Source: Actinomycetota bacterium
GTDB lineage: Bacteria; Actinomycetota; CADDZG01; WHSQ01
Length of the DNA: 41,042 nucleotides
Reading direction: 5' to 3'
NCBI GenBank assembly: GCA_030446465.1
Contig: JAUJNI010000002.1
Coordinates: 1 to 41,042, forward strand
This document shows, in pieces, positions 1-41,042 of the stretch. Numbering within the stretch: position 1 is the first letter of the stretch; each line of letters starts with the position of its first letter. Position numbers and translations under genes: made by a program. The notes beneath the pieces were generated by a model. It did not search any database. It was not told the origin of the DNA and was given only the letters and a program-made list of their open reading frames with translations.

Positions 1-412
1 CCTCTCCCGGTTCTCCGGGCTCCGCTGGGAGATGCTGGCGGCCGCCGGGGCGAGGTCGCAGCGGCCGCTGTGGGCCAGCACGGGCACAAAGAATCCGGCT
101 TACTCCGAGGTGCTCTACGTCGAGCAGCTGATAGGCCCCGACGTCATCAACACCATGCCCGAAAAGACGCTGGTAGCTTTTTCCGATCATGGCCAGGTCC
201 GCCCCACCCTAGACGCCAAACCTGGGGGTGCGCAGCGGGTTCTGAACGATCTACCGAGCGCCGATATCGACCTCCCCAGGGTCACTTCCGAGTTGGAGCG
301 GGAGGGCGTGGAGTCATTTTGCCAGTCCTACCGTGAACTGCTCGACTGCATCGAGGCGCGGTCGGTCGAGCTCCAGACCTCCGCCCTCCCGATAGGCGCT
401 TCGCCCACTTAA
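1..412 (+). CDS. tal: Transaldolase, C-terminal part (5' end outside window)
   Basis: The reading frame is open from the window edge (first full codon at 2) to the TAA at 410-412, so only the last ~136 residues are present. The segment reading RPLWASTGTKNPAYSEVLYV, followed by a GPDVINTMPEKTL stretch, is the hallmark C-terminal part of the large actinobacterial-type transaldolase. This enzyme exchanges dihydroxyacetone units between sugar phosphates in the non-oxidative pentose phosphate pathway in the cytoplasm. The catalytic Schiff-base lysine would lie upstream, outside the window. An internal ATG at 32 is not the real start, because the homologous sequence continues upstream of it. The end of the gene looks intact. 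The family assignment is firm. Confidence 0.9.
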   Translation, partial: LSRFSGLRWEMLAAAGARSQRPLWASTGTKNPAYSEVLYVEQLIGPDVINTMPEKTLVAFSDHGQVRPTLDAKPGGAQRVLNDLPSADIDLPRVTSELEREGVESFCQSYRELLDCIEARSVELQTSALPIGASPT

Positions 413-494
413 CGAACTTTTGTCAGCGAGTTTGACAGCTCTTCCCACGGGCGCGATCCGGATGCGAGTCCGATGGCAACCATCTGACCCCGGC

Positions 495-737
495 TCAGCC
501 GCGCTTGAAGCTCGTTCGCTTGACTAGAGGCTTGCCTTCCTCGAGGGCTACCACATCGTGGACGGAATCTTCGGCGAGAGGCTTCTCGCTGTTATCCGTC
601 AGATCGACGGCCACGACGGGGCTGCCGGCTGGAAAACTACCAAGCTCCCTGATCTCCGGAACTGAGATCTTGCTCTTGCTCCAGGGATGGATCCTCCCCT
701 CGACGTTGACCTCGTACTTGTCCGACGCTTGATTCAT
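495..737 (-). CDS. Small ubiquitin-like protein, multiubiquitin-domain family, single domain
   Basis: An 80-residue acidic protein with a very strong ribosome site (AGGAGGAGG) just before the ATG at 737. After about seven residues it enters a beta-grasp-like pattern: KYEVNVEG, HPWSKSKISVPEIRELG, a PVVAVDLTD strand, and a terminal KRTSFKRG. This matches my memory of the bacterial multiubiquitin (Multi_ubiq) family, whose members are often encoded beside E1-like, E2-like and JAB-type peptidase genes. Here only one domain is present, the tail ends in a single Gly rather than Gly-Gly, and no E1, E2 or JAB gene lies nearby. Whether it is conjugated or acts as an unattached beta-grasp protein cannot be told. 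Neighbours (transaldolase, SufR-like regulator) do not suggest a pathway. The gene is solid; the family call is moderately sure. Confidence 0.72.
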   Translation of the reverse strand: MNQASDKYEVNVEGRIHPWSKSKISVPEIRELGSFPAGSPVVAVDLTDNSEKPLAEDSVHDVVALEEGKPLVKRTSFKRG

Positions 738-1028
738 GCGCTTTCCTCCTCCTAGCTCCCGTCGCCTTTTTCAGCCCAACCGGTGGGGCATTCTTCAATC
801 GCACTTCCAGTTCGTGTCGGAATTGGGAAGACTCTTTTGTCGGAAGATGCTCGGATGTCTCTATATCTACCACCAACATCCGTTAGCTATAGGAATCGTA
901 GCCAACTTTCCACGTCCGTCGCAACTCGTCTTGGATGGGCGGTGGCAGGTTTAGGCATCGACCGCCAGCCGGAGCGTTGACTGGAGTGAGTGTGATCGAA
1001 GGATATCTGGGAACCGTACGAGTAGGCC
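738..1028. other. Intergenic region between divergent small gene and regulator
   Basis: Divergent promoter region for the ubiquitin-like gene (minus) and the SufR-like regulator (plus). Apart from the strong ribosome site of the minus-strand gene at about 740-752, I see no convincing gene, hairpin or repeat. Overlapping short frames on both strands have no recognisable protein features. Confidence 0.5.
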
Positions 1029-1775
1029 ATGTACGAACGCTTGACGCAAGCTGCGCCTAGCCTCGCAGCGTTGGAGGACGAGAACCGGCGACGGATGTAC
1101 GCTTTCATTCGCCGTCAAGGCCGCCCGGTTTCCCGTGAGGACATAGCCAGGGAGCTCGGGCTTTCCCGAAAGCTCGCAGCGTTCCATCTAGACAAGCTCA
1201 GCGAGAAAGGACTCCTCAAGTTCCACTACGCGCGGCCACCGGGTCGTTCCGGACCCGGTGCAGGACGGCCAGCGAAGGTGTATGAGCCAGCCGACGTGAA
1301 GATCGAGGTTTCGATTCCGGAGCGTCGCTACGACCTTGCCGGTGCTCTTCTGGTTGACACGGTAAGGGGCCAAGCAGCTTCATCCGGCCACGAGCACGCT
1401 CAGCGGGTTGCGAGGAAGGCGGGGTTTGGCCTTGGACGGGAACTCCGGGAAGCAAAAAGGCTCGGTCGGCCGGGAGCGGAACGCACACTCACACTCGCCA
1501 AGGAGGTCTTAGAACGGTACGGCTATGAGCCCCATCAAGGTCCTCTCGAACAGATCGCTCTTCGAAACTGTCCCTTTCACGCCCTTTCTTCCTACGCGCC
1601 CGATCTCATATGTCCGATGAATCAGGCGTTTATCGAGGGGATGGTTCGCGGCCTCGGTAACGAAACCGTAACGGTCGACCTGAAGCGCCTTCCCGGGCAG
1701 TGCTGTGTGAGTTTACGGGCGCCGCAAAGACGCAGTGTCGGACCGAAGCGACAGTCGGCGAAGGGGTCCGACTAA
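1029..1775 (+). CDS. SufR-like winged-helix regulator with C-terminal Cys cluster (probable Fe-S sensor)
   Basis: A 248-residue protein. Residues ~15-66 form a winged helix-turn-helix (DIARELGLSRKLAAFHLDKL), with a basic Gly/Pro-rich wing at ~70-86. The C-terminal half has the motif NCPFHALSSYAPDLIC (Cys181, Cys195) and a CC pair at 225-226, the arrangement of the SufR branch of ArsR-like regulators. Members of that branch bind an Fe-S cluster and repress Fe-S assembly or redox genes. No suf genes are in the window, so the target is unknown. A decayed paralogue of the same family lies at 8255-8675. The protein is probably cytoplasmic and dimeric. The fold and family are confident; the ligand is inferred from the cysteines. 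Confidence 0.82.
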   Translation: MYERLTQAAPSLAALEDENRRRMYAFIRRQGRPVSREDIARELGLSRKLAAFHLDKLSEKGLLKFHYARPPGRSGPGAGRPAKVYEPADVKIEVSIPERRYDLAGALLVDTVRGQAASSGHEHAQRVARKAGFGLGRELREAKRLGRPGAERTLTLAKEVLERYGYEPHQGPLEQIALRNCPFHALSSYAPDLICPMNQAFIEGMVRGLGNETVTVDLKRLPGQCCVSLRAPQRRSVGPKRQSAKGSD

Positions 1776-2257
1776 GATACTCCGTCAAACCGGCAGGCAA
1801 TCGGCCTGCTTAACAAACCCGAGAGCGTTACTCATGACGAGTTGCCCGGATACTTTCATAATGCTCTTGGCGAGCTAGAGGCAGGGTTAGTCGTAACGTC
1901 AACCTCGTTTGACTATAGAAGCTACTTCTTCTTTGAACTTCTTGTAACACCTTATTCGATTATCGATTCTCAGTTGATGCCAAAGCAATTGTTACTTAGA
2001 ATCTAAGCCAAGCGTTCTGGGGTTTAGGAGGAGACGCCCACCGCGTCGCGGCCAGCACCACTGCTATACGCGTGGCTCTTGCCGACCTGGAATGCTGGAC
2101 TTGGTCGTTGCGTGGCACCCTGGGCGGTTCACTAAAGTCCGACTGCGGCTTCAACGTGGAAACCGCGACTGACCACCCAGTTTATCGACCAAGTCAGACG
2201 ACATTATCCCTCCCACTGATCTCTGCTCCTCGGAGTAGAGCCAAACAAGGAGTACTC
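1776..2257. other. Gene-poor leader region upstream of folE
   Basis: About 480 bases without a supportable gene. It contains a locally AT-rich stretch (about 1,900-2,010) unlike its surroundings and a perfect 13-bp palindrome at 1995-2007. The folE frame stays open upstream of 2258 back to about 2072, but that part lacks family similarity and has no good ribosome site. Confidence 0.5.
1995..2007. promoter_or_regulatory. Perfect palindrome CTTAGAATCTAAG upstream of folE
   Basis: Perfect 6-bp arms around a single A, in an AT-rich intergenic stretch about 250 bases before the folE start. The TTAG...CTAA core resembles the arms of the larger palindrome at 10361-10403, but the spacing differs. 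It could be an operator for a dimeric regulator such as the SufR-like protein encoded just upstream; this is inference only. Confidence 0.35.
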
Positions 2258-2965
2258 ATGGCGGACGGCTTCGTCTCTTCCGGCCACACCACTAGCAAAA
2301 GTGAGCCCGTCACCTCGGCCCTCTTTGAGGATCCCGAAGAAACGTCGCATTGGGAGCAAACCTGGCCCCGGCGTATTCCGGCTGGGCAGTGGGAACGGTA
2401 CAAGTCGTACGTCGCCGAAATCTTCGAGGACTTGGGGATGAATCTCAACACGCCCGGCACGTTTAAGACCCCGGAGCGATTTCTGAAAGCTCTATTTGAT
2501 TCCACAGTTGGATATGAAGGTGACTCCAAGCTCCTTACCGCGTTCCCCACCGAGTGCCGGGGCGGTCCGGACTGTTCGATAAGCCAGATCGTCGAGGGTC
2601 CGATCTCCTTCTACGCCCTTTGCGAGCACCATTCTCTACCGTTCTTCGGGCATGCGTATGTGGGATACGTCGCTCACGAGAACATCATCGGCATTTCGAA
2701 GCTGACGAGGCTTGTCCGCCTTTTCGCCCGCAGATTTACTGTCCAGGAGCGAATGGGGCAGCAGGTTGCCGACACGCTGGTGGAGTTGCTTCAGCCGCAC
2801 GGGGTTGCGGTTCACCTCGAGGCGACGCATCTTTGCACGCAGATGAGAGGGGTACGGGAAGAGCGGTCCCGAACCTGGACATCCTTCTGGCGAGGCACCT
2901 ATGAAAACCAGCCTGCGATGAGGGAGGAATTTCTCACGTTCTGCCGCGGCCATGACTCTGGCTAG
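2258..2965 (+). CDS. folE: GTP cyclohydrolase I
   Basis: A 235-residue protein starting at the ATG at 2258, chosen because AAGGAG (2247-2252) sits five bases upstream and conserved sequence begins only later. The enzyme converts GTP to 7,8-dihydroneopterin triphosphate, the first step toward folate and pterins, in the cytoplasm. The T-fold signature is clear: TPERFLKALF, then LCEHHSLPFFG with zinc ligand Cys122 and neighbouring histidines, GISKLTRLVRLFARRFTVQE, and CTQMRGV with the second zinc cysteine (Cys193). The N-terminal ~45 residues are variable, as usual. No other folate gene is adjacent, so it seems to be a single-gene unit. Confidence 0.95.
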   Translation: MADGFVSSGHTTSKSEPVTSALFEDPEETSHWEQTWPRRIPAGQWERYKSYVAEIFEDLGMNLNTPGTFKTPERFLKALFDSTVGYEGDSKLLTAFPTECRGGPDCSISQIVEGPISFYALCEHHSLPFFGHAYVGYVAHENIIGISKLTRLVRLFARRFTVQERMGQQVADTLVELLQPHGVAVHLEATHLCTQMRGVREERSRTWTSFWRGTYENQPAMREEFLTFCRGHDSG

Positions 2966-3018
2966 TGGGGTTGCACGTGCGAGTGAGGCACCCATCGGTG
3001 GCATTTGTGGCGAGCCGA

Positions 3019-3245
3019 CTATGCCGGACCACCAAAACCAATCTCATTCCAGGCCCACGGGTGGGAGTAGTAGGCAGAGCAGGCATAACGCATCCACAGG
3101 TTCCACAAATGCATCGCCAGCATACCGGCAAAGACCTCGGACGTCCGAACCGACTCGAGCATCCCCTTTTGAATGTGCCGGCTGGACGTCTCAAAGGAGT
3201 GGGCGTGCGCTCCGCCAGCGAACGCCGCCAGGCCTGCTCGTCGGA
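3019..3245 (-). pseudogene. Remnant of gluconate 2-dehydrogenase subunit 3-like gene
   Basis: The minus strand reads about 75 codons, beginning just after a TAA at 3246-3248 and ending at a TAG at 3019-3021. The peptide contains FAGMLAMHLWNLWMRYACSA and then YYSHPWAWNEIGFGGPA. The Y-x-H-P-x-A-W-x-E-I-G-F-G-G-P-A motif is what I remember from the C-terminal half of the gluconate 2-dehydrogenase subunit 3 family, small partner subunits of membrane-bound GMC-type sugar dehydrogenases. In intact members this motif is followed by about 20 more residues; here it stops immediately. There is no start codon in a sensible place and the N-terminal half is absent. No large-subunit gene is visible. I read it as a decayed fragment; the family call is moderate. 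Confidence 0.55.
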
Positions 3246-3666
3246 ATTACGAGGTCCTAAACGTGTGCGCCGTCCTTGGCGTCGCAACCTCGCAATGCTG
3301 CCCTCAGATGGCGAGCAACGAAGCCAGAGGGAAAGGAGATTTTCAATCACCTGCCTCGCCTACGTTGCCACTGGGAATGACCCCAAGAAGGCTCTAGAGG
3401 AGGGAGCGCACCACGTTCTCCCTACTAAGGGCAGGGTATGGACTGAGCCCTAGAACCTCATCCACCCGGGTCCGTTCAGAGACCATAGCAGAGGCGGCAA
3501 AGAGGCTGCGAGCAGGCGGCCTCGGTCTTCGGTCACCCTTGGATTCCGAGGGAGTCATGGATCGGCGGGGTACGAAATTCCGTCGGTTCGTCGCGGGATC
3601 GCCTTGGCGGAGTCCTCCACGAGTACTACCTGGAGGACGTTGCAGCGTGACGATCGTGTTTTGCAC
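3246..3666. other. Non-coding or fully decayed stretch
   Basis: About 420 bases between the sugar-dehydrogenase-subunit remnant and the DUF2231-Rieske gene. Open frames on both strands are low-complexity and Arg/Pro/Ser-rich without any family resemblance. I see no hairpin terminator or clear promoter. Probably eroded sequence like its neighbours. Confidence 0.45.
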
Positions 3667-4572
3667 CTATGGCCCTTCCTGATCTCGAGACGGCTGGTTT
3701 GGGTCTGTTCTCTTTGTTCCCCACTGTGAACGCAACAGCCGCCGAACCTCAATCCTTCCATCTCTACGCCTAACCTCGTACACCGGAGCCGGGACGGTGG
3801 CTGGTCCTCTGATTACTGCACCATCTGAAAGACGAAAGATGCTTCCGTGACAGGAGCATTCCACGCTCAAGTCTTTGACCTGACCAAGGTGAAGGCGGCA
3901 TCCCCGATGAGTACACCTATCGGAGAGCGCATAAATCTCCTCTCCTTCCTTGTAGAGCAGGACGCGCACCTCATTCACCTTGGACTCGATAAGGGTGCCC
4001 TCGGGGAGGTCGTCGTCGGCGATCACCGGCGTCCACTCCTGAGGCCATGCTTCGAAGGCCGTCCGGTTCACCCCAACCCCATTTACGAAGGAGAGGTGTC
4101 CGCCCAGGTAGGCGGATCCTCCGCCAATGCCGACGGCGGCAAGTGTCAACAGCTTCGCTGCCTTGCGGCTGCCATTCTTACGAGCTCTTGAGGACAAGAT
4201 TTGAAGGCAAAGAGCCGCCGTATTGCCTAATGCATGAACCGACCCCACACGTTGCTGAGCCCCCCAAAGGTCCGACCAGTCGGATAAGCCGGCCGCAATC
4301 GTGGGAAGCGCTGACACATTGCCGATGGACAGGAGCCGATCCGCCGCTCTTTCCGTGCGCTCGTCAGAAAGCAAGTCGAGCAAGAAAGCGCTGATCCAGG
4401 TACCGATCACGACATCTGTGAGTATCGGATGAAGTGGACGGCCTATCCAAGTGCCGCTGAGCAGGTCCTTTTGGAGCGACTGCTGTGGGACTGCCCGGGA
4501 GACGAGTTTTTGGACGAGGCGTGCGAAGGGGTCGACAGATTCCATCTGCTCGATTCTTGTGGTCAATCGCAC
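3667..4572 (-). CDS. DUF2231 membrane domain fused to Rieske [2Fe-2S] domain
   Basis: A 301-residue protein from a GTG start at 4572 (an ATG at 4545 is an alternative). Residues ~35-165 form a DUF2231-type membrane domain (GTWIGRPLHPILTDVVIGTW, several hydrophobic helices, and a Gly-rich AYLGGHLSF end). Residues ~185-270 are a Rieske domain with the cluster ligands Cys220-T-His222 and Cys239-S-C-His242. Such fusions occur in actinobacteria and presumably pass electrons at the membrane, but the partners are not established. The TPR gene lies upstream on the same strand with only a short gap, so co-transcription is possible. Domain identification is strong; the physiological role is unknown. 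Confidence 0.88.
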   Translation of the reverse strand: MRLTTRIEQMESVDPFARLVQKLVSRAVPQQSLQKDLLSGTWIGRPLHPILTDVVIGTWISAFLLDLLSDERTERAADRLLSIGNVSALPTIAAGLSDWSDLWGAQQRVGSVHALGNTAALCLQILSSRARKNGSRKAAKLLTLAAVGIGGGSAYLGGHLSFVNGVGVNRTAFEAWPQEWTPVIADDDLPEGTLIESKVNEVRVLLYKEGEEIYALSDRCTHRGCRLHLGQVKDLSVECSCHGSIFRLSDGAVIRGPATVPAPVYEVRRRDGRIEVRRLLRSQWGTKRTDPNQPSRDQEGP

Positions 4573-4635
4573 GACGATTACTGCCCCTTCTTAGGTGCTT
4601 CGGCTCCATTTGCATAACCAGTACAGCAGTCAACC

Positions 4636-5820
4636 TCAATTCGTCCGTAAATCATGATTCGCCATGCGTTCAAGTTGTTCGGCTTCTTCGGCCGCGATTC
4701 TCGCTGTATCGGCCGGGCCGAGCCCGATGGCTTGCTCATATGCCGCCCTGGCCCGGTCGTGTTTGCCCAGATCAGCAAGAAGTTTAGCTGCGCTAATCGC
4801 ACCTAACGACGCGTACTCCGGATGACGCAAATAAATCACCAGCTCGAAACTGTAAAGCGCATCCTCATGTTCTCCTAATGCCGCCAGAAGGTCGCCGAGC
4901 TTTAAGGCTGCCCATGAAGTGATGTCGGGATGGCCAAAAAGGATGGCTTGCCCTAAGGCTTCCTTTGCACGATCAAATTGCTCAAGCCTTTCGAAGAGAA
5001 TCCCCAGGTTGTATGCGGCCAAGGGCCCGAACTCGGGATGTCCCGACGCCTGGGCTCGCTCGTAGGCTTCTTGTGCCTGGGCCGTCTCGTTCCTTTCCTC
5101 CAGAAGGGTGCCGAGACCAAAGGCGGTGGCCGGTGCAAAATCCTCGTGGCCGGAATCGATGGCTAGCTGATACAGCTTCTGAGCCATTCTCCGAGCGCTC
5201 TCTTTTTCAACAGCAAGAAGACCAGCAAGCCTGACTCCAGCCTCTATTGACTCTTCCTTACGATCGGCCTCGACCGCTTCGCACCACGCCCGCTGTGCGT
5301 CGTAGAGTTCTAGCCGCGCTCGCCGATCTTTTTTTGTTTCGTCAAAGTCGGAACGGTAAGACCGCATGACGAGAGGAAAGACCTCTCGTCGCATATGTTG
5401 CAACGATCGGAGGCGATCGTACCGGCACGTGCCGTCGGGGGTGATCCCAACTGCAGGGGAGATGCGGTCGATGTGGACATAGATTCGGTTGTCGTCATCA
5501 AGAGAAAGGTGTAGACCGGGGCCATCGGTGATCTCTCGTAACGAGATCTGGCCATGATGCAACAGTCCGCCACCGGGAGTGTCGCGACAGAACCTACCGG
5601 TAATGAGCAGGTCATCCAGGAATGCTCTGTTGTCTTCCGATGTAAAATGCGCACCTCCAGCCCCAATTGTGACGGCGCCACCGACGGAGCGAATGTGGCG
5701 CCATAAACCGAGCTCAAGCAGTCGCCGGTAAAGCAAGCCCATTGCTCTACGTGCGGGAGTATCCAAATTGGATGTTTGTGCGGCCCGCAGCATGTTTTCG
5801 CCAAGACGTCCAGGCATCAT
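4636..5820 (-). CDS. TPR/Sel1-like repeat protein with unassigned N-terminal domain
   Basis: About 394 residues from the ATG pair at 5820/5817, preceded immediately by AAGGAGG (the frame is open to a GTG at 5892, but that start has no ribosome site). The first ~150 residues include GGAVTIGAGGAHFTSEDNRA and HIDRISPAVGITPDG and match no family I recognise. From ~190 on there are at least five 34-36-residue helical repeats with the A-x-x-x-L-G-x-L-L pattern (TAFGLGTLLEERN, AAYNLGILFERL, AALKLGDLLAALGEHEDA), typical of TPRs that bind protein partners. No signal peptide or membrane segment, so it is likely cytoplasmic. It is divergent from the GH15 gene at 5976. The repeats are certain; the function is unknown. 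Confidence 0.85.
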   Translation of the reverse strand: MMPGRLGENMLRAAQTSNLDTPARRAMGLLYRRLLELGLWRHIRSVGGAVTIGAGGAHFTSEDNRAFLDDLLITGRFCRDTPGGGLLHHGQISLREITDGPGLHLSLDDDNRIYVHIDRISPAVGITPDGTCRYDRLRSLQHMRREVFPLVMRSYRSDFDETKKDRRARLELYDAQRAWCEAVEADRKEESIEAGVRLAGLLAVEKESARRMAQKLYQLAIDSGHEDFAPATAFGLGTLLEERNETAQAQEAYERAQASGHPEFGPLAAYNLGILFERLEQFDRAKEALGQAILFGHPDITSWAALKLGDLLAALGEHEDALYSFELVIYLRHPEYASLGAISAAKLLADLGKHDRARAAYEQAIGLGPADTARIAAEEAEQLERMANHDLRTN

Positions 5821-5975
5821 CCTCCTTGATCTCTTATTACAGAGCCACGCTCGGGCCTCTGCCTCGATGCCCGGGGCGCTCCACGTTAGCACTGCTCACA
5901 TATCTATCGATAATGGACTTTAGTAGTAGAACTGCAACCGAGGAGATTGCTTCTGTTGCTCGAGGCCGGTGAGGC

Positions 5976-7793
5976 ATGAATCAACCATCGATAAGTGATT
6001 ACGCATTGATCGGTGACACGCGATCAGCTGCTCTGTGCTCGCTCGCCGGTTCGATCGATTGGTTGTGCCTGCCCAGGTTCGATTCCGAGCCGGTTTTTGG
6101 GCGACTAGTCGGGGGCGAACGTGCAGGATGTTTCGAAATCACTCCTACGGACCCTTATTCGGCATCTCGCGCTTATCGCCCTGGTTCCGCCGTCCTTGAC
6201 ACCAAGTGGGAGACGAGTACGGGTCGAGCCGTGCTCACCGATGCGATGATTTTAGAGGTGAGCGGAACGTTGCTGCCTCAGGCGCTTCTTGTGAGGACGG
6301 TCCGCTGCATGAGTGGCTCGGTCTCGCTTCGTATCCTGTTCGATCCCCGGCGCAGCTTGAAGGGTCTTCCTCCACGATCTGAAAAACGCCACGGTGCCCT
6401 TATCTGCTCATGGGGGTCACTGGCGATCGGCTTGTCTACTACCCCTGAGATGGTGCTCGAACCTGGGCGGGAACTCGAGGTTCAGCTTGACTCCGACGAA
6501 GAGATTACGTTTCACCTCGCCTTGGCGGATCGATCGCCAGTGGTCTTGCTGAGCAGTGAGACGGCGGGCAGGCACCTTGCGCGCACAACGTCGTGGTGGC
6601 GTCAGTGGTCGTCAGAGTTGCTCTACCATGGCCCTTTCAGGGATGCGGTCCAGCGCAGCCTAATCACTCTTCGGTTGCTGACCTACTCCCCTTCTGGCGC
6701 TCCGGTGGCCGCGCCGACCACCTCTCTCCCCGAAGTGTTGGGCGGCGGGCGCAACTGGGACTATCGCTTCTCGTGGCCTCGGGATGCGAGCATCGGAGTA
6801 GCCGCCTTCTTGGCGGCGGGCAAGCAGGAGGAGGCGCACTCCTTCATGCATTGGCTTACCCATGCCAGCCGGCTCACCCATCCCCGGATGGACGTTCTCT
6901 ACACAGTTCACGGCAAGCCAGGACCGGCTGAACGAGAGGTTAGTGAAGCAAGCGGATATAGAGGCAGCCGCCCCGTTAGGGTCGGCAACGCTGCAAGCGA
7001 ACAGCATCAGCTGGACGTATACGGGTGGGTCGTTGATGCGGCTTGGTTGATGACCCAATCGGGCCAAAAACTCGGGAGAGAGGCATGGCGAGCGCTTCGA
7101 GCGTTCGCCGACTACGTCGCTCGTAGCTGGCGACTTCCCGATGCCGGCATATGGGAGGTTCGTGGGGAGCCCGCACACCACGTTCACTCGAAACTGATGG
7201 GATGGCTGGCGCTCGATCGAGCAGTGAAAATGGCGACGTCGCAAGGCGCCCGTCCGTCTCAGTTACGGGTCTGGCGGGAGCAGGCGGAGCTGCTAGCGGC
7301 CGACATCAAGAGCAAGGGTTTCAACACCGAGATGAACTCATACGTTTGGAGCTACGGCTCCAGGCATCTCGACGCCGCTCTGCTGCTGTTGCCAATGCTC
7401 GAATTTGAGGAACAAGGATCGCGCCGGATCGAGGGTACAGTGTCGGCAATCCAAGACCAACTCAGTGCCCGAAGGGGACTTATTTACCGTTACCCACCGG
7501 GGGCTGACCTGATGGAGGGTGACGAGGGGGCGTTTCTTCCTTGCTCGTTCTGGCTAGTTCAAGCGCTCGCGCGCCAGGGGGAGCTGGACCAGGCGACGGC
7601 GCTGTTCGATCAGCTGTTGACCTTCGCCAACGATCTGGGTCTATTTAGCGAGGAGATCAATCCGCTGACGGGTGAGCTGCTAGGGAACTTCCCCCAGGCA
7701 CTTACCCACGCGGCACTGGTTCAGGCCGCCATCGCAATTGACAAGGCGTCAGACGAATCGCGATCCACCACCGACCTTTTGGAGCGAAACTGA
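5976..7793 (+). CDS. Glycoside hydrolase family 15 enzyme (glucoamylase/trehalase-like)
   Basis: A 605-residue protein. The N-terminal part has the family opening (ISDYALIGDTRSAALCSLAG, SIDWLCLPRFDSEPVFGRLVG), forming the beta-sandwich domain. The (alpha/alpha)6 barrel carries GGGRNWDYRFSWPRDASIGVA around residues 260-275, and near the C-terminus the SEEINPLTGELLGNFPQALTH segment corresponds to the second catalytic-acid region. GH15 enzymes release glucose from alpha-glucosides; actinobacterial members of this layout include trehalases. Substrate cannot be chosen from sequence alone. There is no signal peptide, so it is likely cytoplasmic. It overlaps the next gene by one base, which implies translational coupling. 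Full length and intact. Confidence 0.93.
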   Translation: MNQPSISDYALIGDTRSAALCSLAGSIDWLCLPRFDSEPVFGRLVGGERAGCFEITPTDPYSASRAYRPGSAVLDTKWETSTGRAVLTDAMILEVSGTLLPQALLVRTVRCMSGSVSLRILFDPRRSLKGLPPRSEKRHGALICSWGSLAIGLSTTPEMVLEPGRELEVQLDSDEEITFHLALADRSPVVLLSSETAGRHLARTTSWWRQWSSELLYHGPFRDAVQRSLITLRLLTYSPSGAPVAAPTTSLPEVLGGGRNWDYRFSWPRDASIGVAAFLAAGKQEEAHSFMHWLTHASRLTHPRMDVLYTVHGKPGPAEREVSEASGYRGSRPVRVGNAASEQHQLDVYGWVVDAAWLMTQSGQKLGREAWRALRAFADYVARSWRLPDAGIWEVRGEPAHHVHSKLMGWLALDRAVKMATSQGARPSQLRVWREQAELLAADIKSKGFNTEMNSYVWSYGSRHLDAALLLLPMLEFEEQGSRRIEGTVSAIQDQLSARRGLIYRYPPGADLMEGDEGAFLPCSFWLVQALARQGELDQATALFDQLLTFANDLGLFSEEINPLTGELLGNFPQALTHAALVQAAIAIDKASDESRSTTDLLERN

Positions 7794-8266
7794 TGGACTG
7801 GTCGGGATGGGCAACATTCGGATTCGGCGCCACTATTGCCCTGACCGGAATCATGGTCGCTGCTCAGCTGGCTGGTCTCACTCGGATGGATCTGCCCATG
7901 ATGCTGGGCACTCTGGTTGTCGGCGACGCCGACCGAGCACGGGTGGCCGGATTTTTTGTACATCTGCTGGTGGGTCAGTTCTTCGCAGTGTTCTATTTGG
8001 CAGCCTTCGACAATCTTGGAAACGCATCTTGGTGGCTCGGTGCAATGTTCGGAGCCTTCCACGGTCTTGCTGCGCTGACACTGCTCATCCCGTTGCTCCC
8101 CGGGATCCATCCCCGAATGGCTTCAGAGCGCGCAGGACCTAGGCTCGGTGGGGTTCTGGAGCCTCCGGGCCTGTTCGCCCTCAACTACGGCAAGGAAACG
8201 GCCCTGGTTACATTCATCGCGCACGTGGTCTACGGCGTTATCCTCGGCCTCTTCCTAGGCCCCTGA
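7793..8266 (+). CDS. Small integral membrane protein, translationally coupled to GH15
   Basis: A 157-residue hydrophobic protein whose ATG overlaps the TGA of the GH15 gene. Four hydrophobic segments are visible (residues ~7-28, ~50-72, ~80-105 and ~135-155), with a polar loop containing IHPRMASERAGPRLGG. I do not recognise a characterised family. Coupling to GH15 suggests that the two are made together, but a role in sugar metabolism is inference only. The gene looks intact and its codon use matches the neighbouring GH15 gene. Confidence 0.75.
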   Translation: MDWSGWATFGFGATIALTGIMVAAQLAGLTRMDLPMMLGTLVVGDADRARVAGFFVHLLVGQFFAVFYLAAFDNLGNASWWLGAMFGAFHGLAALTLLIPLLPGIHPRMASERAGPRLGGVLEPPGLFALNYGKETALVTFIAHVVYGVILGLFLGP

Positions 8267-8675
8267 GCCCTTTGACGATTCAGGCAAACGAAGTCGTACG
8301 AAACACTCCACCTCGGACGGCTCCAGCAAAACCTGCACGGACTCACTACCCAGGCCCTTGGTCAGACCCTTCAAGAATGCATGGTTCATCCCACACACCA
8401 AGTCTGACGCCTGACGCGCGAGCTCGTTAAATGGGCAGTTATGGAGCGCCACCTCCCGCCGATTCGGGTGATAAGGCTCGTAATCATGTCCTGGAGCACC
8501 CTCTCCCCCGCAGTTAGCGCGCGCTCCGGTCCCAGTCTGTGTGCCGCAGAAAGGGTGGCGAACGGTATTAGCCAAGTTTCTTCCGGCTTCGGCTGCGACG
8601 CGCTTGGCCGCACGCTCCGGCGTTTCCTCCGGCCCGTCAGGTTCAAAAACTCGGCTGACAGCGATAATTGCCCGA
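8255..8675 (-). pseudogene. Decayed second SufR-like regulator, N-terminus lost
   Basis: The minus strand encodes the C-terminal half of the same family as the regulator at 1029-1775: VALHNCPFNELARQASDLVC, then GMNHAFLKGLTKGLG. Upstream of that the frame slips and returns: residues matching RLGPERALTAGERVLQD are read in a different frame (about 8490-8560), while the flanking ETPERAAKRVAAEAGRNLANT and HDYEPYHPN parts are in the first frame. The whole DNA-binding domain is missing, ending near 8675 where the transposase gene begins. Two compensating shifts plus truncation argue for a dead gene rather than a short functional one. It is probably not recent paralogy, because the protein identity is modest. 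Confidence 0.8.
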
Positions 8676-9706
8676 TGACCCTTACCTTTCTATATGTCAT
8701 CGTCTCTATATGTCATCGTCGGCCGAACGTTCCGGCTTCTGTTCGGTCGCCTCGGATCCGACGCTCACAAGGACGTTGAGATCGCCGTCTTGCGGCACCA
8801 GCTCGCGATCCTGCGCCGGGCAGGTCAAACGGCCGAAGTACTCTGCGGCTGATCGACAGTATTGGCGACCTGCGCTCAGCTGCTCCCCCGCCGACTCTGG
8901 CAAGGCTTTCTGGCAGCAACCAGGGCTACATCCGCTGCAGTGGTGTCTGAAGACCAACCGTTCATCCGAGATTCAGTTCACCGCCCCTAGTTCTTTCACC
9001 ACGCTGGGCTACATGCGAATCCAGGGTGAACTTCACAAGCTGGGTATCCGGGTGGGGACCTCCACGGTCCGGCGGGTTTTGAAGGATCACGGACTGCAGC
9101 CGGCTCCCCGTCGGGATGGGCCGAGCTGGTCGGAGTTCTTGCGCGCTCAGGCGCACGGGATTATCGCCACCGACTTCTTCACCGTTGAGACGGTCTGGCT
9201 CAAGACGTTGTACGTCTTGTTCTTCATCGAGCTTTCCACCCGCAAGGTCCATATGGCCGGGGTAACCGCCAACCCCGACTCGTCATGGGTGACCCAGCAG
9301 GCAAGGAATCTGTTCATCGTTCGGGAGGACGATCCGTTTTCCCACGATCTCTGATCCACGACCGGGATTGCAAGTTCACCGGTCCCTTTGACGAGCTATG
9401 CGTGTCCGAGGGTATCCAGATCATCCGCACGCCGTACCGGGCACCTCGAGCGAACGCTTTCGCGGAGCGTTGGGTCCTAACCGTTCGAAGCGAATGCTTG
9501 GACGGGATTCTGATCCGCAGCCGGCGCCACCTTGAACGGGTGTTGCGGGGCTACGTTGATCACTACTGTCGGGAACGGCCTCTCGGGGACTCGATCTCAA
9601 GATACCCAAGTCACGAGGCGACCCGCCGGAGCGCCGCGGTGCGCTTCGACTGGAACGCCGCGACATCCTCGGTGGGCTGATTCACGAGTACGACTGTGCC
9701 GCCTAG
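8675..9706 (+). pseudogene. Frameshifted DDE transposase (integrase-core type insertion sequence)
   Basis: The whole length of an ~344-codon transposase can be traced, but in several frames. It starts at the ATG at 8675 (MTLTFLYVIV), is shifted by a 16-bp tandem duplication, continues as DAHKDVEIAVLRHQLAILRR to a TGA at 8850, then changes frame again. The integrase core is clear: GYMRIQGELHKLGIRVGTST, IIATDFFTVETVWLKTLYVL (first Asp), IHDRDCKFTG (second Asp) and RANAFAERWVLTVRSECLD (catalytic Glu), ending in ILGGLIHEYDCAA at 9706. This type is common in actinobacteria (IS3/IS481-like). The element is inactive. It cuts the SufR-like remnant on its left and a lipoprotein gene on its right. Confidence 0.88.
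8689..8720. repeat. Perfect 16-bp tandem duplication inside the transposase 5' end
   Basis: The unit tctatatgtcatcgtc occurs twice back to back (8689-8704 and 8705-8720). Removing one copy restores the reading frame from the ATG at 8675 into LYVIVGRTFRLLFGRLG, so the duplication is the first inactivating lesion of the transposase. Replication slippage is the simplest origin. Confidence 0.92.
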
Positions 9707-9823
9707 CGTGGGAAATCGGGGTTTTGGCACCCCACAAGCGCTGGCCGCGAACAGGAAGAGTGTGAGCATGGCGGCGAGCACCCAGAAGGAGATGACTCGA
9801 GGAGCTGTCTGGTCAGACTTCAC
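9707..9823 (-). pseudogene. 5' fragment of a lipoprotein gene cut by the transposon
   Basis: A GTG start at 9823 overlaps the TGA of the upstream gene by four bases, indicating coupling. About 38 codons are native: a basic start, a hydrophobic stretch (VISFWVLAAMLTLFLFAASA) and a lipobox-type Cys (ASAC), followed by GVPKPRFP. From about 9706 downward the frame runs antisense through the transposase end and is no longer native sequence (stop at 9611). I infer that insertion of the element removed the rest of the gene, so the family cannot be identified. Confidence 0.6.
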
Positions 9824-10050
9824 GTGAGCGTTCCCTCGCCTCGCTCCCTATTGAATCGGCGGGGGTGGGCGCGCACCCGTTCGTAGTCACTTAGATCGAC
9901 CTCGACTTTCTCGCGGCACCCCGCATAGCCACATTCACAGAAGACCCTGAACGTCGTCTGCCTGAGGCCTTCGGCGGCTTCACCGATCAGTGTAATTTGG
10001 AATTCCGCATGACCGCCTCGTTGCGGCCTACGGATCTTCCTTTGATCCAC
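9820..10050 (-). CDS. Small conserved protein with CECGxxGC motif
   Basis: About 76 residues from a GTG at 10050 (the frame stays open to a TTG at 10080). The core FRVFCECGYAGCREKVEVDL followed by SDYERVRAHPRRF resembles small actinobacterial hypothetical proteins with a C-x-C-x(4)-C motif and an E-Y-E-x-V-R-x-H-P-x-x-F tail. The three cysteines suggest metal or Fe-S binding, but no function is established that I know of. The C-terminus is shorter than I would expect. It is translationally coupled to the truncated lipoprotein gene downstream. It may still be intact; start choice is uncertain. Confidence 0.6.
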   Translation of the reverse strand: MDQRKIRRPQRGGHAEFQITLIGEAAEGLRQTTFRVFCECGYAGCREKVEVDLSDYERVRAHPRRFNRERGEGTLT

Positions 10051-10360
10051 CCTCGCCGCCCCCGCTAGACCTACCCACAACTACGAGATCAAGCTGTCGG
10101 AGTAACCCTGCGGCCTAAGGCTTCCGAGTGGATCGACCCGCCTGCCTTGCTGCCTAACCCTGCTCCTCGGGAGAGCGGCTCTGCTAAGTGAAACAGGCCG
10201 GCGGCTGGGGAGGTGGCTGGACGAGGCGAAGCCGAACGACCACGGGGGCAATAGAGCCGCGATGGTGCTCCCTCAACGTTCCGCGAGTCGATCGACTGCG
10301 TCGACCGAGTCCCTTCGACCGCATCTGCCTCCAACGTGGCATTGACATACGCTGCGGCAA
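10051..10360. other. Intergenic region without visible gene
   Basis: About 310 bases between the CECG-motif gene and the palindromic operator. Frames on both strands are Arg/Pro/Ser-rich and unrecognisable. The last part contains a -35-like TTGACA at 10342-10347, belonging to the promoter of the membrane protein gene at 10415. Confidence 0.45.
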
Positions 10361-10371
10361 TGATTTAGTGT
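10342..10371 (+). promoter_or_regulatory. Probable promoter of the His-motif membrane protein operon
   Basis: TTGACA at 10342-10347 is a perfect -35 hexamer. A -10-like TAGTGT lies at 10366-10371 with 18-base spacing, inside the left arm of the palindrome at 10361-10403. Overlap of the -10 and start region with the palindrome is what is expected for repression. The -35 is clear; the -10 is a weaker match. Confidence 0.5.
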
Positions 10372-10403
10372 GATCTAAATATAATATTTAGCATACTAAA
10401 TCA
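10361..10403. promoter_or_regulatory. Nested 43-bp palindromic operator
   Basis: The outer arms TGATTTAGT (10361-10369) and ACTAAATCA (10395-10403) are perfect inverted repeats. Inside, CTAAAT-ATAAT-ATTTAG (10375-10391) is another perfect inverted repeat. The block can also be read as two adjacent operators, ATTTAG-TGTGAT-CTAAAT (10363-10380) and ATTTAG-CATA-CTAAAT (10386-10401). It is strikingly AT-rich against its surroundings, overlaps the -10 element and ends 11 bases before the ATG. The TTTAG/CTAAA arms recall DtxR/MntR-type metal-regulator sites. That link is inference; the palindrome itself is unambiguous. Confidence 0.85.
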
Positions 10404-10414
10404 AAGGATTTTTA

Positions 10415-11554
10415 ATGGCTAATAACGGCGCCCTGGCGTCTTGGCGTGACCACCTGGTTCTAGCGGTTTTCGCCGTTGTCACAGTAGGCGGGCTGTTCCT
10501 GGACGGCTGGGCGCACTTGAACCTGGAAACCAAGCTGGCTCCCTTCCTTGAGCCGTGGCACACGATGATGTACGCCGGGTTCCTCGGAGGCGGCATCTCG
10601 ATCCTCACGTGTAACCAGCGACCTTTTCGATTTCGGTTCTCTCGGCTGCCACAGGGATATGGGGTAGCGGTGGCAGGTATGGCGATCGCGGGTCTTGGCG
10701 TTGCGGGCGATGCCCTATGGCATGTGGTATTCGGCGTCGAGACCGGGCTTGCTCGAGTACTCAGCACTTTTCATGTACTGCCGTTCGCTGGGACGGTTCT
10801 GGTGCTGACGACTCCGCTTCGGGCGATGTGGCTGGATAGCAGCATCGGGCGCGAGGTTTCGTTCAGCAGGCTGCTGCCGGCGCTGCTAGCCCTATCGTTC
10901 ACGACGGCGTTCGTTGCCTACTACCTGCAGTATCTATCTCCGTTCGTGAGCTGGTCGGAAGCAAACCTCGTGCAGGAATCCCCTGCGACCCTCTCGGGCG
11001 CGAATGAGGTGCTGCTAATGACTCGCGTTGGCGGAATCCTCCTAACCACTCTCTTGCTGCTCGCCCCCCTCTTGGTCCTTATGCGTCGATGGATCCCGCC
11101 GCAGGGGAGCGCGACCATGCTGTTTACGGTCGTCGCCACTCTGATGAGCGCTCTGAACGGTTTCGCTCTGGGCGGTCTGGTCGCCGCTGCCAGCCTCGGC
11201 GGCCTGCTCGCCGATCTGCTCTTGTGGCGCATCGACGGGCGTCCGGGGAAGCGGGTTCGCTTCCTTGCTGCAGTTGTTCCGCTGGGGACGTGGAGCGCCT
11301 ACTTCTGGGTGTTGGCTACATTATACGGGGCGGTCTGGCCCTTGGAGTTGTGGATGGGCACAGTCGTCGCAGCGAGTCTGATGGGGCTCACTCTGAGTTG
11401 GCTGATGTTCTCGACCTCTCCGGCCGTCAGCACTAACCCGTCTCCCTCGCCGACCCGCCGGCTGATCCATCGCCCCGAGTCCCGTTGGGCCTTTGATCAC
11501 GAGCCGCCGGTGGAACACGCAGACTCGCGCAGCGTGATCAGCGCACCTCCCTGA
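10415..11554 (+). CDS. Polytopic membrane protein with duplicated D-x3-H...H motif
   Basis: A 379-residue protein with about nine or ten hydrophobic segments and a polar, Pro/Ser-rich C-terminal tail (~335-379). Two motif copies sit in the first half: Asp30, His34 and His49 (FLDGWAHLN ... EPWHTM), and Asp99, Trp102, His103 and His120 (GDALWHVVFGVE ... STFHVL). The same duplicated pattern and a preceding RLPxG occur in the N-terminal half of the fusion protein at 22177-24723, so the two are homologous. Buried His/Asp residues suggest metal or heme binding. I know of no characterised family. It is followed 78 bases later by a His-rich secreted protein and preceded by a large palindromic operator, which points to a regulated, possibly metal-related operon. 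Confidence 0.85.
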   Translation: MANNGALASWRDHLVLAVFAVVTVGGLFLDGWAHLNLETKLAPFLEPWHTMMYAGFLGGGISILTCNQRPFRFRFSRLPQGYGVAVAGMAIAGLGVAGDALWHVVFGVETGLARVLSTFHVLPFAGTVLVLTTPLRAMWLDSSIGREVSFSRLLPALLALSFTTAFVAYYLQYLSPFVSWSEANLVQESPATLSGANEVLLMTRVGGILLTTLLLLAPLLVLMRRWIPPQGSATMLFTVVATLMSALNGFALGGLVAAASLGGLLADLLLWRIDGRPGKRVRFLAAVVPLGTWSAYFWVLATLYGAVWPLELWMGTVVAASLMGLTLSWLMFSTSPAVSTNPSPSPTRRLIHRPESRWAFDHEPPVEHADSRSVISAPP

Positions 11555-11632
11555 GGCGTGAAGGGCCGCCCTGTGGTCGAAATGATTCAAAGCATGCCCA
11601 TAGACCTACTCGCAATAGGAGGTAAGAAGAGA

Positions 11633-12094
11633 ATGTTGAAGACCTTTAGCAAGGCCCTGTTAGCGTCAGCGACAGTTGCATCCGTCCTCGCCGGTGGTGC
11701 CATCGCTCAAGGACACTCTCGCTCGACGGTGCCAGCATTTCAGCTGAAATCAGTGCAGGTGCAGGATTCGAAGGTGGTCGATGTCACGTTCAACAACCCC
11801 CTTTCTTCAACGATGACGGATCCCGCGCTTCGGGTCTTCCACGCTCCGCATTGGGACCATGACACTCCCCACTCCCATGAGGCTTCGAGCGTGGTGTTGA
11901 TCAACGAAGGGACGACAGCGCGAGTGACCCTCGACCGAGCACTGCACTCTGAGGATCCACCTTGTGACAACGACGTCGAACCGCGCTGCTCCGACGACGA
12001 ACTTGACTTCGTTATCACCGACGCCACTGACATCTATGGCCAGCGCATCTCAAATGACGACTGGGAGGTTTGGGCCGTGGGATCAGAACGCTGA
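11633..12094 (+). CDS. Secreted His/Asp-rich beta-domain protein, partner of the membrane protein
   Basis: A 153-residue protein from the ATG at 11633, chosen because AGGAGGT (11617-11623) precedes it and a clean signal peptide follows (FSKALLASATVASVLAGGAIA, cleavage after AIA at ~26). The mature part is a beta-rich domain with the cluster FHAPHWDHDTPHSHE around residues 78-92, rich in potential metal ligands, and two cysteines in a very acidic loop (DPPCDNDVEPRCSDDELD). I recognise no named family; the size and His cluster recall periplasmic metal-binding proteins. It probably acts outside the membrane together with the upstream protein. A hairpin terminator follows directly. Confidence 0.82.
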   Translation: MLKTFSKALLASATVASVLAGGAIAQGHSRSTVPAFQLKSVQVQDSKVVDVTFNNPLSSTMTDPALRVFHAPHWDHDTPHSHEASSVVLINEGTTARVTLDRALHSEDPPCDNDVEPRCSDDELDFVITDATDIYGQRISNDDWEVWAVGSER

Positions 12095-12099
12095 CGCGG

Positions 12100-12143
12100 C
12101 CGAGGTAGGGGGTCGGGGAGCTCCAGTGATCCCCCACCCTCGG
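12100..12143. terminator. Hairpin between convergent genes
   Basis: The arms CCGAGGTAGGGGGTC (12100-12114) and GATCCCCCACCCTCGG (12128-12143) pair almost completely, with a 13-base loop, just after the secreted His-rich protein and facing the chlorite-dismutase-like gene. No T-run follows on either strand, so strength is uncertain, but position and stem favour a shared terminator. Confidence 0.6.
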
Positions 12144-12190
12144 TCGTTCTTGCTTCGCTGCGCTGCGGCCTCGTGCGGCGCGGCAGGTGC

Positions 12191-12751
12191 CTATCCAGAG
12201 TGGTTCTTGCGAATGAGCCGGATGTCGATCTCCCGGACGACGTAGGTCCACTCACGCTTCTCACGCAAGACGGCAACCAGCTCTTCGAAATCGGCGGCGG
12301 AGGCCGACGGAAACTCGAACCAGGTTAGGAAGTCGAACGATTCGCCAAGATCTCGGCCGTGGTAGAGGCCTCGGGCGACAGTGGGGAGATATTTCAGTCC
12401 GGTCGCGATGTGATGGGATTGCTCCTCGAATATCTCGCGCCTCGCATCCTGGGGCAGATCCCACCACTCCGGCGATTTGCTGATGGGGATGAGTGCAGCG
12501 CTCGTTGCGTGTGGCCGCCCGAGCGGCGGGGAAAGCTCGTCAAGCGTTACCCTTTCCCGGCGGTTCACGTATCGCTCATAGCCGGGCACGCCGCGAAGGC
12601 GCCATGCGGAACCGTCCGACGGATGCGACTGCTCGCCATCGACTATCTGAAGCCTACCGGCGGCGGCCAACGGCTCACCGACAACGGCCTCATTCCGCAC
12701 AATCTGCCATTGACCGCGCTCGCCACCGGCGAATGTCGTTATCGGAGGCAT
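12191..12751 (-). CDS. Chlorite-dismutase-like heme protein (short form)
   Basis: About 186 residues from the ATG at 12751, selected because GGAGGAA lies just upstream; the longer open frame lacks family sequence. The C-terminal signature FLTWFEFPSASAADFEELVA, then VLREKREWTYVVREIDIRLI is typical of the chlorite dismutase/HemQ superfamily. The upstream EEQSHHIATGLKYLPTVARG segment holds the probable proximal heme histidine. Short members are dimeric and are known to degrade chlorite or to act as peroxidase-like heme proteins; actinobacterial HemQ is longer and makes coproheme into heme. No heme-synthesis genes are adjacent, so I favour a generic Cld-like protein. The gene is intact. Confidence 0.85.
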   Translation of the reverse strand: MPPITTFAGGERGQWQIVRNEAVVGEPLAAAGRLQIVDGEQSHPSDGSAWRLRGVPGYERYVNRRERVTLDELSPPLGRPHATSAALIPISKSPEWWDLPQDARREIFEEQSHHIATGLKYLPTVARGLYHGRDLGESFDFLTWFEFPSASAADFEELVAVLREKREWTYVVREIDIRLIRKNHSG

Positions 12752-13011
12752 TATCCGTTCCTCCAGCGTCCTTGATCTCTTCGTCAAACTCTCCCACGCT
12801 CGCCTATTCCGCTGTCGTCCGCGTTTGTTCCCGCGACGCGCCGTGTCATCTACCTCTCTGGGCGCGGCTGCGCCCCCAGACCAGCCGTTCCTTGTGACGC
12901 AACCCTTCGTGCGGTAACTCCTCCACGCCAACCGAACGCCGCGCGTCCATGGATGCTCGCTCGACGTCGTGGTCGGTCGCTTTACGTCGCTGATCGCCCG
13001 AGCCTGTGTCT

Positions 13012-13380
13012 CTATTGTGCGACTTTGTTGCTAACGCAGTCGACCAGACCCATCAACTCCACACGAATTCTGTCTACGGGGATTGCGCGCTCGGCGCGGA
13101 GGTGTACGACAGGTCTGCCGCGAGCGGTGCCAGGAGTTGATCCGCCAACACGGCTGCGTCGTGCTGAGGAGCGGCTTCCTGCAGCATCAACTCGACAAGC
13201 AACCGGTAGAACGCTAGAGGCCACCGCGATGTCGGGCGCCGTGGGGCGCTGCCTCCGACATCACGTGGAGCTCTGTGCGCGCGTCCAGCAGATCGATCAA
13301 GCGCCGAGGCGCTCGTTAGCTGGTGCGCCGTTCTCCTGGAGCGCCCGCTCCTTTTCTTCGAGCACCGCGTTAGCCGCTTT
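13012..13380 (-). pseudogene. Decayed TetR-family regulator, DNA-binding domain missing
   Basis: Three frame segments in order on the minus strand reconstruct the C-terminal domain of a TetR regulator. They are KAANAVLEEKERALQENGAP (13321-13380), FYRLLVELMLQEAAPQHDAA with VLADQLLAPLAADL (about 13115-13215), and VHLRAERAIPVDRIRVELMG to a stop at 13012. Stops and shifts separate them (for example a TGA near 13297). The N-terminal helix-turn-helix is absent: the recognisable sequence ends where the promoter region of the carbonic anhydrase begins. The gene is dead; its former target is unknown. Confidence 0.65.
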
Positions 13381-13442
13381 CTACCGTATAAACATCTATA
13401 AACCACAACCGCAGCGTCTGGACATGGAAGGGGTGTGACATC

Positions 13443-13937
13443 ATGGCCGTCACCGACGAGCTCGTGCGCAACAACGAGGCCTACGCAGACCGATTCGATC
13501 AGGGCGAACTGCCGCTGCCCCCGGCGAAGAAGCTCGCGGTTCTTGCGTGCATGGACGCCCGCCTGGACGTCCACAAGATTCTTGGACTCACCGAGGGCGA
13601 TGCACACGTCATCCGCAATGCGGGTGGCGTCGCCACCGATGACGCGATCAGGTCTTTGGCCATCTCTCAGCGCCTCCTCCGGACCGAGGAGGTCATCCTC
13701 ATTCACCACACCGACTGCGGGATGCTCACGTTCCGCGATGACGACGTCAAAAAGCAGATAGAGGATGAGACCGGCATAAGGCCACCTTTCGCACTGGAGG
13801 CGTTCGACGATCTCGACCAGGACGTCCGTCAGTCCATCGCACGGATAAGGAGCAGCCCGTTCATCCCGAATAAGGAAAGCGTGCGCGGTTTTATTTACGA
13901 CGTCGGAACGGGGCGTCTGCGGGAGGTGACCATCTGA
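13443..13937 (+). CDS. Beta-carbonic anhydrase
   Basis: A 164-residue enzyme starting at ATG 13443. The zinc ligands are Cys36, His89 and Cys92 (LAVLACMDARLD, LIHHTDCGM), with the Asp38-Arg40 catalytic dyad. The length and spacing match the short actinobacterial beta class exemplified by mycobacterial Rv1284. It interconverts CO2 and bicarbonate in the cytoplasm. The segment VIRNAGGVATDDAIRSLAIS is the expected dimer and active-site region. It stands alone, with a TetR remnant upstream on the other strand. Complete and apparently functional. Confidence 0.94.
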   Translation: MAVTDELVRNNEAYADRFDQGELPLPPAKKLAVLACMDARLDVHKILGLTEGDAHVIRNAGGVATDDAIRSLAISQRLLRTEEVILIHHTDCGMLTFRDDDVKKQIEDETGIRPPFALEAFDDLDQDVRQSIARIRSSPFIPNKESVRGFIYDVGTGRLREVTI

Positions 13938-14000
13938 GTCGTTACCTTCCGCAACTTTGCCACAGCAACTGCACAGAACCTCAGGCTTGTAATCACTCTT

Positions 14001-14320
14001 TCGAGGCGCTCCGGGTGGGACGGTGGCTGTTTTGCGCGGGTAATCGAACTTCCTGGATGCATGACCGAAGGTGACAGTCGTGAAGAAGTCATCGAGATGA
14101 TCGATGAAGCTTCGTGGGGAGTGGCTTTCCTCGGCTATGGAGCATGGGGATCCGATACCCCAACCTCGAGGATCGGACGAATACTCCGGGAAGATCTTTG
14201 TTCGCATCACCCCAGCTTCATCAGAAGGTGGCCCAAGAGGCCTCAAAACAAGGGATTTCAATGTCCCAATGGGTAGCTGAAGTGCTCGCCGAAACTCTCG
14301 GTGTAAAAGCCAAGCCATGA
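14001..14320 (+). pseudogene. Frameshifted HicB-type antitoxin
   Basis: The N-terminal HicB signature reads DGGCFARVIELPGCMTEGDS then REEVIEMIDEA (14019-14110). In other frames the same strand continues with EYSGKIFVRITP (about 14182-14217) and then LHQKVAQEASKQGISMSQWV ending at 14320, which is the C-terminal ribbon-helix-helix-like DNA-binding part of HicB. At least two frame changes separate the pieces, so the gene is dead. No matching hicA lies next to it; the nearest toxin-antitoxin genes are at 14690-15148. Confidence 0.68.
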
Positions 14321-14499
14321 AGTTCTCGGGCAAATCCTTGGAACTCCCCGGCCATACGAAGGAACAAGGCCCAATTGAGCTGCTCGGTTCGCCATCGTCT
14401 TCCGCGCCCGGTGCCGCCGATCGTCTCATGTGCTCCGACAAGCTCATCCAATCGTTCGGAGCGGGCTCTTTGCCAATGGAGCAAGGCTTCTGAAGCCAT
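14321..14499 (-). pseudogene. 5' fragment of a conserved hypothetical gene
   Basis: From the ATG at 14499 the minus strand encodes about 58 residues, including ERLDELVGAHETIGGTGRGR, RWRTEQLNWALFL and AGEFQGFARELH. I recall actinobacterial hypothetical proteins with an L-D-E-L-x-x-A-H-x-x-(V/I)-G-G-T-G-x-G-R-R start and a Q-(L/I)-N-x-A-x-x-x-x-L-A-x-E-F-Q-G-F start. From about 14320 the frame runs antisense through the HicB remnant and stops at 14221. The native gene is therefore truncated at the junction. Its function is unknown; a HEPN-like helical domain is possible but unproven. Confidence 0.5.
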
Positions 14500-14689
14500 A
14501 GAGCTACCGTACCGACTAGGTACGACACTTCTACGTCAGCGCGGTGTTTTGAAGGCGGTAAAACTGGTCTGTTGCTTGGGCATCGGAGTGGCAATCCGAT
14601 GTCTTATCGGCCACAAACTCAGCTTCATGGCGCATTCGCTGTGTCAGCGATAGACGTGGCCTCTACGAGGCCTCACGGGCTTGCAGGTG

Positions 14690-14950
14690 TTATGCGGGTA
14701 GAAGCTTGTTGTCTGTTGATAGGCGGTAGCGATCAACCGATGCAACTCGGTCTGACGAGAGGAATGTTGACTCGTCTGCGTCCTCCAAATAGAGGGTGAC
14801 TGCTTCATGCAGCGATTCGTCGAGCTCTCGACGGGACTGGCCCGCCGCGAAGCACCCAGGCAGCTGCACGACTTCAGCCCAGTATCCGCCGGTTTCGCTG
14901 TCGTGATGAACGATAACTTCGAGTTCAATCAGCTTCATCTTACGTCTCAT
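14690..14950 (-). CDS. hicB: HicB-family antitoxin
   Basis: An 86-residue protein (ATG at 14950; a second ATG four codons on is equally plausible). The pattern LEVIVHHDSETGGYWAEVVQ, LPGCFAAGQSRRELDESLHE, AVTLYLED is the HicB partial RNase H-like fold, which binds and neutralises HicA. It overlaps the end of the upstream hicA frame by 11 bases, the usual toxin-antitoxin coupling. The C-terminal DNA-binding part is short. The antitoxin frame is intact although its toxin is frameshifted. Confidence 0.85.
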   Translation of the reverse strand: MRRKMKLIELEVIVHHDSETGGYWAEVVQLPGCFAAGQSRRELDESLHEAVTLYLEDADESTFLSSDRVASVDRYRLSTDNKLLPA

Positions 14951-15148
14951 GTTTAACTCCGGCTTGTTTGAGAATCGCTTGTGAGAGCCCGACGGGGAGA
15001 GTTTGCCCCTTGAACTCGGGGACAGTAATTGGCCGGTGCCCCTCCTTAGTCATCTTGACCTGGTGCTTGCACCAGCCGATCTGGTCCAACCATGGTCCGA
15101 GAGCTCTCGCACAAGTTCTTTCTGGGTATAGCGTTTTGTCCTTGCCAT
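14940..15148 (-). pseudogene. hicA: HicA-family toxin with a single frameshift
   Basis: From ATG 15148 the frame reads MARTKRYTQKELVRELSDHG then WTRSAGASTRSR and stops at a TGA. The remaining toxin sequence continues in another frame: KHQVKMTKEGHRPITVPEFK then GQTLPVGLSQAILKQAGVKHET, ending at 14940. Together they make a complete HicA (YcfA-like double-stranded RNA-binding mRNA interferase; the conserved region is G-x-H-R-P-I-T-V-P). The shift falls near the position where HicA proteins have the catalytic Ser-His segment (about 15050-15065). A real inactivation or a base-calling error would look the same. Confidence 0.75.
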
Positions 15149-15211
15149 TTGCTTCATTTTGTCGCATGGGTGCGACGCAAACTGGAAATGTTGAGCGACC
15201 CTGCGGGGCCC

Positions 15212-15826
15212 TCAGCCGTCCCGCGTGACGGCTGGCTCAATGAACTCAAAAGGAGCGCGCTGTTTCCAGGCCGCAAACTCCGCATGCGGTTCGTCGAAGT
15301 GTCGAACCAGCCGTAGTAGTTCAGGTAGAGGTTGCGCCCGTTCAGCTCCAACGGCAGTTGGGGAGTCCTCGGGGTCCAGCGGATTCCACAAGTACGGGAT
15401 GGCGACACGCGGTCCGAAGATGACCAGGTTTCTCGTACCGGGCAACGCAGCGCTCGGGACCTGAATCACTTTGGGCATTGGGCGCTCCCGTAGGCAGCGC
15501 TCGCCGAAGTCCTGACAGGGCCCGTAGTCGTCAGAGACGAGATGTTCCGGTTCGAGCTCGAACTCAGTGGCGTTGTCGAACCCGATGTTCCGAACCGATG
15601 GGACCTGTATGCGAGCAGCCCACACTCGCTGACGCATCTCCCCTGCGTCCTTAACCGTGTGAATGCCATTTCCACGCAAGACTTCAGCCCATGGCGTTAG
15701 CGGGTGCAACGACCAGTACTGAACGGGTCCGCTGGTGCTCTTGTTGTACCGTCTCGCCCATCTGTTTGGGCTGATCCAAAACGGGGTGTCCCACCCCGAG
15801 ATGCGATACGCAACTACCTCCGGCAC
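15212..15826 (-). CDS. RES-domain toxin
   Basis: A 204-residue protein with a GTG start at 15826, six bases after the stop of the Xre-type gene. It opens with VVAYRISGWDTPFWISPNRW then ARRY, ending RES-like with VAIPYLWNPLDP and LLRLVRHFDEPHAEF. Position, size and the partner identify it as the toxin of a RES-Xre module. Characterised RES toxins deplete cellular NAD+. The RES name-giving residues are less obvious here than in standard members, and the enzyme may be divergent. Gene order (antitoxin first) is the normal one. Confidence 0.68.
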   Translation of the reverse strand: MPEVVAYRISGWDTPFWISPNRWARRYNKSTSGPVQYWSLHPLTPWAEVLRGNGIHTVKDAGEMRQRVWAARIQVPSVRNIGFDNATEFELEPEHLVSDDYGPCQDFGERCLRERPMPKVIQVPSAALPGTRNLVIFGPRVAIPYLWNPLDPEDSPTAVGAERAQPLPELLRLVRHFDEPHAEFAAWKQRAPFEFIEPAVTRDG

Positions 15827-15832
15827 TAGCCG

Positions 15833-16507
15833 TCACGTTGCGGCGCTCGAGCGCGCCGCTGCCGCCAGACTCGTCAAATCCTGGAGGTTCTGCCGTTTGT
15901 CTAGCAGCTGCTTGGGGGCCTTGCCCTTTAGTTCAGGATGCGGCCGCTCCAGCCACGCAACAACGCCCGGCCCAGAGAACGAATGCCGCAGGTTGCTCGT
16001 GATACGAGCAACCACGCGGACTCGCAATGCATCCTCGTCGTGAGGCTCCGTCGGATCCGTAGGGGACACCCAGCGCTGAAACTTCCGAGGGTGGACGCCT
16101 AACACCCGTGCGATGTGAGCCTGCGGCACGTCTAGCGCTTCCACGAGCCATCGGACAACATCCTTGGCGGCTTGATCCTCGTTGGTTGGGATTCCTTCGA
16201 TGACGTCTCGGACAGCCTGCCTCAGTTTCTCAAGCGCAACACGAAGGAGGCGACGTTGCTGCGCCGGCTTATCGAGATCCAACGCATGCCGAGCGAGCAG
16301 CACACCTTGGTGAATTGTCAGTAGGAGGTAGGGATCGATGCGCTTGGCTTCGGAGGCGGGAATTTCGACGACGTCCCGACTTAGATTCCGAATCAGCTTG
16401 TCGACGTCCAGCGGGACTTCCCGCTGGTGAGCGAGCTTGAGGTTAGCGTCACGCAGCTGAGCTTCGAGCCTCCTTGCCGACTCTGGATCGAGCAGCAGCT
16501 TCTCCAC
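15833..16507 (-). CDS. Xre/MbcA/ParS-type antitoxin
   Basis: A 224-residue protein from a GTG at 16507. The N-terminal ~110 residues are helical and unassigned. Residues ~120-145 form a helix-turn-helix (ALDVPQAHIARVLGVHPRKF, QRWV). The C-terminal part, LRHSFSGPGVVAWLERPHPE, then LKGKAPKQLL, is the toxin-binding domain of Xre/MbcA/ParS antitoxins, which blocks the RES active site. It lies directly upstream of the RES gene. A palindrome at 16543-16560 probably serves as its own operator. The call is well supported by the two domains and the neighbour. Confidence 0.82.
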   Translation of the reverse strand: MEKLLLDPESARRLEAQLRDANLKLAHQREVPLDVDKLIRNLSRDVVEIPASEAKRIDPYLLLTIHQGVLLARHALDLDKPAQQRRLLRVALEKLRQAVRDVIEGIPTNEDQAAKDVVRWLVEALDVPQAHIARVLGVHPRKFQRWVSPTDPTEPHDEDALRVRVVARITSNLRHSFSGPGVVAWLERPHPELKGKAPKQLLDKRQNLQDLTSLAAAARSSAAT

Positions 16508-16542
16508 GAGTTGAGCCCTTCTGCCAGGCTGGGTCTGGTACC

Positions 16543-16560
16543 TGTCATATTAGTACGACA
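16543..16560. promoter_or_regulatory. Inverted repeat upstream of the RES-Xre operon
   Basis: TGTCATA (16543-16549) and TACGACA (16554-16560) form an inverted repeat with one mismatch around a 4-base centre, 36 bases upstream of the Xre GTG start. Xre-type antitoxins usually repress their own promoter at such sites, so autoregulation is likely but inferred. Confidence 0.5.
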
Positions 16561-16656
16561 ACTCAGCGACAGAAAGGAATGTGTCTCTAGGGCCTCGTCC
16601 GAGGCATCCCACTGGAGATCCCAGGGCCCCTTGGAGTGTGCATCGGATGCTAATCC

Positions 16657-17016
16657 GATTCGCTGCAGCCTACTGGGCCGGACTGGGCCAACGGTGGCAA
16701 AGGGCCCTATACCCCTCCTTCGAACCCCGCCGACTATGGACGTGCAGCTCAGTGGGTCGCCGGTCACTTCAAAGGCCGTGTGATGGCATGGGAAGTCTGG
16801 AACGAGCCGAACCTCGCAGGGGGCCACTTCTGGACTGGAACCGCCGGCGACTACGCAACCTTGTTGAAGGCCTCCTACTCGAGGTTCAAGGCCGGTGATG
16901 CGCGAGCCAAGGTCGTGGCTGGAAGCGTGGTCTACAACGACGACATGTGGCTTGGCCAGATGTACGCAGCAGGCGCCAAGGGATACTTAGAGCTAAAGGC
17001 CTTCCTGACAAACTAG
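16657..17016 (+). pseudogene. Internal fragment of a clan GH-A glycosidase
   Basis: An open frame with no proper start reads WANGGKGPYTPPSNPADYGR, AAQWVAGHFKGRVMAWEVWN, EPN, then GDYATLLKASYSRFKAGDAR and KVVAGSVVYNDDMW, to a TAG at 17014. The A-W-E-V-W-N-E-P-N motif with its catalytic acid Glu is typical of GH5/GH39-type barrels. Only about a third of a barrel is left: the N-terminal strands and the nucleophile half are missing. Upstream sequence back to 16508 gives no credible continuation. It is probably the relic of a secreted or cytoplasmic glycosidase. Confidence 0.68.
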
Positions 17017-17144
17017 GTCGTCACCCCAAAGCGAACCCAGTGCCTCGGCTGCCGGGGGCGCAGCCTCGTCGGCCGACCTGCTTGTAGAAGCGACGGTTGA
17101 TAGGGTCAGCCTGGCCGGAAGTGAACTGTCGATAGGGGTTGAAG

Positions 17145-17588
17145 ATGATCAAATTTGAGATCACCGAGGTGGTCGATCGACCGGCGGAAGAGGTCTTCGC
17201 CTACTTGACCGACGCGGAGAAGTTGCCCGAGTGGCAATCGATGGTCTCTGAGTCAAGGCAAAATTCTCCGGGGCCGATCGGCGTGGGCACCCGGGTGACC
17301 AACGTGCGCAACTTCTTGGGCCGCCGGATCGAATCTGAGGCCGAGGTTACGGCGTACGAGTCGCCGAGGAGATTCGACCTCCGGGTGGTCTCCGGTCCGA
17401 TTCCCTTCCAGATCAGCCATACCCTCGAGCCGAGGGAGGCAACAACAGTCGTGAAGGTTGAGGCTCAAGGGGAGCCGGGTGGCTTCTTCAAGGTTGCCGA
17501 ACCTCTGGTGGGCCGACAAGCAGAGCGCCAGTTCAAGACCGACTTTGCAACGCTCAAGGATTTGCTGGAGGCACAGGCCAGCGGCTAG
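17145..17588 (+). CDS. SRPBCC-fold (polyketide cyclase/START-like) protein
   Basis: A 147-residue protein from ATG 17145, preceded by AGGGG at good spacing (a TTG at 17139 is less likely). The pattern FEITEVVDRPAEEVFAYLTD, AEKLPEWQSMV, GVGTRVTNVRN and a long C-terminal helix ending FKTDFATLKDLLEAQ is the standard SRPBCC helix-grip fold, which holds a hydrophobic ligand. Actinobacteria have many such proteins without defined ligands. It is followed 57 bases later by the LLM oxidoreductase on the same strand and may form an operon with it. Confidence 0.87.
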   Translation: MIKFEITEVVDRPAEEVFAYLTDAEKLPEWQSMVSESRQNSPGPIGVGTRVTNVRNFLGRRIESEAEVTAYESPRRFDLRVVSGPIPFQISHTLEPREATTVVKVEAQGEPGGFFKVAEPLVGRQAERQFKTDFATLKDLLEAQASG

Positions 17589-17645
17589 AGAGGCGCCTGT
17601 CTTCATGAGTTGCGATGCGGGCTTTCGGAACGAATGAGGTGAGCA

Positions 17646-18494
17646 GTGGAACTTGGTTTGGACGTCTCTCAACATCAGCTCACGTGGCAGGAGCTGCTTG
17701 ATCGAGTTCGCTGGGCCGAGGAGACGGGCTTCGACGGCGCTTGGATCTTCGATCATTTCAAGGCGCTGTACGGAGATCCCGACGGCCCCTGTCTCGAGGC
17801 CTGGACCCTTCTGGCTGCACTGGGTGCGTCCACCAGTCGCATCCGGCTCGGGCCGCTCGTCACGGGCATCACCTATCGTCACCCATCGATGCTTGCTACC
17901 GAGGTTGTCACGGCGGATCACGTCTCCGAGGGGCGCATCGAGCTCGCGGTCGGCGCGGCATGGAACGAGCGCGAACACCGTGAGCTCGGCATCGATTTTC
18001 CCGGACCGGCCGAACGCGTTCACAGGCTCGAGGAAGCTATCCAGGTCATGGACCTGCTCATGACCAGCGACGACGCGAGCTTCGACGGCCGCTTCTACCG
18101 CCTCGACCACGCCTCCTACAATCCCAAGCCGGTGCAACAACCGCGTCCGCCGCTGTGGATCGGCGGCGGCGGTGAGAAGCTCATGCTTCCACTGGTCGCC
18201 AGGCGTGCCGATGTTTGGCATGGTTTCGGAGACGTCGGCTCGATTGAACGTAAGTCGCGCCTTCTCGACCAATTGGCCGAACAGGCGGGCAGGGATCCCG
18301 TCTCGATCCGCAGGTCGACGGACCTGTCGATCTCCGAGCCGTGGGACCAGGTGCGCGCACGTGCCGAAGCCCTCGCAGGGCTGGGAGTCAGCTACCTCAC
18401 TGTCGGGTGGCCCTCCCAGGGAAAGGCTCGCCTCGATGAGTTTGTCGAGTCCGTCATGCCCGACGTTAGAAGCCTCGAGCCAAGCTCCTCCTGA
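17646..18494 (+). CDS. LLM-class (probably F420-dependent) oxidoreductase
   Basis: A 282-residue protein with a GTG start. The luciferase-like TIM barrel is recognised by AEETGFDGAWIFDHFKALYG, LLAALGASTSRIRLGPLVTG, HPSMLATEVVTADHVSEGRI and PLWIGGGGEKLMLPLVARRA. In actinobacteria this branch mostly uses the deazaflavin F420, though FMN cannot be excluded. The substrate is unknown. A hairpin follows at 18502-18518, suggesting that the SRPBCC-LLM unit ends here. Intact and cytoplasmic. Confidence 0.9.
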   Translation: MELGLDVSQHQLTWQELLDRVRWAEETGFDGAWIFDHFKALYGDPDGPCLEAWTLLAALGASTSRIRLGPLVTGITYRHPSMLATEVVTADHVSEGRIELAVGAAWNEREHRELGIDFPGPAERVHRLEEAIQVMDLLMTSDDASFDGRFYRLDHASYNPKPVQQPRPPLWIGGGGEKLMLPLVARRADVWHGFGDVGSIERKSRLLDQLAEQAGRDPVSIRRSTDLSISEPWDQVRARAEALAGLGVSYLTVGWPSQGKARLDEFVESVMPDVRSLEPSSS

Positions 18495-18501
18495 AGGTTT
18501 G

Positions 18502-18518
18502 CCCTTCCATCGGAAGGG
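18502..18518 (+). terminator. Hairpin after the LLM oxidoreductase
   Basis: CCCTTCC-ATC-GGAAGGG is a perfect 7-bp stem with a 3-base loop, 8 bases after the LLM stop codon and before the recombinase gene. It lacks a T-run, so it may be a weak terminator or a stabilising 3' hairpin. Confidence 0.45.
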
Positions 18519-18584
18519 ACTTCGTGTCGTACCCCTTGTTCATACTTATGCGAGGCCGCGCGCATATGACTAGGGGAAGGCAAG

Positions 18585-19598
18585 ATGGGAATCGGCGCGG
18601 CACGAGATTCAACAACGGATCACCGAGGACGGTCGGGATCGCTCTCGGACTTCTTAATCGAGGAGTGGCTGCCGACGATCGAGTCGACCATTCGTGCGAC
18701 GACCTTGATCAACTACCGCACCCATATCGAGCGTCACATAGCTCCGCGGCTCGGGTCGCAGCCGCTCGAGTCCCTTGACGGGCGGAGCTTGAATCGCCTC
18801 TACGCCGATCTGCTTACCAACGGGCGCTTGGACGGTAAGGGGGCCCTCAGCAGGACGACGGTCCGGCGCATCCACGCCACCATCCACAGAGCCCTCAGGG
18901 ATGCAGTTCGGTGGGGGAGGCTCGAGACGAACCCTGCAGACAACTGCGACCCTCCGCGCGAGCGCGCCGACGACGTCAAGGAGATGCAGACGTGGACCAC
19001 CGCCGAGCTCCGAACCTTTCTGGATCACGTTCGTGACGATCCGCTGTTCCCGATGTGGCTTCTCTTTGCGACAACGGGCATGAGAAGAGGTGAGGTGCTG
19101 GGTCTGAGGTGGTCCGACGTCGACCTCGAAAGACATCAACTTGCGGTGCGTCAGTCGCTCGTTGTGGCAGGAAGCGAACGTAAGATCTCACGACCCAAGA
19201 CGTCTCGAGGGCGCCGCGTGATAGCACTCGACAAAGCAACGGTTGAGGTGCTGGCCGACCATCTCCAGCGACGAGTGAACGACAAGAGCAGTGGCTCCCA
19301 GAAGAGACGTGATGATCTGGTGTTCTGCCTCGACGACGGAGCGCCCCTTGACCCCAATCGAGTTTCCAAGCTCTTTGCGAAACGTGTGGCCGGCTCGGGA
19401 TTGCCGCGCATCCGACTGCACGATCTGCGCCACACTCACGCGACGCTTGCTCTCCAGCTGGGCCTTCACCCCAAGATCGTCTCCGAGCGCCTGGGTCACG
19501 CAACCGTTTCCATGACTCTCGACGTCTACAGCCACGCGCTGGAGAGCATGCAGCAAGAGGCGGCCGCACAGCTGGGGCAGGCGTTGTTCGGCGAGTAA
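18585..19598 (+). CDS. Tyrosine recombinase / phage-type integrase
   Basis: A 337-residue protein from ATG 18585 with GGGGAAGG upstream. Residues ~20-115 are a SAM-like core-binding domain (FLIEEWLPTIESTIRATTLI, NYRTHIERHIAPRLG). The catalytic domain holds the conserved Arg in TTGMRRGEVLGLRW, the H-x-x-R box in RLHDLRHTHATLAL, and LGHATVSMTLDVYSH with the box III His and nucleophilic Tyr. It is complete and could be active in site-specific integration. No excisionase, other phage genes or tRNA target are visible nearby. It sits where the eroded left part of the window gives way to the compact right part. Confidence 0.93.
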   Translation: MGIGAARDSTTDHRGRSGSLSDFLIEEWLPTIESTIRATTLINYRTHIERHIAPRLGSQPLESLDGRSLNRLYADLLTNGRLDGKGALSRTTVRRIHATIHRALRDAVRWGRLETNPADNCDPPRERADDVKEMQTWTTAELRTFLDHVRDDPLFPMWLLFATTGMRRGEVLGLRWSDVDLERHQLAVRQSLVVAGSERKISRPKTSRGRRVIALDKATVEVLADHLQRRVNDKSSGSQKRRDDLVFCLDDGAPLDPNRVSKLFAKRVAGSGLPRIRLHDLRHTHATLALQLGLHPKIVSERLGHATVSMTLDVYSHALESMQQEAAAQLGQALFGE

Positions 19599-19643
19599 GG
19601 GCAAGAGTTGACTACGAGCGGGGTACCGGCTCGATTCTCGCAT

Positions 19644-20108
19644 TCAGTTTCCGACCAGTACCCAAGCGGCCCAGCAGGCCACCATTGCGAGGCCCGCGCC
19701 GAGCTCGAGGAGGGTGCCGATTCCGAAGCCGATTACTGCGCTCTTCGTCGAACGCCATGCGACCGACCAATCGCGGGTGCGGCGGTGCTCCATGACGAGC
19801 AGGCCTGCGACCCCGCCGACAGGCAGCCCGACAACGGGAATGAGGAAGAAACCGATGATGGCAGCGACTCCGGCAACGGCGACGCTCGATCGGGTGGCGC
19901 CGGCGGCCGAGGCCCTGCGCTTGGAAACCACGAGCTTGGCGATGGTGCCGGCCACGAGGAGGACGGTGATGAACGTCATGGCGATCCACCCCTCGGTGCC
20001 GAACCCGGCCACCATTCCGTAGCCCACAGCTGCAACCCACACCAGCAGGAGGCCGGGAAGCAGTGGCACGAACGTCCCTACCAAGCCGACCGCCATCACA
20101 AGTGCCAC
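19644..20108 (-). CDS. DUF456 membrane protein
   Basis: A 154-residue hydrophobic protein, GTG start at 20108; upstream in frame lies the stop of the threonine dehydratase-like gene (20130-20132). The motifs VGLVGTFVPLLPGLLLVWVA and FFLIPVVGLPVGGVAGLLVM (Gly/Pro-rich membrane hairpins) identify DUF456, a family of small multi-pass proteins of unknown function. About four or five membrane segments are visible. The 21-base gap from the dehydratase gene implies one transcript. Nothing in the sequence tells what it does. Confidence 0.85.
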   Translation of the reverse strand: MALVMAVGLVGTFVPLLPGLLLVWVAAVGYGMVAGFGTEGWIAMTFITVLLVAGTIAKLVVSKRRASAAGATRSSVAVAGVAAIIGFFLIPVVGLPVGGVAGLLVMEHRRTRDWSVAWRSTKSAVIGFGIGTLLELGAGLAMVACWAAWVLVGN

Positions 20109-20129
20109 CAGGGCGATGCCGGTCCCCGC

Positions 20130-21113
20130 TCATGTGGCTCCCGCCTCGAGGACTGCTGTGAGCTGGCCGGGGGCGATGTTGGCGCCACTGCAGATCAGCG
20201 CGATCTTCTTGCCTGAGATCATGTCGGACAGGGATCCCTTGAGAGCGGCTGCCAGTGCCGCTGCGCCCGCTGGCTCTACCAGGTTCCGCGTCCTCTCGAT
20301 CATGTGGAAGTTCGCGACGAGCAGCTCTTTTTCCTCGACCAACAAGAAGTCGTCGAGCATGGCCCACAGGACGCGCTGGGGAAGGTCGAACGCAGTGCGG
20401 GTGGCGAGCCCCTCCGCAGCGGTTCCCATATCGGCTGCGACCAACTTTCGCTCTTTCCACGACCGCCAGGCAGCGGGGGCGGCGGCGGCCTGCACCCCGA
20501 TGACCCGAGTGTGCGGGCGGATCCCCTTGGCGGCAATGCAGGTGCCCGCTGCGCCGCTGCCCCCGCCCACGGGCACGATGATGGTGTCGATGTCGGGTTG
20601 ATCTTGAAGGATCTCGAGCGCGTAGGTTCCCACTCCCGCGAGCAGGTCCGGTTCGTTGCCGGAGTGGATGTACCGGTAGCCATTGTCTGCAGCTAGCGAC
20701 TCACAGTGCTCGCGCGCCTCGTCGAAGTCGACGCCGTGCACGACGACCTCCGCGCCGCTGTCCTTCATGGCGGCGAGCTTCACCGGGTTGGCTCGTTCCG
20801 GCACGCAGATGATGGCGCGTATACCGAACAAGCGGGCCGCGTATGCGACCGATTGCCCGTGGTTTCCGGTGGACGCTGCGATGACTCCAGTCGGACGCTC
20901 TTCCGGCGCCAGCTTCGCCATGAGGTTGATCCCCCCGCGGATCTTGAAGGCACCGGTGGGGAGGTGGTTCTCGTGTTTGACCCAGGTCTCGGCCCCCGTA
21001 AGGCGGTCGAGGGCCGGGTAGTGATAGAGCGGTGTGCGCGGCAAATACACAGAGATGCGACGGTGTGCCGCCAGCACGTCGCTCACGGTGGGGAACGTGC
21101 CGGTGTCGACCAT
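20130..21113 (-). CDS. PLP-dependent threonine/serine dehydratase-like enzyme
   Basis: A 327-residue fold-type II PLP enzyme. The Schiff-base Lys57 lies in LPTGAFKIRGG, the substrate loop in AASTGNHGQSVA, and the phosphate-binding loop in VPVGGGSGAAGTC. The length without a C-terminal ACT regulatory domain fits catabolic threonine dehydratase, serine racemase or hydroxyaspartate ammonia-lyase, which cannot be separated by eye. It would deaminate a hydroxy-amino acid to a keto acid and ammonia. It is followed by DUF456 on the same strand and is divergent from the VOC dioxygenase gene. Confidence 0.9.
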   Translation of the reverse strand: MVDTGTFPTVSDVLAAHRRISVYLPRTPLYHYPALDRLTGAETWVKHENHLPTGAFKIRGGINLMAKLAPEERPTGVIAASTGNHGQSVAYAARLFGIRAIICVPERANPVKLAAMKDSGAEVVVHGVDFDEAREHCESLAADNGYRYIHSGNEPDLLAGVGTYALEILQDQPDIDTIIVPVGGGSGAAGTCIAAKGIRPHTRVIGVQAAAAPAAWRSWKERKLVAADMGTAAEGLATRTAFDLPQRVLWAMLDDFLLVEEKELLVANFHMIERTRNLVEPAGAAALAAALKGSLSDMISGKKIALICSGANIAPGQLTAVLEAGAT

Positions 21114-21236
21114 GGTCGAACTGTAGAGCGGAGGCCCATCGATGTCTCGGTGCCCGCGCGCGCCCGTCGCTTATCAGGAATAGGCGTCGCGCACGGCTCG
21201 TTGCCCAAGTGAGATGACGACTCTCAAGGGGAGGAC

Positions 21237-22163
21237 ATGAAACTCGAGGGGATTCACCACATCACGGCGATTACCGGCGACGCTCCCCGAAACGTCGAGT
21301 TCTATGCCGGCACGCTGGGCCTGAGGTTGGTGAAGAAGACAGTCAACCAGGACGATCCGACCGTCTACCACCTGTTCTATGCGGACGAGAAGGGCAGCCC
21401 CGGATCCGACATCACCTTCTTCGAGTACCCCGGAGTTGCCCGCGGGCGAGCGGGGGCCGGAATGGTTCACCGGATCGCCTGGCGCATTGGCTCACCGGAG
21501 GCGTTGGACTTCTGGGAGGAACGCCTCAACGCCCACAACGTCGCAAGCAAGCGGGGGCCCGACTACCTGAGGTTCGACGATCCCGAGGGCCTTGGCCTCG
21601 AGCTGCGCGTGACCGAAACGTCGGACGAACCGCTGCGAGCCAACCACCCCGATATCCCCGCGGAGCTTGCTCTCCTTGGGTTCGACGGCGTGTGTGCCTA
21701 CAGTGCCGATCCGCAAGCAAGCGCCAGGTTCCTGGGGGACGCAGTGGGATTCACCCCTCAATCCGACAACGAATGGACCGTGCGAGGCGCACAGCGGGGA
21801 TCGTTCTATGTCTATGACGTGGCGCCTGAGCAGCGAGGGCTAAACGGAGCCGGAACCGTTCATCACGTGGCGTGGGCCTCGCCTCTGGAGGAGCACGCCT
21901 CGTGGAGGGAGCGCGTCGTTGCGGCCGGCGGAGACGTCACTCCGATCATCGACCGCTTCTACTTCAAGTCGATCTACTTCAGGGAGCCATCGGGCGTGCT
22001 ATTCGAGATCGCCACCATGGGCCCCGGCTTCACCGCCGATGAGCCCGCCGAATCTCTCGGTGAGTCGCTGTCCCTGCCGCCTGCGTTCGAATCGCTCCGG
22101 GACGAGCTGGTCAAGGTCCTGACGCCCCTGCCCAATCCGCGAGCGGAGTCGCTGACTCGCTGA
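21237..22163 (+). CDS. VOC-family ring-cleaving dioxygenase-like protein
   Basis: A 308-residue protein from ATG 21237 with GGGGAGG just upstream. It has two pairs of VOC (glyoxalase/extradiol) modules: LEGIHHITAITGDAPRNVEF at the start and GTVHHVAWASPLEEH in the second half, plus IYFREPSGVLFEIATMGPGF carrying the C-terminal metal Glu. This arrangement matches the MhqO/LinE-like hydroquinone dioxygenase group, which uses iron to open aromatic rings. The actual substrate is unknown. It is a single gene, convergent with the membrane-SDR fusion (gap 13 bases). Confidence 0.88.
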   Translation: MKLEGIHHITAITGDAPRNVEFYAGTLGLRLVKKTVNQDDPTVYHLFYADEKGSPGSDITFFEYPGVARGRAGAGMVHRIAWRIGSPEALDFWEERLNAHNVASKRGPDYLRFDDPEGLGLELRVTETSDEPLRANHPDIPAELALLGFDGVCAYSADPQASARFLGDAVGFTPQSDNEWTVRGAQRGSFYVYDVAPEQRGLNGAGTVHHVAWASPLEEHASWRERVVAAGGDVTPIIDRFYFKSIYFREPSGVLFEIATMGPGFTADEPAESLGESLSLPPAFESLRDELVKVLTPLPNPRAESLTR

Positions 22164-22176
22164 ACCCGGGCGCCGG

Positions 22177-24723
22177 CTAGTCGCGGGTGCCTCCAGTCAT
22201 TCCCCATGTCCCGCTGTCGGCATAGCGGACGAAATTTGGGACAGGCCGAGTCCTCGCCCAGCGGGCCACCCGGCGCGCGATAGTCGCCTCGGTGAGACGT
22301 GGGAAGCGGCGAGCCGCCCACAGCTCCACGGCGGACAGCCAGCTGGTCGTCAGACTGCGAGGCCGTTGACAGCAAGCTCGAACAATTGCATCCACTGCAC
22401 CATTCATGGTGTCTGCTCGGATGAGGCCTTCCAGCGATACGCCCGCCGCATTCGGCGCGTTGTGGATCGACGTGCGGATATATCCCGGGTAGACGGTGCT
22501 TACGGTGATACGGCCTCGGTACTCGATGCGCAACGCGGCCGAGTAAGCGGAGAGTGCGCGCTTGCTGGCGCTATACGCGGCGCCGAACGGTAGATCGACG
22601 AAGGCAAGGCCGGAGGCGACGTTGATCACGTGTCCGTGAGCATCCAGGAGGTGCGGCATTGCCGCGGCCGTGGCGTTCCAAGCCCCAAAGAAATTGACAT
22701 CGACGACTGCGTGAGCTTCTTCGGTCGGGAAGGCCCCCGCGTCCTGCGCTCGCCCTATGCCGGCATTGTTGACCAGGATGTCGATGCCCCCGAGACGCTG
22801 TGCGCATATGTGCATCGCGTGGCTCATCGCTTGGGCGTCGCGCACGTCCGCTTGAACTACATCTGTGGCCGGCTGCAGATCGATTCCCACCACGTGGGCA
22901 CCGTGCTCTTTCAAGGTGACCATGGCTGCGGCGCCGATGCCGTCGCTTGCGCCGGTGACGACGATCCGAGACCCTGCCAGTTCCCTGGGCGACATACGAC
23001 CGACCCTCACGAAAGCGAACGTGAGTGTCCCGATCCACCCAAGAGCGACGACCAGAATGGCTCCATAGGCCACCACGGCCGGCCACGCTGCACCTTCGTG
23101 AGCTTCTCGCATAAGCAGCTCGGTATCGCGACGAAAGCTGGAGTCACGCACGGGGACGACAGGGATCTCTTTAGCGCCGATGACGGGGTCCGCCGGCATG
23201 TAAACGGGCACCGCCACCATCACGTCCTTGCGCGCAAGCCGCACCATCGACTTCCAGTCCCCCCCAACCGGTACGGGCCTCTCAGCCCGATAGCGGCCGG
23301 GCCCGTGTTGCTCGAGGGAAGTGATGACCAGGGCTCCTCCTTGCCACGACATGACCTCGAACAGGTCCGAGCTCTCGGCCGCGTCGACCGGTTGCAGCTT
23401 CACCGTCAGGTCGACAGAGTCCTGAGTAGCCGGTTGGGTGCGGACCGTTGCCTCGAAGGGGGCGTCGCTGCGGGGCAGGGGCAGCACCAAGCCGATCACG
23501 AGAGTGGTCCCAGCAAGGGCGATCGAGCCCGCACGAATCCCCGCAGTGCGAAACGACAGGATGCGTCCCACGGCCGTGCCGATCACCGCGGCGCCCACCG
23601 CGACGACGGCTGCTATGACGATCGCAGGGAAGAGGCTCGGCCCCCACGGATGGCGCCCCCACACCTGCATCCAAGTCCACTCCGACGCAAGCCCGACGGT
23701 GCCGACGAGGATTCCGGTGACAATCGCTGCGGCAAGCGGCGGTAGATTCCTTGCCATCGCGGCAGCACCTTCAACCGCGAGCGCGGCACCGAGATAGAGC
23801 GGAAAGCGCGGCACCGTTTGGTTCAAGCCAGGGCCGAGCGTCAGCGCAAGCAGAGTCCTGATAACGACGAAGCCGGCCGCCGCAATCACCGCGCCCCCGC
23901 GGCCTAGCGCGGTGCGCGCGACTACCAGCCCTATGCCGGTTGCTGCAGCGATCAGCACGGGGTGATAGAGCTGTTGGAATTGCGGTACCCCGAAGTCGAA
24001 CTCTGCCTGAAAGGTGGACAGTCCCACGACGACCGCAGCGGCAAGGAACACCTTGACGGCACGGGCCAAAGACGGGCGTCCGCAATCCGGCCCCGCCTCT
24101 CTTAGCAGCAGCCACAACGCGAGCGGCGTGAAAGATGCTCCCGAGATCATCAACAGATGAGTCGGCCCCCACATCGTGACGTCCACGCCGTAATTGCGGT
24201 GCCACAACTCGTCGAGAGGAAATCCCGCCACCGCGCCCAGCCCAAGGGCGCCCAGCGCTACAGCCCCGTAGGGCAGGCGTAAAGAACCCCGTCTCAACCC
24301 AGATTCCGCCTTGAAGAGGGTGGCGAAGAGGATCGTTATCAGCGCGGTCGCAATGATGGAGGTGAGGCCCACCAGAATCATCGTGTGCGAGGGCGTGAAC
24401 AAGAACTCGTCGCGTCCGAAGTCGATGTGCCATGAGACATCCCAGAGGAAGCCGATTACGGCAACGAGCAGCGACCAGGCCCCCAGACCCAGCCCGGCCG
24501 CGCACCAGGCGGGCAAGCCGGTTACACGCTCGAGCGATGATCCGATGCGCTTGACCGCCACGTTGATCGGCCCGCTCGCCCGGGGAGCCTGCCCGGTGGC
24601 GAGGAGCCACAGGGTGATCGCCGACAAACCGGCAAGGGGGACCAGCAGAAAGAGCCACTCCGAGCCGAAGGATGCAAGCGTGACTCGCTCCCCATGTGCG
24701 AGAAGCACCTCTGGCAACTTCAT
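22177..24723 (-). CDS. Polytopic His-motif membrane protein fused to a short-chain dehydrogenase
   Basis: A single 848-residue frame. Residues ~20-420 have about eleven hydrophobic segments with the duplicated motif Asp95/Trp98/His99...His113 (WDVSWHIDFG...PSHTM) and Asp171/Trp174/His175...His189 (LDELWHRNYGV...PTHLL), shared with the protein at 10415. Residues ~425-530 look like an extracytoplasmic beta domain (DLTVKLQP, GRYRAERPVPVGGDW, similar to YtkA/FixH-type modules). A membrane helix at ~550-572 follows. Residues ~580-848 are a classical SDR: VVTGASDGIGAA cofactor loop, LVNNAGIG, and Y-S-A-S-K with the upstream Ser. It starts four bases inside the MBL-fold gene, so the two are coupled. 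No stop or ribosome site separates membrane and SDR parts convincingly. The membrane-SDR combination is unfamiliar to me. Confidence 0.85.
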   Translation of the reverse strand: MKLPEVLLAHGERVTLASFGSEWLFLLVPLAGLSAITLWLLATGQAPRASGPINVAVKRIGSSLERVTGLPAWCAAGLGLGAWSLLVAVIGFLWDVSWHIDFGRDEFLFTPSHTMILVGLTSIIATALITILFATLFKAESGLRRGSLRLPYGAVALGALGLGAVAGFPLDELWHRNYGVDVTMWGPTHLLMISGASFTPLALWLLLREAGPDCGRPSLARAVKVFLAAAVVVGLSTFQAEFDFGVPQFQQLYHPVLIAAATGIGLVVARTALGRGGAVIAAAGFVVIRTLLALTLGPGLNQTVPRFPLYLGAALAVEGAAAMARNLPPLAAAIVTGILVGTVGLASEWTWMQVWGRHPWGPSLFPAIVIAAVVAVGAAVIGTAVGRILSFRTAGIRAGSIALAGTTLVIGLVLPLPRSDAPFEATVRTQPATQDSVDLTVKLQPVDAAESSDLFEVMSWQGGALVITSLEQHGPGRYRAERPVPVGGDWKSMVRLARKDVMVAVPVYMPADPVIGAKEIPVVPVRDSSFRRDTELLMREAHEGAAWPAVVAYGAILVVALGWIGTLTFAFVRVGRMSPRELAGSRIVVTGASDGIGAAAMVTLKEHGAHVVGIDLQPATDVVQADVRDAQAMSHAMHICAQRLGGIDILVNNAGIGRAQDAGAFPTEEAHAVVDVNFFGAWNATAAAMPHLLDAHGHVINVASGLAFVDLPFGAAYSASKRALSAYSAALRIEYRGRITVSTVYPGYIRTSIHNAPNAAGVSLEGLIRADTMNGAVDAIVRACCQRPRSLTTSWLSAVELWAARRFPRLTEATIARRVARWARTRPVPNFVRYADSGTWGMTGGTRD

Positions 24724-25844
24724 TGCCGCACATCCGCGGTCGACGAGACCCGCCCGATCGTTACGTCTCCGTGCTCGAAGGCAGGCCGGATCCCGGGGGC
24801 GAGTTTGTGCCGGGTGAGCTCGGACGATGGGAAGACCTGAAGCAGTTGGGGGCGATCTGGTAGGGGATCGGCGATCAGCTTCTCTTTGACCATCGAGTTG
24901 TACTGCCAGCTCGCGTATTCAGGGGTGTTGAAGTTCATGACGACTTCGTAGCCCCACTCCTTGGCCCACTTGGCGACGCCGGGGAGCTTGGAATGTTGAG
25001 GCGTGTAGCACTCCGTCGCGATTGCGTTCTCGGACGACGTGAAGATCCCTCGGGAGGTGTTCATCACCATGGTGTGGTTGCCGAGGGTGTGCCCCGGCGT
25101 CCTGAGCAAAGCCAGTCCTGGAGCGACCAGCACATCGCCGTCGACTATCAGGAGCTGGTCCTCTCGGATATCCGAGTAGGTCCAGCTCTGGTGAAAGCGG
25201 GCCTGGAACGGATGAACATTCCGAACGTGCTCGAGCTCGGCACGCTGCACGATTAGGCGGGCGTTGGGAAAGCTGGGCGGCACAGGTTCGTCCGGACGGC
25301 CGAGGTCTGGTGCGGGATTGTTCGTGCCCACCAGGCGGCGGATGTCCTGAGTGTGAAGGTGGTCAAAGGTTATGTAATCGACGTCCTCGGCGGCTATGCC
25401 GAGCTCGGCAAGGTTCTCCTCGACGTGGCGGTGACGTACGAAGAGGGTGTCGAGAGCCCTGTCGCGCCGCAGCGGCAAGCGATCGATTGACCGCTTCAGA
25501 AACGGGGTGTCGATGCCCAGCTCGTAATCGGAAGGCTCGGCGAGCAGCGTCTTGGTCATCCCGTCCTGCTTCCATTGCACTACGAACATCCGATTCGTCA
25601 TCCACAAATAGGGGACCGGCACGCTGCATGCTTCCCATAGGCCAAAGCGTTTGGGATAGGGGAGCGTGACAAGGGAGCGGGCCGCGAGGACGTCCACCTG
25701 GCCGGTTGCGCGCAACCACTCTCGGAACTCCGGTGCCCGGCGCCGGATGTCCTGCAACTGCTGCGCCGGGGTGGTGTCGAGGTTCGGGGCCTCGAAGTGA
25801 TCGATCTTTGTGAGTGACTGCGTGGGCAGCTGAGTCATCGCCAT
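24720..25844 (-). CDS. MBL-fold metallo-hydrolase
   Basis: A 374-residue protein, ATG 25844 (ATG 25838 also possible). The metallo-beta-lactamase metal site is visible: TFDHLHTQD (His162, His164, Asp167), a downstream LLRTPGHTLGNHTMVM with the next His, and FTSSENAIATECYTP with the bridging acid region. The ~90-residue N-terminal extension before the fold is unusual. The substrate is not predictable. It overlaps the membrane-SDR fusion gene by four bases (ATGA) and is divergent from a MerR regulator that probably controls it. Confidence 0.88.
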   Translation of the reverse strand: MAMTQLPTQSLTKIDHFEAPNLDTTPAQQLQDIRRRAPEFREWLRATGQVDVLAARSLVTLPYPKRFGLWEACSVPVPYLWMTNRMFVVQWKQDGMTKTLLAEPSDYELGIDTPFLKRSIDRLPLRRDRALDTLFVRHRHVEENLAELGIAAEDVDYITFDHLHTQDIRRLVGTNNPAPDLGRPDEPVPPSFPNARLIVQRAELEHVRNVHPFQARFHQSWTYSDIREDQLLIVDGDVLVAPGLALLRTPGHTLGNHTMVMNTSRGIFTSSENAIATECYTPQHSKLPGVAKWAKEWGYEVVMNFNTPEYASWQYNSMVKEKLIADPLPDRPQLLQVFPSSELTRHKLAPGIRPAFEHGDVTIGRVSSTADVRQ

Positions 25845-25880
25845 GTGGGGGCCTCCAAGCCTTCGGTCATCGAACCATGC

Positions 25881-25901
25881 TACATCAAATGATGATACAT
25901 C
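25881..25901. promoter_or_regulatory. Probable operator between MBL-fold and MerR genes
   Basis: CATCA-AA-TGATG (25883-25894) is a perfect inverted repeat, flanked by the direct repeat TACATC at 25881-25886 and 25896-25901. It lies in the 77-base gap between the two divergent starts, the usual place for a MerR-type site controlling both genes. Binding by the adjacent regulator is inferred. Confidence 0.5.
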
Positions 25902-25921
25902 GCTTGCCGTAGGATCGGGCT

Positions 25922-26671
25922 ATGGGTGACCCGGAGCTGACTATCGATGAATTGGCCCAGCGCACGGGCATGACGGTGCGCAATATCAGGGCCCACCAGA
26001 CCCGGGGCCTGCTGCCACCTCCAGCGGTGCGCGCTCGCACCGGGTACTACGGGCCCGAGCACGTCGCCCGCCTCCAGGTCATCCGCGAGATGCAGGACGC
26101 AGGCTTCAACCTGAGTGCCATACGACACGTGCTCGAGATGGCGCCCCCAGGCGCCGGAGAGGAGCTTCTTCGCTTCGAGCGCCTTCTGATGGCTCCCTGG
26201 GGCGAGGAGCAGCCCGAGGTGGTCGATCTGGCGGAGCTTGCAGTGCGCTTTGGGGAGGTGGACGAACGAGCGCTCCACAAGGCAGAGGAACTAGGCGTCC
26301 TTCGTCGCCTGGGGGAGGAGCGCTACGAGGTTCGGAGCCCTTGGCTCCTCAAGGCGGGCGAGGAGGTTGTGGCCTTGGGGATCCCGCTCGACCATGCGCT
26401 GGCCGTCGTAGCCAAGGTTCAGGGCCACGCCAGACGGGTTGCGAGGGAGTTCGTCAGGCTCTTCCTGGAGGACGTCTGGCGGCCCTTCAAGGACGCCGGC
26501 CTTCCCGAAGACCAATTGCCGGTCATGAGGGAATCTCTAGGGAAGCTCCGTTCGCTCGCCTCCGACGTGCTGTTGACCGCCTTCAGGTTGACGATGGCCA
26601 TGGAGGTCGAGGCCGCCTTCGGGAAGGAGCTCCAGAGGCCTATTGCCAAGAAGCGGAAGCAGCGCTCTTGA
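25922..26671 (+). CDS. MerR-family transcriptional regulator
   Basis: A 249-residue protein. Residues ~7-75 are a MerR winged helix: LTIDELAQRTGMTVRNIRAH, QTRGLLPPPAVRARTGYYGP, EHVARLQVIREMQDAGFNLS. The remaining ~175 residues are helical and resemble no ligand-binding domain I know; there are no cysteines for metal sensing, so an organic effector is likely. It is divergent from the MBL-fold / membrane-SDR operon and probably regulates that operon and itself. The C-terminal tail is basic (KKRKQRS). Confidence 0.88.
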   Translation: MGDPELTIDELAQRTGMTVRNIRAHQTRGLLPPPAVRARTGYYGPEHVARLQVIREMQDAGFNLSAIRHVLEMAPPGAGEELLRFERLLMAPWGEEQPEVVDLAELAVRFGEVDERALHKAEELGVLRRLGEERYEVRSPWLLKAGEEVVALGIPLDHALAVVAKVQGHARRVAREFVRLFLEDVWRPFKDAGLPEDQLPVMRESLGKLRSLASDVLLTAFRLTMAMEVEAAFGKELQRPIAKKRKQRS

Positions 26672-26696
26672 CGGTTGCCATTAAGCCTACGGTCGA

Positions 26697-26720
26697 GTAA
26701 CTTACGGGACAGTAGCTTAC
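26697..26720 (+). promoter_or_regulatory. Candidate operator upstream of the desaturase
   Basis: GTAACTTAC (26697-26705, itself a perfect palindrome) and GTAGCTTAC (26712-26720, imperfect) are repeated 15 bases apart, starting about 50 bases before the desaturase ATG. The TetR-type regulator encoded at the end of this operon is the natural candidate to bind it. This assignment is inference. Confidence 0.35.
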
Positions 26721-26747
26721 TTATCCGTAGCCGAAAGGATCGACCGC

Positions 26748-27695
26748 ATGGCTCAGGCAGTGCAAGACATCAGACCGATCGACCCGGCCCCCGGCGTCAA
26801 GCGGCTCGATGCGAAGAAGGCGGCGCTTCAGAGGCGGCTGGTTCTCGCAGTGACCGTCATCCCCTTTGCGGGCTTCCTGTGGGCGGTCATCCACTTCTGG
26901 GGCAGCGGCTTGAGCGTCGCCGACGCAACCATCGGCCTCAGCTTCTACCTATTCACCGGCTTCGGCGTCACCGTCGGCTTCCACCGCTATTTCACTCACA
27001 GGAGCTTCGAGACCAACCGCTTCCTCAGGGGGCTCCTGGCCATTGCAGGATCGATGGCGGTGCAGGGACCGATCATCAAGTGGGTCGCCGACCACCGGCG
27101 GCATCACGCGTTCTCCGACAGACCCGGCGACCCGCACTCACCACACCTCGAGGACGGGCCAGGCGTGCGCGGCGTCGTCAAGGGTTTGTGGCATGCCCAC
27201 ATGGGGTGGCTCTTCTCGGACGAGCAGACTTCTGCTCGTCGCTGGGCCCCCGACCTGTTGAAGGACCCAATGATCAAGAAGATCGACCAGTTGTTCCCGT
27301 TGTGGTTGGTGCTCACTTTCGGTCTTCCTCCGTTGGTCGGCCTGGCCGTTACGGGGACCGTGCAGGGGGCGCTGACGGCGGGTCTGTGGGCATCGCTGGT
27401 GCGCGTCTTCTTCCTCCATCACGTGACCTGGAGCATCAACTCCATCTGTCATTTCTATGGGAAGCGCCCCTTCGAGGGGGATGACTTCTCCACGAACAAC
27501 TGGGTTCTGTCCCTCATCTCGTTTGGCGAGTCCTGGCACAACAACCATCACGCCTTCCCTTCGTCTGCCATCCACGGCGTCGGACGCGGACAGATCGACC
27601 TCAGCGGCGGGTTGATCAAGTTCCTCGAGAAGATCGGTCTGGCACGGAGCGTCAAGCGCGTCACCGAGAAACAGATGGCCGTAAAGAGCTCCTAA
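26748..27695 (+). CDS. Membrane fatty acid (acyl) desaturase
   Basis: A 315-residue integral membrane di-iron enzyme. All three histidine boxes are present: HRYFTH (His79-His84), HRRHH (116-120) and HNNHH near residue 265, with the G-D-P-H-S-P-H stretch after box two that is typical of delta-9 acyl-CoA/acyl-lipid desaturases. Four membrane segments are visible. It inserts a double bond in long acyl chains, and so adjusts membrane fluidity, using an electron donor not encoded here. The stop overlaps the next gene's ATG by one base, coupling it to the TetR regulator. Confidence 0.93.
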   Translation: MAQAVQDIRPIDPAPGVKRLDAKKAALQRRLVLAVTVIPFAGFLWAVIHFWGSGLSVADATIGLSFYLFTGFGVTVGFHRYFTHRSFETNRFLRGLLAIAGSMAVQGPIIKWVADHRRHHAFSDRPGDPHSPHLEDGPGVRGVVKGLWHAHMGWLFSDEQTSARRWAPDLLKDPMIKKIDQLFPLWLVLTFGLPPLVGLAVTGTVQGALTAGLWASLVRVFFLHHVTWSINSICHFYGKRPFEGDDFSTNNWVLSLISFGESWHNNHHAFPSSAIHGVGRGQIDLSGGLIKFLEKIGLARSVKRVTEKQMAVKSS

Positions 27696-28330
27696 TGAGC
27701 GCCGCCCCCGAAGAGCCGCGGGTGCGCATGACGGGGCAGGAGCGAAGAGCCCAGCTACTCGATGTGGGCCGAAGTGTCTTTGCGGCGGTGGGCTATGAGG
27801 CTGCCTCCATAGAGGAGATAGCCAAACGGGCAAGGATCACCAAGCCCGTCGTTTACGAGCACTTCGGGGGCAAGGAGGGACTCCACGCGGTCGTTGTGGA
27901 TCGCGAGGTCAATGCCCTCGTCGCCTCGATCACCGAGGCTTTGAAGGGCGACCACCCCCGGGCTCTCGTGGAGCAAGCTGCACTGGCCCTTCTTACCTAC
28001 ATCGAGAACGAGCCGGACGGTTTCAAGGTTCTGATGCGAGATTCACCGATCGCCGGTGGTCATGGGAGCCTCGCCAGCGTGATCGGAGACATCGCCGATC
28101 AGGTCGAGTACATCCTGGCGAACGAGTTCAAGCAACGTGGTTTCGATCCGAAGCTGTCTCCCATTTACTCGCGCGCTCTGGTGGGCATGGTCGTGCTGGT
28201 CGGTCAGTGGTGGCAAGAGGTCGGCAAGCCGCGGCGCGAGGTCGTCGCGGCCCACCTCGTGAACATCGCCTGGAACGGTCTCAAGGATCTGCAGACCAAC
28301 CCGGAGTCGATCCCCAAACCCAACGACTGA
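27695..28330 (+). CDS. TetR-family regulator coupled to the desaturase
   Basis: A 211-residue protein. The N-terminal helix-turn-helix is classic (RRAQLLDVGRSVFAAVGYEA, ASIEEIAKRARITKPVVYEH, FGGKEGLHAVV). The C-terminal ligand domain is helical with no recognised specificity. The start overlaps the desaturase stop (TAATG), so the two are produced together. By analogy with lipid-sensing TetR proteins it probably represses its own operon in response to an acyl compound; this is inference from context. Confidence 0.9.
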   Translation: MSAAPEEPRVRMTGQERRAQLLDVGRSVFAAVGYEAASIEEIAKRARITKPVVYEHFGGKEGLHAVVVDREVNALVASITEALKGDHPRALVEQAALALLTYIENEPDGFKVLMRDSPIAGGHGSLASVIGDIADQVEYILANEFKQRGFDPKLSPIYSRALVGMVVLVGQWWQEVGKPRREVVAAHLVNIAWNGLKDLQTNPESIPKPND

Positions 28331-28413
28331 GGTCTAGTCGGGAAACCCGGCGTCCGTTGCACAGCGGTCCTGCTCCTCCACCGGCCGACAGTTGCCCGGT
28401 CGCTCGTGTCACC

Positions 28414-29268
28414 ATGACGGGCGTGAAGTCGGGTCCTGTAACTGCGTTCGTGCTCGGCGGCGGGGGTCTCCTCGGCGCAAACGAGGTCGGCATGCTGCGC
28501 GCCCTGCTGGAGCATGGCATCACTCCCGACCTCGTCGTCGGGACGTCGATTGGGGCCCTCAACGGCGCAGTCATTGCGGCCGAACCCTCCAAGGAAGGCG
28601 TCAGGCGCCTTACCGAGCTGTGGCGCGGGGTCGAAAGAACCGGAATCCTGAGTGGCTCGATGCTGGGCAGAGTCGCCACCCTGGCCCGCACCCGCACTCA
28701 CGCACATGACAACACGCCGTTGCGCAAGCTGGTGGAACGGGAGCTGCCCGTTGCGCGCATCGAAGAGTTGAAGGTGAGCTTCCAGTGCGTTGCAGCGAGC
28801 ATCGAGCGGGCTGCTGAGCACTGGTTCGACAAGGGGCCGATCGTCGAAGCGGTCCTGGCCTCTTGTGCCCTTCCGGGGGTGCTGCCGCCGGTGGAGATAG
28901 ACGGTGAGCATTTCTTCGACGGAGGGCTGGTGAACAGCATTCCCGTGGACCGGGCGGTGAGGCTGGGTGCGGAGCTGATCTACGTCTTGCAGGTGGGCCG
29001 AATCGAGCAACCTCTCAGCGTCCCTACGAAACCCTGGGAGGTGGGGCTTGTGGCCTTCGAGATCGCGCGCAGGCACAGGTTCGCTGAAGAGATCGTCTCG
29101 CTTCCATCAAGCGTGACCGTGCATGTCCTGCCGACCGGAGAAGAGCTCCGCTACAACGACCTGAGGCAACAGCTTCGCTATTCCGACCTCTCGCAGGTCG
29201 GGAAGAGGATGGAGCGCGCCTACCAGGCGAGCACCACCTTCCTCACCGAGCTTGAAGCCCGCACCTGA
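28414..29268 (+). CDS. Patatin-like phospholipase
   Basis: A 284-residue protein from ATG 28414; upstream in-frame codons lack family sequence. The catalytic features are clear: oxyanion loop AFVLGGGGLLGANEVGML, nucleophile motif VVGTSIGALNG (Ser45), and the catalytic Asp in EHFFDGGLVNS. It hydrolyses acyl esters of lipids and has no signal peptide, so it should act on the inner membrane face. It abuts the acyltransferase gene (TGA then ATG with no gap), suggesting lipid remodelling by removal and re-addition of acyl chains. Confidence 0.92.
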   Translation: MTGVKSGPVTAFVLGGGGLLGANEVGMLRALLEHGITPDLVVGTSIGALNGAVIAAEPSKEGVRRLTELWRGVERTGILSGSMLGRVATLARTRTHAHDNTPLRKLVERELPVARIEELKVSFQCVAASIERAAEHWFDKGPIVEAVLASCALPGVLPPVEIDGEHFFDGGLVNSIPVDRAVRLGAELIYVLQVGRIEQPLSVPTKPWEVGLVAFEIARRHRFAEEIVSLPSSVTVHVLPTGEELRYNDLRQQLRYSDLSQVGKRMERAYQASTTFLTELEART

Positions 29269-30312
29269 ATGCTCCCGCCCAAGATCGTTCGCCGAGTGGT
29301 GCTCGCGCCCCTAATGCTGTTCTTCACCTTCTGGTTGATCATCACGCTGCCCCTGTCGATCCCGCTGGCGGTGGTTGTCGACCTCTTTCTGGCCCGGCGC
29401 TGGCGCTCGTTGCGTCTGCTGTGGATGCTGGTCCTCTATGCCGTCCATGAGTCAATTGGGATCGCGCTGCTTCTTAAGTTATGGGTAGAGAGCGGATTCG
29501 GGCTGTTGCTGCGCACGCGCCGGATGCAAGAAGAGCACTATCGATTGATGGCATGGCTGTTGTCCCGCCTATACGAGGCGGCGGTGCGAGTGCTCAAGGT
29601 GCGTATCGAGTTGGAGGAGGTTCAGGGACGCAACGAGACGGCGAGAGACCCGGGTCGCCCTCTGCTGGTCCTCTGCCGGCATGCCGGTCCCGGCGACTCC
29701 TTGCTGTTGATCCACGAGATCCTGGTGCGGCTGGGGCGACGCCCTCGCATCGTCCTGAAGGACCTTCTTCAATACGATCCCTGCCTCGACATCCTGCTCA
29801 ACCGTTTGCCCAATCGCTTCGTCACGGCCGAGCCGGGGGCCGGTGACCGTATGGTCGCGGCAATCGGGGAGCTGGCAGAGGACATGGATCCGCAGGACGC
29901 ATTGGTCATCTTCCCGGAGGGTGCCAACTTCACCGAACGTCGCCGGGTCAAGGCGATCGAGCGGCTCCGAATGAAGGGCTTTCGCAGGCACGCCGACGAT
30001 GCGGCGCGGTTGCGCAACGTCATGGCGCCGAAGCCGGGGGGTGCCCTTGCGGCAATCGCGGCAGCCCCGAAGACCCACATCGTCTTCGTGGCACACACGG
30101 GGCTCGAGGGTCTCGGCACCGTGTCGGATCTCTGGCGTGGCCTCCCCATGGACAAGGTGGTCAGGGTTGGATGGTGGATCGTGCCGGAGGAGGACGTGCC
30201 CGCCACCGAGCAGTCTCAGGTCGATTGGCTCTTTGAGGAATGGGGCCAGGTCGATGGCTGGATCGAGAGCAATCGCCGGTCGTGCTCCCTTTCCCAACAT
30301 GGGTCGACCTAG
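29269..30312 (+). CDS. PlsC-like glycerolipid acyltransferase
   Basis: A 347-residue protein starting directly after the patatin stop. An N-terminal membrane segment (~10-40) and a second hydrophobic region (~48-70) precede the acyltransferase domain. The H-x4-D active-site motif is CRHAGPGDS (His138, Asp143), followed by the substrate motif VIFPEGANFT. The family transfers acyl groups to lysophosphatidate or related acceptors at the membrane. The length is larger than typical PlsC (about 240), mainly through the N- and C-terminal extensions. It forms an operon with patatin. Confidence 0.88.
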   Translation: MLPPKIVRRVVLAPLMLFFTFWLIITLPLSIPLAVVVDLFLARRWRSLRLLWMLVLYAVHESIGIALLLKLWVESGFGLLLRTRRMQEEHYRLMAWLLSRLYEAAVRVLKVRIELEEVQGRNETARDPGRPLLVLCRHAGPGDSLLLIHEILVRLGRRPRIVLKDLLQYDPCLDILLNRLPNRFVTAEPGAGDRMVAAIGELAEDMDPQDALVIFPEGANFTERRRVKAIERLRMKGFRRHADDAARLRNVMAPKPGGALAAIAAAPKTHIVFVAHTGLEGLGTVSDLWRGLPMDKVVRVGWWIVPEEDVPATEQSQVDWLFEEWGQVDGWIESNRRSCSLSQHGST

Positions 30313-30343
30313 AATCGTCGCCAAGTCATTACTGAGGAGGGAC

Positions 30344-30598
30344 ATGATGAAGTCTTCGAGAATCCGTCGCAGCGGTCCCAAGACCGCGGCGTTTGTCTAT
30401 GCGGGCTACAAGTGGCTCGAGGAGCATGCCGACGATGTCGAACGGTGGTCCGATAATGCCGCGAGGAAAGCTCGGGGGAAGAGCTACGACAAAGTCGTAG
30501 GGCCTGCCGCCCAAGCCGTGAAAGCGGCCGCGCAGTGGGCAAAGAAGAATCGAGGCGGTGGCTCCGGCTCGAGGTCTCGTTCGGCCCTCAAGAAGTAA
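30344..30598 (+). CDS. Small basic protein of unknown function
   Basis: An 84-residue protein from ATG 30344 (or 30347), with GAGGAGG at 30334-30340. It is Lys/Arg/Ala-rich with an amphipathic helical centre (TAAFVYAGYKWLEEHADDVE, AAQAVKAAAQWAKKN) and a Gly/Ser/Arg tail. The composition suggests nucleic-acid or membrane-surface binding, but no family is recognised. It lies 31 bases after the acyltransferase and 22 bases before the decarboxylase, so it is probably in the same transcript. The strong ribosome site supports translation. Confidence 0.7.
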   Translation: MMKSSRIRRSGPKTAAFVYAGYKWLEEHADDVERWSDNAARKARGKSYDKVVGPAAQAVKAAAQWAKKNRGGGSGSRSRSALKK

Positions 30599-30620
30599 GC
30601 GCCCCCCGTACTATCGGTCG

Positions 30621-32021
30621 ATGTCGCAGGTCGCCCGCTCACCGTTCGATCCTTCCACTGAGCAGATGCGCGCTATGGGCGACGCGGTGCTCGAGTATGT
30701 CACCGGTTTCGTCGATGAACGGTACCGAGCCCCCTCCGCCGACTATGACGGCGCGTTCGAGCTGGCGCGGTCCTTGCAGGAGACGCCGCCGCAGGAAGGA
30801 CGCGACCTGAAAGAGCTGCTGGACGTGATCGATCGGGCGGCGAGAAAGGGCTTCGATACCGCCGGACCCGGTTTCGTCGCTTACATACCCGGCGGTGGAC
30901 TCTACGCGGCCGCGCTTGCAGATCTCATCGCCTGCGTGACCAACCGGTACACGGCGATCGCAGCTCCCGCCCCCGCGCTGGTACAGCTCGAGGCGAACGT
31001 CCTGCGCTGGTTCTGCGATCTCTTCGGGTTTCCGAAGACCTCACAGGGGATCCTGACGCCGGGTGGTTCCATGGCGAACTTCTCGGCGGTGGTCACCGCG
31101 CGCGCCGCGAAGCTCGGGGAGCGGTTTCTCGACGGAGCCGTCTACGTCTCGGAGCACGTGCACCACTCGATCACCAAGTCGGCTGCGATCGCGGGCTTGC
31201 CCCGGGCCGCGATCAGGACCGTTGCCACCGATCAGCGGCTGCGCATGGATGTAAGCGCGCTGCAAGACATGGTGGCAGAGGATCGTCGCGCCGGATTGAG
31301 GCCATTCATGGTGGTGGGAAGCGCTGGGACGGTCAACACGGGGGCGATCGATCCTTTGGAGGACATCGCCGCCGCGGCCCGCAAGGAGGGGCTCTGGTTC
31401 CATGTCGACGCGGCTTACGGCGGCTTCTTCCAGCTCACCGAACGAGGCCACCAGCGCTTGAGAGGGATAGAAGAGGCGGACTCCATAACGCTCGACCCAC
31501 ACAAAGGCATGTTCCTGCCCTACGGGACCGGCAGCTTGATCGTGCGCGACGGAGAGGCGCTGAGAGAGGCGCACCAGGTTCATGCGCACTACCTCCCGGA
31601 TTCATCCCCGAACCCGGACCTCCCCGACTTCGCCGATTATTCGCCCGAGCTCACCCGGGATTTCCGGGGGCTGCGCGTGTGGCTCCCACTGCACCTTCAC
31701 GGGATCAAGACCTTTCGCGAGGCGCTCGACGAGAAGCTCGATCTCGCGCGACTCGTTTATGACTCCTTGGTCGACATCCCGGAGTTGGAGGTCCCGTGGG
31801 GGCCGGAGCTCTCGATCGTCGCCTTCCGTCCGCGCGGCGCCAACGAGGAGGACGCCGCGCGGCTGCTCGACAGCATCAACGCAAGTCGTCGAGTCTGGCT
31901 ATCGAGCGCCGAGGTCCGTGGCAAGACCTATCTGCGAGTCTGCATCGTGTCGCACCGGACGCGGCGCGATCGCATCGAGGAGTGCATCGAGATCGTCGCG
32001 AAAGCTGCAGCCGAGCTCTAA
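30621..32021 (+). CDS. PLP-dependent group II amino-acid decarboxylase
   Basis: A 466-residue protein from ATG 30621; the open frame to 30558 overlaps the previous gene and is not native. Group II decarboxylase features: ILTPGGSMANFSAVVTARAA, VYVSEHVHHSITKSAAIAGL, FHVDAAYGGF (the PLP Asp), and SITLDPHKGMFLPYGTG with the Schiff-base Lys. It resembles the aromatic-L-amino-acid/tyrosine decarboxylase branch, giving amines and CO2, but members also include aldehyde synthases and the substrate is not certain. Cytoplasmic. It is followed after three bases by a secreted-protein gene. Confidence 0.92.
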   Translation: MSQVARSPFDPSTEQMRAMGDAVLEYVTGFVDERYRAPSADYDGAFELARSLQETPPQEGRDLKELLDVIDRAARKGFDTAGPGFVAYIPGGGLYAAALADLIACVTNRYTAIAAPAPALVQLEANVLRWFCDLFGFPKTSQGILTPGGSMANFSAVVTARAAKLGERFLDGAVYVSEHVHHSITKSAAIAGLPRAAIRTVATDQRLRMDVSALQDMVAEDRRAGLRPFMVVGSAGTVNTGAIDPLEDIAAAARKEGLWFHVDAAYGGFFQLTERGHQRLRGIEEADSITLDPHKGMFLPYGTGSLIVRDGEALREAHQVHAHYLPDSSPNPDLPDFADYSPELTRDFRGLRVWLPLHLHGIKTFREALDEKLDLARLVYDSLVDIPELEVPWGPELSIVAFRPRGANEEDAARLLDSINASRRVWLSSAEVRGKTYLRVCIVSHRTRRDRIEECIEIVAKAAAEL

Positions 32022-32024
32022 GTC

Positions 32025-32888
32025 GTGAGCCACGTCAAGCTTCGCGGCCCCCTCGCGCTGCTTGCGGCCGCCCTGCTCCTTGGTGGGCCGCACGACCGAT
32101 ACGGGTCGTCCCTTGCCTTTCAGGCAGTGCCCCAAGACCTCTTCATTATGTTTTCCGCAAACGCGCCGCGGGACACTCCTGAGGTCTTCGGTCGCTACTT
32201 CACGTCTCGTGATTACGCCAGGACCGAGTCACTTCCGCCGAGGCTCTCGGTGGCTCGACACCACCGTTACGCCCTCGCGACGACGTTGCGCAAGAGATGG
32301 CTCGGTGAACCCGGCCTGCGCCACTGGGTCGACCGGGGATGTGGCCGAGGGACGCCGGGAACCATCGTCTACGACCCTGAGCGCCGCTATCTGACGCCGG
32401 AGCCGGAGCAGAGCCACTTCGTCGAATCGGTTCGGCGGGCCGTCCGCCTGGTGAGCTCGACCGGCTGCCACCGCTTTGGCCTGGCGCCGGGAGCATCGCT
32501 TCTCTTCGGGATGGACGACCAAGCGTGCAGCTACGACCTCGGCGACGGGCTCTACAGAGAGATCCCGTGGAGGTCGGTCGACATCATCGACGTCCAGGCC
32601 CAGAGATTCCTAGGCGACCGGTGCATCGAGGATGAAGGAGTGGAGCAATACGCATCGGTGGTGTCATCGATCGCATCTTTCGCGCGACGTCGCAATCCGG
32701 ATGTCTTAGTTGTGTCGCAGGTGTCGTTCAGGGACAACAGCCCGTCCGCAATGCATGAGGGCATAGCGAGCGTTTCGGGGGTCATCGACGGGATCTACTT
32801 CTCGTATCCCTCCACACACCCAGACATACCGTGCCTCTACTGCACACCCGCGCACCTGGAGACCTTCCTGAGCCGCCTGCGCCGCTAG
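32025..32888 (+). CDS. Secreted protein of unknown function, possible TIM-barrel
   Basis: A 287-residue protein with a GTG start. The N-terminus has a basic start and a short hydrophobic core (GPLALLAAALLLGG), so it is probably exported. The region SVDIIDVQAQRFLGDRCIED followed by VLVVSQVSFRDNSPS and GVIDGIYFSYPSTHPD looks like beta-alpha repeats of a barrel with acidic and aromatic loop residues, as in some uncharacterised actinobacterial glycosidase-like proteins. Six cysteines could form disulfides. No catalytic assignment is possible. It follows the decarboxylase closely and is convergent with the kinase gene (7-base gap). Confidence 0.75.
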   Translation: MSHVKLRGPLALLAAALLLGGPHDRYGSSLAFQAVPQDLFIMFSANAPRDTPEVFGRYFTSRDYARTESLPPRLSVARHHRYALATTLRKRWLGEPGLRHWVDRGCGRGTPGTIVYDPERRYLTPEPEQSHFVESVRRAVRLVSSTGCHRFGLAPGASLLFGMDDQACSYDLGDGLYREIPWRSVDIIDVQAQRFLGDRCIEDEGVEQYASVVSSIASFARRRNPDVLVVSQVSFRDNSPSAMHEGIASVSGVIDGIYFSYPSTHPDIPCLYCTPAHLETFLSRLRR

Positions 32889-32895
32889 CTCAGCG

Positions 32896-34290
32896 TCACG
32901 GGCCCTTGCTCACGAACAGGACGACCTCCTGGCCCTCGGTTAGCGGAACGCCGGGGGCCGGTTCTGTGCCCACGACCGTTTCCTTGGGTTGGCCCGACGG
33001 GATCTTTTCTTGCTTGACCTTGAAGCCGGCTCCTTCGAGCACATCCTCGACTTCGTCGCCGTCTTCGCCGATGACCCCTTCCCGTATGGCGACCTGCCCA
33101 CTCGATGCGGTCGGGGAGGGCGTGGCGGTCGGCTCCGGTGAGGGAGTTGTCGTGGGCTCGGCCGAAGGAGTGGTGGTCGGCTCGGCTGAACCCTGGCCGC
33201 CGTCACCGCGCCGGCCGGGCTCCGGCTGCTTCCCCGCGTTGTCCTGAGGATCGGCCGCCCCAGGGTTGCGGTTGGCTCCGAAGAGGTCGTCGGCGAAGAA
33301 TGCAAGCGTCCCGGCCCCAAGCGCCAGGATCGCAAGGCTCACCATCGCGGCGATCAAGGCAACGCTGCGTTTGCGTAGTGGGGGCCGCCTGCTCGGCGGA
33401 GCGGAAAGTGGTGGCAGCGGGTTCGTCTTCGGTGTCTCTGTAGGAGCCATCACGGCCGTGGCCGGAGACGTCCGGATATTGGACCTAAGCGCCAACGCCA
33501 TCTCGCGGGCATTCCCAAACCGCTCTGCCGGATCCTTCGCCGTGGCCTTGGCAACCACTGCGTCGAGCCACGGAGGAACCTCAGGAACGATGCTGCTTGG
33601 CGCCGGCACCTCCCTGGAGACGTGCTGGATCGCGACTTCCACGACCGAGTCGCCCCTGAACGGAAGACTGCCGGTGAGCATCTCGTAGAGCACGACGCCG
33701 ACCGAATAGAGGTCGGAGGATTCGCTCGTCTGCGATCCGGTCGCCCGCTCGGGGGCCAGATAGTGAGCGGTCCCCATCACCGCTCCCACTCCAGTGAGCG
33801 TGGAGTCGCCTGCGGCGCGGGCGATCCCGAAGTCGGTCACCAACACCCGGCCCGTTTCCTCGTCCACGATGACGTTGCCCGGCTTGATGTCGCGGTGGAT
33901 GATGCCGGCGCCGTGGGCGTGCGCCAGCGCGTCACAGATCTGAGCGGCGATGCCGGCCGCCCGGTCAGGGGGGAGAGCCCCGTCCTCCTTGATGATCCTG
34001 CCGAGGTCCCGGCCGTTGACTAGCTCCATGACCATGAAGTGCCGGTCTTGGTCCTGGCTGGCGTCGTAGACGTTGGCGATGTTCGGATGTGACAGCGCGG
34101 CAACCGCTCGAGCTTCACGCCGGAAGCGCTCCACGAAACTCGGATCGTGCGACAGCTCTTCCTTGAGCACCTTTACGGCGACGGGGCGCTCCAGGCGCTC
34201 GTCGGTGCCGGCGTACACGGTTCCCATCGAGCCCGAAGCGATCCGGGCGTCGAGCCGGTAGCGGCCCTGCAATGTGGTTGCTTCTGCCAA
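32896..34290 (-). CDS. PASTA-domain Ser/Thr protein kinase
   Basis: A 464-residue Hanks-type kinase. The kinase domain spans ~11-270: Gly-rich loop ASGSMGTVYAG, ATP Lys40, Glu59, catalytic HRDIKPGNV (132-140) and DFG (153-155). A single membrane helix lies at ~315-340. An extracellular Thr/Pro/Ser/Glu-rich linker (~367-398) made of repeated (S/P)xEPTxTP units follows, then a single PASTA domain (~400-464), which in this family senses cell-wall fragments. Most relatives have three or four PASTA repeats, so this one is short. It would phosphorylate cell-envelope or division proteins. Divergent from the beta-propeller lipoprotein gene. Confidence 0.94.
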   Translation of the reverse strand: MAEATTLQGRYRLDARIASGSMGTVYAGTDERLERPVAVKVLKEELSHDPSFVERFRREARAVAALSHPNIANVYDASQDQDRHFMVMELVNGRDLGRIIKEDGALPPDRAAGIAAQICDALAHAHGAGIIHRDIKPGNVIVDEETGRVLVTDFGIARAAGDSTLTGVGAVMGTAHYLAPERATGSQTSESSDLYSVGVVLYEMLTGSLPFRGDSVVEVAIQHVSREVPAPSSIVPEVPPWLDAVVAKATAKDPAERFGNAREMALALRSNIRTSPATAVMAPTETPKTNPLPPLSAPPSRRPPLRKRSVALIAAMVSLAILALGAGTLAFFADDLFGANRNPGAADPQDNAGKQPEPGRRGDGGQGSAEPTTTPSAEPTTTPSPEPTATPSPTASSGQVAIREGVIGEDGDEVEDVLEGAGFKVKQEKIPSGQPKETVVGTEPAPGVPLTEGQEVVLFVSKGP

Positions 34291-34431
34291 CCTACGCTCC
34301 TCTGTGGCGCCGGGCCGGGACGGGCATCCTAAGTCGGCAGGCCGAGCGGATCGGAACCAATCGAACCTCCCGATTGTAGGAACAGTCGAAGAGCTGACGG
34401 CAGCAAGACAAGTGTCCCGGGAGGGAGCATC

Positions 34432-35673
34432 GTGAGGGCAAGATTGACGGTTCTCGTCTGCATCGCCGCTCTAGCTGCGTGCGCCCCGGTGGCTTCCCGT
34501 GAATCCACCACAAGCTCCGTGCCCGCGGAGATCCTCGTCCTCCGCACCACCAAAGGAGTTACCGCGCTGGACCCCGCAACCGGGGACGTCACCCTGGCGG
34601 CCCCGAGCGCCGTCGCAGCGCCCGACTGGTCGAGTCTGCTCAGCTACTCGACGGGGGCCGGGACCACCACGCTCACCCGGCGAAGCGTTCCTTCGGGCGA
34701 GAAGCTGTCCGAGGTCGAGGTCTCGGGCCGCCTTGTCGCCAACGTCACCTCTGCAGACGCGGGCCTGGTGGCCCTCACACCGCCTCGATCAGAAGGCGCA
34801 ACCCCGTGGCTTCCCGATGGGCGCAGGCGCACCGAGGTCGTGATCGCGGATACCTCGGGGACCGCCACACCAAAGCGGTTCCAGCTCGCCGGCAACTTCG
34901 AGCCCGAGGCCTTCTCCACCGATAACCGGCAACTGTTCATGATCGAGTACATCCCCGCTATGGATCCGAATCGGTATCGGGTGCGGCGGCTCCACCTGAC
35001 GTCGGGCAAGGTGTCTCCCATAGGAAGGCTCAAGCAGTCCGCTCCGGGACAGATGCGCGGTACCGGACGAATGCAGGTTTGGGATCCCTCTGGAGACCAG
35101 CTCTACACCCTCTACACGCAACAGGGCCCGAACTACTCACACGGCGAACCCGCCAACCATTCCGGGGGAACTACACATGCCTTCGTCCACGTCCTGAACC
35201 TGCGCGACGGGTGGGCGCATTGCATAGACCTCCCAATGCCCTTCGGCATGGGCCGTGCGACTGCGAGCGCGGTGGCGATTTCCCCGGACGGCAATCGTCT
35301 CTACGTGTCCGACTGGTCCGCTGGCGCAGTGACGCTGATCGATCCGAAGGATCTAGAAGTCGTGCGGACGGTCCAGCTAGATCTGGGAGGGGCCGACGAC
35401 CACACCTTTGCGCAGGCGGGAACCGGCGACGTCCTCTATCTGGCAGGCAACTCCGATGTGGTTGCGGTGGATGCAAACAGTCTCGAGATGACGCAGCGCT
35501 GGACCATGGACTCGTCGGTAGTGGGCCTGGCCGCCAGCGCAAATGGGCAGCGCGTTTACGTCGCGCTGGAAGACGAGGTCATCACGCTTGATTCAGCCAC
35601 CGGTGAGGAGCTGACTTCGATCAACGCTCCCGGTGTGGAGGGTATTGAGCACGTCGGTGCTCTGGACGATTAG
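34432..35673 (+). CDS. Beta-propeller (YncE-like) lipoprotein
   Basis: A 413-residue protein with a GTG start preceded by GGGAGG. It has a lipoprotein signal, LVCIAALAAC, with the lipid-bearing Cys17. The mature part carries repeats of a WD/YVTN type (VTALDPATGDVTLAAPS, VAISPDGNRLYVSDWSAGAV, VAVDANSLEMTQRW, VITLDSATGEELTSI), consistent with a seven-bladed propeller on the outer membrane-face. Such proteins bind ligands or proteins, with no fixed enzymatic role. It is adjacent to the PASTA kinase in divergent orientation; a functional link is possible but unproven. Confidence 0.88.
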   Translation: MRARLTVLVCIAALAACAPVASRESTTSSVPAEILVLRTTKGVTALDPATGDVTLAAPSAVAAPDWSSLLSYSTGAGTTTLTRRSVPSGEKLSEVEVSGRLVANVTSADAGLVALTPPRSEGATPWLPDGRRRTEVVIADTSGTATPKRFQLAGNFEPEAFSTDNRQLFMIEYIPAMDPNRYRVRRLHLTSGKVSPIGRLKQSAPGQMRGTGRMQVWDPSGDQLYTLYTQQGPNYSHGEPANHSGGTTHAFVHVLNLRDGWAHCIDLPMPFGMGRATASAVAISPDGNRLYVSDWSAGAVTLIDPKDLEVVRTVQLDLGGADDHTFAQAGTGDVLYLAGNSDVVAVDANSLEMTQRWTMDSSVVGLAASANGQRVYVALEDEVITLDSATGEELTSINAPGVEGIEHVGALDD

Positions 35674-35690
35674 CTGGTCGCGACGACCAG
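35674..35690. terminator. Hairpin between convergent genes
   Basis: CTGGTCG-CGA-CGACCAG is a perfect 7-bp stem with a 3-base loop, starting at the first base after the propeller gene's stop and six bases from the end of the metallophosphoesterase gene. No T-run; it could act for both strands. Confidence 0.45.
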
Positions 35691-35696
35691 AACGGT

Positions 35697-36428
35697 TCAG
35701 CCGTCCACATCGCCGTTGCCCCCGAGGCTAAAGAGACTGTAGGGCCGCCGAATCACCGACAGAGCAACGTTTCTCACGGGAGTCCGCCCCGGAGTCATGC
35801 CCCTTGCGCTGCCAGCGTGGGCGTGCCCATGTAGGACGAGGTCCGCTCCCAATCGGTCGATCGCTTCGGCGAAGAAATAGCTCCCGAGGAAGGGATAGAT
35901 CTCGAGCCGCTCTCCGCGGAGGGTGGCCTCTATCGGCGAGTAATGAAGCAGGGCCACTCGATAGTCGCTGCTCAGGCCCCCGAGCACCTCTGCGAACCGG
36001 TCGGCGAGCTGCTTGGTGTGGCGAACAAAGCTCTTCATCTCGGGTTCACCGAAGTCGGATCCACACGCACCCACAAAACCACCGCCGAACCCTTTGATCC
36101 CGGCTATGCCCAGGGTCGCCCCAGCAACCTCGACAACCGTGCTGTCACCCTCGAGCACCCGCACGCCCACCTCTTGCATCACGTCGGTTATGGCCTTTTC
36201 CTCCCCGGAGTGGTAGTCGTGGTTACCGAGCACTGCCACGACCGGCACTTTGACGTCGGCGAGGTCGCGCGCCAGCACCGCGGCTTCCTCCGCCCGCCCA
36301 TGGCGAGTCAGATCTCCCGCGATCAATAGCACGTCTGCTGTGGCGTCGAGCTGGCCGAGATGAGCTCTCAGCGCGCCCATCGAGTCGCGCCCGAAGTGAA
36401 GGTCGGCGACGGCGGCGATTCGGATCAC
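35697..36428 (-). CDS. Calcineurin-like metallophosphoesterase
   Basis: A 243-residue protein with a GTG start. The binuclear metal site is complete: ADLHFG (Asp9, His11), AGDLT (Asp39), LGNHD (Asn69, His70), a later LLHYSP His, and HGHAH near residue 200. Such enzymes hydrolyse phosphomono- or diesters with Mn/Fe; the substrate is not predictable. No signal peptide, so it is cytoplasmic. It may be co-transcribed with the nucleotidyltransferase upstream on the same strand (gap 44 bases). Confidence 0.92.
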   Translation of the reverse strand: MIRIAAVADLHFGRDSMGALRAHLGQLDATADVLLIAGDLTRHGRAEEAAVLARDLADVKVPVVAVLGNHDYHSGEEKAITDVMQEVGVRVLEGDSTVVEVAGATLGIAGIKGFGGGFVGACGSDFGEPEMKSFVRHTKQLADRFAEVLGGLSSDYRVALLHYSPIEATLRGERLEIYPFLGSYFFAEAIDRLGADLVLHGHAHAGSARGMTPGRTPVRNVALSVIRRPYSLFSLGGNGDVDG

Positions 36429-36472
36429 GACAGGCTCAAGTGGGGGGTCTCCTTCATCGGAAAGCTACGAAG

Positions 36473-37117
36473 TCAGCGTTCGTAAACCGACTCGAATAGC
36501 TGGCGGATGAAGCTATCGGGGATGGGAAGGTCATCGGACTGCGCGTAGATGATGAGGCTGAGCACCCGGCGCGGCCCCCGAGAAGCTCGCTCCACCAAGT
36601 AGTCCCAGTCGAGCTTCGACTTGGCGAGCACGCCGAGCGCGTTGTACCAGTAGTCGGGCGTGTCCTCCTTCGCGCTCATCGCTTGACTGACGATGAAGTC
36701 CTCGGCAGCCATTAGTCGCATTCTCACCCCCTCGACCTCTTGGATCGTGCCCCTCTGCACCATGTTCTCGTCGAGGTACAGCGCGCCCTCCATCTGAAAG
36801 ATGAGATCGACGGTTATCTCGCCTTTGCTTGCCTTGTAGAGCCACTGGGGCTGGGACTCCTCGGTGTCGTAGCCCGCGGCGTCGAACGCCTTGAGCAGTC
36901 GCTTCGCGTCGGTGGGATTGATGACGAGGTCGACGTCGCCCATAGCGGAGGGACGCCCCCAGTGGTTAGAGGCGAGGCTTCCGGCCCCCAAATAGGGCAC
37001 GCCCACCTCCTCCGTGATCTTTACCGCCTCCGCGAGCACCTCTTTGAACGCCTCGAGGCGTTCGGGACTTACTTCTCTAGTCTGAGTGTTGTCGTCTACT
37101 CCGCCCATTGGTGGCAT
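36473..37117 (-). CDS. Nucleotidyltransferase-fold protein
   Basis: A 214-residue protein; ATG 37117 or the ATG at 37108, which has better spacing from GAAGGG. The polymerase-beta fold is seen in LGAGSLASNHWGRPSAMGDV then DLVINPTDAKRLLKAF, with Gly46-Ser47 and the metal Asp61-x-Asp63 pair, and a third acid in ITVDLIFQMEG. The C-terminal half is helical (MRLMAAEDFIVSQAMSAKED). The layout recalls the AbiEii/minimal-NTase group, some of which are toxins, but this gene has no antitoxin partner, and a housekeeping or orphan role is equally likely. Confidence 0.8.
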   Translation of the reverse strand: MPPMGGVDDNTQTREVSPERLEAFKEVLAEAVKITEEVGVPYLGAGSLASNHWGRPSAMGDVDLVINPTDAKRLLKAFDAAGYDTEESQPQWLYKASKGEITVDLIFQMEGALYLDENMVQRGTIQEVEGVRMRLMAAEDFIVSQAMSAKEDTPDYWYNALGVLAKSKLDWDYLVERASRGPRRVLSLIIYAQSDDLPIPDSFIRQLFESVYER

Positions 37118-37283
37118 CCCTTCGTAGGTCGGTCTCGGAGTGGGGAGGCTGGGGCTCAGCCACCATTTCGATCATAGGAGCATGGCGCTCGACGCCGGCA
37201 ACGCCGACTCTTGCTTGCGTCCTGCTAGTAGCCGGCAAGGCGGCGCAAGTGAGCGGTGTCCTTCAGGTGCCTCCTGGCGGCTA

Positions 37284-37844
37284 CTACGGCTCCTCTAACG
37301 CAAGCTGTGTCGTGGCGCCGACGTCATAGACAGGAAGTCCCTCGTCGTCTGGCCTCATGGCCAGATGGAGCTTGTGTGGTTGCGACGACGCGGCCCCCAG
37401 CAAATGGACCACCTCCGTTCCCCGGAGTGCAAGTGCGTCGGCAATGTGGCGGCGGTGGCACCTCCACCAGAGTGTCTCGGCGCACATGATGGCGGGCGGT
37501 GGGCGACTCCGCGCCTCGGCCTCGAGTTGTTCCAGCGCTCTCCGGAACTGCCGGGTGTCCATGTAATCGGCGTAAGCCTTAAAGGAAGCGTTGCGAAGGG
37601 CGCTATGACGTGAGGTGGTTCCAGCGCTGCTTCGCCGACCCCCCAGCTCCTCGCCTCTCCAGTCGTAGTCGATACCTGCTAGGTGCAACGATCGTTCGAT
37701 CGCATCCTTGTTGAACTGCGGATGGCGACGGGATCCGGGGAAGCGCCGGACATCGACGAGCAGGCCGACCGAGGCGGAGCGCAGGATCTCGATGAGCTCA
37801 GAGATCGCCCGCGTGCCGTGCCCGATGGTGTAGACGGTGCCCAG
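37284..37844 (-). CDS. DUF488-family protein without a canonical start codon
   Basis: The family sequence runs from VYTIGHGTRAISELIEILRS through VDVRRFPGSRRHPQFN, HLAGIDYDWRGEELGGRR to MCAETLWWRCHRRHIADALA, all in one frame and complete for DUF488 (about 186 residues). No ATG, GTG or TTG lies between the in-frame TAG (37848-37850) and the conserved VYTIGHGTR start; the first usable start would be the CTG at 37844. The TTG at 37688 would remove a third of the conserved domain. The conserved Arg and Cys residues suggest an enzyme, but its function is not established. Possibly a rare CTG start, or a damaged 5' end. Confidence 0.72.
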   Translation of the reverse strand: MGTVYTIGHGTRAISELIEILRSASVGLLVDVRRFPGSRRHPQFNKDAIERSLHLAGIDYDWRGEELGGRRSSAGTTSRHSALRNASFKAYADYMDTRQFRRALEQLEAEARSRPPPAIMCAETLWWRCHRRHIADALALRGTEVVHLLGAASSQPHKLHLAMRPDDEGLPVYDVGATTQLALEEP

Positions 37845-37883
37845 GACCTAGATACTTACCCAATCAGGCCGAGGAGCGCGTTG

Positions 37884-38439
37884 CTACGTTCTTCTCAGCA
37901 GTGCAACTAGTCGATCAAACGTCTTCGCATGGAAGTTGTAGAAGGCGTCTCCTTCTTTCCATCGGGAAGACACCGCCATGTAGTAGTGCCGGCCCCACTC
38001 CCGCAGGCGGAACACTGCGTCCCACGCGACCACTTCTCCTTGCGACTCAACGGGCCTCAGCCGGTAGGCCAGGCGCTCGCCCTCGCCCTTCGGTCGGTTG
38101 TCGCGGCCGACGTCCTTGTAGGCCGAGAGCCTTACGCTCTTGGGAGCTTGGGCCTTGAAGAACCTGATCGAGGCTCTGGTGCGGGCGTGGAGCTTTGCTG
38201 CGTCGGGCCAGCTATAGGTTCCGTCGGCGCACTCGGTGACGCCGTAATCGCTGCCGGGCTCCCGGTAGCTCCAGCAATAGCCGATGAGCCGCCCGCGCTG
38301 GACGTTGTCACCATGGACCCTGAGCACCGCGCGGAGGCCGTTTGTCGACTGCGAGTGACGGGCCGGCGGTCGGGATAAGCATCCCGAGGGCGAGCAGAAG
38401 CGGAAGGATGCCCCTCCACCATTTGTGCCGAAGTTGCAT
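37884..38439 (-). pseudogene. Secreted protein gene with a frameshift after the signal peptide
   Basis: The ATG at 38439, with AGGAG upstream, opens a signal peptide (MQLRHKWWRGILPLLLALGM, LIPTAGPSLA) followed by VDKRPPRGAQGPW and a stop. The mature domain lies in another frame: LRAVLRVHGDNVQRGRLIGY, CWSYREPGSDYGVTECADGT, FRLREWGRHYYMAVSSRWKE, ending at 37884. The two frames meet around 38330-38360. Two nearby cysteines and a beta-rich pattern suggest an exported domain of unknown function. A one-base error or genuine inactivation would both explain it. Confidence 0.65.
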
Positions 38440-38574
38440 ACCTTGCTCCTCTCGTCCGCCTCTCTAACAGAGAGGGTACTCGCTGGGCCCGGCCTGCTGA
38501 GCCGGTCGAATGTGCCTAGAGGCATCGAGCTGCAGAAAGGTTCCCTCCGGCCCGGGGCCTCTTAGTGTGGATCC

Positions 38575-39378
38575 ATGCCGGAGCTGCCCGAGGTCGAGTC
38601 CGTGAGGCGTCAGCTCGATCCGGAGCTGGCGGGGCGGACCATCATCGAGACCTTTGCCGATCCCCTCCCGAGCATTCCGAGGGAGTTCCACGATGTTCGA
38701 CCGGGCCAACCGGCGCACCATCGAGCGAGTCGGCAGAAGGGGCAAGTTCCTGATCGCGCCTCTCGACGACGGGCTCGAGCTGATCATGCACCTGGGGATG
38801 ACCGGCTCCTTTCGCTTCGATCACCCGGATCCGTATGTGAGGGCGTGGATGGCGCTCGACGACGGCCGCACCCTCTACTTTCGTGACGTCAGGCGTTTCG
38901 GCCGGATTGCGGTGGTTGATGCGGGCGATTATGCGGCGATCCCGACCCTGCAGCTCCTCGGCCCCGAGCCCCTTTCTGACGAGTTCGACCCAGTTCTCTT
39001 TGCGACCGACCTGAAGAAGACGACGGCTCCGATCAAGCCGTACCTGTTGTCGCAAAGGCCGGTGGCAGGGGTGGGCAACATCTACGCCGACGAGGCCCTG
39101 TGGCTCGCCAGGATCCATCCCGCGTCACGACGGATCAGCAGGGCCAGGGCGCTGGTTCTGCACGGCGCCATAAGAAAGGTATTGCTCGACGCCATCGACC
39201 GGGAGGGGACCACCTTTCGCGACTACATCATGGTCAACGGCGAGTCCGGCCGCAATGCCTCGTTTCTGATTGCCTACGGGCAGGGGGGCCGGCCTGCCCC
39301 CGCTGCCAGACGGCATTGCGAAAGGTGGTGCTGGGAGGCCGGGGCACCACCTACTGCCCCCGCTGCCAGCGCCACTGA
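38575..39378 (+). pseudogene. mutM: Formamidopyrimidine-DNA glycosylase with two frameshifts
   Basis: The N-terminus MPELPEVESVRRQLDPELAG starts at 38575 with the catalytic Pro2-Glu3. About residue 40 (38685-38700) the frame changes to the one encoding VGRRGKFLIAPLDDGLELIM, HLGMTGSFRF, and VAGVGNIYADEALWLARIHP. At a run of six G (39283-39288) it changes back, so that the C-terminal zinc finger CPRCQTALRKVVLGGRGTTY then CPRCQRH ends at 39378; one extra G restores it. Combined, the protein is a full-length Fpg, which removes oxidised guanine. The second shift in a homopolymer is a typical sequencing artefact, so the real gene may be intact. Confidence 0.85.
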
Positions 39379-39508
39379 GGCCGCTGCCTGGAATCGCCTG
39401 AGGGGCCCCGCAGAACTATCGGTATTTTCGGAGTTTGGGCAGGAGATTGGCCGCTGGGGTCCGAATAAACCCTCGATCGGGCGGTTCATCAGGCTCAAGG
39501 AGGAACCT

Positions 39509-40561
39509 GTGCGGAAATTCTTCTCGGTAGCGCTCACCTCGGCCCTGGCTGCTGTCCTCGTAGCCGGCCCTGCCAGCAGCACCACGTCTGATCCCTATCG
39601 CTCGAAGCAGTGGGGTCTGGACAAGATCCAGGCCGAGCAGGCATGGCCGACGGCCGACGGCACAGGGGCCCTCATCGCCGTCGTCGACACCGGTGTCGAT
39701 CTCGGCCACCCCGACCTGTCCTCGAAGATCGTTAGCTACTCCGACGCCGACTTCAGCGAGCCCAACGGCACCTGCACCGGCAGCAAGAAGAACCGAACTT
39801 GCACCCAAGACGGAGCGCAGGACAAGAACGGCCACGGGACGCACGTCGCCGGCATCGCGGCAGCCATCACCAACAACGGAACCGGCGTTGCGGGTACCGC
39901 CCCGGGGGCCAAGATCCTGCCCGTGAGAGTTCTCGACGCCGATGGCTCAGGAACCACCGACCAGGTCGCCAAGGGCATCCGCTACGCCGCCGACAAGGGG
40001 GCCGATGTGATCAATCTCTCGCTTGGGTTCCTCTCGGGCCTTGGGGAGGTCGTCAGCCTCACCGGCGCCCTGGACCCTGTGCACAGCGCCATCGACTACG
40101 CCTGGAGCAAAGGTGCGGTCGTTGTGATCGCAGCCGGCAACGACGGGTTTGCGCTGTGCGCTGAGCCGTCCGCTCACCCGAAGGCGGTGTGCGTGGGAGC
40201 GACCGACTCGCGGGACGTCCGCAGCTTCTATTCCAACTCCGACACGACGATGACCAAGCAGTTCCTCGTGGCGCCTGGTGGCGACGCGCTGACCTGCGCG
40301 GGCGACATCTTCTCGACCTACCTTCGTAGCGAGCCCGTCTCCTCGTGCTCGCCTCAGCAGGGCTACGAGGCCCTCGCCGGCACCTCGATGGCGACGCCTC
40401 ACGTCGCCGGAGTCGCCGGTCTTCTCGCCGGTAAAGGCCTCGGGAACCAGGCAATCGTCGACTGCCTCCTGCGTACGAGCGACGACCTCGGCGTCCCGGG
40501 CCGCGACCCGATCTACGGCTACGGCCGGGTAAACGCCTTCAGGGCCGTCTCGGGCTGCTAG
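39509..40561 (+). CDS. Secreted subtilisin-like serine protease
   Basis: A 350-residue protein with a GTG start at 39509 preceded by AAGGAGG (39498-39504). A signal peptide (KFFSVALTSALAAVLVAGPA) leads to a mature S8 protease with no long propeptide. The catalytic triad is complete: Asp in VVDTGVDLGHP, His in NGHGTHVAGI, Ser in LAGTSMATPHVAGVAG. Four or more cysteines could form disulfides outside the cell. The same frame is open upstream through the shifted mutM, but that is not part of the protein. A strong terminator follows. Confidence 0.94.
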   Translation: MRKFFSVALTSALAAVLVAGPASSTTSDPYRSKQWGLDKIQAEQAWPTADGTGALIAVVDTGVDLGHPDLSSKIVSYSDADFSEPNGTCTGSKKNRTCTQDGAQDKNGHGTHVAGIAAAITNNGTGVAGTAPGAKILPVRVLDADGSGTTDQVAKGIRYAADKGADVINLSLGFLSGLGEVVSLTGALDPVHSAIDYAWSKGAVVVIAAGNDGFALCAEPSAHPKAVCVGATDSRDVRSFYSNSDTTMTKQFLVAPGGDALTCAGDIFSTYLRSEPVSSCSPQQGYEALAGTSMATPHVAGVAGLLAGKGLGNQAIVDCLLRTSDDLGVPGRDPIYGYGRVNAFRAVSGC

Positions 40562-40590
40562 CCACAACCACCAAGCGTTAGGCGGAGGGA

Positions 40591-40614
40591 GCGGCCCCGG
40601 GCAACCGGGGCCGC
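40591..40614 (+). terminator. Strong hairpin terminator of the subtilase gene
   Basis: GCGGCCCCGG-GCAA-CCGGGGCCGC is a perfect 10-bp GC stem with a 4-base loop, 29 bases after the stop codon, followed by TTCTACTTTT. This is a good intrinsic terminator. Confidence 0.88.
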
Positions 40615-40825
40615 TTCTACTTTTGCGCCTTGCAGCGCCGCCGGCCCACCCTTCTCTGTTGCATGGTGTGCGCTATACGCCCACGGTGCAGGAGAGAAGG
40701 ACACACAAGCTCACTCAAGGCGGGGGTCCGCCCTGCCCGTGTGGTCTGCACCACAATTTGCCCACGGTGGGCACGGAAAACTAGACTTGCTTGTCGTCGG
40801 TTCCCTGACTGATACGAGGGCGGTC

Positions 40826-41042
40826 GTGCAGCAGGCGCAACACTCGTCAGAAGGCTCCTCTGTACCCGCGCCGCCGTCGCGCCGGTCGTCCCCTTCTCTC
40901 CTCGCAGTCGGCCTGCTGGTCGTCATCGCGGCCGGAGCAATTGGCCTCTATTTCATGTCACGCGCGGAACAAGACGCGTCCTCGAACACTGAGATCGGCC
41001 CACGAGAAAACGGCTTCGCCCTCACAGACGACGAGGCAATAG
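40826..41042 (+). CDS. N-terminal part of a single-pass membrane protein (runs off the window)
   Basis: A GTG at 40826 opens a frame to the window end (72 codons). It reads a Ser/Pro-rich cytoplasmic start, then one clear membrane helix SLLAVGLLVVIAAGAIGLYF (residues ~27-47), then a charged outside part (SRAEQDASSNTEIGPRENGF). This layout suits an anchored extracytoplasmic protein, such as a thioredoxin-like or other secreted-domain protein, but the family cannot be told from this part. The start has no strong ribosome site, so it is tentative. Confidence 0.55.
   Translation, partial: MQQAQHSSEGSSVPAPPSRRSSPSLLAVGLLVVIAAGAIGLYFMSRAEQDASSNTEIGPRENGFALTDDEAI

Follow-up and report, generated by a model that had tools for sequence, protein, structure and literature searches.

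The window, by which we mean the whole 41,042-nucleotide stretch of DNA analysed, carries on its forward strand a two-gene operon (10415-12094) encoding a 379-residue multi-helix membrane protein (open reading frame 10415-11554) and a 153-residue secreted His-rich protein (11633-12094, with an ATG start after AGGAGGT). Ahead of the first gene lie a Shine-Dalgarno-like sequence, AAAGGA (10403-10408, forward strand), and a 43-bp block, TGATTTAGTGTGATCTAAATATAATATTTAGCATACTAAATCA (10361-10403), with a G+C content of 21% against 62% for the window. This block had been singled out, from the letters alone, as an AT-rich element having perfect 9-bp outer arms and a perfect inner CTAAAT/ATTTAG repeat and ending eleven bases before the ATG at 10415; inspection found all of these features exactly as described, the outer arms being extendable to 12 nt at 92%. 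A remnant of an IS3-type transposase (HTH_21; 8668-9680) lies just upstream of the operon.

Between a terminal TG and CA, the block comprises four half-sites of alternating direction (ATTTAG, CTAAAT, ATTTAG and CTAAAT), separated in turn by TGTGAT, ATAAT and CATA. Its sequence reads best as two adjacent palindromes with centres 22 bp apart: ATTTAG-N6-CTAAAT (10363-10380; arranged 6-6-6), which we propose as an MntR operator, and ATTTAG-N4-CTAAAT (10386-10401; 6-4-6, with perfect arms), a possible auxiliary operator. A scan of the whole 2.76-Mb genome, of the kind initially suggested as a check, retrieved TTTAG-N(3-8)-CTAAA at two places, both within the block, and the same held for ATTTAG-N(3-8)-CTAAAT. 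Among 20,000 dinucleotide shuffles of the block, a 9-bp arm pair arose in 162 and two separate 6-bp inverted repeats in 32, with both symmetries together in a single shuffle; the block is not a product of chance.

The same operon occurs in two other genomes. One, G020 (locus L005), is placed in another family of the same class and is 98.9% identical over window positions 1-12115, where the alignment stops; such a match may stem from recent horizontal movement of the DNA or from misbinning of one of the draft genomes. Its counterpart of the block differs at five of 43 bases (10369, 10372, 10373, 10380 and 10402), leaving all four TTTAG/CTAAA pentamers and the second palindrome intact. The other, G005 (locus L006), is of the same family and 89% identical over 10311-12114; it is the only diverged relative. 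It keeps the first palindrome, as TTTAATCTCACCTAAA, and has lost the second, and its membrane gene is frameshifted in that assembly; most genomes in the comparison are draft assemblies. In G020 a DtxR-family regulator gene (mntR) adjoins the operon in convergent orientation, and in G005 an mntR-multicopper oxidase-ZIP cluster lies within about 5 kb, downstream of the operon. Recurrence of the motif before orthologous operons was thus borne out in these nearest two relatives, whereas before distant homologues of the membrane gene the MntR motif was absent: their aligned promoters share no motif, and they carry TetR-like or CsoR-like operators.

A consensus sigma-70 scan of the operon promoter came back empty. 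The best reading by consensus combines a -35 element, TTGACA (10342-10347, forward strand), which matches consensus and is kept in both L005 and L006, with an 18-nt spacer and a probable -10 element of the form TANNNT, TAGTGT (10366-10371, forward strand), inside the first palindrome. The equivalent hexamers, 17-18 nt downstream of TTGACA, are TAGGGT in L005 and TAATCT in L006. Because this combination of TTGACA and TANNNT at 17-18 nt is kept in all three sequences, the first palindrome would cover the likely -10, the promoter assignment being one of consensus only. TATAAT at 10380-10385 was rejected as a -10 element, having no -35 at the correct distance and not being kept in the relatives.

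Comparison of three operon promoters with three mntR promoters first suggested the motif TTAR-N6-YTAA, to which the first palindrome conforms. Of 30 MntR homologues in relatives, 23 had it in the 160 bp preceding the gene, or 20 of 27 once the three mntR promoters that suggested it are set aside, mostly 15-40 bp ahead of the start; 200 dinucleotide-shuffle runs gave a mean of 0.22 and a maximum of 3. All 15 MntR homologues with at least 50% identity were preceded by it. A symmetrised matrix derived from the mntR promoters of other genomes, the host's own being left out, was run over 190 kb and scored 17.0 bits at 10363-10380, the top of the window by 8 bits (next place, 9.3), a value that mainly restates the core match since the matrix sites were picked by the core motif. 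The corresponding palindromes of L005 and L006 scored 15.1 and 18.8. The second palindrome lacks the same spacing and scored -0.4 bits, its N4 spacer being 2 bp short. Across the host genome TTAR-N6-YTAA occurs at 11 places against 9 for a reversed control; with a count so near background, the case for MntR rests on the location of the matches.

Four of these 11 places lie on promoters: directly before mntR-mntABC (C6:72468), before a multicopper-oxidase/ZIP operon (C4:275565, TTGACAAGTGATTTAGCCATAGCTAATAC), before a P-type ATPase operon (C6:380250), and before the membrane operon of the window. The motif accordingly recurs before metal-transport genes of the same genome, as had been anticipated for a metal-responsive site, and in 14 relatives the multicopper oxidase gene directly adjoins an mntR homologue. 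The motif, its link with mntR across relatives and the sites common to host promoters all emerge directly from these computations. Tandem sites also occur elsewhere, at mntR of genome G028 (about 22 bp apart), at C1:74207 and at C6:380250. Among 396 genomes of the phylum, 17 matched the tandem pattern and a reversed control matched a similar number, so that we claim no general tandem rule. The site at L078:2508-2542 (G000 C1:74207-74241) is a tandem of TTAG..CTAA, one with an N5 and one with an N6 spacer, in the interval of a divergent gene pair that encodes an unknown membrane protein on one side and a small membrane protein, followed by a radical SAM enzyme, on the other.

The original prediction remarked that no DtxR/MntR regulator is encoded in the window. 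This is so; an MntR-like gene lies outside it, at C6:72491-73171, 31 kb beyond the window end, where it heads an mntABC-type operon and is followed by a substrate-binding protein, an ATPase and two permeases of Mn/Zn type. Scanning the host genome for candidate regulators yielded four DtxR-family genes, one of them this MntR-like gene, and one Fur-family gene. The Fur box is a GATAAT-type 7-1-7 repeat, and none is present in the block at 10361-10403. The only BlaI/CopY regulator in the genome, beside an M56-like peptidase recognised by eye, was also considered, and no link to the operator site was found. Host MntR, the nearest host counterpart of the regulators encoded near the operon in G020 and G005 and 71% identical to the G005 homologue, matches the NCBIfam MntR model NF047407 (Thermus/Deinococcus) at 3.3e-71, a match that falls under the model's strict cut-off of 350 bits, versus 1.5e-28 for the iron-type DtxR model, and it has Glu at the metal-binding Cys position of IdeR (HAEAEILEH versus HAEACRWEH). 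Its best PDB matches by sequence are 5zr4 and 8pvt, the latter of which we take to be DR2539 of Deinococcus radiodurans; the Asp and Lys of DYLK are common to host MntR and 8pvt. DR2539, an MntR/DtxR protein, is described as responding to both Mn and Fe; it targets an inverted repeat of the mntH promoter and has Lys in place of the classical MntR Glu11 (PMC3327659). It comes from a different phylum and resembles host MntR in its N-terminal Asp and Lys, in Glu at the IdeR Cys position, in a C-terminal extension and as a repressor type acting on a metal-uptake promoter (PMC3327659).

The mntR-linked motif, the sites of the host regulon, the rank of the matrix match and conservation in relatives together support well the early suggestion of a DtxR/MntR-type site; the regulator concerned is of MntR type and not an iron-type IdeR, and the motif is matched by the first palindrome alone. 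MntR, a DtxR-superfamily repressor, very probably docks on that palindrome, an operator of well-known type at a new place, and we hold with considerable confidence that 10363-10380 is the operator through which host MntR exerts metal-dependent repression of the 10415-12094 operon, co-expressing it with the MntR set under scarcity. In a cytoplasm rich in Mn(II) (or Fe(II)), a metal-loaded MntR dimer would sit on TTTAG-N6-CTAAA, covering the -10, excluding RNA polymerase and keeping the operon off; when the metal is scarce, the operon would be on together with the mntR-mntABC, multicopper-oxidase/ZIP and P-type ATPase operons. Cooperative addition of a second, weaker dimer at 10386-10401 may also occur. 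SloR belongs to the same superfamily as MntR, and its elements in the Streptococcus mutans mntH and sloABC promoters, which are 6-6-6, often side by side and cooperatively bound (PMC12096823), make such an addition conceivable, though the spacer here is 2 bp short. Binding, the identity of the metal, repression and cooperativity at the operator are what we infer from this arrangement. SloR elements share with the first palindrome both its geometry and its overlap of the core promoter; they precede metal-uptake genes and have TTTTAA-like halves (PMC12096823), whereas the present block has TTTAG/CTAAA halves and a 6-4-6 arrangement in its second palindrome, and the regulated gene encodes an unknown membrane protein. 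No identical site emerged from a text search of the literature that combined TTTAG/CTAAA with DtxR.

Three of the four DtxR-family genes in the host are not MntR, and the site could belong to one of their products, above all an iron-type IdeR, with the operon answering to iron only. One IdeR dimer does bind a half of the iron box, TTAGG-N4-CCTAA, with the TTAG-N6-CTAA geometry of the first palindrome (PMC8464063). The complete IdeR/DtxR iron box, however, spans 19 bp and holds two overlapping dimers on four CCTAA repeats (PMC8464063); within 10361-10403 there is no GG/CC beside the arms and no overlapping second dimer. IdeR-like sites of the host do take the form TTAGG-N4-CCTAA, before sufB-/sufD-like genes and an EfeO-like gene near ferritin (L081:2489, L082:2528 and L043:2146), where they probably constitute a separate IdeR-like iron regulon, and the mntR-derived matrix gave them 7-11 as against 17.0 on 10363-10380. 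On these sequence comparisons MntR rather than IdeR is the likely repressor, and control by another DtxR-family protein appears improbable. The original prediction had also left room for one big operator in place of two adjacent ones, and the outer arms indeed pair over 12 nt, the block as RNA folding at -16.7 kcal/mol (z = -6.4), as a single operator or an RNA or DNA hairpin occupying the whole 43 bp might do. Yet L005 has lost pairs 10362/10402, 10369/10395, 10372/10392 and 10380/10384, with no compensation in the outer arms, while its four pentamers remain intact, which favours the two palindromes over a single large one. The probable transcript start, moreover, falls inside the left half of the block, so that an RNA hairpin would not be made, and the leader alone folds like many shuffles (z -1.2 in the window, 0.1 in L005); we regard the single palindrome as very unlikely.

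Distant homologues supply a further alternative, namely that the operon answers to a regulator of TetR or CsoR type and that the match to MntR is coincidence. The G005 paralogue of the 10415 gene (L048:8646-10468) lies divergently from a TetR gene, and its reading frame is immediately preceded by a perfect 18-bp palindrome, TGTTCAGTATACTGAACA; CsoR-like G-tracts (TACCCCCCCTAGGTA; ATAGGGGTGGGGGGTAT) precede homologues at L012:4938 and L056:6372, beside copper genes. The operon promoter of the window contains none of these sequences, and the operon has no TetR or CsoR gene as a neighbour, either here or in G020. The MntR matrix match exceeds its nearest competitor in the window by 8 bits; we give this alternative almost no credence.

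With MntR as the favoured regulator, the main new information is the placement of an uncharacterised membrane protein in a Mn/Fe regulon: the switch is ordinary, yet through it an unannotated membrane-protein family enters that regulon, and TTAR-N6-YTAA offers a means of reading the MntR regulon in a little-studied actinobacterial lineage. The 379-residue protein has no Pfam or NCBIfam match. Its AlphaFold2 model (pLDDT 86, pTM 0.84) gave no PDB fold match at E <= 0.001 with Foldseek, and a sequence profile search of the PDB found no relative. Alignment with 18 homologues (19 sequences) showed W102, H103, G107 and H120 to be invariant. Translations read from the neighbourhoods of homologues include CcdA and a multicopper oxidase (L012), a copper-type ATPase (L056) and a cupredoxin-like gene (L058); a role in metal handling or in the supply of metalloenzymes is therefore probable for the family. 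Homologues of the 153-residue His-rich protein were found only in L005 and L006. As a tentative and rather doubtful extension, the two proteins may form an undescribed system of Mn (or Fe) acquisition or handling, built on an unsolved membrane fold and released by MntR with the multicopper oxidase and ZIP under shortage, its response tuned by a tandem operator of unequal spacers.

Elsewhere in the window, the reverse strand encodes an 848-residue protein (22177-24723) whose N-terminal membrane part, containing two WH...PTH motifs that resemble those of the 10415 protein (hhalign E 2.5e-6), is fused to a short-chain dehydrogenase. For a chlorite-dismutase-family gene (12191-12931, reverse strand), DNA of 72% identity is also present close to the operon in G020, and a homologue of the gene lies near another host DtxR gene (L041:12465).
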